Source: Ignavibacteriota bacterium
Lineage (GTDB): Bacteria > Bacteroidota > Ignavibacteria > Ignavibacteriales > Melioribacteraceae
Direction: 5' to 3'
DNA length: 64,000 nt
Assembly: GCA_002698995.1 (NCBI GenBank)
Contig: PAAX01000033.1
Location: forward strand, 1-64,000
Part shown: in pieces, positions 1 through 64,000 of the stretch
Position numbering within the stretch: position 1 is the first letter of the stretch
Layout of the letters: every line of letters begins with the position of its first letter
Made by a program: the position numbers and the translations under genes
The notes under the pieces: model-generated
Told to the model about the DNA's origin: nothing
The model's input: the letters and a program-made list of their open reading frames with translations, nothing else
Databases searched by the model: none

Positions 1-572
1 AAGAACTAGGAGCAAGCAGTGATCAGATAGGTGAAATAGTACAAGTAATTGATGATATAGCAGATCAGACAAACTTGCTTGCCTTAAATGCGGCAATAGA
101 AGCAGCAAGAGCCGGAGAACAGGGAAGAGGATTTGCAGTAGTTGCAGATGAAGTAAGAAAATTAGCAGAACGTACCACAAAAGCAACTAAAGAAATCGGT
201 GAGATGATAAAGAAGATACAAGGTGATACCGGCGGAGCAGTAAAATCTATAAGCTTGGGAACAGAAGAAGTAGAGAAAGGAAAACAATTAGCAGATAAAG
301 CCGGAAAATCATTACAAGAAATAATAAAAGGCTCGAATGATGTAGTAGATGTTGTAAATCAAGTAGCCGCAGCGAGTGAAGAACAATCCTCGGCATCAGA
401 ACAGATAAGCAGAAATATAGAAGCAATAAGTTCGGTAACACAACAGTCGGCTGCCGGAACACAACAGATAGCAAGAGCTGCAGAAGACTTGAACAGATTG
501 ACTGAAGGTTTACAAAAACTTGTCGGAGCTTTTAAAATCCGCAATGAAAATAAGAAATTAATTTTAGCTTAA
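1..572 (+). CDS. Methyl-accepting chemotaxis protein, C-terminal fragment (5' end outside window)
   Basis: The frame is open from base 3, so only the last 189 codons of a longer gene are present. It holds the cytoplasmic signalling hairpin of chemoreceptors, with the near-invariant tip [10 protein letters not shown] followed by [18 protein letters not shown], the region that binds CheA and CheW at the cell pole. Downstream helices carry repeated [12 protein letters not shown] and [10 protein letters not shown] stretches typical of methylation-helix heptads. The sensor and membrane parts are lost upstream. It is very similar to the receptor encoded just downstream, so the two are probably tandem paralogues. 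A strong hairpin follows the stop, so it ends its own transcript. The call is secure; the ligand is unknown. Confidence 0.95.
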
Positions 573-587
573 TCAGTATCCCAAATT

Positions 588-622
588 AGCACCTGATTTA
601 TAATCATTGTAAATCAGGTGCT
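588..622 (+). terminator. Hairpin terminator after the first chemoreceptor
   Basis: A 13-bp perfect inverted repeat (AGCACCTGATTTA and its complement) with a 9-base loop lies 15 bases after the stop codon. The T-run after it is short (gcttt), so termination may be partly factor-dependent. Confidence 0.75.
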
Positions 623-658
623 GCTTTAAGATTTATTCCAGCATTTTCAATTTCCCGC

Positions 659-685
659 TAAACTTTAAGATATGATATCCGATAA
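659..685 (+). promoter_or_regulatory. Sigma-28 (FliA)-type promoter for the chemoreceptor at 744
   Basis: TAAACTTT (659-666), 11 bases, then TCCGATAA (678-685). This matches the classical flagellar sigma-28 pattern TAAAGTTT-N11-GCCGATAA at 14 of 16 positions with exact spacing. The expected transcript start is about 50 bases before the ATG. A TTGACA at 691-696 lies downstream and could instead be a housekeeping -35 box, but its -10 partner is poor. Confidence 0.7.
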
Positions 686-743
686 TTGGGTTGACAATTA
701 ATTGTGTGTCACAATAAATATTTTAGTTAGGAGTTATAGCTTT

Positions 744-2669
744 ATGAGCATTAAGCAGAAAATTAATTTAACTACAAAATTAAATATCATTTTTTTATTG
801 TTGGGAATGCTGTTGATTACAGTTGGTTACATTGGATTCAGCGGAATGAGTAAAACAAACGAAACCTTGGGCTACATTGGATATAACAGGGCAGCTTCAA
901 TAAATTTAGTTCTTCAAGTTGATAGAGATCTTCAACAGGCATTGGTTGCTGAAAAATCACTATTTACGGTTGAAGCAAATTCACCCAAATTTAATAATCT
1001 TGTAAATGATCATAATGAGAATGTTAGTCAAGTTGAAACACGGTGGAGCGAATTAAAAACCTTGTTAACAAACCAAGATGAGATTTCTTTTGCAAATAAA
1101 TTTGATGAAATATTTGATGACTGGGAAAGTATTTCTAATAATATTATTTCTAAGATATCATCAGGAGTTCCTACAGAAATTAAACAAGCCGAATTCATTT
1201 CAGAAAATAAAGGCTCAGAAGTTTTTTCTGAAATGAGGGCAAATATCGACCAACTTACGCAACTTATTGAAGAAGATATAAAAGAAAATGTAAATACTGC
1301 AGGGGCTGATTTTGATAGTTCAAAAAGTTTTATTATTTCCATAATAATTTTCTCAGCTTTAATTACACTTTCTGCCGGAATTTATATTTCAAAAACTATC
1401 GCCCGTCCAATAAAAAAACTTGATGAAGCTGCCTCCTTAGTTGCAGGTGGAAATAACAATGTGCAAGTAGATATAAAAAATTCAGATGAAATTGGAAAAT
1501 TAGCTTCTTCCTTTAATACAATGGTAGAAAACATCAAAAAATCAATTGAAGAAGTAAATGGAAAAAGTCTGGAAGCAGAAAATGCCGCAAGAGATGCAAA
1601 TGAATCCAAAAGCAAAATTGAGAATTATCAGAAGTATTTATCAAGAAGCACTAAACTTCTCGCTGAAAAAATGATGCGGTTTGCCGATGGTGATTTAACA
1701 GTTTCCGTAAAACCGGAAATTGAAAATGATGAAATAGGAGAATTGTTTTCGGAATTCAATTCAGCAGTTTCAAAAATTCATAATATGTTAGTTAATGTTA
1801 ATGAAGCAGTAGCAGCTACAGCCTCAGCCTCCACCGAGATTTCATCATCTTCAGAAGAGATGGCAGCCGGAGCACAAGAACAGTCGGCACAATCTGCAGA
1901 AGTTGCCGGTGCTGTTGAGCAAATGTCAGGTACAATTATACAGACTTCAAAGAATGCTAACTCCGCTTTAATATTTTCAAAAAATGCCGGAGAAAAAGCA
2001 AAATTAGGTGTAGAGAAAGTAAATCAATCAAAAGAAGGAATGAACAGAATTGTTCAATCGGCACAAAGTACCGGACAAATAATTTCTCAGCTTGCACAAA
2101 AGACTGAACAAATTGGTGAAATAACTTTAGTTATTGATGAGATTGCAGATCAGACAAATCTATTAGCACTAAACGCCGCAATAGAAGCGGCACGAGCCGG
2201 AGATCAAGGGAGAGGATTTGCAGTTGTAGCAGATGAGGTAAGAAAACTTGCTGAAAGAACTTCAGTTGCAACCAAAGAGATTGGTGAAACAATTAAGAAA
2301 ATTCAGCATGAAGCTAAATCAGCCGATAAATCTATGATTGAAGCGGGAGAATCGGTTAAAAACGGCATGAAATTAAATGATGAATTGGCAAATGCATTGA
2401 ATGAAATTTTACAAGAAGCGATGAAAGTAATTGATGAAATAAATCAAGTTGCTGCAGCAAGTGAAGAACAGTCATCCGCGTCTGAAGAAATCAGCAGAAA
2501 TATTGAAGCTATCAGTTCTGTAACGCAGCAATCGGCAGCTGGAGTTCAGCAGATTGCCAGAGCAGCAGAAGATTTAAACCGGCTGACAGAAAATCTTCAA
2601 AACCTGGTAAGTAATTTTAAAATCAATCAAGATATGAAATACTTACAACTGAGCGCGAGTAGAAATTAG
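744..2669 (+). CDS. Methyl-accepting chemotaxis protein with 4-helix-bundle-like sensor and HAMP domains
   Basis: Transmembrane chemoreceptor of 641 residues. TM1 is at about 13-33, a helical periplasmic sensor of about 160 residues follows (4HB_MCP-like, with no Cache pattern), then TM2 at about 195-215, HAMP at about 217-270, and a second HAMP-like segment around 308-365 ([11 protein letters not shown] ... [11 protein letters not shown]). The signalling domain has the hairpin tip [15 protein letters not shown] near 475. It should control the CheA kinase in response to an unknown ligand. I chose the ATG at 744 because AGGAG stands 10 bases upstream; a TTG frame extension to 702 would add 14 residues without a ribosome site. 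It is flanked by its own sigma-28-type promoter and a terminator, so it is monocistronic. Confidence 0.95.
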
Positions 2670-2764
2670 TTTTAGTTTTTCTATAAAATTAGGACTGCCA
2701 GAAAATTAGGAAACGGCTATAAATACTTTATTGAAATAACTACTCTAAAAATTTTTGTCATAAA

Positions 2765-2797
2765 AATTAACCTGCATTTTGAAAGTGCAGGTTAATT
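2765..2797 (+). terminator. Hairpin terminator after chemoreceptor 2
   Basis: A 12-bp perfect inverted repeat (AATTAACCTGCA / TGCAGGTTAATT) with a 9-base loop lies about 95 bases after the stop, in otherwise empty sequence. Confidence 0.7.
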
Positions 2798-2859
2798 AAA
2801 AACCTACCTTTAAGATAATTTCTAATAAGAATAATAATCCTTTAAATTTTTCTTGTATT

Positions 2860-2885
2860 TAAAAAAGACTTCTAAAATCCGATAA
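2860..2885 (+). promoter_or_regulatory. Sigma-28-type promoter for the chemoreceptor at 2924
   Basis: TAAA at 2860-2863 and TCCGATAA at 2878-2885 are spaced by 14 bases (15 is classical). The -10 octamer is identical to the one before the gene at 744. It lies 38 bases before the chosen ATG. Confidence 0.6.
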
Positions 2886-2923
2886 TGTGGTGTTAGAATA
2901 ACAATAAATTGGATTGGATAACT

Positions 2924-5131
2924 ATGAAAAAGAAACTTTCACTAAAATTTCTGATTCCAACTATAATAATTATGATTTCCGGAATGATATTTATTTCATG
3001 GGTAGTATCAAATACAGTGCATGATTTTTATTTGGAATCAGCAGAAAATACCATTACTGATAAAATGAATGAATTGAACGAAAAGCTTAACTTAATAGAT
3101 GCTTTAGTTCTAGAAGAAGTAAAAATAGGTATGGCTTCAATAAAAAATGAAGCATCAAAATTGGGAAATCCCAATATTGACGGGACAATTGAATTTGAAG
3201 GGAGAACAATACCAAACCTGAAATTAGGAAACAGTATTGTTGCAAATAATTATAATGTTGTTGATAAGGTAAAAGAAATTGCAGGTGGAACCGCTACAAT
3301 TTTCGTAAATAATAACGGCGAATTTTTAAGAATAAGCACAAATGTAATTAACTCAGGCGGCAACAGGGCTATCGGTACAATTCTAGACCCTAATGGAAAA
3401 GCGATTAAAAATATTCTAAATAAAGAATCATTCTACGGTTTAGTAAACATTTTGAGCAAACCATACTTAACCGCCTATGAGCCTATACTTGATAATGAAA
3501 ATAATTTAATAGGAATTTGGTACACAGGCTATCCCTTAACAACCCTTAATGATATTGGAGAATCTGTAAAAAGAGCAAAACTATTTGAGAAAGGATTTAT
3601 AGCATTAGTCGATGAGAAAGATAATATCCTTTATAATACAGAATTATATACAACTGATGATCTTGAATCGATAATCAACGGTGAAAATTTTAACGAAGAA
3701 TGGATTTCAAACCAAAAAATATTTGATAAGTGGAATTATAAAATTATTGCCGCAGTACCGGATTCAGAGATTAATTCTTATTCTTCATCAATAGCAGGAG
3801 ATGCAGCAATTTTTGGTTTTATATTCTTTACAATTCTTACTTCAATTATAACTTTAATTGTCTTTAAAATTATTTTGCAGCCTGTAAAACAGATAAAATT
3901 AGTAGCAGAAGAATTTACAAACGGAAATAGCAAAGTAAGAGTGAATGTAAAATCTGAAGATGAAATAGGAAATCTTGGGAGTTCCATCAACCAAATGATT
4001 GACAAAATTCTGCAGAATATTTCCGAATTAAAACTGAAAGAAGAAAATGCCCTAACTGCATTAAAAGAAGCTGAGATTGCAAAAAATGAATCCAATCACC
4101 AGAAAGAATACTTTGCTGCAAAGACGAAAGAAATGCTTGTTGAAATGGAGCGATTTGCAGCCGGAGATTTATCGGTTTCTTTAAGTATTGAAAAAGATGA
4201 TGATGTTGGGAAACTGTTTTCAGGATTCAATAGAGCAGTTTCACAAATAAGAGATGTAATTTCTGAATTAAGAATTGCTATTCAGTCTACTGTAAATGCA
4301 AGCAATCAAATCTCATCAAGTTCCGAAGAAATTGCAGCCGGAGCGCAGGAACAATCCGCGCAGGCAAGTGAAATAGCAGCAGCAATTCAAGAAATGGCTG
4401 CAACAATTTTCAATACTACAAAAAACTCAACTACAGCAGCAGAAGCAGCAAAGCAAGCTGGAAGTACGGCAAAATCGGGTGCATCCAAAGTAATTGAAAC
4501 AAAAGATGGGATGAAAAAAATTGTAACTACTTCGGAAACTACTGAAAAAATTGTTCTTTCTTTAACATCAAAAACTGAGCAGATTGGTAAGATTACGCAA
4601 GTGATTGATGAAATTGCAGATCAAACTAATCTTCTTGCATTAAATGCTGCAATTGAAGCTGCAAGAGCCGGAGATCAAGGAAGAGGATTTGCCGTTGTTG
4701 CAGATGAAGTGAAAAAATTAGCTGAACGAACTTCAAAAGCAACAAGTGAAATCGCCGAAACCATAAAAGATATTCAGATTGAAGTAAAAGAAGCAAATAA
4801 ATCCATGCGCGATGCCAAGCAGTCTGTTAATGGCGGCATGATTTTAACGAATGAACTTGCAGAATTTTTAGAGAGAATTTTGATAGAAAGTAATAAAGTA
4901 TTAGAAGTAATTGAGCAAGTAGCTTCAGCAAGTGAAGAACAATCCGCTGCAGCCGAACAAATCGGACAAAATATTGAATCAATAAACATTGTTACCGGTG
5001 AAACTGCTCAAGGAACAACTGCAGTTGCAAGAGAAGCTGAGAATTTACTGAATCTTACCGATGGATTACAAAAGTTGATCTCTAACTTTAAAGTAAATCA
5101 TAATTCTGCAAAAGTTTTCAGCAGCATATAA
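2924..5131 (+). CDS. Methyl-accepting chemotaxis protein with Cache_3-Cache_2-type sensor
   Basis: Chemoreceptor of 735 residues. TM1 is at about 8-28 and a large periplasmic sensor follows at about 33-290. Its pattern [20 protein letters not shown], then [10 protein letters not shown] and IGIWYTGYP, is that of the Cache_3-Cache_2 family, whose members bind small organic ligands directly. TM2 is at about 292-318, then HAMP, then a second HAMP-like unit ([13 protein letters not shown]) near 405-445. The signalling domain has its [15 protein letters not shown] tip near 570. The ATG at 2924 is chosen; a TTG 15 bases upstream is possible, and neither has a clear ribosome site. Its sensor differs from that of the gene at 744 while the signalling halves are close, as expected for receptors feeding one CheA array. 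Confidence 0.95.
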
Positions 5132-5147
5132 AAAGTATGAATCAATT

Positions 5148-5176
5148 GAAACCTTCACATTCTTTGTGAAGGTTTC
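5148..5176 (+). terminator. Rho-independent terminator after chemoreceptor 3
   Basis: A 12-bp perfect stem (GAAACCTTCACA / TGTGAAGGTTTC) with a 5-base loop, followed by tttcttt, 16 bases after the stop codon. Confidence 0.9.
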
Positions 5177-5365
5177 TTTCTTTATAACTGTTTACAAATC
5201 TCCGAAATCCTTATTCAGCTTTTTATAATTTATTTGCTATTCTCATTAAGTCATTTATTTCCGACCAATATGAATGCAGATCTGTTTCTAACAGAATAAA
5301 ATAATTTATTCGTCTGATTAACCCATAGAGAAAATAGACATTACCTCCATTTAAATTAATCATCA

Positions 5366-5392
5366 TAAATATTTTTTCTTATCTTACGATAA
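5366..5392 (+). promoter_or_regulatory. Sigma-28-like promoter for the porin at 5453
   Basis: TAAATATT (5366-5373), 11 bases, TACGATAA (5385-5392). This is the same architecture as the sites before the chemoreceptors, with CGATAA conserved. The gene start is 60 bases downstream. Confidence 0.5.
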
Positions 5393-5452
5393 TTAAGTCG
5401 GGATATAAAAATGTAACTGATTTTTAACGCTTATAAACTGGACATTATCGTT

Positions 5453-6670
5453 ATGAAATCTAAGTTAGTGCTTTATTTAGTTATAATATATACAAATCTT
5501 ATCACTCTATCTGCCAATCCAGAGGATGAAGGCAATTCTAACAATTTTAAAAGCAGACTAAATATGTATGGAGTTGATCTAAATTTTAAATATACAGCAG
5601 ATTTCTACAATAATGTTTCCGAAGGTGTTGAAACCGGTTCAAAATTTATAAATCAAATCCACTTTGGAACAGATTTAAGTTTGGATAGAATCTTTAATAT
5701 TAATCCGGCTATACTTCATGCATCATTTATAGGTGTTAAGGGAAATCAGCCAAATGATTTAGTAGGAAGTACGCAAGGCGTCAGCAATATTGAGACAAAC
5801 AATCTTTTCAAATTATATGACTTATGGATAGATTTTCAACTCAACGATCACTTTTCAATATTAGCGGGATTGTTTGATGTTAACAGCGAATTTGACACAA
5901 AGTACAATTCCGGTTTATTTATTAATCCTTCTCATGGAATTGGAGCTGAATTTGGTTTAACAGGAATTAATGGTCCATCAATTTATCCGAATACTTCTTT
6001 TGGGATTAGAACCAATTTTACATTTGGACATAAAAACTACATTAAGCTGGGAATTTTTGATGCTGTGCCCGGAACCGAAGAGGATCCATATAAGACTTAT
6101 ATAGATTTAAAATTCAACGACGGACTCCTTTTGGTTTCAGAATTTGGATATGATTGTTATGATGATTTTGAATTCGAAAATATAAATGATCAATGTATGA
6201 ATTTTGCGGTTGGTATTTGGTATTTTACTAATAAGCATAATGAAGTGATTGGAACAAATAAACATCATGGAAATTTTGGTTTCTATAGTTTTTTAGAATC
6301 AAGACTATTTCTGCTGAATCAAGAATCTTATTTATCAGGATTTATTAGAACCGGATTAGCTGATAATGATGTGAATCAAATAGATTTGTTTTTCAGCGGT
6401 GGATTAGTTCTAAATAATTATTTTTTTGATGAAGATCAATTGGGATTAACATTTGCCTCTTCCAGATATTCGAGAAAACATTTTAATTCTCAGTCAATAT
6501 TAAATGAAAATCCCGCATTATACGAAACTAATATTGAACTGACTTATTTGGTTAACATTACTGATTTTGCTTCCATTCAGCCGGATATTCAATATTTTAT
6601 AAATCCTTCACATAAATCTTCATTAAAGAACTCACTCTGTGTAGGTCTGCGAACCATAATTAGTTTTTAA
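5453..6670 (+). CDS. OprB-like outer-membrane porin
   Basis: Protein of 405 residues with a signal peptide (about 1-21, hydrophobic core LVLYLVIIYTNLITLS) and a body rich in alternating beta-strand segments, ending in an aromatic outer-membrane signature (VGLRTIISF). The GVDLNFKYTADFYNNVSEG start and the C-terminal ELTYLVNITDFASIQPDIQYFINPS pattern (in two short blocks) resemble the carbohydrate-selective porin family OprB (PF04966). The likely role is diffusion of sugars or other small solutes across the outer membrane. It stands alone between terminators, and the sigma-28-like site upstream hints at co-expression with motility genes. The family call is by eye; the substrate is unknown. Confidence 0.75.
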   Translation: MKSKLVLYLVIIYTNLITLSANPEDEGNSNNFKSRLNMYGVDLNFKYTADFYNNVSEGVETGSKFINQIHFGTDLSLDRIFNINPAILHASFIGVKGNQPNDLVGSTQGVSNIETNNLFKLYDLWIDFQLNDHFSILAGLFDVNSEFDTKYNSGLFINPSHGIGAEFGLTGINGPSIYPNTSFGIRTNFTFGHKNYIKLGIFDAVPGTEEDPYKTYIDLKFNDGLLLVSEFGYDCYDDFEFENINDQCMNFAVGIWYFTNKHNEVIGTNKHHGNFGFYSFLESRLFLLNQESYLSGFIRTGLADNDVNQIDLFFSGGLVLNNYFFDEDQLGLTFASSRYSRKHFNSQSILNENPALYETNIELTYLVNITDFASIQPDIQYFINPSHKSSLKNSLCVGLRTIISF

Positions 6671-6741
6671 GAAAAGTTCATCAAATTTTAGGATATGTTT
6701 TTATAAGCAGCTATAGAGGATAACTGAGCACATAAGAAAAA

Positions 6742-6771
6742 GACCTCCAATTATAAAAATAATCGGAGGTC
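6742..6771. terminator. Bidirectional terminator between convergent genes
   Basis: GACCTCC / GGAGGTC arms with inner TTAT/ATAA pairing around an A-rich loop. It lies between the porin stop and the stop of the minus-strand gene at 6784. Confidence 0.7.
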
Positions 6772-6783
6772 ATTAAATGAAGC

Positions 6784-8130
6784 TTACTTAATCTTTTGAA
6801 TTTTTTCTTTGAATTTTAGACCAAGCTTTTTTAATTCTGCCATTACCGGAACATAAACGGAAGGATGTGTTGGAATATAACATCCGCTTAAAGGAAGTTT
6901 GTTCTGAAGAATTAATTTAGCCGCAATTGCTGCCGGTAATCCAACAGTTTTTGCAATTGCAGTATCACCATGAGGATCACCATATTCAACTAATGTAGAA
7001 ACTATTTTTTCTTCTCTTTTCTCTTTGGGATATTTTGCAATAACTTCATGCGCTAAAATCACCAAGTCTCTGCCGCCTGAAGGAAGAGGTAATTTTTTTC
7101 TTAGTAAATCAGTCATAACTTCTGCAGAAGTAGAAACTTTTCCACCGATTTTTTCATCCGAGAATAGTCCAAGCCACCTTAAATTATTCATAATTTTTCC
7201 GGTTGGAGAAATTCCCAAATAATTAGCGGTTTTAGTTTCAATCTTAGTGCCGGAAATATTGAGTGGCAAGAACATATCAATATATTCTGCATAAGTTTTT
7301 TGATGAAGATTAGGTATCTTAAAGTTTTCAGTAGGGAGACCGAGTTTTACAATCTGAGCCCAAGTTTCTCCCCAGCCAGGATAGCGTAATGTAGCTCTAA
7401 CCATTGTTTCTGTCTTTTTAACATTAAAAATCTTCTCATAGATTAACGAATCCCTATTAGGATAAGCCTCAAATGTTCCTACTCCTTCAATGTCAACTTC
7501 CCAAGTTCTGTTAAATACCTGCTGATATGAAATAACTTTCTGTTTTCCTTGTTCTTTGTATAATGCGCCGGATTCACCAGCCATCACTACGTTTCTCGGA
7601 TTCCATGTTATGCAGTAATTAAAAGGATTTGATTTTACTTCCGGAGCCGGCAATCCGCCGCCGTATGAAATAAAGCTTTTTACATATCCCCCTTTTTCTC
7701 TAATTTTATTTATTAGAGCCATAGCCGACATATGATCAATTCCGGGATCCAAACCCATTTCATTTAAAATTAATATTCCCTTTCTTACGGCATCTTTGTG
7801 AAGTTCGGCAACTCTAAGATTTTCATAAGATGCAGTAACACAGTGTTTTCCAAAATTCAAGCAATCCAGAGCTATTAAATATTGAAACACCGGCGCTAAT
7901 AAATTTACAACAATATCACTTTCTTCAATTAATTTGTTTCTCATTGCAGCATCGTTAACATCAAATTCCAATGCGATTCCATTTGGATGACCATTTACTC
8001 TTTGCTTAGCCAATTCTAAATTCATATCACAAACTGTAACAAACCAGTTGTTTTCTTTTGCTTCATTTAATAAATAAGAAATTAAGGATGGAGTGGACTG
8101 ACCCGCACCAAGGATAAGTATTTTTTTCAT
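6784..8130 (-). CDS. Saccharopine dehydrogenase family protein
   Basis: Cytoplasmic NAD(P)-dependent oxidoreductase of 448 residues. The N-terminal Rossmann fold is marked by KKILILGAGQSTPSLISYL and a following acidic strand end (VCDMN). The middle has the family pattern NLLAP, HCVTASYE and EMGLDPGIDHMSAM, and the C-terminal part is the usual alpha/beta catalytic domain with PTHPSVYVPVM near the end. Relatives interconvert saccharopine, lysine/2-oxoglutarate and related amino acids; in this lineage the enzyme is usually annotated saccharopine or lysine dehydrogenase. The ATG is preceded by AGAGGTG at good spacing. It is convergent with the porin and monocistronic. Family assignment is firm; the substrate is inferred. 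Confidence 0.88.
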   Translation of the reverse strand: MKKILILGAGQSTPSLISYLLNEAKENNWFVTVCDMNLELAKQRVNGHPNGIALEFDVNDAAMRNKLIEESDIVVNLLAPVFQYLIALDCLNFGKHCVTASYENLRVAELHKDAVRKGILILNEMGLDPGIDHMSAMALINKIREKGGYVKSFISYGGGLPAPEVKSNPFNYCITWNPRNVVMAGESGALYKEQGKQKVISYQQVFNRTWEVDIEGVGTFEAYPNRDSLIYEKIFNVKKTETMVRATLRYPGWGETWAQIVKLGLPTENFKIPNLHQKTYAEYIDMFLPLNISGTKIETKTANYLGISPTGKIMNNLRWLGLFSDEKIGGKVSTSAEVMTDLLRKKLPLPSGGRDLVILAHEVIAKYPKEKREEKIVSTLVEYGDPHGDTAIAKTVGLPAAIAAKLILQNKLPLSGCYIPTHPSVYVPVMAELKKLGLKFKEKIQKIK

Positions 8131-8236
8131 TAAACACCTCTAAATAGAATAAATTTATCTTAGTAAAGATATAGAGATTATATGAAAGGAAAAACTTTTT
8201 AACACAGAATTAAGAAAAAACCGTATACCAAACCAA

Positions 8237-8875
8237 TTATTGAATGTTATTGCAAATGCTATCGGGAGTATCTCTATAATAAATATACGTAGGATAATTA
8301 ACTTTTTTAATTTTGTATTTAGATAAAACCCGCTCAAAAAATTCCGAATCCTCACTGTACTCAATATCCTTAAATCCATTTAGGTTGACAAATACCTCCT
8401 TTTTAGCGAAGAAGGTTCCTCCAATTGTACAGTCATTTAGATGAATCATTTTTGATTTATTATTTTTATCTTTTACATAAGGATCACCAATTATTTCAAC
8501 ACCGCCGTGGATAAAATCAATGTTCTCATTCATTATTTCTTCAACTCTAAGTTGAATATGTTCTTTTTTGTATTCATCGTCACTTCCCAAAAAAGTTAAA
8601 TAATCTCCCATTGAAGCTTGAATTCCAGCATTTAGAGTTAAAGGAAGTTTTCTATTTGAATGACGGAAATATCTTATATTCTGAAAATGCTTCTGATATT
8701 TTTTGATTATCTCAAAAGTATTATCCTCGCTTCCATCGTCGGCAATTATAAGTTCCCAGAAATTATAAGTCTGATTTATAACTGAATCAATGGCTCTTTT
8801 TAATAGCTTTTCTCTATTAAAAGTGGGAAGAATAACAGAAACTAAAGGAGTAAAGTTTTTGTATAATTTCATCAT
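8237..8875 (-). CDS. Family 2 glycosyltransferase
   Basis: Protein of 212 residues with a GT-A fold. The start VSVILPTFNREKLLKRAIDS, then DDGSEDNT, LNAGIQASMGDYLTFL and SDDE (the metal-binding DxD equivalent) are typical of inverting GT2 enzymes that move a sugar from a nucleotide donor onto a glycan or lipid acceptor. No membrane helices are seen, so it is likely cytoplasmic at the inner membrane. It is short for the family, and the C-terminal region after EDSEFFERVL is minimal. It stands alone on the minus strand, 160 bases from the divergent gene pair that includes a large membrane glycosyltransferase, which suggests a surface-glycan role. Confidence 0.88.
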   Translation of the reverse strand: MMKLYKNFTPLVSVILPTFNREKLLKRAIDSVINQTYNFWELIIADDGSEDNTFEIIKKYQKHFQNIRYFRHSNRKLPLTLNAGIQASMGDYLTFLGSDDEYKKEHIQLRVEEIMNENIDFIHGGVEIIGDPYVKDKNNKSKMIHLNDCTIGGTFFAKKEVFVNLNGFKDIEYSEDSEFFERVLSKYKIKKVNYPTYIYYRDTPDSICNNIQ

Positions 8876-9037
8876 TTTAAAGTAGTTCTTTTTATTTAAT
8901 TAAATTTGAGTCAAGAAGTTATCTTTTTAAGTCCCGCAAAACCACATTTTTAAAATGAAGTTTTGAAAAGTTGTTTACAAATCTAAAGATAATTTTTTCA
9001 TATATTGAGGATTCTGTATTAAAATTTAAGTAAAACT

Positions 9038-9262
9038 ATGAGTTTAAGAGATCAAAAAAAATTTCTTTCTGCGTTAAAACGTTATGAAAGAAAAATGGAA
9101 TCAAAAGAATTAGAAGATTACAAAATGCTTGTAAAGCGTGATAAAATGGAAGAAGATCTTGATAAACTTTCTATGGATAGACTTAAAAGCTATTATGAAA
9201 AATATCATTTAAACAGAGAGAGAAAAGATTACAGCAATTTTTTTAAAGATAATGAAGAATAA
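9038..9262 (+). CDS. Small highly charged protein, unknown function
   Basis: Protein of 74 residues, almost entirely charged and helix-forming (repeated K, R, E, D and Y; motifs RYERKMESKELEDYKMLVKR and KSYYEKYHLNRERKD). It has no cysteine, signal peptide or membrane segment. It ends 20 bases before the DUF2723 gene and on the same strand, so the two are likely co-transcribed. I do not recognise a family. The predicted amphipathic helices suggest a small binding or accessory protein, but that is inference. Its coding character matches the neighbours, which supports it as a real gene. Confidence 0.65.
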   Translation: MSLRDQKKFLSALKRYERKMESKELEDYKMLVKRDKMEEDLDKLSMDRLKSYYEKYHLNRERKDYSNFFKDNEE

Positions 9263-9282
9263 ATTTTTTAATTGGGGAGCTA

Positions 9283-12174
9283 ATGGAGTATAAAAATTTA
9301 CACAGAGCTATTGCTGCAGCGGTTTTTATAGTATCTGCATTTGTTTATTTATTAACAGTTCAAAGTAATGTTTCGTTTTGGGATTGCGGTGAATTTATAG
9401 CCTCCGCATTTCTTCTTCAAGTTCCTCACCCGCCGGGAACTCCTTTTTTCTTGCTGCTGGGAAGATTATCCTCAATGCTCCCAATCGGCGATAACGTTGC
9501 ATTTAGAGTTAACTTAGTTTCAGTTTTTGCTTCTGCATTTATTGTATTATTTCTATACTTAACTGCAGTAAAGCTGATTGAATTTTACAAAGGGAACAAG
9601 CACGACAGCAAACTTGATGCATTAGGTACATACTTAGCTGCCGCTATCGGTGCTTTATCTTTAGCTTTTAGCGATACATTTTGGTTTAATGCCGTTGAAG
9701 CTGAAGTATATGCTGCCGCAACTTTCTTTATAGGAATTGTTACTTGGTTAATGGTTACCTGGCATGCAAAAGCTGATGATAGAGACAATGAAAAATATAT
9801 TCTATTTATTGCATATTTGATTGGCGTTTCAACCGGCGTTCACTTAATGTCTGTTTTAGCAATTGTTTCTATTGTAATGGTAATAATGTTTAAGAAATAT
9901 CTTAATGATGAAGAAACTTTAAAACAAACCGGATATATATTTTTAGGACATGCAGCAATTATACTTGTTGTTGGTGTTGTTATGTGGGGTGGATTGGATT
10001 CTTCAACTCCTCCTTCCCCCGAAGCTGCTAAGGAAACAGATTTTAGATTTTTAACGATTTTTGTACTTATCTCAATTGTTTATATGGGAATTTTCTGGAA
10101 GAAAATTTTCAGACCAAATTCATTTTATCTTCCAATGATTTTTGGTGGAATTGCGCTAATTGTTACATATCCCGGAATTGTAAAATATCTTCCAAACTTT
10201 GTTTCTTCAGTAGGGAAAAACAATATAGTTTTAGATATACTTATAATTGCAGTTTTATTGGCTGTATTGGGTTATTTAATTTATTGGTCTAATAAAACAA
10301 ATAAACAGACTACTCACTTGGTTTTCAAATCCATCTTATTTGCTTTCTTAGGATTCAGTTCTTATGCAATGATTATAATTAGAGCAAATCAAGATCCACC
10401 TATAAATCTAAATAGTCCAAAGACTTTCAGCGAAGTGGTTTCTTATCTTAATCGTGAACAATACGGTGAAGCTCCTATTTTCCAAAGAAGATATACCCAA
10501 GAAGGACATCAAATGGGAGTTTACAGAAACTATAGCAGCGATTTAGATTTCCTTTGGTCTTATCAAATGAACCACATGTTTAACAGATATTTATTCTGGA
10601 ATTATATTGGTAAACCATCTACAGTTCAAGATTCTGGAGTAGATTGGTCAAAATTCTGGGGAATTCCTTTCTTAATTGGTTTACTTGGAATTTATTTCCA
10701 TTTCCAAAAAGATTGGAAAATGGCTGCAGTCTTTCTCGTGATGTTTATATTTCTCGGTTACCTTACGGCATTTTATCAAAACCAGCAGCAGCCTCAGCCC
10801 AGGGAAAGAGACTATTTTTACGTCGGCGCTTTCTTTGTGTATTCCATTTGGATTGCGATTGGTGTACGCGGATTACTCGACTTGACAAAGGAATATATCA
10901 AACCGGCAAAATCGAAAGAACTTGTGTTTAGTGCAATCATAATTGCAACTTTCCTCTTGATTCCAATTAATATGCTCGGTACAAATTTCCATATAAATGA
11001 TAGATCAAGAAATTATGTCCCATGGGATTATTCATATAATATGCTTCAAAGTGTTGCTCCAAATGCAATTTTATTTACCAACGGCGATAATGATACTTTC
11101 CCGTTATGGTATCTGCAGGATGTTGAAGGAGTTAGACAAGATGTTAGAATTGCAAACCTTAGTCTGTTAAATACACCTTGGTACATAAAGCAGTTGAAGC
11201 ACAATACTCCTCATGGTGCTGAAAAAGTACCAATGACTTTAACAGATGAGGAAATAGATAGAATTGGTCCGCAAAGATGGGAACCAAGAGTACTTTCTTT
11301 AGATGTTCCAGATAGTTTAATAAGTGAATTTAATGTTACTGATTCTTTAATACTTGCAACAAAAAAACTAAACTGGCTGATGGAAAACACCGTTCAGTTT
11401 GGTGATATAAAAGCTTTAAGAACTCAAGATATTGTTTCATTGAATATTATTCTTGCTAATCAATGGAAACGCCCGATTTATTTTGCAGTTACAACTCCGG
11501 ACGACAGTAAATTAGGTTTAGATGATTACTTAAGAATGGAAGGTTTTGCATTCAGACTTGTACCTGAACCAAGATCAGAAAGTTTTTATTATGTTGAACC
11601 AAACATTCTAAAAGAGCAATTATTTAATGAACCGGAAGGTTATTCTAAAGATTATCAACCAGGATTTAAATTTAGAGGTTTGAGCGATCCGACAATTTTC
11701 TTTGATGAAAATCATACCAGACTTTCATCAAACTACAGAAACTCATTTATTCGTTTAGCTCTTCATTATCTTGAAGTAGAAAAGAATTATGAAATGGCTG
11801 TTAAAACTTTGGATGAAATGGAAGTGAAAATTCCAAGATCTAAACTTCCTATGGATTACAGACTCCTTCATGATTTAGGAAAAATTTATAGACGGGCAGG
11901 TGGAATAGAACAGTACAAAAAAATTGTTGCTGATTTAGAAGAACCAATGTGGAGAATGATAGAAGAAAATCCAATGAGCTTTAGTGATGAATATTCTCCT
12001 TATTTTATTCTTATTACAAATTATGAAAACTTGCAGATGTACTCTAAAGCTCTTGAAGTAGTAAATAAGCTTGAATCTGTAGTTGGAGAAAATCCTAATG
12101 TAAAAGGATTGAAAAATAAATTTGAATCCTTAGCTAAACAGCAAATTGAAAAACCGGATACATCTAAAAATTAA
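9283..12174 (+). CDS. DUF2723 polytopic membrane glycosyltransferase-like protein
   Basis: Large inner-membrane protein of 963 residues. The first about 570 residues hold roughly a dozen hydrophobic helices. Near the N-terminus are SFWDCGEFIA and VPHPPGTPF, the hallmark of DUF2723, a family that resembles GT-C protein O-mannosyltransferases (placed, to my knowledge, in CAZy GT117). The acidic residues of DCGE sit in the first external loop, as catalytic acids do in GT-C enzymes. The rest is a soluble C-terminal half, starting near NGDNDTFPLWYLQ, with a helical TPR-like end. It likely transfers sugar from a lipid carrier to exported proteins or glycan. GGGGAG-type ribosome site just upstream. 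It follows a 74-residue gene and precedes a GT9 gene. Confidence 0.85.
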   Translation: MEYKNLHRAIAAAVFIVSAFVYLLTVQSNVSFWDCGEFIASAFLLQVPHPPGTPFFLLLGRLSSMLPIGDNVAFRVNLVSVFASAFIVLFLYLTAVKLIEFYKGNKHDSKLDALGTYLAAAIGALSLAFSDTFWFNAVEAEVYAAATFFIGIVTWLMVTWHAKADDRDNEKYILFIAYLIGVSTGVHLMSVLAIVSIVMVIMFKKYLNDEETLKQTGYIFLGHAAIILVVGVVMWGGLDSSTPPSPEAAKETDFRFLTIFVLISIVYMGIFWKKIFRPNSFYLPMIFGGIALIVTYPGIVKYLPNFVSSVGKNNIVLDILIIAVLLAVLGYLIYWSNKTNKQTTHLVFKSILFAFLGFSSYAMIIIRANQDPPINLNSPKTFSEVVSYLNREQYGEAPIFQRRYTQEGHQMGVYRNYSSDLDFLWSYQMNHMFNRYLFWNYIGKPSTVQDSGVDWSKFWGIPFLIGLLGIYFHFQKDWKMAAVFLVMFIFLGYLTAFYQNQQQPQPRERDYFYVGAFFVYSIWIAIGVRGLLDLTKEYIKPAKSKELVFSAIIIATFLLIPINMLGTNFHINDRSRNYVPWDYSYNMLQSVAPNAILFTNGDNDTFPLWYLQDVEGVRQDVRIANLSLLNTPWYIKQLKHNTPHGAEKVPMTLTDEEIDRIGPQRWEPRVLSLDVPDSLISEFNVTDSLILATKKLNWLMENTVQFGDIKALRTQDIVSLNIILANQWKRPIYFAVTTPDDSKLGLDDYLRMEGFAFRLVPEPRSESFYYVEPNILKEQLFNEPEGYSKDYQPGFKFRGLSDPTIFFDENHTRLSSNYRNSFIRLALHYLEVEKNYEMAVKTLDEMEVKIPRSKLPMDYRLLHDLGKIYRRAGGIEQYKKIVADLEEPMWRMIEENPMSFSDEYSPYFILITNYENLQMYSKALEVVNKLESVVGENPNVKGLKNKFESLAKQQIEKPDTSKN

Positions 12175-12180
12175 TTTTAT

Positions 12181-12207
12181 GCAGAGACTTGTAACTCAAG
12201 TCTCTGC
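12181..12207 (+). terminator. Hairpin terminator between the DUF2723 and GT9 genes
   Basis: An 11-bp perfect stem (GCAGAGACTTG / CAAGTCTCTGC) with a 5-base loop, 6 bases after the stop, followed by a short pyrimidine stretch. It may attenuate read-through into the next gene. Confidence 0.75.
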
Positions 12208-12237
12208 TCACTTTTCAACCAAACTTCAGTTTTCTAA

Positions 12238-13320
12238 ATGAAGAAAATTCTTATAAATGCACTTCCCGGAATTGGTGATGCTTTAATGTTTACACCGGCA
12301 TTAAAGTTTCTTAAAGAAACAGTTCCCGATTCAGAAATTGATGTTATGGTTATGTATAAGAGTGTTGAGGATATTTATAAACGACTTCCTTTTGTTAACA
12401 AGATTTTTTACCACGATTTCCTAAAAGAAAATCCTTTCTCATCATTAAAATTTGTTCTTTCACTAAGAAACAAATATGATTATTCAATTAATATTTATCC
12501 CACTAATAGAAAAGAGTACAACTTTATTAACCTGCTTATTGGTGCAAATAAAAGAGCCGGTGTTTCTTATCTAAATCTGAATACTAGAGAATTAGGATTT
12601 TTGAATAACATCAAAATTTCAGAAGATGATAAACTTCATAACGTAGAACATAATATTAAGCTTGTTGAAAAATTAATAAATAATAAATGTGATGAAATTT
12701 CTACTTTAATATTTCCATTGACAGATGATGATATTGAATTCTCAAATAAATTTATTGATGAAAATAATTTAGTTGATGAAAAACTATTAATTGGAATTCA
12801 TGCCGGAAGTTCTACATTAAAAAATCACATTAATAAAAGATGGTCACCCGAAAAATTTGCTGAGCTCTCCAAAATGTTAATCTCAAAGTTCAATGCATTT
12901 GTCCTGATTTTTGGCGGACCGGATGAAATTGATCTGAAAGAAAAAATTAAATCTCTTACAGATTCTGAAAGAATAATCTTCGTAAATACTAAAAGTATGG
13001 ATCAAACTGCAGCATTAATAAAAAAATGCGGATTGTTTATTACAAACGACACGGGATTAATGCATACTGCAGCGGCAATGCAGACAAACACAGCAGCTAT
13101 ATTTGGTCCTACAAATACAAATCTAATTAAACCTTGGAAAGTAAATCATATTATCTTGAGTTTAGAATTAGAATGCCAGCCATGTTTCTATAATTCACCT
13201 AATTCTTTAAAGTGTTATCGAGATGATGTACAGTTCAAATGTTTAAAAGAACTATCTCCTGAATTTGCTTTTGCTCAAATCAAAACTTTTATGGAAAGTA
13301 TTAATCTTTTACCAATTTAA
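12238..13320 (+). CDS. Family 9 glycosyltransferase (heptosyltransferase-like)
   Basis: Protein of 360 residues with the two Rossmann-like domains of GT-B family 9. The N-terminus KKILINALPGIGDALMFTPA is the acceptor-side glycine loop. The donor domain has IGIHAGSS, RWSPEKFAEL, LIFGGPDE and NDTGLMHTAAAM with AIFGPTN, the ADP-heptose binding region in WaaC/WaaF. A C-terminal cysteine cluster (CQPCFY, LKCYRD, FKCLKEL) is common in this family. It would add heptose or a similar sugar to lipopolysaccharide core on the cytoplasmic side. No ribosome site is evident. The last 20 bases overlap the convergent gene at 13301. Confidence 0.88.
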   Translation: MKKILINALPGIGDALMFTPALKFLKETVPDSEIDVMVMYKSVEDIYKRLPFVNKIFYHDFLKENPFSSLKFVLSLRNKYDYSINIYPTNRKEYNFINLLIGANKRAGVSYLNLNTRELGFLNNIKISEDDKLHNVEHNIKLVEKLINNKCDEISTLIFPLTDDDIEFSNKFIDENNLVDEKLLIGIHAGSSTLKNHINKRWSPEKFAELSKMLISKFNAFVLIFGGPDEIDLKEKIKSLTDSERIIFVNTKSMDQTAALIKKCGLFITNDTGLMHTAAAMQTNTAAIFGPTNTNLIKPWKVNHIILSLELECQPCFYNSPNSLKCYRDDVQFKCLKELSPEFAFAQIKTFMESINLLPI

Positions 13321-13828
13321 TTATAGTTTCAACACAGCCTTCAATCGTACCGCAAGTTTTTATTAATCCTAATTTTCTTTTTTCAACTGCTATTCTATTC
13401 TCCATTTCCGTTATAATGTTATTCCACATTTTGCCATGTGCCACTGCTGGTCTTGGTTTAATTAATTCTTTATTAAAATATTCCCAAATAACAGCAAGTT
13501 CAAGCAGAGTTCCGGTTCCACCGTTAAGTATTACAAAACCATCGGCAATTGTAACCAGAGTTTTAATCCGTTCAAAAAGTGAATCACATTCAATTATTTC
13601 TGTTAAATATTCACTTGGTTCAGAGTTAAAAGTTTCCACAGTAACTCCAATTGCTTCTCCCCCTTTTTCTCTTGCTCCCTTGGATACCGCATCCATAATT
13701 CCCTGATATCCTCCTGAGCAGACACTGAAATCATTTTCGCCAAGCAATTGTCCCAACCTAAAAGCATCTTCATATTCTTTATCACCTGGTTTAGGAAATG
13801 AGCTGCCAAACACTGTTATAGTAGCCAT
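13301..13828 (-). CDS. LOG-like (TIGR00725/TIGR00730-type) Rossmann nucleotide-binding protein
   Basis: Protein of 175 residues with the SLOG/LOG fold: ITVFGSSFPKPG at the start, CSGGYQGIMDAVSKGA (nucleotide loop), and NGGTGTLLELAVIW where the family signature is PGGxGTxxE. Relatives are nucleoside-monophosphate phosphoribohydrolases that release free base, or nucleotide sensors. The first signature proline is Asn here, while the catalytic-region Gly-Gly-Thr-Gly-Thr and the Glu are kept, so activity is plausible but unproven. It starts 2 bases after the stop of the YjbQ-family gene, so the two are translationally coupled. Its 3' end overlaps the convergent glycosyltransferase gene by 20 bases. 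Confidence 0.82.
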   Translation of the reverse strand: MATITVFGSSFPKPGDKEYEDAFRLGQLLGENDFSVCSGGYQGIMDAVSKGAREKGGEAIGVTVETFNSEPSEYLTEIIECDSLFERIKTLVTIADGFVILNGGTGTLLELAVIWEYFNKELIKPRPAVAHGKMWNNIITEMENRIAVEKRKLGLIKTCGTIEGCVETIIKLVKD

Positions 13829-13830
13829 AA

Positions 13831-14250
13831 TTATTTTCCAGTTAGTTGTACAATAACATTTCTTTTTCTTGATCTATTGTCAAAATCTATAAAAATAATC
13901 TGCTGCCATGTTCCCAAAAGTAGTTTTCTATTTGAAAACGGAACTGTATAAGATGCACCTTGTAGCGATGCACGAATATGAGAAAAACCATTATCATCAT
14001 GCCATGTATCATCATGATGATATTGTTTACTTGAAGGAACCAGCTTTTCAAAAAACTCAGGATAATCTTTTAGAAGTCCGGGTTCGTATTCAATTGTCGT
14101 TATTCCGGCAGTTGCACCTGGAGCAAAAACAAGCGCATTTCCTTCAGATAAATTTGATTCACGCAGCATTTTATCAACATGATCTGTTATATCTATAATA
14201 TCTGTAAATCCTTTTGTTGTAACTGAAAATGTTTTGGTAATAATTTCCAT
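13831..14250 (-). CDS. YjbQ/UPF0047 family protein
   Basis: Protein of 139 residues matching the compact UPF0047 fold along its full length: ATAGITTIEYEPGLLKD, the His/Asp-rich YHHDDTWHDDNGFSHIRASL, and LGTWQQIIFIDFDNRSRKR near the end. Family members (E. coli YjbQ) show weak secondary thiamine-phosphate synthase activity; the true role is unsettled. The conserved His and Asp residues likely hold a metal. It is the first gene of a two-gene minus-strand operon with the LOG-like gene. Upstream there is a possible Bacteroidota-type promoter. The family call is secure. Confidence 0.9.
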   Translation of the reverse strand: MEIITKTFSVTTKGFTDIIDITDHVDKMLRESNLSEGNALVFAPGATAGITTIEYEPGLLKDYPEFFEKLVPSSKQYHHDDTWHDDNGFSHIRASLQGASYTVPFSNRKLLLGTWQQIIFIDFDNRSRKRNVIVQLTGK

Positions 14251-14288
14251 TATTCTTTATCAACTTTTTATTAAAAATAGATTACTTA

Positions 14289-14322
14289 CAAAAATAAAGT
14301 GATATTTTGGGACAAAAACAAA
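14289..14322 (-). promoter_or_regulatory. Possible Bacteroidota-type promoter for the yjbQ operon
   Basis: On the minus strand TATTTTTG (14296-14289) fits the -7 box TAnnTTTG. Two TTTG copies (14316-14313 and 14322-14319) lie 16 and 22 bases upstream as alternative -33 boxes. Neither spacing is ideal and the region is AT-rich, so this is tentative. Confidence 0.35.
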
Positions 14323-14440
14323 GAATAATTGCAATTCAAAAATATTTGATGCTCATAAAATATTCGGAAGTCATATTTTAATTTGATATTTTTCTATGAT
14401 AAAAACTTATGCAAAAGTAAATAATAATAAGGAGTATTAT

Positions 14441-15661
14441 ATGTTAACCAAAGTTGAAATGACATCAAAAGACTATATTGAATTAGAAGAAAAATATGGT
14501 GCTCATAATTATCATCCGCTTGATGTTGTTATTGAAAAAGGTGAAGGTGTTTGGGTTTATGATGTTGAAGGAAAAAAATATTTGGATTGTTTAGCAGCAT
14601 ACTCTGCTGTTAATCAAGGACACTGCCACCCAAGAATTATTGATGCAATGAAAAAGCAGGCAGAAAAAGTTACATTAACTTCAAGAGCATTCAGAAACAA
14701 TCAACTTCCTTTGTTATATAAACAGCTTAATGAATTAACCGGTTATGAAATGTTTTTACCTATGAACTCGGGTGCTGAAGCTGTTGAAACTGCTCTTAAA
14801 GCAGTTAGAAAATGGGGTTACAAGGTTAAAGGGGTTGAAGAAAATAAAGCAGAAATAATTGTTTGCTCAAATAACTTTGCAGGTAGAACTATATCAATTG
14901 TTTCTTTCTCAACAGAAAAACAATACCAAGATGGCTTTGGTCCTTTAACTCCGGGTTTTAAAGTTGTAGAATACGGAAATGCACAAGCGTTAAAAGATGC
15001 AATCACTCCTAATACGGTTGCTTTTATTGTTGAACCAATTCAAGGTGAAGGTGGAGTTGTAGTTCCGAAGGAAGGTTATTTAGAAGAGACATATAATATT
15101 TGTAAAGAGAACAATGTACTTTTTGTTGCTGATGAAATTCAATCAGGATTAGGAAGAAGCGGTAAATTATTTGCATTTTATTATGAAAAAGTTTGTCCGG
15201 ATTTGATAACAATCGGCAAAGCCTTGTCAGGCGGAGCTTATCCGGTTTCTGCAGTTTTAGGAACAAGAGAAGTTTTAGGTGTATTTAATCCGGGTGACCA
15301 TGGTTCTACATTTGGCGGCAATCCATTAGCAGCTGCAATTGCAGTTGAAGCTCTTAAAGTTTTGGTTGAAGAAAATCTTGTGGAAAAATCTTTTGAATTA
15401 GGAAATTATTTTAGAGAACAACTGCAGGCAATTCCTTCTAAACATGTTAAAGAAGTAAGAGGAAAGGGATTGTTTATTGGCGTTGAATTACATCCTGAAG
15501 CAAAAGGTGCCAGAAGATTCTGTGAAGCTTTAATGCAGAGAGGAATTTTATGCAAAGAAACCCATGACAATGTGATTCGTTTTGCTCCTCCTCTTGTAAT
15601 TAAGAAAGAAGAAATTGATTGGGCTTTAAGCCACATTTCTGAAGTTCTTCAGATGGATTAG
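14441..15661 (+). CDS. rocD: Ornithine aminotransferase
   Basis: PLP-dependent class-III aminotransferase of 406 residues, converting ornithine and 2-oxoglutarate to glutamate-5-semialdehyde and glutamate in arginine/proline catabolism. Diagnostic features: YGAHNYHPLDVVIEKGEGVW and AYSAVNQGHCHPRI at the start, NSGAEAVETALK for phosphate binding, VEPIQGEGG, DEIQSGLGRSGK with the cofactor Asp, and TIGKALSGGAYPVSAV with the Schiff-base lysine. The ATG at 14441 has AAGGAG 7 bases upstream; an in-frame ATG at 14396 has none. It is monocistronic, closed by a strong terminator, and full length for RocD. Confidence 0.94.
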   Translation: MLTKVEMTSKDYIELEEKYGAHNYHPLDVVIEKGEGVWVYDVEGKKYLDCLAAYSAVNQGHCHPRIIDAMKKQAEKVTLTSRAFRNNQLPLLYKQLNELTGYEMFLPMNSGAEAVETALKAVRKWGYKVKGVEENKAEIIVCSNNFAGRTISIVSFSTEKQYQDGFGPLTPGFKVVEYGNAQALKDAITPNTVAFIVEPIQGEGGVVVPKEGYLEETYNICKENNVLFVADEIQSGLGRSGKLFAFYYEKVCPDLITIGKALSGGAYPVSAVLGTREVLGVFNPGDHGSTFGGNPLAAAIAVEALKVLVEENLVEKSFELGNYFREQLQAIPSKHVKEVRGKGLFIGVELHPEAKGARRFCEALMQRGILCKETHDNVIRFAPPLVIKKEEIDWALSHISEVLQMD

Positions 15662-15694
15662 TAAAGATTTTCTTTTACTTACATTTTTTATAAC

Positions 15695-15713
15695 AGCCCG
15701 ATTAAATCGGGCT
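15695..15713 (+). terminator. Rho-independent terminator of rocD
   Basis: AGCCCGAT, 3-base loop, ATCGGGCT, then ttatttttaat. Confidence 0.92.
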
Positions 15714-15735
15714 TTATTTTTAATAGAAAGATTTT

Positions 15736-17625
15736 ATGGATAATAATATTACTCCAGTAATTTTAACTGCCAAAGAACTTGAACTTCATTATGGTGCTCA
15801 AGTTATTTTAGAAAAAGCATCATTAAGTATTCATGAAAATGATAGAATTGGTTTAGTTGGAAGGAATGGTGCAGGTAAATCAACATTTCTAAAAATTATT
15901 TCAGGCCTGCTTCAACCCGATTCCGGTGAAGTAGCAAAAAAGAAAGATTTAGTTATAAGTTTTCTTTCTCAAGAGTTTACTTTAGATGAAGAGAAAACCG
16001 TTTACGATAATATTCTTGATGGAGCAGAAAATATTATTGCAGTTGTTCATGAATACGAAAATCTACATTATGATTCACCGCAAAGAGAAATTCTTCAATC
16101 AAAAATTTTAGAACTTGATGGATGGAATCTTGAAAAAAAAATATCACTGCTTATTGATTCACTTCATGCACCTGTAGGAGAAAGAGAAGTTAAATATCTT
16201 TCAGGAGGAGAAAAAAGAAGAGTTGCGTTGTGTAGAGCATTAGTTTCAAATCCGGATTTACTAATACTTGACGAACCGACTAATCACCTTGATACAAATT
16301 CAATTGAATGGATTGAAAATTTCCTTTCCAGTTATAATGGAACATGCATATTTGTGACTCATGATAGATACTTCCTCGATAAAATTGCAAATAGAATTGT
16401 TGAATTATCTAACGGAACTTTTTATTCTCATCAAGGGAATTATACTGACTATCTTATCAATAAAGCCGAGAGACAGGCAATCAGCGAAGTTGAAGAAAAG
16501 AAAAGACAAAACTTTTTAAGAAGAGAACTGCAGTGGGTTTTACGAGGACCAAAAGCTCGAACTACCAAATCAAAAAGTCGTTTGGATAATTTTTACGAAG
16601 TTGCATCAAAAGAGAATAATGAAGTTGAACTTGATGTCGATCTGGTAATTCCTCCAACAGAAAAACTGGGAAATAAAGTCCTTGAATTAAAAGGAGTGGG
16701 AGTTACTCTTGGTGGGAAAACTTTAATAGAGAATCTAGATTTCAGTTTTAAATCCGGCAGAAAGCTTGGTATTGTTGGTAACAATGGAGTTGGTAAAACT
16801 ACACTTCTAAAAATTATTTTAGGGGAAATACCCCCTACTAAAGGAATTATTGATTTTGGAGAAAAAACTGATATTAATTATGTAGATCAATCCAGATTGA
16901 TTTTAAATGATGATGATACTGTATTTGATGCAATTGGTGAGGGAAATAATACTATAAAATTCGGCAATCAGCAGATAAATATCTGGACTTACTTAAGAAG
17001 ATTTTTATTTACCGATGACAGAATAAATACTAAAGTAGGGAGACTTTCCGGAGGTGAGAGAAGCAGATTAACTCTTGCCACTATATTAAAAAACGGCGGT
17101 AACTTTTTAATGCTTGATGAACCAACAAATGATTTGGATTTGCAGACTTTAAGAATATTAGAAGAAGCATTAATTGAATTTGAAGGCTGTGTTATTGTTG
17201 TTAGTCATGACAGGTATTTCCTTAATAGAATCTGTAATGGAATTTTAGGATTCGAAAATAACGGAGTAGTTCATTTTAGTGAAGGTGATTATGATTATTA
17301 TATCAAGAAAAAGAAAGAAAGATTAAAAGATGATAAGCCGCAAATAATAATCAAGAAAAATGAAGATACCAGAACAAAACAAAAAGTTAGAAAACTTACT
17401 TGGAAAGAGAATAAAGAATTAGAGACAATTGAAGAAGATATTATTACTGCGGAAAGTGAAGTTGAGAGAATAGAAAAAATATTTTCTTCTTCTGACTTTT
17501 ATGAAAAATATGCTGACAAAACTACCGAATTAAATAATGATCTTAACTCTGCTAAAGATAAGGTGAGTAATTTATATAAAAGATGGGAAGAATTAGAAAA
17601 TATTAAAAATGGTTTAGTTGATTAG
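15736..17625 (+). CDS. ABC-F family ATPase (Uup-like)
   Basis: Soluble protein of 629 residues with two ABC ATPase domains and no membrane part, the layout of ABC-F proteins that act on the ribosome. Domain 1 has GRNGAGKST, the signature YLSGGEKRR and Walker B LLILDEPTNHLD; domain 2 has GNNGVGKTT, RLSGGERSR and LMLDEPTNDLD. A helical linker between them (ERQAISEVEEKKRQNFLRRE) matches the P-site tRNA interaction motif. A charged coiled-coil tail after residue 550 resembles the DNA-binding tail of Uup. The role is most likely translation quality control; antibiotic protection is possible but unsupported. Monocistronic with its own terminator. Confidence 0.92.
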   Translation: MDNNITPVILTAKELELHYGAQVILEKASLSIHENDRIGLVGRNGAGKSTFLKIISGLLQPDSGEVAKKKDLVISFLSQEFTLDEEKTVYDNILDGAENIIAVVHEYENLHYDSPQREILQSKILELDGWNLEKKISLLIDSLHAPVGEREVKYLSGGEKRRVALCRALVSNPDLLILDEPTNHLDTNSIEWIENFLSSYNGTCIFVTHDRYFLDKIANRIVELSNGTFYSHQGNYTDYLINKAERQAISEVEEKKRQNFLRRELQWVLRGPKARTTKSKSRLDNFYEVASKENNEVELDVDLVIPPTEKLGNKVLELKGVGVTLGGKTLIENLDFSFKSGRKLGIVGNNGVGKTTLLKIILGEIPPTKGIIDFGEKTDINYVDQSRLILNDDDTVFDAIGEGNNTIKFGNQQINIWTYLRRFLFTDDRINTKVGRLSGGERSRLTLATILKNGGNFLMLDEPTNDLDLQTLRILEEALIEFEGCVIVVSHDRYFLNRICNGILGFENNGVVHFSEGDYDYYIKKKKERLKDDKPQIIIKKNEDTRTKQKVRKLTWKENKELETIEEDIITAESEVERIEKIFSSSDFYEKYADKTTELNNDLNSAKDKVSNLYKRWEELENIKNGLVD

Positions 17626-17632
17626 AAAAAAT

Positions 17633-17657
17633 AAAGGGGAGCTTTTCACTCCCCTTT
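17633..17657 (+). terminator. Terminator of the ABC-F gene
   Basis: A 9-bp stem AAAGGGGAG / CTCCCCTTT with a 7-base loop, 8 bases after the stop. Confidence 0.88.
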
Positions 17658-17718
17658 GTTAAATAAGGCTTAAATGAAACAATCAATCACAATAATGGAG
17701 AAAACTTAAGTAGTAATA

Positions 17719-18198
17719 TCAATTGATACTCCGATCTTCACTTCTGATTTCCATAGAATGAACATTATCCGAATACGCTTTTATTTTATCATAAAGTTTT
17801 ATTAGTATTTTATTCTCACTCTCAATTTGTAAAGCTTTCTGAAAATTAATCAGAGAGTTCTCAAAGTTGCAGTAAAGCCAAAAAATACCCAGCATCATAA
17901 AGTATTTGGGACTATTGTTTTTGTATAAGTTCTTATGTTCAACTTCATTAATTAATTCAAAGCAGGGGCAGTCATCATCAATAGGATCGGTATCAATTAT
18001 AAAATTTATATCGTCGGTAATAAGTTCTAATAAAATTTTCAAAGCCTGTTCAATTTTATTATTATGAGTATAGCATACAACCAGCTTTTTTAGAGCAAAT
18101 TTGTTCGAAGGATTTTTCTCAATAACTCCTTCCAATTCAATTTCAGCTTCCAAAAACTTTCTAGCCATAAAATATTGATTTGCAAGCATTTCACTCAT
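17719..18198 (-). CDS. TPR-like helical protein, unknown function
   Basis: Protein of 159 residues with no signal peptide. Two to three tetratricopeptide-like helical hairpins can be read (FMARKFLEAEIELEGVIEKNP, cut here at a Pro, then NNKIEQALKILLEL, and FENSLINFQKALQIE), separated by an acidic insert with a Cys-Pro-Cys (DDDCPCFEL). It is likely a protein-binding scaffold; no enzyme motif is seen. The ATG has GGAG 8 bases upstream. It lies downstream of the rhodanese/cytochrome unit but beyond that unit's terminator, so it is either transcribed alone or by read-through. No family name can be given. Confidence 0.7.
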   Translation of the reverse strand: MSEMLANQYFMARKFLEAEIELEGVIEKNPSNKFALKKLVVCYTHNNKIEQALKILLELITDDINFIIDTDPIDDDCPCFELINEVEHKNLYKNNSPKYFMMLGIFWLYCNFENSLINFQKALQIESENKILIKLYDKIKAYSDNVHSMEIRSEDRSIN

Positions 18199-18218
18199 TA
18201 TTGAGTCTCCAAAAAAGA

Positions 18219-18239
18219 AACCCCGCTGTTGGCGGGGTT
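18219..18239 (-). terminator. Terminator of the rhodanese/cytochrome unit
   Basis: AACCCCGC / GCGGGGTT with a 5-base loop. On the minus strand it is followed by tttcttttttgg, just after the stop at 18252. Confidence 0.92.
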
Positions 18240-18251
18240 ATAAATTAATTA

Positions 18252-19235
18252 TTATTGAACAAATGGATAATCTTTAACATCAGCACTTGTAAATTTGGTA
18301 CCAGGCATGTTATCATAAGACATTGCATTCATACCAAACAATAATGATTTTGCATCATATCCTAATAATCTTAAATATGCAGCAACATGAGCAGAAGTTT
18401 GTCCAGTATAGCAATAAACTACAACTGGTTTATCTGTCGGTAAAGTTTTAAGATCTGCTGCTAATTTTAGTGTTTCTTTTGGTGTATATTGAACTGCACC
18501 TTCAATATGTCCTGTTGCGTAATGTTCAGGACTCCAGTAGTTAACTATATAATAATTACTAAGGTTTGTATATAAAGTTGCATTTGATATAGTTGCCGGA
18601 CTAAAACCTTCTTGTAATAAAGCAGCTATTCTTGCTTCTAAAATATCGGCTCCTTCTGTAGCACCTGTATTTAATTCAGGTAATTCACCTGCAGCATTTT
18701 TGTTAGTTGGGGTAGTAACCATGTCTGCAGCTTTACCGTTACCAATTGAATTCTGCCATCTTGAAGCAAAAGCTTGGTTCCAACTGCACATACCGAATTT
18801 TAAATCGAATACGTTACTATGACCAAGTACTCTTAAAATTGTTGTTCCCCATCCAGCAGTTTGACCGGTATAGCAAGCGATAACAACTTTTTCATAACTT
18901 CCTAAATTGTTAGATGCATAATGTGTTACCAAATCAGCTGCAGCAACATTAACCGCACCTTCAATATGTCCAGCTGCAAAATCTGCTGCTGCACGAATAT
19001 CTATGATGTATTGGCTTTTATCAGTTAAAATATTGTTATAAACATCAGTTGCCGAAATCATAGCAGGAGCAGCTGTATTTACAAAATCACCTGTTTGTTC
19101 TAAATATTGAACTAATACTTCAGCTTCATTTACTGTTGGTGTTGGTTCAATAGGATTTTTATCTTCATCTTTACTGCATGCAGTAAATAAAAATGCTACT
19201 AACATTAATAAGTATAAAAGATTTTTTGTTTTCAT
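18252..19235 (-). CDS. Lipoprotein with two rhodanese domains
   Basis: Protein of 327 residues with a lipoprotein signal peptide (LFTAC, lipidated Cys at about 20). Two rhodanese-like domains follow: the first with IIDIRAAADFAAGHIEGAVN and active-site loop CYTGQT (Cys about 121), the second with YIVNYWSPEHYATGHIEGAV and again CYTGQT (Cys about 275). Both catalytic cysteines are present, so sulfur or selenium/tellurium oxyanion chemistry, or redox relay, is possible in the envelope. The start is the ATG at 19235, because an upstream ATG lies inside its GGAG ribosome site. It follows the multiheme lipoprotein gene by about 38 bases and shares its transcript. Rhodanese-family lipoproteins also occur in a Geobacter ext conduit cluster. 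Confidence 0.9.
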   Translation of the reverse strand: MKTKNLLYLLMLVAFLFTACSKDEDKNPIEPTPTVNEAEVLVQYLEQTGDFVNTAAPAMISATDVYNNILTDKSQYIIDIRAAADFAAGHIEGAVNVAAADLVTHYASNNLGSYEKVVIACYTGQTAGWGTTILRVLGHSNVFDLKFGMCSWNQAFASRWQNSIGNGKAADMVTTPTNKNAAGELPELNTGATEGADILEARIAALLQEGFSPATISNATLYTNLSNYYIVNYWSPEHYATGHIEGAVQYTPKETLKLAADLKTLPTDKPVVVYCYTGQTSAHVAAYLRLLGYDAKSLLFGMNAMSYDNMPGTKFTSADVKDYPFVQ

Positions 19236-19273
19236 TTGTAACTCCATTACATTTTATTTTTTTGAATTAAGGT

Positions 19274-20659
19274 TTATTCCCATCCGTTTGGTAATTTTCC
19301 ATTTACTATAATTTCTTGATTAGCTTGAATTTCCCATGATTCTAAATCTTCTTCAAACAGATAAAGCTCTTTATTTTTAAAAGTACCGTCACTATTTTTA
19401 GAAATATGACATCCTTCTGTACAATTTGCATTTACTTTCCAATCGCCATTTTCATCTTTGAATCCGGTTCTTGAAGTAATTCTAATTATATTGTGAGGTG
19501 TTGTATATTTATAAGTTGGTCTAATCGGAAATTCCGGTAAATTATCTATTCCATAATTCTTCCAGCTATCTGGTGCCATTAATGATCTTCTTAATAAAGC
19601 AAATTCATATTTCGTTTTTACATCCGGAATTGGATTCATTCCAATTTTAAATCCTTGATATGAAGGAACTCTAGCACCTTCGCCGCCGATATGACAGCTT
19701 CCGCAATTATTATAATCTTGAGAGTGGCATGTTTGGCAGTTGAAAGTATTTATATGCATTGTATGGAATAAGTTAGCATTAGCCATTCCAGCATGACAGT
19801 TTTCACAATCCGGCAATTCAGGATATTTATATCTCTGATCGTATAATTGTCCATTACCATGAATTTCATTTTTGCTGTGGCAGTCGATACATTGGAATCT
19901 TCCTTCAGTTAGATGAACATCCGGAACTGTTCCAACTGCAACACCGTAGTAAGCATGTCCTCCACGGCTTGTATGACAAGTTGTACAGTGATCCTGCATA
20001 TCTGGAGTCTTAACGAAATTATGTCCTTGATATAAACCACCGCCGCCTGCTTTTGGTCTGTTTACGTGACAGTCACCGCATGAAGCATGACATTTTGCAC
20101 AGTTCACATCATAACCTTCTTTCATCATATCACTTAATGCATCAAAACCTTCGGGAACATTCCCTTTTCCGGCTCTTAATGCAACCATACTCTTTTGACC
20201 CCAGCCTTGATGTACATTGAATTTATTTCTAGCAACAATATCGGCATGACAAGAAGAACATTTTTCTTCTGCATAATGAGATGGTTTTTTAATAAAATTG
20301 CCTGAGTGAGCTTCAGTTTTATCTGCTGTATTATCAACTCCATTATGGCAGTCAGTACAATTTAATGTTCCATGAATATCATCTTTAAAAGCTTGGTAAC
20401 CTTCACCACCAAGATAGACTCTATCAAAAGGTTCAATATGAGGTGTTTCACCGCCGCAACCTGCTCCCCCTTCAGAAGGAGGATCCGGTGTATAAACTAC
20501 TTTTAAGTGATCATAATTAGTATGACATCCTTCGCAAGATGCAACCGATTTGGTAATTTCATTTTCAACCGGCTGATTAACATTAGTTTTGTCTTTTTCA
20601 CAAGCAGCCATTAAAACTAAGAGAACAATTGCAACGAAATAGAGAATTATTTTTTTCAT
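19274..20659 (-). CDS. Multiheme c-type cytochrome lipoprotein (10 CXXCH plus one CX3CH)
   Basis: Lipoprotein of 461 residues (MAAC lipobox, Cys 20). I count ten CXXCH heme sites in order: CEGCH, CTDCH, CSSCH, CAKCH, CGDCH, CTTCH, CIDCH, CENCH, CQTCH and CGSCH, plus CTEGCH, a CX3CH site, near residue 410. CAKCHASCGDCH packs two hemes only 7 residues apart. It should carry electrons in the outer membrane, either periplasmic or surface-exposed. GGAAAG ribosome site. It is the first gene of a two-gene unit with the double-rhodanese lipoprotein. It lies downstream of a sigma-54-like promoter and paired operator repeats, next to an NtrC-type regulator. The catalytic substrate, if any, is unknown. 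Confidence 0.92.
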   Translation of the reverse strand: MKKIILYFVAIVLLVLMAACEKDKTNVNQPVENEITKSVASCEGCHTNYDHLKVVYTPDPPSEGGAGCGGETPHIEPFDRVYLGGEGYQAFKDDIHGTLNCTDCHNGVDNTADKTEAHSGNFIKKPSHYAEEKCSSCHADIVARNKFNVHQGWGQKSMVALRAGKGNVPEGFDALSDMMKEGYDVNCAKCHASCGDCHVNRPKAGGGGLYQGHNFVKTPDMQDHCTTCHTSRGGHAYYGVAVGTVPDVHLTEGRFQCIDCHSKNEIHGNGQLYDQRYKYPELPDCENCHAGMANANLFHTMHINTFNCQTCHSQDYNNCGSCHIGGEGARVPSYQGFKIGMNPIPDVKTKYEFALLRRSLMAPDSWKNYGIDNLPEFPIRPTYKYTTPHNIIRITSRTGFKDENGDWKVNANCTEGCHISKNSDGTFKNKELYLFEEDLESWEIQANQEIIVNGKLPNGWE

Positions 20660-20707
20660 ATAGCTTTCCTATTTGAGAAATAACAAGTAATTACAGACTC
20701 TTTTATC

Positions 20708-20722
20708 TCAAATAAAATGCCA
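20708..20722 (-). promoter_or_regulatory. Sigma-54 (RpoN)-type promoter before the multiheme lipoprotein gene
   Basis: Minus strand TGGCAT-N5-TTGA (20722 down to 20708) against the -24/-12 consensus TGGCAC-N5-TTGC. The GG is kept; the -12 GC reads GA. The predicted start near 20697 leaves a leader of about 38 bases before the ATG at 20659. The adjacent NtrC-family gene and upstream repeats support it. Confidence 0.5.
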
Positions 20723-20762
20723 TTTCAATATCTCATTTTCGTTTTATTTTGAAGGGAACGGC

Positions 20763-20788
20763 TGAAACATTATGTTTCAAATGAAACA
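20763..20788. promoter_or_regulatory. Tripartite operator repeat 1 (probable activator site)
   Basis: Three alternating half-sites: TGAAACA, 3 bases, TGTTTCA, 2 bases, TGAAACA. The centre is about 78 bases upstream of the predicted sigma-54 start, the usual place for an NtrC-type enhancer. Confidence 0.65.
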
Positions 20789-20842
20789 CTGGTTTGCTTA
20801 ACTGCTCTATAACTTATTGTATTCTAATGTTTTATGGGGGGA

Positions 20843-20868
20843 TGAAACAATCCGTTTCAAATGAAACA
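20843..20868. promoter_or_regulatory. Tripartite operator repeat 2 (probable activator site)
   Basis: The same array as at 20763 (TGAAACA, CGTTTCA, TGAAACA) exactly 80 bases away, about 7.6 helical turns. It ends 2 bases outside the stop codon of the regulator gene, about 158 bases upstream of the predicted sigma-54 start. Confidence 0.65.
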
Positions 20869-20869
20869 A

Positions 20870-22204
20870 TTACTCTTCGGCAAGACCTAATCGTTTCATT
20901 TTACGCCAAAGTGTTGTGCGTCCAACTTTCAATTCTTGTGCAACTTTAGTTTTATTCCACTTATGTCGATTAAGTATTTTCAGTAATTCTGTCCGTTCGC
21001 AGTTTTTGTCAACGCATTCATCAATACTTTTTACTGATGAATTAGAAACATAATTTCTAATAATAGCCGGAAGCTTTGAAGAATGTATTGTAGCACCATT
21101 TGTCCTTACAAAAGCGTATTCAATAGTATTTTCGAGTTCTCTTACATTACCTGGCCAATTATAATTCATTAATGTTTCTAAAGCGTTATCGTCTAATTCT
21201 TTTAATTCCTTTTTGTAAATAATTGCAAACTTACTTATAAAGTGATTTATTAATGGGATAATATCTTCAGTTCTTTCTCTAAGAGGAGGAACTTCAATTG
21301 GTATTACACTTAAACGATAATACAAATCCTCTCTTAAAGATCCCTTTTTTAATGCTTGATCAATATTGATATTTGTTGCTGAAATTATTCGAACGTCAGA
21401 ATTTCTGGTAATTGATTCGCCTACTCTTTCAAATGTTCCTTCCTGTAAAACTCTTAATAGTTTAGACTGCATTTGAATCGGCATTTCGGCAATCTCATCT
21501 AAAAAAATCGTTCCTTCATTTGCCAACTCAAATCTTCCGAGTCTATCTTTATGAGCGTCAGTAAAAGCTCCTTTAACATGACCAAATAATTCGCTTGCAA
21601 GTAAATTATCAGGAAAAACAGAACAATTAACTTTTACAAATTCTTTTGAATTTCTTCTTGAGGATTTTTGAATAGCATTTGCAACCAATTCTTTTCCTGT
21701 ACCAGATTCACCATGAATCAAAACAGGGGCATCCGACTCTGAAATCTCTTTTATTAATTCAAAGATTTCCTTCATCGCTTTACTATGACCAATTATACCG
21801 TAAAAGTTTGTATCTTTCTCTAGACTTTTTCTAAAAGCTTCCACTTCCGATTGATCTCTAAAAGAAATTACTCCGCCGGTTGGTTCGTTTTCTTCATTGT
21901 AAAGTACTGCAGAATTTAACCTTATCGGTTTTCTTTCACCATCTTTAGAAACAATCTTTGCCTCAAAATCATATATATTTTTATTGTTTCTTAGCACAAT
22001 AGAGATTGGACAATCTAAAAAACATAAATCGGATTTAAATACATGCTTACAAAATTTACCAAGAACTTCTTCTTTATTGAAGCCGGTTATTTTTTCAGCT
22101 GCTTTATTAAAAAAATTGATTCTAAAAGTTTTATCTACGGTAAATACTCCTTCACCTATCGAATCAAGTATATGATCTTGTATTTTTTCTTTTTGATTAA
22201 TCAT
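20870..22204 (-). CDS. Sigma-54-dependent transcriptional activator with PAS domain
   Basis: NtrC-family enhancer-binding protein of 444 residues. The N-terminal PAS domain (about 8-118) carries three cysteines (52, 61, 65; HVFKSDLCFLDCP) that could hold an Fe-S cluster or act as a redox switch. The AAA+ domain has Walker A GESGTGKE (about 165), GAFTDA (about 212; the sigma-54 contact loop, usually GAFTGA), Walker B IFLDEI (about 233) and the LYYRLSVIPIEVPPLRER finger region. A Fis-type HTH (KTKVAQELKVGRTTLWRKMK) ends it. It has no receiver domain, so it senses directly through PAS. It sits between two cytochrome units. Start taken at the ATG 22204; no clear ribosome site. Confidence 0.94.
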   Translation of the reverse strand: MINQKEKIQDHILDSIGEGVFTVDKTFRINFFNKAAEKITGFNKEEVLGKFCKHVFKSDLCFLDCPISIVLRNNKNIYDFEAKIVSKDGERKPIRLNSAVLYNEENEPTGGVISFRDQSEVEAFRKSLEKDTNFYGIIGHSKAMKEIFELIKEISESDAPVLIHGESGTGKELVANAIQKSSRRNSKEFVKVNCSVFPDNLLASELFGHVKGAFTDAHKDRLGRFELANEGTIFLDEIAEMPIQMQSKLLRVLQEGTFERVGESITRNSDVRIISATNINIDQALKKGSLREDLYYRLSVIPIEVPPLRERTEDIIPLINHFISKFAIIYKKELKELDDNALETLMNYNWPGNVRELENTIEYAFVRTNGATIHSSKLPAIIRNYVSNSSVKSIDECVDKNCERTELLKILNRHKWNKTKVAQELKVGRTTLWRKMKRLGLAEE

Positions 22205-22279
22205 TTGCAATAGTTTTAATTGCTAAAGATACTAAAAGGAAAATGAATTTTGTGAAAAATAGGATGGTACATAAAAAAA

Positions 22280-22298
22280 GAGCTGCATTACGCAGCCC
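22280..22298 (-). terminator. Terminator of the porin-cytochrome operon
   Basis: On the minus strand GGGCTGC, 5-base loop, GCAGCTC (one G-U pair), then TTTTTTTAT. It follows the stop at 22307 directly. Confidence 0.9.
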
Positions 22299-22306
22299 TT
22301 TAATAG

Positions 22307-23194
22307 CTAATTTCCAAATACGTTCTTTTCACCATTAATATGCTTTAATTTGTCAATTATATTTCCACTGGCATCTACAACACCGGGATGACAATTAGCG
22401 CAGGAATTTAAAGGGAATGGAGTATGTCCCACAGGAGCAACACTTACCAAATTATTTGATGCATCATACTGCCCATGGCAAGTTCCGCAAGCAGCTTGAG
22501 TACCATCTACCTTATTCCAAATTGGTGAATAATTATTTCCTACCATTACAGAATCAGTATAAGCAAACTGGCTGGTCGATTCAGATCTCTTGAATTCAAA
22601 ATTACCATGACAGTAAGTATTATTACATTTCAATCCATCATAATCGTATTCAGCACCGCCGTTTAAGTTAGCAAAATTTCCAAACTTCATTTCTGCCGGT
22701 AATCCGTTTATATGTGCAGATGCAAAATTTTGACCAGCCGGAACTGTTGCTCTTTCATGACACTCAAAACATCCAATAACTTGACCAATACTATTTGTAT
22801 ACAAGTGAACATCATGAGCACCAACACCTTTAGCTGTTGTAGAAGTATTTCCAACTAAATCTGCTGGTGGAGCAATTCTATCCGGATTAGAAAAATCACC
22901 ATGACAAGTATTACAAGCTTCAGGACCGCTTGGTTCGTTATGACAGGTTAAGCAGGTTGCTTCTGCTATTCCTCCGGCATAATTTGCAGCATGGCATGAT
23001 TGACATTCTTTCAAATCCCAATTATTATCTTGTATCAATTTTCCATGAAAGTTAGGTGAATTCGGATTTTTAATACCTTCGGCATGTACTCCATTTGATT
23101 CCACCACCGGAATATTTTCTTTTACATCACTGCATGCAAAGAAGAACATAAAAGAGAAAATTGAAATTAATATTAACAATAATGTTTTTTTCAT
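22307..23194 (-). CDS. Multiheme lipoprotein, CxxxxCH/CXXCH type (6 CXXCH plus one CX4CH)
   Basis: Lipoprotein of 295 residues (FFFAC lipobox, Cys 21). Heme sites: CQSCH, CLTCH, CNTCH, CFECH, then CNNTYCH (CX4CH), then CGTCH and CANCH. The KCNNTYCHG element together with following CXXCH sites fits the Geobacter-type CxxxxCH/CXXCH family (TIGR01904). It is the last gene of the four-gene minus-strand operon, after the 14-heme cytochrome, and in the position where porin-cytochrome conduits encode their surface-exposed cytochrome. The inferred role is handing electrons to an extracellular acceptor. Whether the CX4CH site binds heme needs an appropriate lyase. Confidence 0.9.
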   Translation of the reverse strand: MKKTLLLILISIFSFMFFFACSDVKENIPVVESNGVHAEGIKNPNSPNFHGKLIQDNNWDLKECQSCHAANYAGGIAEATCLTCHNEPSGPEACNTCHGDFSNPDRIAPPADLVGNTSTTAKGVGAHDVHLYTNSIGQVIGCFECHERATVPAGQNFASAHINGLPAEMKFGNFANLNGGAEYDYDGLKCNNTYCHGNFEFKRSESTSQFAYTDSVMVGNNYSPIWNKVDGTQAACGTCHGQYDASNNLVSVAPVGHTPFPLNSCANCHPGVVDASGNIIDKLKHINGEKNVFGN

Positions 23195-23219
23195 TTTATA
23201 AACCTGTAATTATAATTAC

Positions 23220-24431
23220 TTAATTAGCCGCACCATGGCAGTAACCGCAGAATCCCACACCGGCAATACCGGTTGATGCACTTGCCGATGTATGACAATT
23301 ATAACAAACTGAACCATCTGAATTATGCCAGTCACCATTTTCACTATGCATAAAATTAGCATCGTGAGTTTTGGGATTTGTTCCTTTTATACCATCGTTA
23401 TCAGTATGACACAACATACAAGTAGGATCTCCGCCAAAAGTATCATGACAGCTTGCACATCTTTCAATATCTCTTTTTGCAAGATCGGCATGCGCACCAC
23501 CACCTGAACCAACTCCAATCATTACAAAGTTAGGCATAGTATGTGAAGTAGGAACCATTCCACCTTGGGCAAAATCTTGATTAGCTCCGGTATGACATTC
23601 AACGCAGAAAGTTTCTGTTTGATGACAAGTTGAACATTCCATAGTTTTTGATTTTGCATCAATACCATGGATGAAGCGATAGTTCAATTCATGAACTCTT
23701 GTAATCTGCTGCTGCTTTGAATTGTCAGTGTATCTGTGAGGTGAATAAGGAACATAAAAATCAGTTGCAGTATTTCCTTCTGTCAGCATAGTTGTACCAA
23801 CATGGCAGCCTTCACAGAAATCGTTGCTATGACACATTGCGCAGTTTTCATCCGCATCCATTGCTTCAAATTTATGTTCTTTGAAGAATGAAGCTGTTCT
23901 GTGATTTTCTGGAATTAGATCAACTGTTGAACTATGGCATGCTTCGCATTCATTAGTAGCAACTGCTGATTCATTATGGCAAGTAAAACAAGTTTCCATA
24001 GGTGGATTTGCTCCTGTCGATTCAAAACCATAATCAACTTTGTCTAATCCTTTATGGCATGTTGTACATTCCATTTCCTGATCACCAACATGGAATGAGT
24101 GATCAAAGAATAAATCAGATTGTTTTTGAACTAACGGTTCATAAACATCTTCATAGTGGCACATTTGACAATTTTCTTCATCTTCAACATCATGGCATGC
24201 AGCACAGTCATCTTTTGCGGGAAGCAGTCTTCCATCTAAAGTATTTGCTTCTGCAACTGAACTATGGCAAGATGCACAATCAGCTAATTCAGCATGCACA
24301 GAATGTGAAAATTTAATAACAGATTTGTTGCTTTTCTCCGGCTCTTCAGAAACATTTGATGTAAATGCAGTTAAAGAAATAAAAACCAGAGAAAGAGTTG
24401 CAATTATTATATAAACGTGTTTTGATTTCAT
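23220..24431 (-). CDS. 14-heme c-type cytochrome (periplasmic partner of the conduit)
   Basis: Protein of 403 residues with an N-terminal hydrophobic export signal (VYIIIATLSLVFISLTAF) and no lipobox. I count fourteen CXXCH sites: CASCH, CAACH, CQMCH, CTTCH, CFTCH, CEACH, CAMCH, CEGCH, CSTCH, CVECH, CASCH, CMLCH, CYNCH and CGYCH. The many isolated histidines (SHSVH, FDHSFH, HGID, HTMP) are probable distal ligands. The pattern resembles MtrA/OmaB-type decaheme and dodecaheme proteins that thread an outer-membrane barrel. The start codon follows the barrel gene stop by 2 bases (TAA-CT-ATG), so the two are translationally coupled, as expected for a 1:1 complex. Confidence 0.93.
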   Translation of the reverse strand: MKSKHVYIIIATLSLVFISLTAFTSNVSEEPEKSNKSVIKFSHSVHAELADCASCHSSVAEANTLDGRLLPAKDDCAACHDVEDEENCQMCHYEDVYEPLVQKQSDLFFDHSFHVGDQEMECTTCHKGLDKVDYGFESTGANPPMETCFTCHNESAVATNECEACHSSTVDLIPENHRTASFFKEHKFEAMDADENCAMCHSNDFCEGCHVGTTMLTEGNTATDFYVPYSPHRYTDNSKQQQITRVHELNYRFIHGIDAKSKTMECSTCHQTETFCVECHTGANQDFAQGGMVPTSHTMPNFVMIGVGSGGGAHADLAKRDIERCASCHDTFGGDPTCMLCHTDNDGIKGTNPKTHDANFMHSENGDWHNSDGSVCYNCHTSASASTGIAGVGFCGYCHGAAN

Positions 24432-24433
24432 AG

Positions 24434-25711
24434 TTATAATAGATTTAAGTTAGCATTAAACCAATGATTAATTTTGAATAACACTCTCATATCATTGTTA
24501 TAGATTTTGTTATTCATGTATTGACCTTGAAGATCGAATGAAAGATTATTCCATGGTCTTAGATTTACACCTGCTAAAACTGCCATCAAACTATTTCTTT
24601 CGGAATCTGCAGAAAGTTTATAGTTAGTATTTGTTAATCCTATTGAAGGTGTAATAAATCCTTTTTCGAATGATTTAGCCAAGTAAACTGAAATAGCATC
24701 CAATTCGCCGGCATAACCAAATGTTTTACGATAACTAACAGAACCAAATTTAAAATTGAATCCTATAGTGGCTCTTTGTGAATTATCATCTTCGTATTGA
24801 ACATTAGCAAATTTACCAAATATGGTAGTTGAGTTATCAAATCGGTAATCAACACCTGCTTCAATTTCTTGAGTATTACCATAATTGAATACTGAAAAAA
24901 TTGAATTATATCTTATCCTAGGTTCTCTATAGTTATAATAAAGGCTGATTCCTACATTTTCGATCTGTTCATATCTTCCCAATATTTCAAATTTGGAAGT
25001 AGTTTTGAAGTTAAGATCATGTTCATAACGAGTATAAACATTAAACATATCTTTCATTCTGTATGAAACTTCTCCACCAACAAACTTAAATTGATTGGAT
25101 TCCTGTTCGATTAAGACTTGAATAGGATTAAAATTTGCGTCAAGTCTTGTAGCAGTATATTGATAAGCTTTAAAATTCTTATCAACATAATTTACTTTTA
25201 CATTTAAGTCCTTAATAGGATAAGCACTAAATTGAGCACCTAAAACGTAATCGTTTTTCCAATCATCAGTCAGTTTCATTTCTTGATAAGCGGGAACATT
25301 ACCACCATAGAATCCGGTTAATGAATAACCTTCATACTTAAGTTTTAAGTTAACACCATCATAAACTCCGCCCGCAACAGTGTTATAAAAAGGTTGTCTT
25401 CCCAGCTTTAAAGTTGCAATATTTAATAAGTCTCTTGCTTCCAAGTAGATATTATAAACTCTTAATCTTGGATCATCATCCAGTGCATTTCCAATATTAG
25501 ATTCAAATCCCAGTCTTGTTCTTAATGCAAATTTATCTTGATTTACATTTAAGTAAAGAGATTCGAAATTTCTAATGAACGACTTGGTTTCTGTTGCACT
25601 GGTTGCTCTTTCAAAAGAGTAAAGAGAAGCAGAAAATCTTCCGTTAATATTTTGGGCAGAAACTATTAACGGAAGAATTGTAACAAATAAAATAAATTTT
25701 AGAATACGCAT
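24434..25711 (-). CDS. Outer-membrane beta-barrel of a porin-cytochrome conduit
   Basis: Protein of 425 residues with a signal peptide (MRILKFILFVTILPLIVSAQ) and a body of alternating aromatic/polar strands separated by short turns, ending in an inward aromatic strand (INHWFNANLNLL). It has no CXXCH and no TonB plug. Strand-like segments such as TLKLGRQPFYNTVAGGVYDG are typical of large porins of the MtrB/OmbB functional class, though the sequences in that class diverge strongly. It sits between a tetraheme gene and a 14-heme gene in one operon. From that context it is inferred to be the sheath that holds the periplasmic cytochrome in the outer membrane. Confidence 0.82.
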   Translation of the reverse strand: MRILKFILFVTILPLIVSAQNINGRFSASLYSFERATSATETKSFIRNFESLYLNVNQDKFALRTRLGFESNIGNALDDDPRLRVYNIYLEARDLLNIATLKLGRQPFYNTVAGGVYDGVNLKLKYEGYSLTGFYGGNVPAYQEMKLTDDWKNDYVLGAQFSAYPIKDLNVKVNYVDKNFKAYQYTATRLDANFNPIQVLIEQESNQFKFVGGEVSYRMKDMFNVYTRYEHDLNFKTTSKFEILGRYEQIENVGISLYYNYREPRIRYNSIFSVFNYGNTQEIEAGVDYRFDNSTTIFGKFANVQYEDDNSQRATIGFNFKFGSVSYRKTFGYAGELDAISVYLAKSFEKGFITPSIGLTNTNYKLSADSERNSLMAVLAGVNLRPWNNLSFDLQGQYMNNKIYNNDMRVLFKINHWFNANLNLL

Positions 25712-25724
25712 TTTTTAACCAAGA

Positions 25725-26267
25725 TTAATTTTTTGGTATGTTGTGTTTTATTTCGTTATAATTTTTAGCGAAATCAAATCCTTTGTATGTAGGACTCTTT
25801 TCGTTATGGCAAGTAACACACATTTTTTTGATTTCTTCTTCATTGTTCCAAACTTTTAAACCGTTCTTAACAGATTCTTCTCTGCTTTTCATAACTTTCA
25901 TTGATTTATATTCAGAACCTGGTCCATGGCATGTTTCGCACTGTACACCATCTTCAACGCTGAATTTTGCATCTAATAATTTTGCATCAACATTATAACC
26001 TGAAGCATGACAAACTAAACATTCTTTAGCTTTAGAAGCATCAGCAATACCCATTTTAGAAGCTATTTCTTTAGCTTTATCTGATTGCAATGTTTTAAAA
26101 GCATTGGCATGTTTAGATGCTTTCCAAATTTTTAATTGTTCGCCTTGTTTTTCAGATTTATGGCACATGCTGCATTTATCAACGCCTATGTATCCAAAAT
26201 CCTGGGCAAAGGTACTTAAACTAAATCCCGCAAAAAAGATTGCAGTAATAAGAACTTTCTTTAACAT
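25725..26267 (-). CDS. Tetraheme periplasmic cytochrome c (c554-like)
   Basis: Protein of 180 residues with a cleavable signal peptide (ending STFAQ) and four CXXCH sites: CSMCH, CLVCH, CETCH and CVTCH. The context of each (GVDKCSMCHKSEKQG, ECLVCHASGYN, GVQCETCHGPGSEY, CVTCHNEKSP) is that of the cytochrome c554/c-prime family (PF13435). It likely ferries electrons across the periplasm to the 14-heme partner. It is the first gene of the operon and has a perfect AGGAGG ribosome site, which suggests high expression. It ends 13 bases before the barrel gene. Confidence 0.92.
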   Translation of the reverse strand: MLKKVLITAIFFAGFSLSTFAQDFGYIGVDKCSMCHKSEKQGEQLKIWKASKHANAFKTLQSDKAKEIASKMGIADASKAKECLVCHASGYNVDAKLLDAKFSVEDGVQCETCHGPGSEYKSMKVMKSREESVKNGLKVWNNEEEIKKMCVTCHNEKSPTYKGFDFAKNYNEIKHNIPKN

Positions 26268-26584
26268 TTCAGCCTCCTAAGTTGTGTACTAATTTTCGTC
26301 GCAAATAAATTAGGATATTATAATCTAATTAGCAACATTTATTGAAAAATTATTTTAATTTATCTATCAAATAGGATACCGAAGATTTTATTGTTTTATA
26401 ATCTCAAAATAGAGCTTTTTATACTATTATTTATTTTTAGTGTGACATTCAAGTCACACTTACATTTTTATTTATGAGAAAAAACCTTCATTTTTACAGA
26501 TTTTTTAAATGGGTATTAAGTTTTATAACAACTTATAGTCTTATTTTTCTTAGATTTGCGAGAATAAATTAATTGAAGCTTACA
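26268..26584. other. Divergent intergenic region between the conduit operon and the aromatic biosynthesis fusion
   Basis: About 317 bases, very AT-rich. It holds a perfect 8-bp-arm palindrome (26439-26460) and presumably two divergent promoters. TAGATTTG at 26551-26558 fits a Bacteroidota -7 box for the plus-strand gene, but no good -33 box is seen. No sigma-54 promoter or TGAAACA array was found here. Confidence 0.5.
26439..26460. promoter_or_regulatory. CRP/FNR-like palindromic operator
   Basis: AGTGTGAC, 6 bases, GTCACACT, perfect 8-bp arms. It contains TGTGA and TCACA as in Crp sites, but separated by 8 bases rather than 6. It lies 172 bases before the cytochrome operon and 125 bases before the aromatic fusion gene, so either or both may be controlled. 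Confidence 0.5.
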
Positions 26585-28594
26585 ATGGAAAATTTAGAAA
26601 ATCTAAGAGAAAAAATAAATTCGGTTGATTCTGAAATCTTAAAACTTCTTTCCGATAGAAGAAAGTTAAGTCAAGAAGTTATCAAAGCTAAAGATATAAC
26701 TTCAAAGCCTGTTAGAGATTTAAAACGTGAAGAAGAACTTCTTAAAAGATTAGTTCAAGTTGGAAAGGAAAACGGATTAGATTCTCACTACGTTACTAAA
26801 ATCTATCAAGAAATTATTGAAGATTCGATAAGAATTCAACATGGGGTTTTACACAGAATTTCAGCAGAGAACAATTTAACAAGAATTTCAATTCAAGGTA
26901 TTGAAGGTTCATACAGTTCTTTGGCTGCAAAAAAGTTTTTTGTTGATAACGAAGACAACATACAATTTATAAGTAATAATACTTTTGAGGAAGTTGTAAG
27001 AGCTGTTGAAAACGGTGAAGCAGAATATGCAATGCTTCCAGTAGAAAACACAACTTCCGGCGGAATTAATGAAGTTTATGATCAGCTTCTTCATACAACT
27101 CTTTCTATTATTGGTGAAGAAATTTTTAAAGTGAAACATTGCCTTGCAGCAATTGATGAAATTCCGATTGAAAGAATAAAAGTTATTTATGCACATTATC
27201 AAGCTGCAGCGCAGTGCAGTAAGTTTTTAGCTAAACTTCCTAATGCAAGAATTGAATATTTCCATGATACTGCAATGTCAGTTCAGAAAATACTTGAAGA
27301 AAAAAATCCCGAATATGCAGCAATTGCAAGCGAGGAAGCAGCAAACCTTTTTAATGTAAAAGTTATTAGAAGAGACATTGCAAATCAGAGAGAAAATTAC
27401 ACCAGATTTTTAATCGCTTCCAGAAAAGCAAATGATGTAGATATAAGAATTCCTTGTAAAACATCATTAGTTATGGCAACCGCACACAAAGCGGGCTCTC
27501 TTGTAGATGCGCTTTCTGTATTTAGAAAATTTGAAATTAATATGACTAAGCTGGAATCCAGACCGATAATTGGAAATCCTTGGGAAGAAATGTTTTATCT
27601 TGATTTTGAAGGAAACCTCAAAGATGATAAAGTTAAGCAGTTAATCGATGAACTTGGTCAGCACACAAGATTTATGAAAATTTTAGGTTCTTATCCTTCT
27701 CAAGATATAACAAGAGCAAAATTAAGCAACTCATTAGTAAGCGAGGAATTAAAAGAAGAGATAAAAGAAAATAAAACAGAGAAGAAAAAAACCTCTTCAC
27801 CAAAAAGTTATAAACTTGCCAGCAGAGAATACAAAGAAGATGATACAATTATTAAAGTAAAAGATGTAGAGATTGGCGGAAATAATTTTATTGTTATGGC
27901 AGGTCCATGTTCAGTAGAATCTGAAGAGCAAATAATGAAATGTGCTGCAGAAACCAAAGAATTTGGCGGACATATTTTACGCGGCGGCTGCTTCAAGCCA
28001 AGAACTTCTCCTTACAGTTTTCAAGGATTGGGATTTGACGGATTAAATCTTCTTTATGAAGCAGGAAAAAGTTTTGATCTACCAATAATTACTGAAGTTC
28101 TCTCAGGAGATCAAGTTGCAGAAGTTGCAAAGTATTCTGATATACTGCAAATCGGTGCAAGAAATATGCAGAATTTTTCACTTCTAAAAGAAGTGGGAAA
28201 AACTCATAGACCAATTATGTTAAAACGCGGTTTAATGGCATCCATTGATGAATTATTAAATGCAGCAGAATATATTCTTGCTCAAGGCAACCGTCAAGTT
28301 ATTTTATGTGAAAGAGGAATTAGAACATTTGAAACTGCAACTAGAAATACACTTGATTTAAGTGCAATTCCGGTATTAAAAGAATTAACTCACCTTCCAA
28401 TAATTGTTGATCCTTCTCATGCAGTTGGGCAGCGGGACAAGGTAATTCCTTTGGCTAAGGCGGCTAAAGCTGTAGGTTCACATGGAATTATGGTTGAATT
28501 TCATCCTGAACCTGAGAAAGCATTAAGTGATAAAGAACAGGCATTATATTTTAATCAGTTTGAAGATTTGATGAGAGATTTGAAAAAAATATAA
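26585..28594 (+). CDS. Chorismate mutase / prephenate dehydratase / ACT / DAHP synthase fusion
   Basis: Protein of 669 residues joining enzymes from both ends of phenylalanine synthesis. Residues 5-85: AroQ-type chorismate mutase ([20 protein letters not shown]). About 98-285: prephenate dehydratase ([37 protein letters not shown]). About 293-365: ACT regulatory domain with the Phe-binding motif LESRP. About 415-665: DAHP synthase of the I-beta/KdsA-like type ([47 protein letters not shown]). The ATG at 26585 is chosen over an in-frame TTG 12 bases upstream. A Lys/Glu/Ser-rich linker (375-410) joins the halves. It likely provides feedback control of both pathway entry and branch by Phe. Monocistronic. 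Confidence 0.93.
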
Positions 28595-28597
28595 ATA

Positions 28598-28626
28598 AAA
28601 AAGGGATCCGGCAATGATCCCTTTTT
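28598..28626. terminator. Bidirectional terminator
   Basis: AAAAAGGGATC / GATCCCTTTTT with a 7-base loop between the convergent fusion gene and the gene at 28630. Confidence 0.92.
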
Positions 28627-28629
28627 ATT

Positions 28630-29571
28630 TCACTCCTCTACAAAAGAATAACCAAAAGATTTTATGTAATCAGTTGAAATCAGCATTCTATATGAATGAA
28701 CCATATACGAAGCAAAAATTCCTAATCCACCGTTGATATTTGAATAATCACTTCCATAAACTCTGCTGCTGAATGCATTTGCAACTACATTTGTAGATGA
28801 ATAATATTTAGTAAGATTTTCATCATAAACCTTAAGCACCAGTTCTGCATTGTAGATTTTAATATTACCTGGCACAGGTGTAATCTCTCTCAAACTTTCC
28901 AACGCAATTGCAAACGTATTATAATCAACACTAAAAGATTTAAGAGAAGAAGGTTCGCTAAATTTTCCTTCCATTTTTCCATCTCTTGTTATATAACTAT
29001 TTGGAATTTCTAACCTTCTGAATTGTTCAATCCCGTTTTCAATTACAGAATAGTTAACATACAACTGAGGATGGAAGAACAAATCCTGCGCTGATATTCT
29101 CCATTGAACTGTAATTCCAAAATTTATTGTGGGATCAATTACAGAATTACTTGCACCCCCTTCAAAGGTAAAAAATCTTGGGACATAAGTTAATGCAGTT
29201 AATTTTTCTCCGTTAGGTAATTCAACTTCTAAACTGAAATTTTTATTTTCATTTACTTCAATCTCATTGTTGTAATAAAAATGAATAGGATTATTATTGG
29301 CATCAAAAATTAATGAATCTTTATAAAAATAAGTTTGATCTCCGGATACAACTTTTACATCCGCATTTTCAACAAACTTTGTTTCATTATTTCCTGAATG
29401 AAATTCAGATGGATTTATTGATTCTACAATTGTTACCGTTTGAAAATTATTATCTCCTCTTAGCAGAGCATTAACAGCAAAAGTTTCTTTGTATTCCGCA
29501 TTTGGATCAAAATTGTTTTCACACGAAGTGAAAATTATAGCAATTATCAAAATGATAGATTTTATTTTCAT
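28630..29571 (-). CDS. DUF4249-like outer-membrane lipoprotein
   Basis: Lipoprotein of 313 residues (IIFTSC lipobox near residue 17). The body starts with a beta-rich segment (ETFAVNALLRGDNNFQTVTI, then a strand bearing VENADVKVVSGDQTYFY) that resembles DUF4249, a family encoded beside TonB-dependent receptors in Bacteroidota. Its start overlaps the receptor stop by 4 bases (ATGA), so the two are translationally coupled. It probably is a surface partner in substrate capture or receptor stability; the substrate is unknown. The family name is by eye and moderately sure; the lipoprotein nature is clear. Confidence 0.75.
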   Translation of the reverse strand: MKIKSIILIIAIIFTSCENNFDPNAEYKETFAVNALLRGDNNFQTVTIVESINPSEFHSGNNETKFVENADVKVVSGDQTYFYKDSLIFDANNNPIHFYYNNEIEVNENKNFSLEVELPNGEKLTALTYVPRFFTFEGGASNSVIDPTINFGITVQWRISAQDLFFHPQLYVNYSVIENGIEQFRRLEIPNSYITRDGKMEGKFSEPSSLKSFSVDYNTFAIALESLREITPVPGNIKIYNAELVLKVYDENLTKYYSSTNVVANAFSSRVYGSDYSNINGGLGIFASYMVHSYRMLISTDYIKSFGYSFVEE

Positions 29572-31784
29572 AGTATTAACTTAATTGTTGCTGTTGGTAA
29601 AAATGGTAACATATTAACTTTCTTTCCCGTATCTCTTTCAAAATAAAAAATGTTATCTCTGTTATAAACATTAACTGCACTTACATCAATTTTCAATTTC
29701 ATAAAACCGAGTTCAAGAAGTTTAGAGAGACTTAAATCCAATCTATGATAATCAGGAAGACGTCCTAAATTCCTGCCCGATAAGACTGCATAAGGGAGAT
29801 AGTTTCCAATTTGATTCCACTCACTTTCTAAATCATTTATATAAAACTTATTATAATAACCAACTAGCTGAGTAAACGGCTGCCCGGAATGATAAGTCCA
29901 TAACGCACTGAACTGCCAACCTTTTCCTAAATTATAATCCAAAGTTAAATCCAAAGCATGACGTGAATCATATCTTGGACTGTATCTTTCACCGTTAACT
30001 TCCTTAAAAGACCAGCTTAACGTATATGCAGTATTTACATATATTCTTCCATAAGAAAAATTAATATTTGATTCTAATCCGTATGCTTCCCCTTTTCCGG
30101 CAATTAAATTAGGATCGCTCTCCAAAAATTTTTCATCATTTATTGTTGGAAGATTACTTATGGTTTTGTAATAACCTTCCAAATCTAATTTCAAGAAATC
30201 TGTAAAAGCATATTCAATTCCAGCTACAGTTTGGAAAGAACGAGTTGGAGTTAAATTATCAGGCAAAATAATCCAAGGATCAAAAATTGAAATTACTTCA
30301 TCCTCATCTGCAATTGCGGCAACTTCCTGTTGATATAAACCAAGTGAAGTTTTCAGTTTTAGTTTCTCTGAAATAGAATAAGCGGCTGATAATCTTGGTT
30401 GAGGAAAAAAATGTCCTTTATTTTGAAGTCCAACTAAATTAATTCTTAATCCGGCTTCGGCTATTAAACCTTTATATCTTGCAAGTTTATAAGAAGCATA
30501 TCCAACAAGATTTCCGCTGGTCTCATTTATATTATTAGGAGAATTTTGAAACTGATCAACAATTAATTCTGTCTTTATAATTTTTAATAAAATTCCGGTA
30601 CTTAGTTCATCTCTACTATCGTAAAGAAATGTAAAGTCTCCGCTTATTCCTATATCTCTAACTAGATTTTTTCTTGATTTTAGAGAACTTGCATTTTGAA
30701 CAGTATTCCCTTCAAATCCGCTGTAATTAATTCTGAAAGTAGAAAAGAGAGGCGAATCATAAGTCTGAACCCATTCAAAGCCAATAAGATTAGTTTCCCA
30801 AGAGAAATTCGGCTGAGTAGGATCGCCGTAGTCCAGTTCATCATTACTGAAAAAACCGAACAAGAAATATCTTCCGTTTTTATTTAGATAATCATCAGCA
30901 TAATTTAGTTTAAATGATAAATCATAAAAATCAGCCGGAACTTTTTGATCATTATAAAATTTATTTAGTACTTCACTTGAAAAACTTTTTCTTCCGTTAA
31001 TCATTAAAGAGCCGTTTGGGAATGGAGTTTCAAATAACAGTTTACCACTGAGAAAACTAGCGCTCGTTGTTAGACCGGCTTTTTTATTATTTCCATCTTT
31101 AGTTACAACATTCAATACCGAAGAAATTCTCTCGCCGAATTTTGCATTGAATGCTCCTTTGTAAAACTCAATACTATTTATCATATCTGGATCAACAACA
31201 CTAAACAAACCAAGCGCATGAAAAGGATTATAGATAGTTACCCCGTTCATCAAAATCAAATTCTGATCACTGCTTCCTCCTCTTACATAATATTTTGCAG
31301 AAGCATCTCCGGTTGATTTAACTCCTGGTATAAATTGTAATGATCTTATTAAATCCGTTTCAACACTTTTTGGCAATCTTTCTAATTTTTTCGAATCAAT
31401 TCTTTCAATACTGATATTGGTTTCTTTGCTTAAATCAACTGCCTGCCCAATTTTCTCAATTTCATTTAGTTGTATATCTTTGGGAATTAATTCTATATCA
31501 ACTTGAGTAGTTTTATTTGGAGCAATGTACAACTGGATCTCCTTAGTTTGATAACCTACGTATGAAACTAACAACGTATAAACATTAACTCTAACACCGT
31601 TAAAATAGTAATATCCTCTTTCATTTGTTGTTGTTCCGCGATTAAGTTCTTTAATTATGATGTTGCTGTAGGCTAGCGCTTCACCGTTAAGAGAATCTCT
31701 AACAAAACCTCTTATTCTGCCGTCTTCTTGAGCATAAAGAACTGCAGCCAAAAGAAAAGAAATTAATAAAAATATTTTTTTCAT
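29568..31784 (-). CDS. TonB-dependent outer-membrane receptor with carboxypeptidase-like regulatory domain
   Basis: Protein of 738 residues with a signal peptide ending in LYAQ. Residues about 22-105 form a CarboxypepD_reg-like Ig domain (GRIRGFVRDSLNGEALAYSN, then RGTTTNERGYYYFNGV), as in Bacteroidota transporters. The plug (about 135-235) contains SIERIDSKKLERLPKSVETD, KYYVRGGSSDQNLILMNGV and SIEFYKGAFNAKFGER. The rest is a 22-strand-type barrel ending in LPFLPTATIKLIL. It would import a scarce nutrient with energy from TonB/ExbBD. It is the first gene of a two-gene operon with the DUF4249-like lipoprotein. The ligand is not predictable; no metal or vitamin genes adjoin. Confidence 0.92.
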   Translation of the reverse strand: MKKIFLLISFLLAAVLYAQEDGRIRGFVRDSLNGEALAYSNIIIKELNRGTTTNERGYYYFNGVRVNVYTLLVSYVGYQTKEIQLYIAPNKTTQVDIELIPKDIQLNEIEKIGQAVDLSKETNISIERIDSKKLERLPKSVETDLIRSLQFIPGVKSTGDASAKYYVRGGSSDQNLILMNGVTIYNPFHALGLFSVVDPDMINSIEFYKGAFNAKFGERISSVLNVVTKDGNNKKAGLTTSASFLSGKLLFETPFPNGSLMINGRKSFSSEVLNKFYNDQKVPADFYDLSFKLNYADDYLNKNGRYFLFGFFSNDELDYGDPTQPNFSWETNLIGFEWVQTYDSPLFSTFRINYSGFEGNTVQNASSLKSRKNLVRDIGISGDFTFLYDSRDELSTGILLKIIKTELIVDQFQNSPNNINETSGNLVGYASYKLARYKGLIAEAGLRINLVGLQNKGHFFPQPRLSAAYSISEKLKLKTSLGLYQQEVAAIADEDEVISIFDPWIILPDNLTPTRSFQTVAGIEYAFTDFLKLDLEGYYKTISNLPTINDEKFLESDPNLIAGKGEAYGLESNINFSYGRIYVNTAYTLSWSFKEVNGERYSPRYDSRHALDLTLDYNLGKGWQFSALWTYHSGQPFTQLVGYYNKFYINDLESEWNQIGNYLPYAVLSGRNLGRLPDYHRLDLSLSKLLELGFMKLKIDVSAVNVYNRDNIFYFERDTGKKVNMLPFLPTATIKLIL

Positions 31785-31945
31785 GAGTAGTTTACAATTT
31801 TTTAGAAATCTAACATATTGAAAATTCTAAAACAACTACCAAATTTAGATGTATCTTTGTTTAATACTGCTGAATATTGAATTATTCGATTTTACCAAAA
31901 TAGTAAGTGATAAATCTTTATTTTGAACATCAAAAAAATGGACTT

Positions 31946-33403
31946 ATGAAAAAAATATTTCTGATTCTACTATTTAGTTCAATAATTTATTCCCAAGAAA
32001 TTCAAAGAGAATTTAGAGGTGCTTGGGTTGCTTCAGTTGCAAATTTGGATTGGCCCTCATCACCAAATCTTTCTGTTGAAAAACAAAAAGAAGAATTAAT
32101 CTCATTATTAAATAAATTAGCCGAGCTTAAATTTAACGCAGTTTTATTTCAAGTAAGACCTGAATGCGATGCACTTTATAGTTCTTCATACGAACCTTGG
32201 TCATTCTGGTTAACCGGTAAACAAGGGAAAGCTCCCGAACCTTTTTACGATCCTTTAGAACTTGCAATTAATGAAGCGCATAAAAGAGGATTAGAACTTC
32301 ATGCATGGCTTAATCCTTACAGAGCCGAACGTTCAATTGATTATTTTCCATTGGCTGAAAACCATATCGCTGTAACTAACCCGGAATATATTTTAGAGTT
32401 TCCTAAAAAGAAAATTTTGAATCCGGGACTACCGGAAGTTAGAGAATTTGTTGCCAATGTTGTATTGGATATAGTTAAAAGGTATGATGTTGACGGGATT
32501 CATTTTGACGATTACTTTTATCCTTATCCAACACCAAATACAGGATTTAATGGAGTTACTATAGAAGATGCAAAAACTTTTTCAGTTCATAATAGAGGTT
32601 ATAAAGATATTAATGAATGGCGCAGATCAAATGTTGATTTACTAATTGAGATGGTAAATGACTCAATTAAAGCTCATAAACCACATGTAAGATTTGGTGT
32701 TAGTCCATTTGGAATTTGGAAGAATGGAATTCCTCATGATGTAAAAGGATTTTCTGCTTTCGATAAAATTTACTGCGATCCATTAAAGTGGCTGAATGAT
32801 AAAACCATTGATTATCTTGCTCCACAACTATACTGGCCCATTGAAGGGGATCAAAGCTTCTATTCTCTTTTTAATTGGTGGAACTCGGTAAACAATGGGA
32901 TTGATATTTTTCCCGGTGTTGCCTCATACCGATTATTAGACAAAGATTGGCCCACAGAAGAAATAATAAACCAGTTAAACATCGTCGATACTTTAACTTC
33001 TACTTCAAAAGGATATATCTTTTTTAGAGCTGAAGATTTTCACAGAAATACAAAAAATATTGGAGAGGAATTACTTAATACACATCACAAAAATTATGCG
33101 GTAACTAATACTTTTTATAAATCAGTAGAACCTTCGCAATTTCCTAAAATCAAAAATTCTATAATAACAGAGAATTCGATTATTATAGAACTTGATGAAT
33201 CTGCTCCAAATGAATTTTTTATTCTCTATTCATTTATAAATAAAAATAAAGTAGGAAGTATTCTAAAAATAGCCGGCAATAATAAAATCGAAATTCTTAA
33301 AGAGGAATTGAAAGGAAGTAAATACTTGGCATTAAAGAAACTTAACAAATACAAAATCCTAAGTAATTACAGTAAGTTGATAAAGATCAACTTAAACCAA
33401 TAA
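31946..33403 (+). CDS. Secreted GHL10-type glycoside hydrolase-like protein
   Basis: Protein of 485 residues with a signal peptide (KKIFLILLFSSIIYSQ). Right after it comes REFRGAWVASVANLDWPS, then FNAVLFQVRPECDALYSS, GLELHAWLNPYRA, VDGIHFDDYFYPYP and FGVSPFGIWKNG. This is the (beta/alpha)8 barrel of the GHL10 family (PF02638, formerly DUF187; YngK-like). The DGIHFDDYFYP acidic residues are the probable active site. Family members act on bacterial exopolysaccharide or peptidoglycan-related glycans. The C-terminal 90 residues form a small beta domain. The ATG at 31946 gives a proper signal peptide; a GTG frame start 39 bases upstream would bury it. Confidence 0.9.
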   Translation: MKKIFLILLFSSIIYSQEIQREFRGAWVASVANLDWPSSPNLSVEKQKEELISLLNKLAELKFNAVLFQVRPECDALYSSSYEPWSFWLTGKQGKAPEPFYDPLELAINEAHKRGLELHAWLNPYRAERSIDYFPLAENHIAVTNPEYILEFPKKKILNPGLPEVREFVANVVLDIVKRYDVDGIHFDDYFYPYPTPNTGFNGVTIEDAKTFSVHNRGYKDINEWRRSNVDLLIEMVNDSIKAHKPHVRFGVSPFGIWKNGIPHDVKGFSAFDKIYCDPLKWLNDKTIDYLAPQLYWPIEGDQSFYSLFNWWNSVNNGIDIFPGVASYRLLDKDWPTEEIINQLNIVDTLTSTSKGYIFFRAEDFHRNTKNIGEELLNTHHKNYAVTNTFYKSVEPSQFPKIKNSIITENSIIIELDESAPNEFFILYSFINKNKVGSILKIAGNNKIEILKEELKGSKYLALKKLNKYKILSNYSKLIKINLNQ

Positions 33404-33470
33404 CGCTATTTTATTAATTTGATTAATAATATTATTCTCATATTTTAACTAGAAATAAAATTTAATTTCG

Positions 33471-33884
33471 ATGCCGAAAAAATCTTATAAAATAAAAAGC
33501 AGATTTGAAGAAGTTGAAGAAGCATGTAAAAAATTGGATTCTTTCTGTAAAGAATGTCATCTCGAAAATTTCTCAAGTGAACTTCAATTAGTTTTAACCG
33601 AGGCATTGAATAATATAATTGAACATGCCTATAATAAAGAACAGAACAATGTTATTGATATTCAATTGGAATATAACAACGTAGAGTTTATTATAATTTT
33701 GAGTGATCACGGAGCTGAAAATAATGCTGATTTTACTAAAGAATTGAACTTTGATCCAGATGATATTGACTCTTTACCTGAACGGGGAATGGGTTTATTT
33801 ATTATAAATAAAATTATGTCTAAAGTAGAATACAGAAGAGCTAATAACAAAAATACTTTTACATTAATTAAGCATTTAAGATAG
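33471..33884 (+). CDS. RsbW-like anti-sigma factor / serine kinase
   Basis: Protein of 137 residues with the GHKL ATPase fold of anti-sigma kinases: N-box EALNNIIEHAY (Asn for Mg), G1 box with DHGAEN, G2 box ERGMGLFII. It should bind a sigma factor and phosphorylate an anti-anti-sigma (STAS) protein, or otherwise act in a phosphatase/kinase partner-switch. An RsbU-type phosphatase gene lies 1.6 kb away on the opposite strand; no STAS gene is in the window. No ribosome site is visible. Its target is unknown, and ECF factors are not usual RsbW targets, so the nearby ECF gene may be coincidental. Confidence 0.88.
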   Translation: MPKKSYKIKSRFEEVEEACKKLDSFCKECHLENFSSELQLVLTEALNNIIEHAYNKEQNNVIDIQLEYNNVEFIIILSDHGAENNADFTKELNFDPDDIDSLPERGMGLFIINKIMSKVEYRRANNKNTFTLIKHLR

Positions 33885-33938
33885 CACTGATTATTTGATC
33901 CCTCTTGTCTATATTATTTCCTTAAAAAATTTACAATA

Positions 33939-35468
33939 GTGAAAAGAACTTTTATATTATTTATATTTTTCAGCCTAACTTTATTTGCTCAGCAAAACGG
34001 AAGTGAAGCATTTAAAGAAAATCAGCCAAAACCTAAAAATCCTACTATTGTTCCCAAATATCCTTCCTACAATATTATTACCGGATTTCTTCTTCAAAAG
34101 GAAGCTAACGGCGGAGATCCTTTTGCTATGCATGAATTGGGACTTCGGTATTTAATCGGAAAAGGATTTGCAGCAGATACTTCGAAAGCAGTTTACTGGA
34201 TTAAAAAAGCAGTTGATGCTAAACTCACATCTGCAATTTTTAATTATGCCATTATGTTCAACAATGGAATTGGTGTTGAATGGAATCCCTTTAAAGCTTT
34301 TAAATTATTTAAAGAGGCTGCTGAAGCAGGAATGCCGGAAGGTGAATATGCTTATGCCTTAATGGTAACAGATAATTTAATTGTTAACAGAAATTATTCA
34401 GAGACTTATAAATATCTTAAAAAATCTATTGCGGGTGGATTTGAGCCGGCTAAAGAAGTTTTTAGCGAGATGAAAGAAAAGGGATTGTTCAGAGGATTTG
34501 ATGAAAATGAAACAACAAATAATCAACAAGAAATGAATTATGCCGGTACTGCTTTGCTTTCATCTGATTTTCAATTGGATTTTTTCCAATTTGAAGATGA
34601 TTCTTTAACTGACGAACAAGAAAAAGCAATGGTAGAAGAGTTCTTAAATAAAGATAAAAATGAACTAAAAAAAATTCTTGGTGTAAACCAGTTAACCGAT
34701 AAAGATACGGTAAGTGATACAACTGCTGCAGCAATTATAAACATCGCTAAAAATGCCGGGAGTCCGGAAGCATTATTAATTGAAGGAAAATCAAGCTCAA
34801 TTGGATTGGGTAAGGAACAGGATTTTGTTAAGGCATCAGCAAACTTTTTAAGAGCTTACAGATTAGGTTCAAGAAAAGCTGTACTGGATTTGTTAAAAAT
34901 AATAAAGAATAAAGACTACTTCGAGATCTTAAAAGAAGAAGTTGATAATGAAAATCCCGAAGCTATGTTTGTTTGGGCTGGACTAACCGGATTGGAAATT
35001 GACTTTCAAATTACTCAAGAGCAGGCTGTAAATCTGTTAAAAAAAGCAGCCGGACTAAATTACGTCCCTGCTTTAATTGAATTGGGATTAATTTATCATT
35101 CCGGTGAAATAGTTGAGAAGGATGAAAAAACAGCATTCGATTATTGGGAGAAAGCACGGGAACTTGGAAGTACCGAGGCAAAAGTAAGACTAGCATTTTC
35201 ATCTATTCTGCAATCAGATAATAATGATGATCAAACTAAAAACATGAATATACTTACAGATGCTCTTAATGAAGGATCGGTGCTGGCTTCTTCGGCTTTA
35301 GGTTATTGTTATGAAAATGGAATTTATGTAAAACAAGATAAATCAATGGCTGCAAGATTTTACAGAAGTTCGGCACAAAGAGGAAGCATGGTTGCTTACA
35401 ATTCTTTGAAAAGAATGTATGATGATATAAGACCAAGTGATGAAATATTTGTTATTTATGAAGAATGA
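33939..35468 (+). CDS. Sel1-repeat secreted protein
   Basis: Protein of 509 residues starting at a GTG, with a signal peptide (KRTFILFIFFSLTLFAQ). It holds Sel1-like (TPR-related) repeats in two blocks, about 55-175 and 270-500, recognisable from A..LG..Y..G.gv..D..kA..W..kAa patterns such as ALMHELGLRYLIGKGFAAD-like and SALGYCYENGIYVKQDKSM. These form solenoids that bind other proteins, often in envelope or cell-wall processes. No enzymatic motif. It follows the RsbW-like gene by 54 bases and its 3' end overlaps the convergent phosphatase gene by 13 bases. Function unknown. Confidence 0.87.
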   Translation: MKRTFILFIFFSLTLFAQQNGSEAFKENQPKPKNPTIVPKYPSYNIITGFLLQKEANGGDPFAMHELGLRYLIGKGFAADTSKAVYWIKKAVDAKLTSAIFNYAIMFNNGIGVEWNPFKAFKLFKEAAEAGMPEGEYAYALMVTDNLIVNRNYSETYKYLKKSIAGGFEPAKEVFSEMKEKGLFRGFDENETTNNQQEMNYAGTALLSSDFQLDFFQFEDDSLTDEQEKAMVEEFLNKDKNELKKILGVNQLTDKDTVSDTTAAAIINIAKNAGSPEALLIEGKSSSIGLGKEQDFVKASANFLRAYRLGSRKAVLDLLKIIKNKDYFEILKEEVDNENPEAMFVWAGLTGLEIDFQITQEQAVNLLKKAAGLNYVPALIELGLIYHSGEIVEKDEKTAFDYWEKARELGSTEAKVRLAFSSILQSDNNDDQTKNMNILTDALNEGSVLASSALGYCYENGIYVKQDKSMAARFYRSSAQRGSMVAYNSLKRMYDDIRPSDEIFVIYEE

Positions 35469-36544
35469 TTTTCTTTTTTCAATAAGATAAATGTTATATC
35501 GTCATTCGGATCAGCTTGACCAACAAACGCTTTTATAGATCTATTTAATTTTTCTTTAATTTCTTCAACAGTTTTTTCAGAATTATTTTGGATTACCTTT
35601 TTCATTCTATCAATTCCATATTGCATTTTAGCTTCATTCATAGCTTCGGTAATTCCGTCTGTATAAAGAAGTAAAATATCTCCGGTTTCTACTTCAATTT
35701 CGGAAACTTCCAATGTTTTTTCAAAAAGTCCTTTATCATTAAATCCAATTCCCATTCCTTTAGAATTGATTTCGCAAATTTCATTTGATGATTTTTTAAA
35801 ATATAAAACCGGCGGATGGCCCGCTCTAATCATGTTAATTTTTCCGTCATCAAATATTTTAACTGCGGTTAAGGTAAGAAAAAACTCTCTTGACAATTTT
35901 GTTGAAAAATACTTTTTAAGATTAACAACTACTTCCTTTAAATCATCAAAAGTATCTGTTAATAAATTTAATATGGCTTGAACCCTTACCATATATAATG
36001 CTGCAGCAATTCCTTTTCCCGAAATATCACCAATAACAATTAACTCATTTCCGTTTTTTGCAAAGAAATCAATGTAATCTCCTCCAACTTCCCTTGCAGA
36101 TTCATAAGAAAAACTAATTGAGTAGTTTTTATTTTTTGGTGATTCTTGCGGTAGAAGAGTGTTTTGAATTTTTCTTGCTAAATCCAATTCATTTTTTGTG
36201 GCAAGTTTATCCGCAACTTCAAATGCTAACAGAACATTTACAATTACAAATCCAAAAAACATATAAAAATTGTTTACTTGGATATAACCAACAATGAAAA
36301 AGAAAACTGCAACAAGGTAAAATATTCTTCTTGCCGGAGTTAATTTCATTAGAAAAGCATTAAAAAGATTTCTTAAAAATATTATGAAACGAACAAATTT
36401 ATTTCTTGTTTGATCTGGTTTGGGAATATCCGCTGCAAAAAATTGATAAACTTCCGCCGATTCTTTTTTTATCAGTCTTTGAATTTCATCAAAACTCAAA
36501 TCACTGGTATATAAATCAAATAGTCTTTTTATTGGATTTGCCAC
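35456..36544 (-). CDS. Membrane-associated SpoIIE/RsbU-type serine phosphatase
   Basis: Protein of 362 residues starting at GTG. N-terminal soluble segment, two membrane helices at about 78-115 (IFYLVAVFFFIVGYIQV; MFFGFVIVNVLLAF), then a short linker (ARKIQNTLLPQESP) and a PP2C-like SpoIIE domain (about 145-360). Metal-binding residues are visible in VGGDYIDFF, GDISGKGIAAALYM, LLYTDGITEAMN and DDITFILLK. It dephosphorylates phosphoserine on an anti-anti-sigma partner, completing a partner-switch with the RsbW-like kinase nearby. No sensor domain other than the membrane segment is present. Its 3' end overlaps the Sel1 gene by 13 bases. Confidence 0.92.
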   Translation of the reverse strand: MANPIKRLFDLYTSDLSFDEIQRLIKKESAEVYQFFAADIPKPDQTRNKFVRFIIFLRNLFNAFLMKLTPARRIFYLVAVFFFIVGYIQVNNFYMFFGFVIVNVLLAFEVADKLATKNELDLARKIQNTLLPQESPKNKNYSISFSYESAREVGGDYIDFFAKNGNELIVIGDISGKGIAAALYMVRVQAILNLLTDTFDDLKEVVVNLKKYFSTKLSREFFLTLTAVKIFDDGKINMIRAGHPPVLYFKKSSNEICEINSKGMGIGFNDKGLFEKTLEVSEIEVETGDILLLYTDGITEAMNEAKMQYGIDRMKKVIQNNSEKTVEEIKEKLNRSIKAFVGQADPNDDITFILLKKENHSS

Positions 36545-36636
36545 TGTTTTCTCTTTTTGAAAACATAAATATAAAATTTTTTCTTATTGTTTTAGACGAT
36601 TTGAATTGGATTATGTTTGAGTAAAATTTAAGGAAG

Positions 36637-36882
36637 TTATTTGTTAGAAATTTTCTCTAAATAAATTCTTCTTAATAACTCTTTCCGTTTTTCGTTGGAT
36701 GAGAAAGAAATTTTTAATCGATTGTTAAGAAGCGACTTAATTGATTTTTGAACAAAATACTCATTTCGCAATTCTTCATTGAACTCTAATTCTTCTTCTA
36801 AGGATTTTATAACATTAGAATTAACGCTTTTCTCCCCTAGAAGAATAGATACTTTATCTTCTAAATTAAATACCAATTTCAT
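36637..36882 (-). CDS. Small protein downstream of the ECF sigma gene (possible minimal anti-sigma)
   Basis: Protein of about 81 residues from the ATG at 36882 (84 if a TTG at 36891 is used). The ribosome site is poorly placed for both, so coupling to the preceding gene is likely. It starts only about 11 bases after the ECF sigma stop. Charged and helical, it ends KRKELLRRIYLEKI. It has no His-Cys-Cys zinc motif and no membrane helix, so it lacks the hallmarks of ZAS anti-sigma factors. The position fits an anti-sigma or regulator role, but this is inference from context only. Confidence 0.65.
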   Translation of the reverse strand: MKLVFNLEDKVSILLGEKSVNSNVIKSLEEELEFNEELRNEYFVQKSIKSLLNNRLKISFSSNEKRKELLRRIYLEKISNK

Positions 36883-36893
36883 ACCTTCCAAAT

Positions 36894-37481
36894 CTATACT
36901 GCTTCTTCTACAAATCCTTTTTGTTTAGCATACTTATATAATTTAGAGTAAAGCATTTTCCTTGCTCTGTGCAGTCTGCTTCTAACCGTACCAATAGGAC
37001 AAGCAACAAAATCAGCAATTTCCTCGTATGTAAATCCTTCAATATCACTTAAGATTACAATTGTTTGAAAATCCTGAGGTAGATCAGCTAAAGCATCGGT
37101 AATATCATCATCAAAAACAGTACTGAAACCATCTTCCACTAAATGCTGTAATTGAACTTCATTAGATTTAACGGATTCATAAAAATTCTGAATATCTTCA
37201 TAATCAACTTTATCCGGTTCTTTCGAGTTTTTTCTGTAATCGTTAATGAAGGAATTTTTCATGATTCTAAATAACCATGCTTTACAGTTTGTTCCTTTTT
37301 CAAATTTATCGAAAAATCTAAATGCTTTGAGATAAGTCTCCTGCACTAAATCATCTGCATCATCAGGATCACCGGTCATTTTTAATGCAAAATTAAATAG
37401 AGATGATTTATGTGGAATCGCTTCTTTTTCAAAATCTATATATTTTTGCTTGGTTTCTTCTGTTATTAAATGGTTTTTCAT
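36894..37481 (-). CDS. ECF RNA polymerase sigma factor
   Basis: Protein of 195 residues. Region 2 (about 25-95) has LFNFALKMTGDPDDADDLVQETYLKAF (read in two blocks) and CKAWLFRIMKNSFINDYRK; region 4 (about 130-185) has LADLPQDFQTIVIL, GFTYEEIADF and PIGTVRSRLHRARKML. It redirects RNA polymerase to stress or envelope promoters. The linker carries an acidic stretch. It is followed closely by a small gene, and lies 133 bases divergent from a lipoprotein gene that may be a target. The region-4 cysteine (ADFVACPIGT) is unusual but common in this subgroup. Confidence 0.92.
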   Translation of the reverse strand: MKNHLITEETKQKYIDFEKEAIPHKSSLFNFALKMTGDPDDADDLVQETYLKAFRFFDKFEKGTNCKAWLFRIMKNSFINDYRKNSKEPDKVDYEDIQNFYESVKSNEVQLQHLVEDGFSTVFDDDITDALADLPQDFQTIVILSDIEGFTYEEIADFVACPIGTVRSRLHRARKMLYSKLYKYAKQKGFVEEAV

Positions 37482-37613
37482 AGCTGTATCTTTCTCTTTT
37501 TTAGAAATTTCATCATTGAAAAATCTGTATTATTGAAATGTATTTTAGCTCTTTAAAGTTCATTTAGTATTATTAAGTTTTGTGTAAAAATTTAGAATAA
37601 CTACGGAGTATTA

Positions 37614-38105
37614 ATGAAATCCAAATATCTATTTTTGCTTTTTATTTTTGTTCTTTCGGCATGCAATATTTCCGAGGAAGATGCAGATAATTTTTACAAA
37701 CAAGCTATAGAAAATAAACGCCAGCCTTATTTGGCACTTCAATATTATGATAGAGCAAGTGCTCATGAAAAATACAGAGTTTATGGTGTTGCAATTCAAA
37801 TGTTTGATATTGGCTGCTATTTATGGCAGCGAAGTGATCAGCTTGATGTAAATAAAGAATACTTGGAAGAAGCAATTATTAAAAGTGTAGAAATTTTTTA
37901 TGAATTGTCCTTAAACGAAAAAGAAGCTAAAGATATTAGATATAAAGCAACTCAAAATTTGATATTAATTCTTGATAACGGAATTTCAAATTATCATAAA
38001 ATTGCTAAAGAATTAATCGAAAAAAATGATCCTAAATTATTGGAAAATATTAAATCCTTTGTTGAAACCGAGGTTGTATTTAACAATCAAAATAAAGCAG
38101 AATAA
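37614..38105 (+). CDS. Lipoprotein of unknown function
   Basis: Protein of 163 residues with a clear lipobox (FVLSAC, Cys 17) and GGAG ribosome site 6 bases before the ATG. The mature part is helical with TPR-like spacing (YLALQYYDRASAHEKYRVYG, EEAIIKSVEIFYELSLNEKE) and no catalytic motif. Divergent from the ECF sigma gene, with which it shares a 133-base control region, so it may belong to that regulon. Not recognised as a named family. Confidence 0.8.
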   Translation: MKSKYLFLLFIFVLSACNISEEDADNFYKQAIENKRQPYLALQYYDRASAHEKYRVYGVAIQMFDIGCYLWQRSDQLDVNKEYLEEAIIKSVEIFYELSLNEKEAKDIRYKATQNLILILDNGISNYHKIAKELIEKNDPKLLENIKSFVETEVVFNNQNKAE

Positions 38106-38107
38106 CT

Positions 38108-38560
38108 CTATTGAATTTTTATTTTAATCTTTGTCTGCTGGCTGTTAATTTCAAATTTTGCATCTTTCCATTTAGCGGGACCGAACGACGGTTCCGCATC
38201 ATTTGAAAAACCATAATCTTCGCTCGGAATTCCTAAGAAGTTAGTATCCATTTCACTGTTAAAATTATCGTCATGAATTACAGTAACTCCATAAGCACCA
38301 AACTTTAAACTGTCAATTTCAACCAAACATTTATTAGATTCTATTTTTTGAAATAATCTTTTTACCGGCTCCTTTAACCACCCTTTCTCTGAATCAAAAA
38401 TTGTAACAATAGCTTGTCCTTTATCAGATTCAAATCCAGTTATTTCAATTGTTAGTCTGCTTACTTCATTTTTATTTTGAGCAATTACTGAATTTATTAA
38501 AATGAAAAGTACCATCAAGATGATAATTGAATAACCATCACAGAAAATTTTTGATCTCAA
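38108..38560 (-). CDS. DUF2141 family secreted protein
   Basis: Protein of about 150 residues. Body: LTIEITGFESDKGQAIVTIF, then AYGVTVIHDDNFNSEMDTNF and IPSEDYGFSNDAEPSFGP, the signature of DUF2141 (PF09912), a beta-sandwich family of unknown function. I place the start at the TTG 38560, preceded at 7 bases by GGAGA, which yields a proper signal peptide (hydrophobic IIILMVLFILINSVIAQ). A longer reading to 38656 would add an unlikely N-terminal tail overlapping the divergent gene. The protein is exported. Function unknown. Confidence 0.8.
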   Translation of the reverse strand: MRSKIFCDGYSIIILMVLFILINSVIAQNKNEVSRLTIEITGFESDKGQAIVTIFDSEKGWLKEPVKRLFQKIESNKCLVEIDSLKFGAYGVTVIHDDNFNSEMDTNFLGIPSEDYGFSNDAEPSFGPAKWKDAKFEINSQQTKIKIKIQ

Positions 38561-38642
38561 AAATCTCTCCAATATTTTTGAATTTATTTGAATCAAAAAA
38601 TAATGATTTATATTGATTATCTTATCACACAAAAAATAATTA

Positions 38643-39443
38643 ATGATGCAATTCAAAGATTTCTTGGAAAAAATTGGAGTATCGAAAGAACAAAATATAA
38701 TTGTTCATTCTTCACTAAGGTCTATTAAAATTGCATTTAACAGCATCTCACCAAATCAAGTTATTGATGAACTAAAACAAGCAGTAACAGTAAGCGGCTC
38801 TTTGATCATGCCGGTGTTTACGTACAATTTCAAGAAATCCAATGACGGTTATGAAAGATTTGATGCTATTCACTCACCTTCAAAAACCGGTGCTTTAACA
38901 GAAGTATTTAGAAATTGTGATGACGTAAATAGAACTTCTTCTCCAACACATTCATTTGCAATTTGGGGTAAAATTAAGAACAAAATTAAAGAAAGCAATT
39001 CACCGGAAAGTCCACTTGGTGAGAATTCAGTCTTACATTGGTTAGCGAAAAACAATAACGCATTTGTTTTGCTTTTAGGAACAAATTTTTCTTCTCTTTC
39101 GCTTATTCATTACTACGAAATTTTATTTAAGGTTCCTTGGCATAATTACTCGCCTTGGGATTATATGAACGTACTTCCTATAGGTGTAAACCAACTTAAT
39201 GAGCAGAATTTAATTGAACTTCCCGGCTGCAGTAAATCATTCACATCTTTTGAAAGCTATTTAATAGAGAAATATTTCATACAAAATAATTTTTATAAGG
39301 GGATGAAATATTATTTTATAGATATAAATAAGCTTACACTTGAAGCCGAAATATTTTTTAAGAATAATTACAAAGAATTGTTATGTAAAGAAGGAACATG
39401 CCAAGCATGCGATTCAAGAAGGAGAAAATACTTAAATGATTAA
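38643..39443 (+). CDS. AAC(3)-family N-acetyltransferase-like protein
   Basis: Protein of 266 residues of the antibiotic-acetyltransferase fold (PF02522): NIIVHSSLRSI at the start, SLIMPVFTYNF, NRTSSPTHSFAIWG (family RTxHPTHS, with His to Ser at one site) and LLGTNFSSLSLIHYYE with the catalytic-region His. These enzymes use acetyl-CoA to acetylate amino sugars. The genomic setting beside a cell-wall-type lipoprotein and a symporter argues for an amino-sugar or surface-glycan role rather than drug resistance. A C-terminal Cys pair (GTCQACDSRR) is unusual. It overlaps the next gene by 8 bases and heads a three-gene operon. Confidence 0.82.
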   Translation: MMQFKDFLEKIGVSKEQNIIVHSSLRSIKIAFNSISPNQVIDELKQAVTVSGSLIMPVFTYNFKKSNDGYERFDAIHSPSKTGALTEVFRNCDDVNRTSSPTHSFAIWGKIKNKIKESNSPESPLGENSVLHWLAKNNNAFVLLLGTNFSSLSLIHYYEILFKVPWHNYSPWDYMNVLPIGVNQLNEQNLIELPGCSKSFTSFESYLIEKYFIQNNFYKGMKYYFIDINKLTLEAEIFFKNNYKELLCKEGTCQACDSRRRKYLND

Positions 39444-40689
39444 AAGAATCTTACTAATGATTACTCTTTTATCTTTAATGAGCTGTAATTCCGAAGAGGA
39501 ATTAAAAGTTGTATCAGAGAGAACAACAAAAGAGAACAGAGAGAAATTTAAAGCTGAAACAATACAGAAAACTATTCTGGCAAACATTAATAAACCGCTA
39601 AGTTCAGAAACCGAAAAAGATTGGGAAGCTGCCTTCTGGGCTTCGGAAGTTCTTCAGTACAAAGATGAGCTTCTAAAATCAAAATTACATGAAGCTTTCA
39701 ACTATTATGAAAATGCATCTCCTTCTTTTCAAAGATCTTTAATTCAAAATGTGTTTACTCTTTTCCCGAATCAATTTGATAATGAAATTATTAGTGTATT
39801 GAAAAGCACAGATAACTCAAAAATATTTGCAATGTGCGCAAATTATTTAAAGGGAAGATTTTCCAGTGAAGAACTGAATGAGATAATTAAGAAGAAATTT
39901 GCTGACCATGAAAACGATCCCATATTATTTATGCTTAGTGAAGATTTGAATAGCAGCATGGTTAACAATCCTCCAATAGTTGATTTGTTGACTCATAATT
40001 TTGGTGAGAATAATTTTGTCATTTATTCATTTCAAAGAAAGAACAGAGATTATAAAGGAATTGCCTTGATTAAAAATCATGAAGGAAAATTTTTAAGAAC
40101 CAATGACGGATCATTGTTTGCAATTCCACAGTTTGCAAGAGCTGTAACAAATCTGCCTCCATATATTACAAATGGTAATACACCTCAAGGAATCTTTTCA
40201 TTTCAAGGATATGCAGTTTCATCAAATGCTTTTATTGGTCCAACAACAAATATACAATTAGTAATGCCGTATGAAACCGATCCAAAAAAATATTTTAAGG
40301 ATGATAAATTAAATGTAAGCTGGAATATTGATCTATATAAAAATCTATTACCGGAGAGCTGGGAAAATTATACTCAAATCTATGAAGCTTATTATGCCGG
40401 CAAAGCCGGTCGTACAGAAATAATTGCACATGGTACTACAATAAATCCCGAGTTTTATAAGGATAAGATTTACTATCCTTACACTCCGTCTTTGGGATGT
40501 TTAACCGCTAACGAGATTTGGTCTGATAAATCGGGAGAAAGAGTGCAAAGTGATCAGCAAAAATTGGTTGATGCGTTAAAATCTATTAATGCAGAAAAAG
40601 GATTTTTTATTCTTGTTGAAATTGATGATCAACAAAAAGATGTAGATGCAGCAGATATACTAAAAGATATTCTAAAAGCGGAAAATTAA
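39436..40689 (+). CDS. L,D-transpeptidase-like lipoprotein
   Basis: Lipoprotein of 417 residues (SLMSC lipobox, Cys 17). The first half is helical. The C-terminal half holds EIIAHGTTINPEF and, after 18 residues from the HG, TPSLGCLTANEIW, matching the L,D-transpeptidase motif HG...(S/T)xGC in order and spacing, though the usual Arg after the Cys is missing (Leu-Thr instead). It also has a beta-rich domain with ALIKNHEGKFLRT and TNGNTPQGIFSF, as in YafK/YkuD-type enzymes. It would act on peptidoglycan at the outer-membrane inner face. It overlaps the AAC(3)-like gene by 8 bases and abuts the symporter gene. Catalysis is inferred. Confidence 0.68.
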   Translation: MIKRILLMITLLSLMSCNSEEELKVVSERTTKENREKFKAETIQKTILANINKPLSSETEKDWEAAFWASEVLQYKDELLKSKLHEAFNYYENASPSFQRSLIQNVFTLFPNQFDNEIISVLKSTDNSKIFAMCANYLKGRFSSEELNEIIKKKFADHENDPILFMLSEDLNSSMVNNPPIVDLLTHNFGENNFVIYSFQRKNRDYKGIALIKNHEGKFLRTNDGSLFAIPQFARAVTNLPPYITNGNTPQGIFSFQGYAVSSNAFIGPTTNIQLVMPYETDPKKYFKDDKLNVSWNIDLYKNLLPESWENYTQIYEAYYAGKAGRTEIIAHGTTINPEFYKDKIYYPYTPSLGCLTANEIWSDKSGERVQSDQQKLVDALKSINAEKGFFILVEIDDQQKDVDAADILKDILKAEN

Positions 40690-42492
40690 ATGTCATTTAT
40701 TGATTACACTATTGTTTTTATCTATCTCCTATCGATGGTTGGAATAGGAGTTTATTTTCAAAAGAAAGCTTCCTCAAATATTGATTCTTATTTTCTTGCC
40801 AACAATAAATTACCTTGGTGGGCTCTTGGTGCTTCGGGGATGGCTTCAAATCTGGATATAAGCGGAACAATGATAAATGTTGCTTTTATTTATGCATTGG
40901 GAGCTTCCGGGTTTTTTATTGAGATACGAGGAGGAATAGTTTTAATAATGGCCTTCCTTATGGTATTTATGGGAAAATGGAACCGGCGTTCAAAAGTGAT
41001 GACCATGGCTGAATGGATGGAATTAAGATTCGGTTCAGGTTTTGAGGGAAAACTTGCAAGGTTATTATCAGCAATTGCTACTTTGTTAAGTACTGTTGCA
41101 ATTGTTACTTATTTTGCAATTGGTGCCGGAAAATTCGTCGGTGAATTTTTGGGAATTCCATCTTTTGGGGGATTACCTTCTGAATTCTGGGCTTCTTCAT
41201 TAATGATTTTTCTAGCAATGATCTATACTGTTACAAGCGGTTTATACGGAGTGGTTTGGACAGACGTCTTTCAAGGCTTTCTTATATTTACTACAATAAT
41301 TATTATCTGTTTTATTGCTGTTACTAAATTTAATCTTCCGGAAGTTTTTAATATTTCCATTCCAATGCTTGACGGCAGCTTTAAACAAATAGAAACTTCA
41401 AAGGAAGCTTGGACATCTGTTATTCCCAAATGGCATCTTAATTTACCTGCTGATTCAGCTTATTCTATCTACAATCTCTTTGGAATTGCAATTTTATTTT
41501 ATCTGATAAAAACTAGTATAGAAGGATATGCCGGAACCGGCGGTTATATGATTCAAAGATTTTTTGCTTCCAGAAGCGATAGAGATGCCGGATTGCTTTC
41601 GTTATTTTGGACAACCCTATTAGCCTTTAGATGGCCCTTTGTTGCCGCAATTGCAATTATGGGAATTGCTTACGGTGCTGAAACAGGAAATGTAATTGAA
41701 GATCCTGAAAAAGTTTTACCTATAGTTATTAATCAATTAGTTCCATTTGGATTAAAAGGTTTGCTTGTTGCGGGACTAATGGCAGCAGCAATGTCCACAT
41801 TTGATTCTGTTGTAAATGCCGGTGCTTCTTATTGGGTAAAAGATATTTATCATACTTTTATAAATAGAAATGCTACCGAAAAAAATCTTGTCTTTCAAAG
41901 CAGGTTAAGTTCAGTTGTAATAGTAGCAATAGGACTTTTCCTTACATTGAATATAACAAGCATAAATGATATTTGGGGATGGCTTACTATGGGAATCGGT
42001 GCCGGTTTAATAATTCCACTTTTAATTAGATGGTATTGGTGGAGAATGAACGGATATGGTTTTGCAATTGGTACCGGTGCCGGAATGATTGCAGCTATTA
42101 TTCAAAGATTAGCCGTACCAAATATTGAAGAGTATTGGTCATTTATAATTATATCCGGAATTTCTCTACTTGGTACAGTTTTAGGAACATTATTAACTCC
42201 TAAAACGAATGAAGATACATTAATAAAATTCTTTAAACAAACTAAACCATTTGGATTCTGGAAACCCATCAGAGATAAAATTGAAATAAAAGATTATGAA
42301 GAAATTCGTAAAGAAAATAGACGTGATATTATTGCAACATTCTTTGCAGTTCCTTGGCAGCTTGTATTATTCCTTACAATTATGTTTATAGTTTTACAGG
42401 AGTATGATACGCTTATTTATTTAGTTGGACTATTAATACTGCTCTCAATTGGTTTATATAATTTCTGGTTCAAGCACTTAGATAAAGAATAA
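40690..42492 (+). CDS. Sodium:solute symporter (SSS family)
   Basis: Inner-membrane protein of 600 residues with about 14 hydrophobic segments. SSS-family hallmarks: FIYLLSMVGIGVYFQKKA, SYFLANNKLPWWALGASGMASN (in two blocks), and AAAMSTFDSVVNAGASYWVKD, the Na+-site helix. Members import sugars, sialic acid, amino acids or muropeptide fragments. Its gene begins directly after the L,D-transpeptidase-like stop (zero-base gap), so they share translation and probably one pathway. Substrate unknown; a cell-wall-derived sugar is a reasonable guess. A bidirectional terminator follows. Confidence 0.9.
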   Translation: MSFIDYTIVFIYLLSMVGIGVYFQKKASSNIDSYFLANNKLPWWALGASGMASNLDISGTMINVAFIYALGASGFFIEIRGGIVLIMAFLMVFMGKWNRRSKVMTMAEWMELRFGSGFEGKLARLLSAIATLLSTVAIVTYFAIGAGKFVGEFLGIPSFGGLPSEFWASSLMIFLAMIYTVTSGLYGVVWTDVFQGFLIFTTIIIICFIAVTKFNLPEVFNISIPMLDGSFKQIETSKEAWTSVIPKWHLNLPADSAYSIYNLFGIAILFYLIKTSIEGYAGTGGYMIQRFFASRSDRDAGLLSLFWTTLLAFRWPFVAAIAIMGIAYGAETGNVIEDPEKVLPIVINQLVPFGLKGLLVAGLMAAAMSTFDSVVNAGASYWVKDIYHTFINRNATEKNLVFQSRLSSVVIVAIGLFLTLNITSINDIWGWLTMGIGAGLIIPLLIRWYWWRMNGYGFAIGTGAGMIAAIIQRLAVPNIEEYWSFIIISGISLLGTVLGTLLTPKTNEDTLIKFFKQTKPFGFWKPIRDKIEIKDYEEIRKENRRDIIATFFAVPWQLVLFLTIMFIVLQEYDTLIYLVGLLILLSIGLYNFWFKHLDKE

Positions 42493-42529
42493 TTTGATAT
42501 ATCTTAATGACATGTGTTTTACAATAAAA

Positions 42530-42553
42530 AAGGCTGCTTAATTTAGCAGCCTT
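42530..42553. terminator. Bidirectional terminator between the symporter and glnA
   Basis: AAGGCTGCT / AGCAGCCTT with a 6-base loop, flanked by A-run and T-rich ends. Confidence 0.92.
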
Positions 42554-42560
42554 CTTAATT

Positions 42561-43943
42561 TTATAATGTGAAGTACATTTTATATTCATACGGATGAGGC
42601 ATTGTTGCTATTGATTTCACTTCTTCATTCTTAACTCTAATCCATTGATCAATTAATTCTTCTGTAAAAATATTTCCCTTCAATAAAAATTCATAATCAT
42701 GCTTTAATGCATTTAATGACTCAGTAAGAGATTTTGGTAGAAATTGAATTTTATCTGCTTCTGATTCATCTTGTATGTTTCTATCAAAAGGTCCAAATCC
42801 CTCTTTAATTGGATCAATTTTGTTCACAACACCATCAATTCCAGCTAACAGCATTGCTACTGTTGCTAAGTATGGATTTGCTGTTGCATCCGGCGGTCTG
42901 TACTCAAATCTAGTTTCATCCGGATTAGAAATATACTTAGGAATTCTTATTGCGGAAGCCCTGTTTCCTTGTCCATATGTTAATGCAACCGGAGCTTCAA
43001 ATCCCGGCACTAATCTTTTATATGAGTTTGTACTTGGATTTGTAAAAGCCGAAAGAGCCGGTCCATGCTTCAACATTCCACCGATAAAAAATCTACCTAA
43101 CTCATTAATATTCCCATATTCACCTTTTTGATAGAAAGCATTTTTTCCATTTTTTGTCAGGTACAAATGAAGATGCATTCCATTGCCGGCTTGATGATAC
43201 ATCGGTTTAGGCATAAAAGTAACAAATAAATCTTTCATCCTTGCCAGATTAAAAAGAGCATATTTAGCTGAAACAATATTATCACCGGTAGATAGTAAAT
43301 CGCTGAAATATGTTTCAATTTCCTGCTGACCTCTTTCCCCAACTTCATGATGATGATATTTTACATCAATACCTAGTTTCTTGAAATATCTGCAGGCTTC
43401 GTCCCTAAAATCATCATAAATATCAAATGGATTAGCAGCATGATATGCTTTTTTAGTAAACTCTTCGGCATGTTCAACTTTGTAAAATGATGTTGCAGTT
43501 CTTGTATCATAATCAACATTTGAGAAAATATAAAACTCAAATTCCGGTCCCCACCAAGATTTATCGCAACCTGTTACCTCTTTCAATAAAGCTTCAGCTT
43601 TCTTTGCTAAGTATCTGCCGTCTTGAGGGAAAGGAGTTCTTGCATCATCAGTTAAAACAATGTGAGAATAAAAACTTAATGTTGGTGCTTCACGGAATGG
43701 ATCAATTACTGCAGTATTAAGATCGGGAATTAATATCATATCGCTGTTTTCAACTTTACGAAATCCGTAGCTTGAACCGTCGAATCCAACCCCTTCTTTT
43801 ACTAATTTTTCAATTATACCTTCCTTAACAGGGAGTGAAATATGATGAAGTCTTCCCGTTAAATCGATTGCCTTTAAATCGATTACTTCGATGTTCTTTT
43901 CCTTGATTAGAAGATTTACTTCTTCCGGAGTAAGCTTAGCCAT
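42561..43943 (-). CDS. glnA: Glutamine synthetase, type I
   Basis: Protein of 460 residues that joins ammonia to glutamate with ATP. Beta-grasp N-terminal domain (FDGSSYGFRKVENSDMIL marks the start of the active site), catalytic motifs WWGPEFEFYIF, the flexible His loop VKYHHHEVGERGQQEIE, GNGMHLHLYL, NPSTNSYKRLVPGFEAPV and FEYRPPDATANPYLA. It lacks a visible adenylylation Tyr motif KINPTAMYDLP-like, so it likely belongs to the short alpha type. The ATG at 43943 is chosen, with GAGG 5 bases upstream. Monocistronic, with a shared terminator. Confidence 0.95.
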   Translation of the reverse strand: MAKLTPEEVNLLIKEKNIEVIDLKAIDLTGRLHHISLPVKEGIIEKLVKEGVGFDGSSYGFRKVENSDMILIPDLNTAVIDPFREAPTLSFYSHIVLTDDARTPFPQDGRYLAKKAEALLKEVTGCDKSWWGPEFEFYIFSNVDYDTRTATSFYKVEHAEEFTKKAYHAANPFDIYDDFRDEACRYFKKLGIDVKYHHHEVGERGQQEIETYFSDLLSTGDNIVSAKYALFNLARMKDLFVTFMPKPMYHQAGNGMHLHLYLTKNGKNAFYQKGEYGNINELGRFFIGGMLKHGPALSAFTNPSTNSYKRLVPGFEAPVALTYGQGNRASAIRIPKYISNPDETRFEYRPPDATANPYLATVAMLLAGIDGVVNKIDPIKEGFGPFDRNIQDESEADKIQFLPKSLTESLNALKHDYEFLLKGNIFTEELIDQWIRVKNEEVKSIATMPHPYEYKMYFTL

Positions 43944-44103
43944 TATCACCTCATTGATTTTTGACTATTTTGAATGATTATATATATGTGAAAATCTATT
44001 GAAAAACTTTTATACTCATATTGCTTGAATGAATTTTTTCATCATTAACATTTTTATATCTACTTTTTGTTGAGCTTGAATTGGAACAGTCTTTTATAAG
44101 CAT

Positions 44104-44178
44104 TGTCATTCCCACATGCTTTAAGTGGGAATCTATCATTACTTATTGGATGCCCGATAAAAACATTCGGGCATGACA
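44104..44178. repeat. REP/MITE-like palindromic element
   Basis: A 75-base element with inverted ends (TGTCAT ... ATGACA), two internal hairpins (TTCCCAC/GTGGGAA at 44109-44131 and TGCCCGA/TCGGGCA at 44151-44173), and GC content well above its surroundings. It resembles REP/REPIN-type dispersed repeats. No second copy is seen in this window. Confidence 0.65.
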
Positions 44179-44227
44179 CATTTATTAAATTTTATTTTAC
44201 TATTAAAAACATTCTAATTCAAAAAAG

Positions 44228-44253
44228 AAAGGACACGCATTGCGTGCCCTTTA
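44228..44253 (-). terminator. Terminator of eno
   Basis: On the minus strand AAAGGGCACGCA, then TGCGTGTCCTTT, closing one G-U pair, then CTTTTTTG. Confidence 0.88.
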
Positions 44254-44270
44254 CTTAAGAACAATTATTC

Positions 44271-45590
<1,320 letters not shown>

Positions 45591-45808
45591 CTATATTCAA
45601 ACTTTAAAACTATAAAAAAAGACCTCGAAATTCAATTTAATACGGAGAGGACAGCCTCATTTTAGGTTATATTTGTGTTAAATGGCTGTTTAATTCGGAA
45701 AAATTCTTCTGATAATACTTTGCTATTTAAAAAATTCCATATTATTTTATGATTATAAATAAGACTTTTACAGCCAATTATCTATAATTTAAAAATTGGA
45801 GATAAAAA

Positions 45809-47311
45809 ATGAAAATGAAGCTGCCGCATTCTGTTTACAATTGGGTTTCATTGATAGGGGCAACTATTGCCTTAATTAGTTTTAGTATGATAGTTTTTCT
45901 TTTTGCCGTTTCAGTTTTTATTAATGAAGGGGCTACATATTTAGGATTGGTTATCTATATAATTCTTCCATCACTACTTGTTTTTGGTTTGATATTAATT
46001 CCAATAGGAATGTACTTTAAATCAAAAAAAGAGAAAAAAGGGGAAGTACAGGATTTAAGATGGCCCATTTTTAATCTTAATGAAGAAAGACAAAGAAATG
46101 CAGCAACTATTTTTATAATTGGAACAACAATTTTTCTCTTTGCAACTGCAATTGGAAGTTACGAAGCATTTCATTTTACAGAATCAAATCAATTTTGCGG
46201 TGAAATTTGCCATACTGTAATGGCTCCGGAATATACAGCTTATCAAAGTTCTCCTCACGCAAGAGTTAAATGTGTTGACTGCCACGTAGGTACTGGAGCT
46301 GATTGGTATGTTAGATCAAAAATGTCCGGTATGTATCAAGTTTATGCAGTACTTGCCGATAATTATCCTCGTCCCATTCCTACTCCAATCAGTAATTTGC
46401 GTCCTGCTCAAGAAACATGCGAACAATGCCATTGGCCGGAAAAATTTTATGCACACAAACTTAAAGTGCAAAGACATTATTTATCAGATGAAAAAAACAG
46501 TGAATGGGATATTCATATGCTGATGAAAATCGGTCCGGATAATTCAGCTCTCGGTTTAGCTGAAGGAATTCACTGGCACATTAATCCCGATATAAAAATT
46601 GAATACAAATCAAGTAATGATTCAAGACAATCGATTCCTTGGGTTAAATATACTAATCTAAAAACAGGTGAAGAGCATATTTATCTTAATGAAGATGAAG
46701 GAGATATTGAAGGTTTAGATACACTTGAAACCAGAGTTATGGATTGTGTTGACTGCCATAACAGACCTTCACATAATTACAAGCCGCCTGCATTTTTTGT
46801 GAATAATGCTTTAACTGCCGGAACAATGCCTAAGGAACTTCCGGGAATTAAATCTTTATCAATGGAAATATGCGGAACCGAATTCAGCACTATGGATTCT
46901 GCTATGCAATATATTGAGCAGACAATTAATGAGCATTATGAAAGCAATTATGATTCAATTTATACTAATCATAAAGATTTGATTGATAAAGCTGTTGTCG
47001 GTTTACAGAATGAATTCAAAAGAAATATTTTTCCCGAAATGAAAGTTAGATGGGATGCTTATCCAAATAATATTGGACACGTTGAATTTAACGGCTGTTT
47101 CAGATGCCACAATGATTTACATGTAAGTGATGAAGGAAGGATGATTTCTAAAGATTGCAATTTATGCCATACTATAATTGCACAAGGTCCGAGCGAACAA
47201 TTAGTAAGAACAACAAATGATGTTAGTCTTGACTTTAAACACCCGGTTGATATTGATGAAATGTGGAGAGACGGAGTTTGTACCGACTGCCATACCGGAT
47301 TGAATCCGTAA
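45809..47311 (+). CDS. Heptaheme NapC/NirT-family inner-membrane cytochrome (ImcH-like)
   Basis: Protein of 500 residues with three membrane helices (about 12-36, 42-66, 92-114) followed by a periplasmic part. Seven heme sites: CGEICH (a CX3CH first site followed by TVM, as at the NapC/NrfH quinol-side heme), CVDCH, CEQCH, CVDCH, CFRCH, CNLCH and CTDCH. AYQSSPHARVKCVDCHVG and RPAQETCEQCHWPEKF are NapC/NirT-type. The combination of three helices and seven hemes is that of Geobacter ImcH, a quinol-to-periplasm electron exit needed for respiration of extracellular acceptors. GGAG ribosome site. Monocistronic and 20 kb from the conduit genes. Confidence 0.92.
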   Translation: MKMKLPHSVYNWVSLIGATIALISFSMIVFLFAVSVFINEGATYLGLVIYIILPSLLVFGLILIPIGMYFKSKKEKKGEVQDLRWPIFNLNEERQRNAATIFIIGTTIFLFATAIGSYEAFHFTESNQFCGEICHTVMAPEYTAYQSSPHARVKCVDCHVGTGADWYVRSKMSGMYQVYAVLADNYPRPIPTPISNLRPAQETCEQCHWPEKFYAHKLKVQRHYLSDEKNSEWDIHMLMKIGPDNSALGLAEGIHWHINPDIKIEYKSSNDSRQSIPWVKYTNLKTGEEHIYLNEDEGDIEGLDTLETRVMDCVDCHNRPSHNYKPPAFFVNNALTAGTMPKELPGIKSLSMEICGTEFSTMDSAMQYIEQTINEHYESNYDSIYTNHKDLIDKAVVGLQNEFKRNIFPEMKVRWDAYPNNIGHVEFNGCFRCHNDLHVSDEGRMISKDCNLCHTIIAQGPSEQLVRTTNDVSLDFKHPVDIDEMWRDGVCTDCHTGLNP

Positions 47312-47340
47312 TTGAAATAAATTATAAGATTGGAAAGTTA

Positions 47341-47365
47341 AGCCCGACAAGTAAAAAGTCGGGCT
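47341..47365 (+). terminator. Terminator after the heptaheme cytochrome
   Basis: AGCCCGAC / GTCGGGCT with a 9-base loop, then TTTTTT. Confidence 0.92.
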
Positions 47366-47373
47366 TTTTTATT

Positions 47374-48150
47374 TTACAAAATTTTTGCAATAATTCTTAA
47401 TGGTCCGCCGCTTCCATCTTTAATTTTCATTGGAAGTGCAATAACATAAATTTTATTTTCGGGAAGTTTATCTAGATTAGCAACATTCTCAAAAATTGGT
47501 ATTTCCTTTTCACATAAAATTCTATGTGCCATAAATTCGGTTGATTGTCCATAATCAATGCTCGGTGTATCCAAGCCAACAGCTTTAATATTTCTCTCTT
47601 TAATAAGCCATTCGGCAGCTTTTGGATCTAATCCCGGGAAATGAAGATTTGCAACTCCTTCAGTTCCTTTTAATTCTGTACCTAAATATTTTTTCTTATC
47701 AGGATAAAATTTTCCATATCCCGTTCTTATTAGGACAATCGTTTGATCACTAATTTCACCATGCTTTTCTTCCCACTTTAAGAAATCGTCTACGGAAACC
47801 AAGTAATCTCTATCAGCCAATGCGCTTTCTGATACATCAACAACAATTGCATTTCCAATTAGACTTGATAATGGAATCTCATCTGCTGTTTTTCTGTCTG
47901 CCGCAAAATGAATAGGTGCATCCAAATGAGTTCCTCCATGTTCTTCAGCACAGAATTTATTTGATGAGTAATAAAATCCTTTGTCATTTATTCCTTTAAA
48001 TACTACTTCCATTTTATAGGTTTCATTAGTAGGCCAGTAAACTGTCTGATCATCAAAAGTATATGAGAGATCAATCCAGTTTTCTGATTTATCAATTTGA
48101 GAAAAATAATTAACCGCAACAATTAGGATTAGGACAATTAATCTATTCAT
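47374..48150 (-). CDS. Secreted cyclase-family (kynurenine formamidase-like) protein
   Basis: Protein of 258 residues with an N-terminal export signal (MNRLIVLILIVAVNYFSQ). The metal-dependent cyclase fold (PF04199) is marked by the EEHGGTHLDAPIHF zinc/manganese motif, VVDVSESAL, IRTGYGKFYPD, HFPGLDPKAAEWLI and GLDTPSIDYGQS. Cytosolic relatives hydrolyse N-formylkynurenine or cyclise metabolites; the exported form here suggests a periplasmic substrate that is unknown. GAGG ribosome site 5 bases upstream. Monocistronic. Confidence 0.9.
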   Translation of the reverse strand: MNRLIVLILIVAVNYFSQIDKSENWIDLSYTFDDQTVYWPTNETYKMEVVFKGINDKGFYYSSNKFCAEEHGGTHLDAPIHFAADRKTADEIPLSSLIGNAIVVDVSESALADRDYLVSVDDFLKWEEKHGEISDQTIVLIRTGYGKFYPDKKKYLGTELKGTEGVANLHFPGLDPKAAEWLIKERNIKAVGLDTPSIDYGQSTEFMAHRILCEKEIPIFENVANLDKLPENKIYVIALPMKIKDGSGGPLRIIAKIL

Positions 48151-48257
48151 ATCAGCCTCACATTTTAAAGGATTTAAAGTCTTTTATCGATTCAATTTAA
48201 TCAAAAGAATGGTATATGGAAAGAAATTAGGAGAATATATTTTTGGGGAAGTTCAAG

Positions 48258-48287
48258 TTTCCCGCAATCAATAATGACTACGGGAAA
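48258..48287 (-). terminator. Possible terminator of the signal peptidase operon
   Basis: TTTCCCG and CGGGAAA with a 16-base loop just after the stop at 48299. There is no T-run on the minus strand, so function is uncertain. Confidence 0.35.
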
Positions 48288-48298
48288 TGATATATTTT

Positions 48299-49192
48299 TT
48301 AGTCAACTAATTTTGCAATTCTATCGAATCTAACAGTGCCTAACAATCTAAAGAAATCAGAAATTGGAATATCAGAATTCCATGACCAATAAATAATCAT
48401 TGGAGTTCCAATAATATTTTCGCGAGGTACAAATCCCCAGAATCTGCTGTCCAACGAATTATCGCGATTATCACCAACCATGAAATAATAATCATCTTGT
48501 ATTGTGTAAGAATCTGCTTCTTGGTTATTTATAAATATTTTTCCATCAGAAACTTTAACTACTTTTGCTTTATGTTCTCTGTTTATAAGGGTTTCATAAA
48601 CATTGATATTATCTTTTGTCAGCTTAATAGTTTCCCCTTTCTTAGGAATTGCCAAAGGCCCGTAGTTATCTGAATTCCATCCGCTTCCTTTGGGAAAAAT
48701 CTGAGGATCAGAAATTGCTTCAGGCTGTGCATTTGGATTCAAATAATTTATATAAGGGGGAATTTGATATTCTTCACCATTAACGAATGCAACTTTATTT
48801 CTGATTTCAATTGTATCACCAGGTTCACCGATACATCTTTTAACCCAGTATTCAATATTCTGCGGTTCTACTTCATCTCTATAACCGGGAAACTGAAAAA
48901 CAATTATATCCCCTTTTTCAGGATCAGTAAAGCCGGGAAGCTTAAAATGAGGAAGTGCAATATTTGTGTAAGGAATATCTCGCGGTGTGCTGAATCCGTA
49001 TAAAAACTTATTTATAAGCATAAAATCGCCGACAAGAATTGTCTTTTCCATTGAGCCGGTTGGAACTTTGGAGGCTCCAACAATAGAAGATGAAATTAAA
49101 AAGACAATTAACAGCATCGAAAGAAAACTTTTAACCTGTTCAATTACTTTATCTTTTGTAAACTTCTTTTCTTTTTTATCAGTCTTACGCAT
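48299..49192 (-). CDS. lepB: Signal peptidase I (copy A)
   Basis: Protein of 297 residues, one membrane helix (about 21-40) then the periplasmic catalytic part. Catalytic Ser in SKVPTGSMEKTI, the Lys-bearing YWVKRCIGEPGD block, and the GDNRDNSLDSRFWGFV signature are all present. It cuts signal peptides of exported proteins. The ATG at 49192 has GGAG upstream; a TTG frame extension is rejected. Upstream on the same strand is a second, closely similar copy (49314-50189), so this is a tandem duplication. Confidence 0.95.
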   Translation of the reverse strand: MRKTDKKEKKFTKDKVIEQVKSFLSMLLIVFLISSSIVGASKVPTGSMEKTILVGDFMLINKFLYGFSTPRDIPYTNIALPHFKLPGFTDPEKGDIIVFQFPGYRDEVEPQNIEYWVKRCIGEPGDTIEIRNKVAFVNGEEYQIPPYINYLNPNAQPEAISDPQIFPKGSGWNSDNYGPLAIPKKGETIKLTKDNINVYETLINREHKAKVVKVSDGKIFINNQEADSYTIQDDYYFMVGDNRDNSLDSRFWGFVPRENIIGTPMIIYWSWNSDIPISDFFRLLGTVRFDRIAKLVD

Positions 49193-49313
49193 TAATTTCT
49201 CCAAATGAAATCATAATGATTTGAAAACAGTCAACAAATCTAATAAAAAAATGTTTCTTAAATTGTTTTTTATGATCCGAAGAGAAATTATTAAGTCTGA
49301 TTAATTAAATCTT

Positions 49314-50189
49314 TCAATGAACTATTTTTCCAATTCTGTCTAATCTTACACTTCCAAGCAATCTGAAAAAATCAGAGAAAGGAATATCAGAATTCCAAGA
49401 CCAGTAAATAAAAATTGGAGTACCAATTATTTTATCTCGTGGTACAAATCCCCAATATCTGCTGTCTAGCGAATTATCTCTATTATCTCCAACCATGAAG
49501 TAATAATCTTTTTGAATGGTGTAAAAATCAGTTTCATTTCCTTTTATGAATATTTTGTTATCATTTGTTTTAACAAAATCTCCTTCAAGTTCTCTGTTTA
49601 TAAGAGTTTTGTATTTGTAGATATTCTCTAAAGTTAATTGAATTCTTTCCCCTTTTTTAGGAATTACCAAAGGACCATAAAAATCCTTTTTCCATCCGCT
49701 GTTACTGGGGAAAATCTGATTCATTGATTCAGATTGATCTAATGAATAATGAATATGAGGAGGAATCGGAAATTCATCTCCATTTACATAAAGAACATTA
49801 TTATAAATAGAAATTGTGTCGCCTGGCTCACCTACGCATCTTTTAACCCAGTATTCAATTTTCTGAGGTTCAAGTTCATTTTGATAACCAGGAAATTGAA
49901 AAACAATAATATCACCTTTTTCAGGTTCATCAAAACTTGGGAATTTAATATGAGGCAGTGCAATATTAGTATAAGGAATATCCCGCGGTGTTGATATATC
50001 AAAAATAAATTTATTGATTAGCATAAAATCACCGACAAGTATTGTTTTTTCCATCGATCCGGTTGGAACTTTAGAAGCTCCAACAATTGATGAAGAAATT
50101 AGGAATACAACTAAAAGAGTTAGCAGTAGACTTTTAACATTCTTATAAATTTTTCGAATGAATGAATCATTTGATTTTTTATTCTTCAT
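49314..50189 (-). CDS. lepB: Signal peptidase I (copy B, tandem paralogue)
   Basis: Protein of 291 residues with the same catalytic Ser (KVPTGSMEKTI) and Lys block (YWVKRCVGEPGD) and the GDNRDNSLDSRYWGFV signature. By eye roughly two thirds of residues match copy A; the N-terminal cytoplasmic tail and the variable insert after PPHIHYS differ most. Both catalytic residues are intact, so both copies should be active. AGAGGA ribosome site. It precedes copy A on the strand by 121 bases and follows the LIM-DA1-type gene by 9 bases, so those two are likely one transcript. Confidence 0.95.
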   Translation of the reverse strand: MKNKKSNDSFIRKIYKNVKSLLLTLLVVFLISSSIVGASKVPTGSMEKTILVGDFMLINKFIFDISTPRDIPYTNIALPHIKFPSFDEPEKGDIIVFQFPGYQNELEPQKIEYWVKRCVGEPGDTISIYNNVLYVNGDEFPIPPHIHYSLDQSESMNQIFPSNSGWKKDFYGPLVIPKKGERIQLTLENIYKYKTLINRELEGDFVKTNDNKIFIKGNETDFYTIQKDYYFMVGDNRDNSLDSRYWGFVPRDKIIGTPIFIYWSWNSDIPFSDFFRLLGSVRLDRIGKIVH

Positions 50190-50198
50190 TTCATCCTC

Positions 50199-51260
50199 TT
50201 AATAATTTTTTAAGAAGTTTAACAAATCATAAACCGATTTGTTTTCAAATCTATATTTGATTTCTCTAAAGCCTTCACCATAAATCGGATCAGTATCATT
50301 TTCTAAAAGAAGAATTATTTCTTTTGATTCATAATCTGTTCTTCCCTTGAAATATATATAACTAATAAAATTACATGCACCTTCTGTTGTTTTAGAAGGA
50401 AGATTTCTAACATCATTTTGATGCATCCAAACGTGCATAAGTTCATGAGCAATTATACTTTCTGTTGACTTTTCGGGAAGTCTGTCAAGTACATAAATTG
50501 TATGCCGCTCATCAAACTTTTCTTTTTTCCCGTTTTTCTCTTTATACTTATAACTGGTTTGGCAAAATCCTTTTGTGTAATTGTTTACTGTATTGTTAGA
50601 AACTTGTGCGAGTTTAATTTTATTTACCGGCTGAATTGAAATATTATCTTTTCTGATTTTCAATCCTATTGATGATAAATTATAAACAACTTTATTCAGT
50701 AATTCATTATAGCTATTATTTGATTTTATCCTTTTATTAAAACAGTTATTGCAAAGTGATCTTTCATCTTCAAGTTTAACACCTCCGTTTGTTGTTCTTT
50801 CGGAAATAATTCTATTGCAGTTGGAACAAGTAGGCAGAACTTCTTTATGATTTTTATGATATTTTAATCCGTGAACATCTACCAAATACTCACCAATTAA
50901 AGCTTTACCGCAAACCTTGCATTTATCAACAACAAAGTTATTGAAACATGATTCATGATAAATTCCATCTTCTGAATCTACAAATGTTCCATCAATTGGC
51001 TTCTTACAGTATTCACATTTCAATCCATAATATTTTTGATAACATGCTTTATGAAAGAACTTACCTTCATGTTTGGTAAATTTCCCATCTATTTGTCTTC
51101 CGCAAGCAGAGCATAAAAAATGATTTGGATGATATTTCTTCCCTTCAACTTCTAAATAATTTGATGTGATTTTTTTATTACAATAATTGCAGACTTGTCC
51201 CTTAACATTTATAACTAACAAAAGGGAAAAAAGAATAATATATTTGAGAAGTTTATTCAT
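50199..51260 (-). CDS. Secreted LIM-domain DA1-type metallopeptidase
   Basis: Protein of 353 residues with a signal peptide (KLLKYIILFSLLLVINVKGQ). Residues about 22-175 hold repeated LIM-type zinc modules: CNYC ... HFLCSAC ... FHKACYQ, CEYC ... YHESCF, CKVC ... H, and CSNC ... CNNC. The C-terminal half has the zinc-peptidase motif HELMHVWMH (His about 272) and EGACNFISY with the downstream Glu, the layout of the DA1 family (LIM plus HExxH peptidase) known from plants and also found in bacteria. Substrate unknown; being exported, it cannot act on ubiquitin as plant DA1 does. The ATG at 51260 is taken; a frame to 51311 would overlap the divergent gene. Confidence 0.88.
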   Translation of the reverse strand: MNKLLKYIILFSLLLVINVKGQVCNYCNKKITSNYLEVEGKKYHPNHFLCSACGRQIDGKFTKHEGKFFHKACYQKYYGLKCEYCKKPIDGTFVDSEDGIYHESCFNNFVVDKCKVCGKALIGEYLVDVHGLKYHKNHKEVLPTCSNCNRIISERTTNGGVKLEDERSLCNNCFNKRIKSNNSYNELLNKVVYNLSSIGLKIRKDNISIQPVNKIKLAQVSNNTVNNYTKGFCQTSYKYKEKNGKKEKFDERHTIYVLDRLPEKSTESIIAHELMHVWMHQNDVRNLPSKTTEGACNFISYIYFKGRTDYESKEIILLLENDTDPIYGEGFREIKYRFENKSVYDLLNFLKNY

Positions 51261-51281
51261 GTTCACAAAAAATAAATTAAT

Positions 51282-52061
51282 ATGAGAAAAAAAATTATTG
51301 GGATGATACATACACTTGCATCCCCGGGAACTCCTAAATTTAGCAACAATATTGATAAAATAATATCCAAAGCTTTAGATGAAGCAAGAATTTATAAATC
51401 GCTTGGAGTTGACGCAATAATTATAGAAAACATGCATGATGTTCCGTACCAAAATAGAAATGTAGGTCAGGAAGTTACTTCGCTATTAAGTATAATTTCT
51501 TATGAAGTTAAAAATGAATTCAAGAAAGAAGTCGGGATTCAGGTTTTAGCCGGAGCAAATAAGGAAGCTTTAGCAATTGCAAAATGTGCCGACTTAAATT
51601 TTATTAGAGCAGAAGGATTTGTATTTGCCCACACTGCAGATGAGGGAATTATTGAATCTGATGCCGCTGAGATATTGAGATACAGAAAATTAATTAATGC
51701 AGAAAATGTAAAAGTCTATACAGATATTAAGAAGAAACATAGTTCACATTCAATTACTTCTGATGTTACTTTGTTGGAAACAGCAAAGGCAGCCGAGTTT
51801 TTCTTGAGTGACGGAGTAATAATAACCGGAAAATCAACAGGTGAAGAAGTTGATTTGGATGACTTAAAATCAGTTAAGGAAGAAATTTCAATCCCGGTTT
51901 TAATCGGTTCAGGAATTACTTCAGATAATCTTAAAAAATATTTTGAATTTGCAGATGCATTTATAATAGGTTCGTATTTCAAAAAAGATGGTAAATGGTA
52001 TAATGATTTAGATGAAAGAAGAATTGAAAAATTAATAAATGAAGCGCATCAATTAAGATGA
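51282..52061 (+). CDS. BtpA/SgcQ-family TIM-barrel protein
   Basis: Protein of 259 residues: GMIHTLASPGTPKF, SLGVDAIIIENMHDVPY, IQVLAGANKEALAIA, NFIRAEGFVFAHTADEG, DIKKKHSSHSI and IPVLIGSGITSDN, the BtpA/SgcQ fold along its full length. BtpA was named from photosystem I biogenesis; relatives in non-photosynthetic bacteria (SgcQ) have unknown sugar- or nucleotide-related roles. The His and Asp residues at strand ends suggest a phosphate- or metal-binding active site. Divergent from the LIM-DA1 gene with only 21 bases between starts. Its 3' end overlaps the convergent lipoprotein gene by 13 bases. Confidence 0.88.
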   Translation: MRKKIIGMIHTLASPGTPKFSNNIDKIISKALDEARIYKSLGVDAIIIENMHDVPYQNRNVGQEVTSLLSIISYEVKNEFKKEVGIQVLAGANKEALAIAKCADLNFIRAEGFVFAHTADEGIIESDAAEILRYRKLINAENVKVYTDIKKKHSSHSITSDVTLLETAKAAEFFLSDGVIITGKSTGEEVDLDDLKSVKEEISIPVLIGSGITSDNLKKYFEFADAFIIGSYFKKDGKWYNDLDERRIEKLINEAHQLR

Positions 52062-53419
52062 TACGCTTCTAACAAATTTAGTCCGTTAATTATCCTAAAG
52101 TCTTTGTAAGTCCGACTTGAAAGAAAAGTATTATTTTCTCCTACAAACCGAATCTCAATATCATAAACACCGGGTTCAATATCATATTCGCCAACAAAAC
52201 AGTAACCTGGCATAGTACGCCACGATCTCAAATCTGCGTTCTCTGTTGCATCAACTAAAGCATTTGTTAAAGCAGCGGCAACATTTCCCAAAAAATTATC
52301 ACCGGTTTCTTTTTTAATAGTTCTACCGGCTGCACTTGAAGCTATTCCCTTTAATACTGCTCTGGTTATTGTTTTGAAATAGGTAATACTTTTTTGAGTT
52401 TCGAAAGTTTTCTTTGCAACTGAAATCATATTTTCAAGAAGTTCTAATCTTCCGCAATAAACCGAATCAACATAGACTTCAATATCGTAAACTTCCGTTC
52501 CTACTTCTTCTAAAGTTGGAAACTCAAATTTAAAATTCCATCCGTACTTAACTCCAGGGAATGGAATTGCATCAGCATAATAGTTTGTCGGATCGCTTAC
52601 AATTATAAAATCATCAAAGGTTGTAATTCTTGCTCCAACCGGTTTTTTATCCGGACCATTACCGGCAAAAGCCATAATATTTAAAAAAGTTTTTCTTTCC
52701 GAAGTTGTTTCCGTTACTGCTTTTGGTTTATCATAATTATAAACATCCGCGTATGTAGCCCAAGCATCATTTAGTTTTTCTAAAGCTATTCTGCTGTTGT
52801 CATATTCTCCGTCTGCTCTGTAAATAATGTGACTGATATAATTGGCAAGAACATTATTGTAATAATCTAATTGAGTAGAATCAATCTTAACTTTTGAATC
52901 TTCGGAAGAATTGAGTTGATTTATCATTTCATCAAAATATAAATCATATTCTCTCAGCTTAACATTTACTCTGTTTGCCTCAACAAATGCTTCGTCAAAC
53001 ATATTCATATTAATGTAGTTTAGGGCTTTAAAAATATTTATGTAAAGATTCTCATAAACTTCGCCGGAATAATCAAGTGCATTATCATTAAGAAGCATTG
53101 AAGCCGCCCCTTTGGAAATACTTTTAGTATAGAGTTCTTCAATTATTCTTTCAGCTTCGGCTAATTCAATATTGCTCTGTTGATAATTTCCTTGATAATG
53201 CAGAAGAATCCCTTTATCCAAGCGGAGAAGCAGTCTGTCTTTGTCGGCATATTCCTCTTCTATTTCTGCTTCAACAATTTTTTGAACAGCTTGATTATAA
53301 TCCCCTTCTTTTAAGCTGCTTAAAATCGGCTGATAAAATTCAGTATCAGTATAAAAAGAAGAACATCCAACAAAAGTAAACAGAATAAAAATTACAGCTT
53401 TAATTTTTATTTTTAACAT
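52049..53419 (-). CDS. COG3014-type lipoprotein, paired with LpoB
   Basis: Lipoprotein of 456 residues (FVGC lipobox). Helical TPR-like first half with ALNYINMNMFDEAFVEANRV, then a beta-rich C-terminal half with VKYGWNFKFEFPTL, RAVLKGIASSAAG and LRSWRTMPGYC. It resembles COG3014, an uncharacterised lipoprotein usually found beside LpoB. It starts 11 bases after the LpoB gene stop, and is likely in a shared envelope complex. Start taken at ATG 53419, with GGTG upstream. The 3' end overlaps the convergent BtpA gene. Function unknown beyond context. Confidence 0.8.
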   Translation of the reverse strand: MLKIKIKAVIFILFTFVGCSSFYTDTEFYQPILSSLKEGDYNQAVQKIVEAEIEEEYADKDRLLLRLDKGILLHYQGNYQQSNIELAEAERIIEELYTKSISKGAASMLLNDNALDYSGEVYENLYINIFKALNYINMNMFDEAFVEANRVNVKLREYDLYFDEMINQLNSSEDSKVKIDSTQLDYYNNVLANYISHIIYRADGEYDNSRIALEKLNDAWATYADVYNYDKPKAVTETTSERKTFLNIMAFAGNGPDKKPVGARITTFDDFIIVSDPTNYYADAIPFPGVKYGWNFKFEFPTLEEVGTEVYDIEVYVDSVYCGRLELLENMISVAKKTFETQKSITYFKTITRAVLKGIASSAAGRTIKKETGDNFLGNVAAALTNALVDATENADLRSWRTMPGYCFVGEYDIEPGVYDIEIRFVGENNTFLSSRTYKDFRIINGLNLLEAYHLN

Positions 53420-53430
53420 CAATTCACCGA

Positions 53431-54036
53431 TTAAAGAGAATAGCTGTTTTGACCAACTGTTTTCTTAATTTTCTTATTTCCCAACCAAACTTTTTCATTG
53501 GTTTCAATATTAATCAGCTGAAGATCAACTTGATAGAATATTACCTTTTCACCTTCATAAGAATCTTCAATTGAATTAATTACACCGCTCATAAGAAAAT
53601 CTGCGCCAAGTTCTTTGTAGAATTTTTTGAAAGATTCTGCAGAAGCAAAATCCTGCTGATCTCTTCTTTCATCTCTAACTTCATCTCGTTCATCTGCCGA
53701 AGCTACAAATCTTACTTTTCCACTGTTAAGTAATTCTCTTTCAATATCTTTTGCAAATACATCAGTTGCAATTTGTTCGCTGCTTTTGTTTCTAATCTTT
53801 CCAACTATCACAACCGGTTTAGATCCGTTTGAAGTCATAAAATCAGTTAACCAAACTCTTTGCAGAACATCAGAAACCATTTCTTCAGCAACTAATCTTG
53901 AATCCGTATCATTCCATCTTCCGCTTAAATCAATAGTTGAGTTCGGATCAACTCTGGATACTTCTCGTGAAGAACCGCATGCAGCCAATAAGAAAACAGA
54001 TAAAACAATTACCATTATTTTCATTATACTTTTCAT
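53431..54036 (-). CDS. LpoB-like penicillin-binding protein activator
   Basis: Lipoprotein of 201 residues (LLAAC lipobox). The body matches PF13036: DLSGRWNDTDSRLVAEEM, VIVGKIRNKSSEQIATDV, ERELLNSGKVRFV and GADFLMSGVINSI, then a beta-strand end with VWLGNKKIKKTV. LpoB in E. coli activates the peptidoglycan synthase PBP1b from the outer membrane. Here it leads a two-gene operon with a COG3014 lipoprotein, a pairing seen in other bacteria. GAGGA ribosome site. The partner synthase is not in the window. Confidence 0.88.
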   Translation of the reverse strand: MKSIMKIMVIVLSVFLLAACGSSREVSRVDPNSTIDLSGRWNDTDSRLVAEEMVSDVLQRVWLTDFMTSNGSKPVVIVGKIRNKSSEQIATDVFAKDIERELLNSGKVRFVASADERDEVRDERRDQQDFASAESFKKFYKELGADFLMSGVINSIEDSYEGEKVIFYQVDLQLINIETNEKVWLGNKKIKKTVGQNSYSL

Positions 54037-54270
54037 TTTTTCCTCATTAATTATTATTAGAAATAAAAATCTTAAAAATCATTTATTGTGCCAAAAATTT
54101 TGACTTATTTTATCAAGTAATATTAATCATATACAAACTTATGATAATATTTTTGGAATTTGTGTATAGAAATTTGGACAAAGACAATTAATCTTTCCTC
54201 CTTTACAATTTTTTACAATTCTTTACCTAACTATTATTTCTTCATTTTATTTATTTACTAATTTAGCAGC

Positions 54271-55323
54271 ATGAAAAAGAACGTTTGTAAGTTTGGTTTA
54301 ATAATTTTATTGAGTCTTTTAGCAGTTTCTTTAAGAGCTGAGGACTGGGTTAAAGTTAAAAATCTTTCCGGTGAATGGAAGTTTAACATCGGAGATGATC
54401 CTGAGTGGACTAAACCCGGATTTAAAGATTCAAAATGGGAAAATGTAAATGTTCCAAGTTCATGGGAAAATCAAGGATTTCATGGTTACAATGGTTATGG
54501 CTGGTATAGAAAGACATTTGTTATAAATTCCGATCTCAAAAATAGTCCGCTTGAAATTAACTTAGGTTATATTGATGATGTTGACGAAGTATTCTTTAAT
54601 GGCAAATTAATCGGATTTTCAGGAAGCTTTCCTCCAAACTATTCTACTGCTTATTATGCTCATCGAAAATATCCAATTCCAAATTCTATAATAAATTTTA
54701 ATGGGGAAAATACAATCGCAGTAAGAATTTATGATGCTGAACTTGAAGGGGGAATCACCTCCGGCGACATTGGAATCTTTGCAAAAATGAAAGGATTGAT
54801 TCCCGATTTTGATCTTTCCGGTTTATGGAAATTCAAAATTTATGACGACTTGAATTGGAAAGAAGCAAACTATAATGATTCTGATTGGGATCAAATTTTA
54901 GTCCCGGGTTACTGGGAAACCTATGGTTATAGAGATTATGATGGTCATGCCTGGTATAGAAAGGAATTTGAGCTTCCGAATAACTTAAAGAATGAAAAGC
55001 TTGTTCTTCTTCTTGGCAGAATTGATGATATTGATGAAGTTTACTTAAATGGAAATCTTATTGGAAGTACCGGTAAAATGGATTCAAATCCGGGAAATAT
55101 CGGTTTTTACAATGAGTATATTCAATTCAGAGGGTATTTTATTCCCGAAAATTTGATTAACAAAAAGGGGAAAAATATTATTGCAGTTAGAGTTTACGAC
55201 GGCTATAAAGACGGCGGTATTTATGACGGTCCCATTGGATTAATTACTCAAAATAATTATTCCGAATTTTGGAAAAATAATAGAAGCAAAAAGAAAAATA
55301 TTTTTGATTTGATTTTTAATTAA
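54271..55323 (+). CDS. Secreted protein with two GH2-type sugar-binding jelly rolls
   Basis: Protein of 350 residues with a signal peptide. Two tandem copies (about 27-170 and 180-325) of the N-terminal sugar-binding fold of GH2 enzymes: SGEWKFNIGDDPEW, VPSSWENQGFHGYNGYGWYR and IDDVDEVFFNGKLIG in the first; SGLWKFKIYDDLNW, VPGYWETYGYRDYDGHAWYR and IDDIDEVYLNGNLIG in the second. No GH2 catalytic barrel follows, so it probably binds a glycan rather than cuts it, or partners with another enzyme. Both copies keep the aromatic and Asp residues. Monocistronic with its own terminator. Confidence 0.88.
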   Translation: MKKNVCKFGLIILLSLLAVSLRAEDWVKVKNLSGEWKFNIGDDPEWTKPGFKDSKWENVNVPSSWENQGFHGYNGYGWYRKTFVINSDLKNSPLEINLGYIDDVDEVFFNGKLIGFSGSFPPNYSTAYYAHRKYPIPNSIINFNGENTIAVRIYDAELEGGITSGDIGIFAKMKGLIPDFDLSGLWKFKIYDDLNWKEANYNDSDWDQILVPGYWETYGYRDYDGHAWYRKEFELPNNLKNEKLVLLLGRIDDIDEVYLNGNLIGSTGKMDSNPGNIGFYNEYIQFRGYFIPENLINKKGKNIIAVRVYDGYKDGGIYDGPIGLITQNNYSEFWKNNRSKKKNIFDLIFN

Positions 55324-55330
55324 AGAAAAA

Positions 55331-55346
55331 CCCCGCTTAAGCGGGG
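55331..55346 (+). terminator. Terminator of the sugar-binding protein gene
   Basis: CCCCGC, 4-base loop TTAA, GCGGGG, 7 bases after the stop, followed by cttt. Confidence 0.85.
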
Positions 55347-55434
55347 CTTTCTGCAAGTAGTGTGGAAGCCACACAATCTTATTTTGTTATTGAATACAAC
55401 TCGAAAATAACAATTCACATAAAATACTTCAAGT

Positions 55435-56298
55435 CTATTTCTCGTTCATTAAAAGTTCTTTATAATCTTTTAATTTAGATTTCTGATCTTCATTAAGTTC
55501 AGGATATTTCAGTTTCAAATCTTCTAAAGTTTTTACTACTATATTTGATATTGCTAAGCGGGCAAACCATTTTTTATCGGCGGGAATAACATACCAAGGC
55601 GCATATTTGGTGCTTGTGTTATTCAATGCATCTTCATACGATTTTTGATAATCATCCCAATAATTTCTTTCTTTAATATCAGCTTCAGAAAATTTCCAAT
55701 TTTTTGATTCATCATCAATTCTTTTAATGAATCTTTTTTTCTGTTCTTCTTTGGATACATTTAAAAAGAATTTTATAGTAATTATTCCATTTTCAAAAAG
55801 ATATTTTTCAAAATTGTTTATCTGTTTAAATCTTTGATCCCAAATATTATTATTGACTAATTTTTGCGGAAGCTTTCTGAATCGTAATAAATTGTGAACT
55901 CTAACAACCAAAACATCCTCATAATATGATCTGTTGAAAATTCCGATTCTTCCTCTTTCAGGAAGAGCTTTGTAAAACCGCCAGAGATAATCATGGTCCA
56001 TTTCTTCTTGCGAAGGCTGCTTGAAGCTGTATACTTGTGTCCCTTGTGGATTTAATCCACTCATCACATGTTTTATTGCACCATCTTTTCCGGCAGCATC
56101 CATTGCTTGAAAAATCAGCAGAAGTGCATATTTATCATAAGCATATAGTCTATCCTGAAGCTCTGCAAGCTTCTTTACATTTTCTTCAAGTAATTCTTTT
56201 CCCTCAGATTTATCCTTTATTGCACCGTTAAATTCAGTTGGGAAGTTCTCTAATTTAATCTTTTTATTTGCCGGTACTTTGAATTGATTGAGATTCAT
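55435..56298 (-). CDS. PPK2-family polyphosphate:nucleotide phosphotransferase
   Basis: Protein of 287 residues, single-domain PPK2 (TIGR03709-like). Walker A-like FQAMDAAGKDGAIKHVM, the lid Arg block GRIGIFNRSYYEDVLVVRVH, and the acidic RFIKRIDDESKNWKFSEADI are as expected. It moves phosphate between polyphosphate and a nucleotide in the cytoplasm, for ATP/ADP or GDP levels. It resembles the class that can also use AMP or ADP, but which class cannot be fixed by eye. GAGG ribosome site. Monocistronic. Confidence 0.92.
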   Translation of the reverse strand: MNLNQFKVPANKKIKLENFPTEFNGAIKDKSEGKELLEENVKKLAELQDRLYAYDKYALLLIFQAMDAAGKDGAIKHVMSGLNPQGTQVYSFKQPSQEEMDHDYLWRFYKALPERGRIGIFNRSYYEDVLVVRVHNLLRFRKLPQKLVNNNIWDQRFKQINNFEKYLFENGIITIKFFLNVSKEEQKKRFIKRIDDESKNWKFSEADIKERNYWDDYQKSYEDALNNTSTKYAPWYVIPADKKWFARLAISNIVVKTLEDLKLKYPELNEDQKSKLKDYKELLMNEK

Positions 56299-56497
56299 AA
56301 AACCTCTATTAATTAAGATGGGTAAAAAATCTTCCCTTATAAAAATGGGACTTAACTTTTTCTTAATAAATTCCGAAAATGAACTAAATGATAATCAAAA
56401 AAAACATTTATATCAAAGTTTACCCATTCAAATAAATGTATTAGATTTTTAATAAGAGGATTTGTCGTTAATTAGTACAAAATCTATAGGTGCAGAG

Positions 56498-57214
56498 ATG
56501 AATAAACTATCATTAGAAACATTAATAAATGCAGCTGAAGATCCCGAATTATCTAAGTACAAAGTACTTGCTGCATTAAAAGAATATCTTGAGTATTTAC
56601 ATAGAAATAAATTGTATCCACCTTTTGCAGAATTGATTGAAGTCAACTCAATGATTGATCAAATATTTCAATCAAGATCAAAACTCAATCAAGAATTTCC
56701 AAAAACCCTTTTACGTTTTGATCTGAAAGAGAGAAAACCGATCTATGAAGAAAAGGAATATTCAGAAGTTGAACTTGAAAGAATGTTCAATTTTATTGAC
56801 TGGGTAATTCCCCAAGTCAAAGAAGCCCTTCATGAGGGAAAATCGATTTATGATTTTGTTGATGAACATATTAAGGTTTCCGAAATAGGTATTGTACCAA
56901 TTTATAAACGGGAAGGATATTTTATAATTCCGGATAATAAAAATAGAATCATGAATGTCTATCGTTTTGAAGTATCAATATTTGAGATTGGCAGCGAACC
57001 AATGCGATCTTTAAAAACTAGTCTGGTTAACAGTATAGATAATAGAGAATTCAATAAAAAATTACATGAGGATATTAAACTTGAATTGATTAAGCAATTT
57101 CCTGATCTCCCAAATCCGCTTACATATAAAATTGAAACTGATTTGGATTTTCCATTTAACGAAACAATTCTGCCGGTAGCTAAAAGAAAATTAATTCAAA
57201 AAATTGCTGCCTAA
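56498..57214 (+). CDS. Conserved-looking protein of unknown function
   Basis: Protein of 238 residues with no signal peptide, membrane helix or cysteine cluster. Helical N-terminal half with a repeat-like LAALKEYLEYLHRNKLYPPF, then an alpha/beta C-terminal half with YFIIPDNKNRIMNVYRFEVS. I do not recognise a domain. The ATG at 56498 has AGGTG 5 bases upstream and is preferred over the TTG at 56462. It stands alone between a divergent PPK2 gene and a strong terminator. Its coding composition matches the neighbours, so the gene is real. Confidence 0.78.
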   Translation: MNKLSLETLINAAEDPELSKYKVLAALKEYLEYLHRNKLYPPFAELIEVNSMIDQIFQSRSKLNQEFPKTLLRFDLKERKPIYEEKEYSEVELERMFNFIDWVIPQVKEALHEGKSIYDFVDEHIKVSEIGIVPIYKREGYFIIPDNKNRIMNVYRFEVSIFEIGSEPMRSLKTSLVNSIDNREFNKKLHEDIKLELIKQFPDLPNPLTYKIETDLDFPFNETILPVAKRKLIQKIAA

Positions 57215-57219
57215 AATAT

Positions 57220-57253
57220 TTCCGGTAATTATTAAAATGAATAATTACCGGAA
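57220..57253. terminator. Terminator with a 14-bp perfect stem
   Basis: TTCCGGTAATTATT / AATAATTACCGGAA with a 6-base loop between convergent genes. Confidence 0.88.
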
Positions 57254-57269
57254 TTCATTTCAAAAAAAT

Positions 57270-58538
57270 TTAGCTGCTTAACTTAAGCCATTTAACAATT
57301 TCACTCAATTTAGGTTTTTTACCTGTTCTTAAAATTCCGATTCTATAGATTTTTCCCGCTAAAGGAAAGATTAAAAATAATGCAGCTAAGTTAAGAACCA
57401 ATGCTAAAATCGGCTCCCATAAAGGAGTATCTATTATTGTTATTTTAACCGGCATAATTATTACCGATGCAAACGGAACAAAAGAACCGATTTCGCCAAT
57501 TGGATTTGTCGGATTTCTAATAAATGCTAATGATATAAAAAACGGAATAATGATCAGCATCATTACCGGCCAAAGTCCGCTTTGTGCATCTTGAGCATTT
57601 TCATAAATTGAACCTACTGTTGCAAACAGTCCCACAAATAATAACAACCCAATAAAAAAGTTTACAAGAAGATAGATTATTTGTGTAGCTGTAATACTTA
57701 AGACAAATTCAGGCGGTAAAACAAATATTGTAGTTGATACTAATAAAACAACAGGTGAAAGCCAAATTGCCATCTGTATCAATCCTGTTGTAGCGGCACC
57801 TAAAATCTTACCAGTCATTAATTCTTTAGCACTTATTGACGAAAGAAGCACTTCAACGATTCTGTTCTGTTTTTCTTCAATAACGGACTGCATTGTAAGT
57901 GATCCCATCATCAAAAGACTTATATATAAAAGGAAAGAAAACGCATATGATAAAACTAAATTTCCAAATCCTTCCTCTTCAATTTCTTCATCCAAAGAAA
58001 CTTTATAACCAGTAAAATCAACTCCCGATCTGGCAAACTTTAATTCCTCATCAGATAATTCTTTTGAAGCAAAATATTCATCGACCAATATTTTATTTAT
58101 ATGCTTATTTAGTTTTTCTGTTAAAGAGAAATTCTTTGGGGTTTTTGAATAAAACTCGATTTTCTTATCACTTAAAGCAGTGTTTGGTATATAAAAGATA
58201 CCGTTTAATTTATCATCAAGTATGTCTGCTTTACCTTCACTTTTTATATAATCACTAAATGATTCTTTTGATTGTGTTCTATAAATTATTGCAAAGTTTT
58301 CTTCTTTAACTAAATTGGAATTCTGAAATTCTTCCTCAATTCTCTGAGTCATATTATCGGTTTCTGAAACAATTTCAATAGCAGTTTTATCGTCTCCTTC
58401 AAATGAATATAAAAATGCTTGTATGCCAATCATACCAAACATCAAAACCGGAACTAAAAGTGTAGAAAAAATGAAAGCCTTTGCCATTACTCTTTCTTTT
58501 AGTTCTCTTTTTAACACCGCTGCAATTTTATTGAACAT
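57270..58538 (-). CDS. ABC-2 type exporter permease (NatB-like)
   Basis: Protein of 422 residues: one N-terminal helix (AFIFSTLLVPVLMFGMIGIQ), a long periplasmic loop (about 45-195), then five further helices with the ABC-2 pattern VIEEKQNRIVEVLLSSISAKELMTGK (in blocks). It is the membrane half of a NatAB-type exporter, which often expels sodium, drugs or lipids. The first 11 bases overlap the ATPase gene and the start has a GGAGGTG ribosome site, so the pair is translationally coupled. Substrate unknown. Confidence 0.9.
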   Translation of the reverse strand: MFNKIAAVLKRELKERVMAKAFIFSTLLVPVLMFGMIGIQAFLYSFEGDDKTAIEIVSETDNMTQRIEEEFQNSNLVKEENFAIIYRTQSKESFSDYIKSEGKADILDDKLNGIFYIPNTALSDKKIEFYSKTPKNFSLTEKLNKHINKILVDEYFASKELSDEELKFARSGVDFTGYKVSLDEEIEEEGFGNLVLSYAFSFLLYISLLMMGSLTMQSVIEEKQNRIVEVLLSSISAKELMTGKILGAATTGLIQMAIWLSPVVLLVSTTIFVLPPEFVLSITATQIIYLLVNFFIGLLLFVGLFATVGSIYENAQDAQSGLWPVMMLIIIPFFISLAFIRNPTNPIGEIGSFVPFASVIIMPVKITIIDTPLWEPILALVLNLAALFLIFPLAGKIYRIGILRTGKKPKLSEIVKWLKLSS

Positions 58539-59466
58539 TAGGCACCTCCGCAGTTAAAACTTCTCCTTCCAATTTTCCGGCTAACTGAACAAAAATTTCA
58601 TGAAGAGAAATATCGTTTGCATTAAACTGTTTAACAGTGACATTTTTTTCAACTAATGCTTTCAATAAATCCTGTGAATAAGAAGCATCTTTTAATTGAA
58701 TTTGAGTATTGTTGCCAAAATCATTTATGCTTTCAATAAAAGGTAATGAGTTAAGGAAAGATATATCCCCTTCATAATTAAGACTAACATTTTTCTGTGC
58801 AAATTTTTTCTTTGCTTGAGAAAGTGAACCGTCTAAAATTATTTTTCCTTTGTCAATCATTGCAATATGATCACACATTTTTTCTGCAAAATCCATCAAG
58901 TGAGTTGAAAAGATTATTACTTTTCCCTCTTTCTTTTTTTCTAAAATAATTTCTTTTAGTAGATTGGTATTTATAGGATCAAGTCCGGAAAATGGTTCAT
59001 CCAAAATTATAAATTCAGGATCATGTAATATTGTAGCAATAAATTGTATTTTCTGCTGATTTCCTTTTGATAAATCTTCAACTTTACTGAGCATTCTATC
59101 TTTCAGATCAAATTGTTCTAAATATTTTTTTGCTTTCTTCTCAATATCTCTTCCGCTTTTTCCTTTTAACTCAGCAAAGAACATTAAGGTATCGAGAACT
59201 TTCATCTTTTTATAAAGTCCTCTTTCTTCAGGAAGATAACCGACTTTATTTTTAAAGGAACCGTCAACTTTATCCCCTCTTAAAATTACTTCTCCATTAT
59301 CCGGAGTGTAAATATTCATCATCATTCTGATGGTTGTAGTTTTACCGGCTCCGTTTCTTCCAATCAATCCGAATATTGAACCTTCGGGCACATCAAAAGA
59401 AACGTCATCAACCGCTTTAACTTTATCAAAATATTTAACTAAGTTCTTTACTTCTAAAGCATTCAT
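58528..59466 (-). CDS. ABC exporter ATPase (NatA-like)
   Basis: Protein of 312 residues: Walker A GRNGAGKTTT, signature LSKGNQQK (the usual SGG reads SKG), Walker B FIILDEPFSGLDPI and H-loop STHLMDFAEK, plus a C-terminal DUF4162-like domain. It drives the coupled permease. First gene of a two-gene operon. The SKGNQQK signature is common in this subfamily. Substrate unknown. Confidence 0.92.
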   Translation of the reverse strand: MNALEVKNLVKYFDKVKAVDDVSFDVPEGSIFGLIGRNGAGKTTTIRMMMNIYTPDNGEVILRGDKVDGSFKNKVGYLPEERGLYKKMKVLDTLMFFAELKGKSGRDIEKKAKKYLEQFDLKDRMLSKVEDLSKGNQQKIQFIATILHDPEFIILDEPFSGLDPINTNLLKEIILEKKKEGKVIIFSTHLMDFAEKMCDHIAMIDKGKIILDGSLSQAKKKFAQKNVSLNYEGDISFLNSLPFIESINDFGNNTQIQLKDASYSQDLLKALVEKNVTVKQFNANDISLHEIFVQLAGKLEGEVLTAEVPNVQ

Positions 59467-59614
59467 AGATACCTTTAGATTTTATGAATAAAAATTTTCA
59501 AATAAATTTTGACGAATCGAATTGGAAAAAGTAGCAAATCTTTTATAGAAGTAAAAGAAATTGTATAAAATGTTGAAAGAATTTTTCGGCAAATACTATT
59601 AATTACCAAATTCA

Positions 59615-60031
59615 TTATTTGAGTGAAAGTTCATCTTCTGCGTATGTATTTTCGGTTTCAAACACTTTTACTTTTATTTTGTATATGTTCTTTGGCAGAT
59701 CAGCATTTTTAATTTTATCTAAAAAGTAAGTACAGATATTTTCTGCGGTCGTATGATAATCAACAATTATTTTTTTGGATTCTAAATTTTCGAGAGCGTC
59801 TATTAATTTTTTATCTTCTTTATAAACCAAAAAAGAATGATCTAAATTATCCACAATTGGAGAGATAATTTCTTTAACATCATAATAGTCCATAACCATT
59901 CCTGTCGAATCTAAATCTCCTTCAAACTCAACAAGAAGTTTATACGAATGACCGTGTAAATTTCTGCATTTACCATTGTGAAAAGGCAAACGATGCCCCA
60001 TTTCCCATCTAAATTCTTTAGCAATTTTCAT
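59615..60031 (-). CDS. queD: 6-carboxytetrahydropterin synthase
   Basis: Protein of 138 residues, second step of 7-deazaguanine (queuosine) synthesis. Zinc-binding histidines in MGHRLPFHNGKCRNLHGHSYKL, plus DYYDVKEIISPIVDNLDHSF, TTAENICTYFLDKI and a C-terminal ETENTYAEDEL. The Cys in HNGKCRNLHGHS is the QueD/PTPS nucleophile. It begins inside the last base of queE (TAATG), so the two are coupled. Confidence 0.93.
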   Translation of the reverse strand: MKIAKEFRWEMGHRLPFHNGKCRNLHGHSYKLLVEFEGDLDSTGMVMDYYDVKEIISPIVDNLDHSFLVYKEDKKLIDALENLESKKIIVDYHTTAENICTYFLDKIKNADLPKNIYKIKVKVFETENTYAEDELSLK

Positions 60032-60672
60032 TAAACACCTTTTTTATCCGGCTCCCAAATAAATTTGTGCATCTGAAGCTGAAATCTTACGAAATTTAAA
60101 TTGTCTTCAATAATCCAGTTTACTAATTGCACAGGTTCTAACTTACCAAATACTACTGAAAATAATATTTCACATTTATTTGAGAGTTCATATTTGTTAA
60201 TTATTTCTTTTGTCCATTCGTAATCTTCTCGTGTTCCGATTACAAATTTTACTTCATCAACAGGCTTTAGATGATCAATATTTTCATAAAGATTCTTTTT
60301 CATCATTTTACTGCTTGGACATTTTAAATCAAGAATAATTCTTACTCTTTTATCAATATCTTTTATCGGAAGACTTCCACCGGTTTCTAATAAAACTTCG
60401 TAACCTTCTTCAGCTAATCTTTTCATTAACTCCAAAGATTCTTTTTGAACTAAAGGTTCACCACCGGTAACTTCAACCAAATTGCAGTTATATTTTTTAA
60501 TTTCATCTAAAACAGAATCTATTGATTTATCGTATCCTTCGTAAAAAGCATATTCAGTATCGCAGTATGAGCAGCGAAGATTGCAGAATGTTAGTCTAAT
60601 AAATACACATGGTCTTCCGGCAAATGTACTTTCTCCCTGCACTGAATAATATATTTCGTTTATTTTGAGCAT
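60031..60672 (-). CDS. queE: 7-carboxy-7-deazaguanine synthase (radical SAM)
   Basis: Protein of 213 residues. Start YYSVQGESTFAGRPCVFIRL, then the radical-SAM cluster motif FCNLRCSYCDTEYAF (CX3CX2C) and the SAM-binding VEVTGGEPLVQK. It turns the QueD product to 7-carboxy-7-deazaguanine, the precursor of preQ0 and queuosine. It leads the queE-queD operon. Other queuosine genes are not in the window. Confidence 0.94.
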   Translation of the reverse strand: MLKINEIYYSVQGESTFAGRPCVFIRLTFCNLRCSYCDTEYAFYEGYDKSIDSVLDEIKKYNCNLVEVTGGEPLVQKESLELMKRLAEEGYEVLLETGGSLPIKDIDKRVRIILDLKCPSSKMMKKNLYENIDHLKPVDEVKFVIGTREDYEWTKEIINKYELSNKCEILFSVVFGKLEPVQLVNWIIEDNLNFVRFQLQMHKFIWEPDKKGV

Positions 60673-60858
60673 TTATAACTTTCAAAAAAAATTAAGATGT
60701 AAAAATAGCATTAATCCATAAAAGAAACAGATAATAGGTTTCTTTAAAACTATGTTTTTTCGATTTATTTTGAAAGAATAACGAGATCAGCAATAAGTAA
60801 GGAGAATTTGAACGCCTAACAAATAAATAAACCGGCAATTATTCATTAAAAAACTTAG

Positions 60859-60890
60859 TTTGACTAGATTAAATATTAGTTTTATATTTG
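60859..60890 (+). promoter_or_regulatory. Bacteroidota-type promoter of rpsT
   Basis: TTTG (60859-60862), 20 bases, TATATTTG (60883-60890), fitting the -33 TTTG / -7 TAnnTTTG promoter of Bacteroidota primary sigma. It lies 34 bases before the rpsT start. Confidence 0.7.
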
Positions 60891-60924
60891 TATTCTGTAA
60901 AAAAATAAATAAGTAGGGAAAAAG

Positions 60925-61188
60925 ATGGCTCATCATAAGTCAGCAAAGAAAAGAATTAGAACAAACGAAAGAAAAAGAAAAGTAAATCAGTTAATTTTAT
61001 CAAAAGTAAAAACTCTGGTTAAAAAAGTTTATTCAGCAGAAAACAAAGAACAAGCAGAAGTTTTAATGAAAGAAGCTGTTTCTGCAATAGATAAATCAGT
61101 ATCAAAAGGTAAAATTCACAGAAATACTGCTGCTAGAAAAAAATCAGCTATTACAAGATTTGTGAATGAATTTGCTGCTGGAAAATAA
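60925..61188 (+). CDS. rpsT: 30S ribosomal protein S20
   Basis: Protein of 87 residues, very basic, binding 16S rRNA. Typical start AHHKSAKKRIRTNERKRKVN and end GKIHRNTAARKKSAITRFVN. AGGGA ribosome site upstream. A Bacteroidota-type promoter and a terminator enclose it as a single gene. Confidence 0.96.
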   Translation: MAHHKSAKKRIRTNERKRKVNQLILSKVKTLVKKVYSAENKEQAEVLMKEAVSAIDKSVSKGKIHRNTAARKKSAITRFVNEFAAGK

Positions 61189-61214
61189 TCTTAGATAAAT
61201 AAGTTTATTAAGTT

Positions 61215-61241
61215 AAAGCCCAACTTTTAAAGCTGGGCTTT
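61215..61241. terminator. Bidirectional terminator after rpsT
   Basis: AAAGCCCA / TGGGCTTT with inner CTTT/AAAG pairing, between convergent genes, with T-runs. Confidence 0.9.
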
Positions 61242-61246
61242 AGTTT

Positions 61247-62743
61247 TTATTTTAGTTCTTCAATAGCATCAATTCCTTCCGGCATCGGAAGATAAAATTT
61301 GATTTTTTGAATTTTCCCGTCTTTCTTGATCAGTTTATCAACTTTCTTTTGGATAATTACACTATGCTCAATAAAAATATCATCATCTATTATTGAACCG
61401 AAAATATAACTTGTTCCTTTTATTATAACATTCTTACCAATTCTTAAAGGGTACTCATCGCTTCCGGTCATGTTAACACTCGATTCTATTCTTGCTCCTT
61501 CACCAATTATTATGTTTCCTTTTATAATATCTCCCCACAAAATTTCCACATTGTCATTAATTATAAAAGATTGATTAGGGTAACAGGACAAATGAGCATT
61601 TTCCCAAATTTTAATATTTGTTCCAAATGAAACATTTCCGTCAATAAAAACATTTTTCTTCAACTCAATATTGTAATTCAGGTTTACACCCTTTCCTATA
61701 TAAACTCCTTTTCCAATTTTAAGATCAAGCGGAGTTCCGGCTTTATCAGCTTCTATAATATTTTCGATTACATCTTCGGCAATGTAAAAATCTTCCGGAT
61801 CATCAATTTCAACAATATCTTTCAGCTTTTCATACTGCAATTTTCTATAAATTGCTTCCATCTGTTTAAGTACGGATTTATTATTAAATCCCATTATTAC
61901 GTATTGTTTTTGGGGACTAACAGCACCAACAGAATATTTAGCTTTATTGAATAAACCTATTAAATCAGTTATGTAAATTTCTTTTTGAGCATTATTGCTC
62001 TCTATTTTATGTATTAATTCCAATAACGGCTTTGATTTAAAGGAATAAACCCCTGAGTTAAATTCATTGTTTTCAATCAATTCATTTTTAGAATAACCGT
62101 AGACTCTATCGTTAAAAGTAATCTGATATTGTTTTTTTTCATCTAATGAATGAATGTCTTTGTTCTCTTTAATCTCAACAACTTTTCCTTCATCTTCATT
62201 TGCAGAATTTCCGTTTATATCTTTACCCTTAACTCTAATTATTCTGCCGTAACTATTTTCAATCGGATCCCCTTCATACAATCCGGTTAAAACCATCATA
62301 TCCATTTTTGATTTATCAAAACTATCCTTAAAATCGGAGACAGATTCGGCATCAATCAAACCCATATCACCCGGGAATACATAAACAGTTCCATCATATT
62401 TTGTCATATCAAATTTCTCTAATGCAACTTGAACTGCGTGTCCGGTTCCATTTTGTTCAGCCTGATGAGCAAATAATGTAGCTTCTCTTTTACCAATAAC
62501 TTTAATAACATCTTCAGCTTTTATTCCAACTACAATAATCAGATTTGTGCTATCCAATCCTTTTTTGCAAGCATCATAAACACGCTCAACGGTTGGTACT
62601 CCCCAAATTTTGTGAAGCATTTTTGATGTATTAGATTTTATTCTTTTTCCATGTCCGGCAGCAAGAATAATTGCAGTATTCTTTTTTGAGTAATCAAATT
62701 CTGAAGAATATTCTACAATAAGATTATCAATTTTTTCATTCAT
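61247..62743 (-). CDS. GlmU-like nucleotidyltransferase with left-handed beta-helix
   Basis: Protein of 498 residues. N-terminal nucleotidyltransferase: AIILAAGHGKRIKSNTSKMLHKIWGVP and EQNGTGHAVQ, with PGDMGLIDAESV. The C-terminal part (about 345-470) is a hexapeptide-repeat beta-helix (GVYIGKGVNL, NVFIDGNVSF, IIIGEGARIE). GlmU makes UDP-GlcNAc with uridylyl- and acetyltransferase halves. The C-terminal half here seems shorter than the GlmU acetyltransferase and I do not see its catalytic His with confidence, so it may only have the first activity. Extra length lies in a 150-residue middle insert. Start ATG 62743 with GAGGG 8 bases upstream. Confidence 0.82.
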   Translation of the reverse strand: MNEKIDNLIVEYSSEFDYSKKNTAIILAAGHGKRIKSNTSKMLHKIWGVPTVERVYDACKKGLDSTNLIIVVGIKAEDVIKVIGKREATLFAHQAEQNGTGHAVQVALEKFDMTKYDGTVYVFPGDMGLIDAESVSDFKDSFDKSKMDMMVLTGLYEGDPIENSYGRIIRVKGKDINGNSANEDEGKVVEIKENKDIHSLDEKKQYQITFNDRVYGYSKNELIENNEFNSGVYSFKSKPLLELIHKIESNNAQKEIYITDLIGLFNKAKYSVGAVSPQKQYVIMGFNNKSVLKQMEAIYRKLQYEKLKDIVEIDDPEDFYIAEDVIENIIEADKAGTPLDLKIGKGVYIGKGVNLNYNIELKKNVFIDGNVSFGTNIKIWENAHLSCYPNQSFIINDNVEILWGDIIKGNIIIGEGARIESSVNMTGSDEYPLRIGKNVIIKGTSYIFGSIIDDDIFIEHSVIIQKKVDKLIKKDGKIQKIKFYLPMPEGIDAIEELK

Positions 62744-62857
62744 TATATATACCCTCAACTATTAGAAAATACAATTACTTAAATTAAGGATTATTTATTA
62801 AAGTGACTTATAATTGTTTGATCTTCCTTTTTGTTTAGAAAATTGAGCCGGAAAAAC

Positions 62858-62884
62858 TTAAGTTTAGAGCGACTTTTACGATAA
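62858..62884 (+). promoter_or_regulatory. Sigma-28-like promoter for the barrel/kinase pair
   Basis: TTAAGTTT (62858-62865), 11 bases, TACGATAA (62877-62884). The -10 octamer is the same as the one before the porin at 5453. The gene start is 18 bases further on, so the leader is very short. Confidence 0.45.
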
Positions 62885-62902
62885 TTTATTAGGGAAATAA
62901 AG

Positions 62903-63364
62903 ATGCGTTCAAAAATTTGTTTTTTATTTATTGTTGTATTGCTTTTTCACACTAGTTCATTTGCCCAAAGCGAAAATTTTGGATTAGGAGCAATAATTGG
63001 AAAGCCGACCGGAATAAGCGGTAAATACTGGCTTAATAATGAAAATGCAATTGATGCAGCATTAGGATATTCTTTTGAAAACAATTCTTCAATTAATATT
63101 CATGCTGATTATCTCTGGCATATTTATAATGTTTTTGATACTCAAATTACTCTACCGCTTTATTATGGTGTTGGCGGAAAATTTAATGCTAAGGATGGTA
63201 ATAAAAGTTCGCTTGGAGTAAGAGGAGTTATTGGTTTAGTATGGTGGCCTGAGAGAGTACCATTAGATGTTTTTTTTGAACTCGCTCCGGTTTTTAATTT
63301 AATACCGGAAACGGAATTAGATATTGATGCAGCAATTGGAGTTAGATATTTTTTTAATCGTTAA
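62903..63364 (+). CDS. Small outer-membrane beta-barrel protein
   Basis: Protein of 153 residues with a signal peptide (MRSKICFLFIVVLLFHTSSFAQ). The body is an eight-strand-like barrel: GLGAIIGKPTGISGKYWL, AIDAALGYSFENNSSI, HADYLWHIYNVF, and a terminal strand IGVRYFFNR with C-terminal aromatics. It resembles the BAPKO_0422/DUF3996-type barrels. The stop overlaps the kinase start by one base (TAATG), so the two are translationally coupled. Function unknown. Confidence 0.82.
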   Translation: MRSKICFLFIVVLLFHTSSFAQSENFGLGAIIGKPTGISGKYWLNNENAIDAALGYSFENNSSINIHADYLWHIYNVFDTQITLPLYYGVGGKFNAKDGNKSSLGVRGVIGLVWWPERVPLDVFFELAPVFNLIPETELDIDAAIGVRYFFNR

Positions 63365-64000
63365 TGGAAAACGGACTAATTACATATTGGGATTTACCGG
63401 AAAGAAAGCCTATCGGCGATGTATTAATTTCGCGTGAAATTGTTAAATCAAACTATCTGGTAAATCAAATATTAGAAGGATTTCCTGAAGCAGTTTTATT
63501 GCTTAATCAAGAAAGACAAATTGTTGTTTGTAATTTTGCTGCATTAAATATGTTTAATGTCCTTTCAGAAGAAGAAGTAATTGGTAAAAGAATTGGAGAG
63601 GCATTTAACTGCATTTATAGTAATGACCAAGATGGTGGATGCGGAACTTCAAAATTTTGTAAAGAATGCGGAGCCGGAAAAGCCTTAAAAAGAACTAGAG
63701 AAGAATCTATTTCTGTTGAAGAAGAATGCCGAATAATTGCCGAAAGATCTGGCGGACACCAATTTTATAATGTTGCCGTTAAAACTAAACCTCTTATTAT
63801 CGATGAAAAAGATTTCACATTAGTTTCAATCGTAGATATTTCCGCTAAAAAAAGAAGAAATGAATTAGAAAGAATTTTCTTCCATGATATTCTTAATACA
63901 GGAAGCGCTATTAATGGTTTGGCTGAACTTCTTACCGACGAAGAGGATGAAACGGTTAAAACTGAGTTAATAGATTCTATAATTGGTTCATCCAGACAAT
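63364..64000 (+). CDS. PAS-domain sensor histidine kinase, N-terminal part (3' end outside window)
   Basis: The frame is open from the ATG at 63364 to the end of the window (212 codons seen). A PAS domain (about 32-165) has EGFPEAVLLLNQERQIVVCN and a Cys-rich segment CIYSNDQDGGCGTSKFCKEC, common in PAS kinases of this type and possibly an Fe-S or redox site. After it, RIFFHDILNTGSAINGLAEL carries the phosphoacceptor His. The ATPase part lies beyond the edge. No membrane segment is seen so far, so it may be soluble. Its start overlaps the barrel gene stop by one base. Confidence 0.9.
   Translation, partial: MENGLITYWDLPERKPIGDVLISREIVKSNYLVNQILEGFPEAVLLLNQERQIVVCNFAALNMFNVLSEEEVIGKRIGEAFNCIYSNDQDGGCGTSKFCKECGAGKALKRTREESISVEEECRIIAERSGGHQFYNVAVKTKPLIIDEKDFTLVSIVDISAKKRRNELERIFFHDILNTGSAINGLAELLTDEEDETVKTELIDSIIGSSRQ

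Follow-up and report, generated by a model that had tools for sequence, protein, structure and literature searches.

The window, by which we mean the whole 64,000-nucleotide stretch of DNA analysed here, carries four minus-strand open reading frames at 22307-26267 that encode an exported tetraheme cytochrome (c4), an outer-membrane beta-barrel, a 14-heme exported cytochrome (c14) and a multiheme lipoprotein (lipo7). An earlier note on this DNA had described a four-gene minus-strand operon here, with 4, 14 and 7 heme sites, a 2-base gap between barrel and c14, and a terminator after the last gene. All of these were recovered: motif counts gave 4, 14, and 6 CXXCH plus 1 CX4CH; bases 24432-24433 separate the barrel stop from the c14 start; and a hairpin with a T run was found at 22301-22277 on the minus strand. 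Since shuffled sequences gave 1.7 (sd 1.3) terminator-like sites versus 3 in the region, the significance of the hairpin lies in its position after the last gene and not in the count. A palindrome at 26441-26458 matches exactly what we take to be the CRP consensus, but we dropped it as a shared promoter element because CRP-like sites occurred at chance level both in the window (1 per 64 kb with two mismatches allowed, shuffle mean 0.89) and in the upstream regions of relatives (1/66 versus 0.9 expected). A virus or mobile element origin was rejected, as there was no relative among viral contigs.

Table 1. The conduit operon and associated features in the window.
Feature	Positions	Strand	Remarks
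c4, exported tetraheme cytochrome	25725-26267	-	180 aa, c554-type; probably shuttles electrons in the periplasm
Outer-membrane beta-barrel	24434-25711	-	425 aa
c14, 14-heme exported cytochrome	23220-24431	-	403 aa; probable wire in barrel
lipo7, multiheme lipoprotein	22307-23194	-	295 aa; probable cell-surface partner
Intrinsic terminator-like hairpin	22277-22301	-	11-pair stem then T run, directly 3' of lipo7
PAS / sigma-54 activator, candidate regulator	20870-22210	-	Sigma54_activat 234 bits, PAS_9, HTH_8 (Pfam)
c10lipo, multiheme lipoprotein, associated module	19274-20659	-	10 CXXCH + 1 CX3CH
Rhodanese lipoprotein (two domains), associated module	18252-19247	-	Pfam Rhodanese, 2 stretches, 98.4 bits
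NapC/NrfH-type membrane cytochrome, candidate quinol dehydrogenase	45809-47311	+	500 aa, 6 CXXCH + 1 CX3CH

The two outer genes of the operon matched known families. The four CXXCH motifs of c4 lie in a protein that scored 73.9 bits against Pfam Cytochrome_C554 (cut-off 20.8), and lipo7, which has a lone, lipobox-like Cys21 after a hydrophobic segment, matched GSu_C4xC__C2xCH above both the Pfam and the NCBIfam cut-offs. The CX4CH motif was present in 68 of the 69 lipo7 homologs listed, and the lipobox was likewise found in homologs, with the automatic choice of the lipobox Cys being wrong in 5 of the 69 rows (L136, L138, L156, L157 and L181). Heme number in this lipoprotein varied among relatives, reaching 28 CXXCH.

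In c14, all 28 Cys fall inside the 14 CXXCH motifs, the hemes are arranged as modules of 3+3+2+2+2+2, and c7/c3-type Pfam domains scored above cut-off. Natural length variants carry 14, 12 and 11 hemes, and the last module is precisely what is missing from all seven 12-heme forms; among 76 complete ORFs labelled as c14, 73 had 14 CXXCH and 3 had 13. We aligned 62 of 75 complete c14 proteins with the window copy, and found the 14 motif His plus 12 further His invariant over the 63 rows. The invariance of 14 out of 14 motif His holds for this aligned subset only, because the 13 sequences thinned out included all three 13-CXXCH forms (L120, L126 and L128). An alignment of the barrel was made in the same manner, from the window copy and 63 of 75 complete sequences, and a loop at 262-281 is conserved; in both alignments the window row is without residue 1, so that model numbering is protein numbering minus one, and two smaller hand-picked alignments had 14 and 12 rows. 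The 12 invariant non-motif His would fit mostly bis-His hemes, and a wire more readily than an enzyme.

The top PDB profile match of c14 was 3ov0 (E 7.1e-23), which we take to be the Geobacter c7-polymer nanowire GSU1996, like c14 a linear heme array of c7-type repeats. Whereas GSU1996 consists of four triheme domains with 12 hemes altogether (PMC10138318), c14 combines two modules of three hemes with four of two hemes and has a barrel as its partner. Against the c7-type triheme domain model TIGR04257, c14 scored 33.4 bits (cut-off 40), and against the DmsE/MtrA-type model TIGR03508 18.0 bits, far under the cut-off of 192.2. As judged from sequence, c14 appears to resemble c7-type heme wires and not MtrA. 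The AlphaFold2 model of c14 was poor (pLDDT 62.4, pTM 0.44) and confident only for residues 1 to about 140.

The barrel contains no Cys anywhere in its 425 aa. Its AlphaFold2 model was all-beta (mean pLDDT 85.5, pTM 0.74), and DSSP assigned it 24 strands, of which we read 22 as crossing the membrane and the rest as a hairpin in a loop. The best structural match among those listed, with Z 20.5 and an rmsd of 4.5 over 344, was the barrel of a TonB-dependent receptor; solved MtrB was absent from the 50 structural matches listed. The model suggests an open, TonB-receptor-like barrel of about 22 strands. The earlier note had called the barrel large, but 425 aa is not large for a conduit role: Pcc porins are described as far smaller than MtrB (Shi et al. 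2014, PMC4245776). A proposed HMM search for an MtrB-type family on 24434-25711 came back empty, with no Pfam match above cut-off, no NCBIfam match, and no MtrB_PioB (PF11854) among barrel matches at E <= 1 or in the genome (0/1). We therefore rejected an Mtr family identity. Searching the PDB by sequence gave no convincing relative of the barrel, the single match having an E of 0.23.

Gene-order conservation, which the earlier note had suggested checking, was clear. We used 47 relatives' loci and 80 named loci, both at the order level and overlapping, together with 28 divergent class-level loci. On the same strand, c14 directly followed the barrel in 47/47 and 79/80 of the order-level loci, the one exception (L125) being a locus interrupted by a contig end, and it was the next listed ORF after the barrel in 28/28 class-level loci, within 100 bases in 26 of them. 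Gaps between the two genes ran from -59 to 22 bases in the 47 pairs and from -95 to 15 in the 79, with the size of the overlaps hinging on automatic start choice. The c4 gene was held more loosely: it lay upstream of the barrel, at a distance of no more than 200 bases, in 38/47 and 66/80 order-level loci, and was the next upstream listed ORF in only 15/28 class-level loci. Identities in the relatives' same-order loci were 39-64% for the barrel, 42-64% for c14, 44-63% for c4 and 32-56% for the lipoprotein; one locus (L104) had no recognised lipoprotein despite room for one. Judging by these same-order homologs, the four-gene set is no chance arrangement, and the pairing of barrel and c14 is near-obligate and class-wide. 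Within the class, 185 of 294 genomes had the barrel profile; in the phylum 57 of 395 did, all 57 belonging to the same class or nearer. In some relatives a sigma-54 activator gene adjoins the operon, and c10lipo and the rhodanese lipoprotein co-occur with the conduit in 9/47 and 11/80 loci.

Genes for candidate inner-membrane partners were also found nearby. CbcL-like, NrfH-like or cytochrome b genes lay near the conduit in 29/80 named and 12/28 class-level loci; the flanks of the other 51/80 named loci, many of them cut, held none of these three quinol-dehydrogenase types. Homologs of the window's NapC/NrfH-type cytochrome, 44-48% identical to it, adjoin the conduit in 7/28 class-level loci. 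In loci such as L201, a Rieske protein, a cytochrome b and an 11-heme cytochrome are encoded just upstream on the same strand.

Such clusters had been said to be known from Ignavibacteria relatives, and this is the case. Shi et al. (2014, PMC4245776) described a gene set in Ignavibacterium album JCM 16511, named Pcc there, in which consecutive locus tags IALB_1840-1839-1838-1837 encode a periplasmic c-Cyt, a porin, a 14-heme c-Cyt of 400 aa and an outer-membrane c-Cyt with an atypical heme motif of the CX3-15CH class. By that published description, the window operon, from another genome, has the same order of c-Cyt, porin, 14-heme c-Cyt of about 400 aa and atypical-motif outer-membrane c-Cyt. 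Homologous operons occur in Ignavibacterium sp. loci L149, L169, L170, L176 and L179, and Stygiobacter electus 09-Me (L148) has the operon too; JCM 16511 itself lies outside the 80 named loci. Pcc clusters are recognised by a porin of 18-22 predicted strands (counted with a different predictor from ours), whose gene adjoins that of a periplasmic multiheme c-Cyt, as it did at the barrel/c14 frequencies given above, and, in most cases, by an outer-membrane multiheme c-Cyt, a location that Cys21 and the seven heme sites predict for lipo7. The suggestion of a distinct conduit type stood insofar as the operon differs from MtrCAB and, as that paper places IALB_1839/1838, from all five Pcc groups; we rejected a new type because the same layout was published in 2014 for I. 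album. Among open-licence PMC full texts, IALB_1837-1839 appeared in Shi et al. 2014 only, and we found no further paper on the type. New here beyond that description are the class-wide barrel/c14 pairing, the variable heme number of the lipoprotein, and the modularity of c14 with exact loss of the last module in 12-heme forms.

Other systems share the logic but differ in their parts. Shewanella MtrCAB and Sideroxydans MtoAB, with a wire in a barrel, work on a similar principle; compared with MtrCAB, MtoAB and PioAB, the window barrel has no MtrB_PioB match and c14 has 14 hemes versus a decaheme MtrA-type partner. Geobacter ombB-omaB-omcB, a Pcc cluster, likewise combines a porin with periplasmic and outer-membrane multiheme cytochromes, but by its description has 8 and 12 hemes versus 14 and 7 here (PMC4245776). 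The extABCD and extEFG clusters, as described, are alike in having a periplasmic dodecaheme cytochrome, a barrel and lipoprotein cytochromes, and differ in heme counts and order (PMC6148476). The selenite/tellurite region extHIJKLMNOPQS is reported to hold a rhodanese-like protein, a porin, multiheme cytochromes, a Rieske protein and a cytochrome b (PMC5877670), the same ingredient types as Ignavibacteria conduit regions; the cytochrome b of L201 matched ExtP below cut-off (206 versus 290 bits), and we rejected ExtM and ExtN equivalogs (c10lipo, 27.0 of 800 bits; c14, 18.8 of 200 bits).

We conclude, with a probability of roughly 85%, that the operon encodes a porin-cytochrome conduit through the outer membrane and belongs to the type originally found in Ignavibacterium album. 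This reading is well supported by the barrel/c14 pairing, the predicted open barrel, the apparent c7-type wire and the quinol-dehydrogenase-type neighbours. On these grounds the across-membrane part of the electron route to or from extracellular acceptors, as the earlier note had it, is the best reading; its direction and acceptor we infer, as we do the surface location of the lipoprotein, the inner-membrane partner and the insertion of c14 in the pore, for which the c14 model is too poor to serve as evidence. Electrons from the menaquinol pool would exit via inner-membrane multiheme quinol dehydrogenases (candidates are the NapC/NrfH-type cytochrome of the window and a CbcL-like gene at G000:C19:365-2767), and c4 would relay them in the periplasm to c14, seated in or against the barrel. 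At the cell surface, the seven-site lipoprotein could then hand them out to an extracellular acceptor, e.g., Fe(III)/Mn(IV) minerals, humics or an electrode.

An inward conduit, feeding electrons from extracellular donors (Fe(II), a cathode or partner cells) to the quinone pool, is unlikely. Heme wires are reversible in principle and several class-level loci have a Rieske/cytochrome b pair upstream, but the CbcL-like and NapC/NrfH-type neighbours belong to types for which a role as quinol oxidases in iron reducers has been proposed (PMC6295460; PMC6137239), and Melioribacter roseus is listed among Fe(III)-reducing bacteria (PMC6295460). It is also quite improbable that an uncleaved N-terminal helix holds c14 in the inner membrane, with c14 spanning the periplasm and the barrel enclosing just a portion of it, or the lipoprotein. 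Read by eye, the window c14 has no clean signal-peptidase site in its hydrophobic N-terminal stretch, and a helix at 2-23 was predicted with high pLDDT; however, an acceptable A-X-A-like site is present in some homologs, and signal peptides are likewise predicted as helices. Very improbable is an ordinary diffusion porin, a role discussed for ExtI with selenite/tellurite (PMC5877670), with the cytochromes confined to the periplasm. In its favour, the top Foldseek rows were ordinary porins and ushers, and a rhodanese lipoprotein gene lies downstream here, much as rhodanese-like extH lies beside extI (PMC5877670), but the barrel had no NCBIfam match and a diffusion porin has no need of the wire cytochrome that follows 28/28 divergent barrels.

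Returning to the outer-membrane conduit, we tentatively propose that Ignavibacteria have their own lineage of it, in which a modular c7-type heme ruler (3+3+2+2+2, with an optional last two-heme module) sits in a TonB-receptor-sized barrel. Its length might change via gain or loss of whole modules, the heme number of the surface cytochrome (mostly 7 sites, up to 29) might be tuned to the acceptor, and in some families one cluster might encode the entire path from quinol (Rieske, cytochrome b, 11-heme) to the surface. The c14 length variants with 14, 12 and 11 hemes offer natural material for testing the porin-cytochrome threading model, and barrel plus c14 provide a clean marker pair for finding the conduit in metagenomes. 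With the barrel in 185 of 294 genomes, these data suggest that extracellular electron transfer is a common trait of this widespread, little-studied class.

Our reading of the window's open reading frames agreed exactly with the earlier description of a four-gene operon, in its ORFs, its heme sites, the short gap between barrel and 14-heme gene, and the terminator-like hairpin 3' of the last gene. Four close-set minus-strand ORFs encode, in this order, a tetraheme cytochrome (c4), an outer-membrane β-barrel, a 14-heme cytochrome (c14), and a multiheme lipoprotein (lipo7), separated by 13, 2, and 25 bases. Terminator-like sites in the region numbered 3, versus 1.7 ± 1.3 in shuffles. Between the operon and a divergent chorismate mutase/DAHP synthase gene lies a perfect palindrome, TGTGACATTCAAGTCACA, which is CRP-like; it was not conserved 5' of the operon in relatives (1/66 upstream regions).

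Features of the conduit operon, its surroundings, and relatives' loci (window coordinates unless a locus or genome is named)
Feature	Location	Description
Operon	26267 down to 22307	minus strand
c4	first ORF, minus strand	180 aa, tetraheme
Barrel	second ORF, minus strand	425 aa, Cys-free
c14	third ORF, minus strand	403 aa, 14 CXXCH
lipo7	fourth ORF, minus strand	295 aa, lipobox-like Cys21, 6 CXXCH + one CX4CH
Terminator-like hairpin	22301-22277	3' of operon
Palindrome	26441-26458	
Double-rhodanese lipoprotein	18252-19247	adjoins 11-site multiheme lipoprotein, 19274-20659
NapC/NrfH-type homolog	45809-47311	own genome, outside operon
CbcL-like protein	G000:C19:365-2767	800 aa; own genome, outside operon
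Tandem adjacent genes	48299-50189	two, similar, 301 and 291 aa
Antiporter-type subunits	L190 416-5810	
19-heme cytochrome	L164 2045-4015	657 aa, C-terminal hydrophobic segment

In Pfam and NCBIfam searches, c4 was of the Cytochrome_C554 type, c14 scored above cut-off against the Cytochrome_C7, class III, c3, and MtrC/F-like heme models, and lipo7 did so against the Geobacter CxxxxCH...CXXCH model. The search of the barrel for MtrB-type families, proposed in the earlier note, returned no Pfam family above cut-off and no NCBIfam family at E ≤ 0.1; comparison of its sequence with the PDB gave no convincing chain, and the own genome yielded no MtrB_PioB protein. That note had also raised the possibility of a distinct conduit type, but the kind is already in the literature. 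Since Shi et al. 2014 (PMC4245776) describe a cluster of the same layout, IALB_1840-1837 of Ignavibacterium album, and later papers report Pcc clusters in Ignavibacteria with porins termed OmbB-like or Geobacter-like (PMC7399161, PMC6137239), we regard the conduit as of a known kind that is apparently still uncharacterised. In the portions of this literature covered by a non-exhaustive search, we found no mention of the class-wide pairing of barrel and c14, loss of wire modules, the c7 relation, or joint clusters with Rieske/cytochrome b.

Counting the own genome, 48 of 58 relatives carry the barrel; its profile matched 185/294 genomes of the class and 57/395 of the phylum, all 57 belonging to the same class or nearer and the misses being listed in part. 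Gene order in Ignavibacteria bore out the proposed conservation: c14 came 3' of the barrel, both genes sharing a strand, in 47/47 relatives' flanks and in 79/80 named loci (the top 80 out of 143, a set that overlaps with the flanks, contigs of equal length occurring in both), the exception, L125, ending inside the barrel. Titles of the named loci were Melioribacteraceae, Melioribacter, Stygiobacter, Ignavibacterium, and other Ignavibacteria, with some just Bacteroidetes, Bacteroidota, Chlorobi-type, or "bacterium". Among 28 class-level loci, chosen non-randomly from class profile matches to span families, c14 was always the next listed ORF after the barrel, within 100 bases in 26 (L199, 218 bases; L218, an overlap of 103). 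A recognised lipoprotein was present in 43/47 flanks and 75/80 named loci; the five named loci without it lie at or near contig ends, but L104 had none recognised despite ample flank. It directly followed c14 as the next listed ORF in 26/28 class-level loci, coming one gene later in L199, with L195 reaching its contig end. c4 was on the same strand in 42/47 flanks and 73/80 named loci (at most 200 bases from the barrel in 38 and 66, respectively), and was the next listed ORF upstream in 15/28 class-level loci (within 400 bases in 14/28).

CbcL-like (multiheme plus b561 fusion), NrfH-type, or cytochrome b genes, counted regardless of strand, were found within the fetched flanks, many of which end early, in 29/80 named and 12/28 class-level loci; "CbcL-like" here refers to domain make-up. 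On a single strand, L201 runs from b561-like, NapC/NrfH-type, Rieske, cytochrome b, and 11-heme cytochrome genes into the conduit, which is followed by genes for a further multiheme cytochrome and a CcmF-like assembly protein. The L190 conduit, with a wire of 11 hemes, is immediately preceded by three antiporter-type subunits of complex I; ORFs of similar size occupy the same place in L200, L206, and L215. The 19-heme cytochrome of L164 lies 5' of a CbcL-like gene, and its relatives occur in 27/80 named loci. 3' of the operon in the window are a sigma-54 activator, a 10-heme (11-site) lipoprotein, and a double-rhodanese lipoprotein, the last two paired with the conduit in 9/47 flanks and 11/80 named loci; the double-rhodanese protein recalls the rhodanese-like Geobacter ExtH. 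The tandem genes elsewhere in the window are presumably signal-peptidase-I-like.

The AlphaFold2 model of the barrel (64 rows) had a mean pLDDT of 85.5 and pTM of 0.74, and DSSP assigned 24 strands; we read 183-189/195-201 as a loop hairpin, which would leave about 22 across the membrane. TonB-dependent receptor barrels, which have 22 strands, came top in VIA-align 2 (5fp2_B, Z 20.5, rmsd 4.5, 344 aligned); by our own reading the sequence leaves no room for the receptors' plug. Foldseek's ranking was headed by smaller porins and ushers at low TM-scores. Ten-residue blocks among the most conserved were 262-271 (0.88), 332-341 (0.87), 82-91 (0.86), and 272-281 (0.85). Residues 262-281 (REPRIRYNSIFSVFNYGNTQ) span the lowest-confidence part of the model (model residues 266-274), and strand parity would place this loop outside the cell or folded into the pore. 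Because porin extracellular loops are usually variable, yet this one is invariant and unplaceable alone, it suggests a cytochrome docking site.

The 6+1 heme sites of lipo7 recurred in 33/71 complete lipo7-labelled ORFs, the rest extending to as many as 28+1 sites and the smallest resembling fragments. One homolog (L108 = L061, G031) has 28 CXXCH and 1 CX4CH, whereas the accompanying c4 and c14 still carry 4 and 14 hemes, respectively. CX4CH was present in 68/69 homologs listed. Relative to the presumed lipobox Cys, Ser stood at +2 in 62/69 and Asp/Glu at +3 in 55/69, counts that include five rows with a wrongly picked Cys; these residues resemble the SDDFE/SDDDD export signals that route Bacteroidota lipoproteins to the surface (PMC5080379), which supports probable surface exposure of lipo7.

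The c14 structure model was too weak for use; its top PDB profile match was 3ov0 (E 7.1e-23), which we take to be GSU1996, the Geobacter c7-polymer nanowire. Fourteen CXXCH were present in 73/76 complete c14-labelled ORFs, and in the c14 alignment, which left out three with 13 CXXCH, every one of the 14 motif His was invariant, as were 12 His outside the motifs. Twelve His for 14 hemes would leave two hemes with another sixth ligand, for one of which the invariant Met145 is a candidate; GSU1996 has one His-Met heme in each triheme domain (PMC10138318). Sites along c14 run H-H-3 hemes twice, then H-H-2 hemes four times. The full set (14 hemes and 12 His) was kept in 18/28 class-level c14, only the final two hemes, together with their two His, were absent in 7/28, and heme 3 was missing besides these in 3/28. 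Given this site order and exact loss, c14 is built of modules, the last of them optional.
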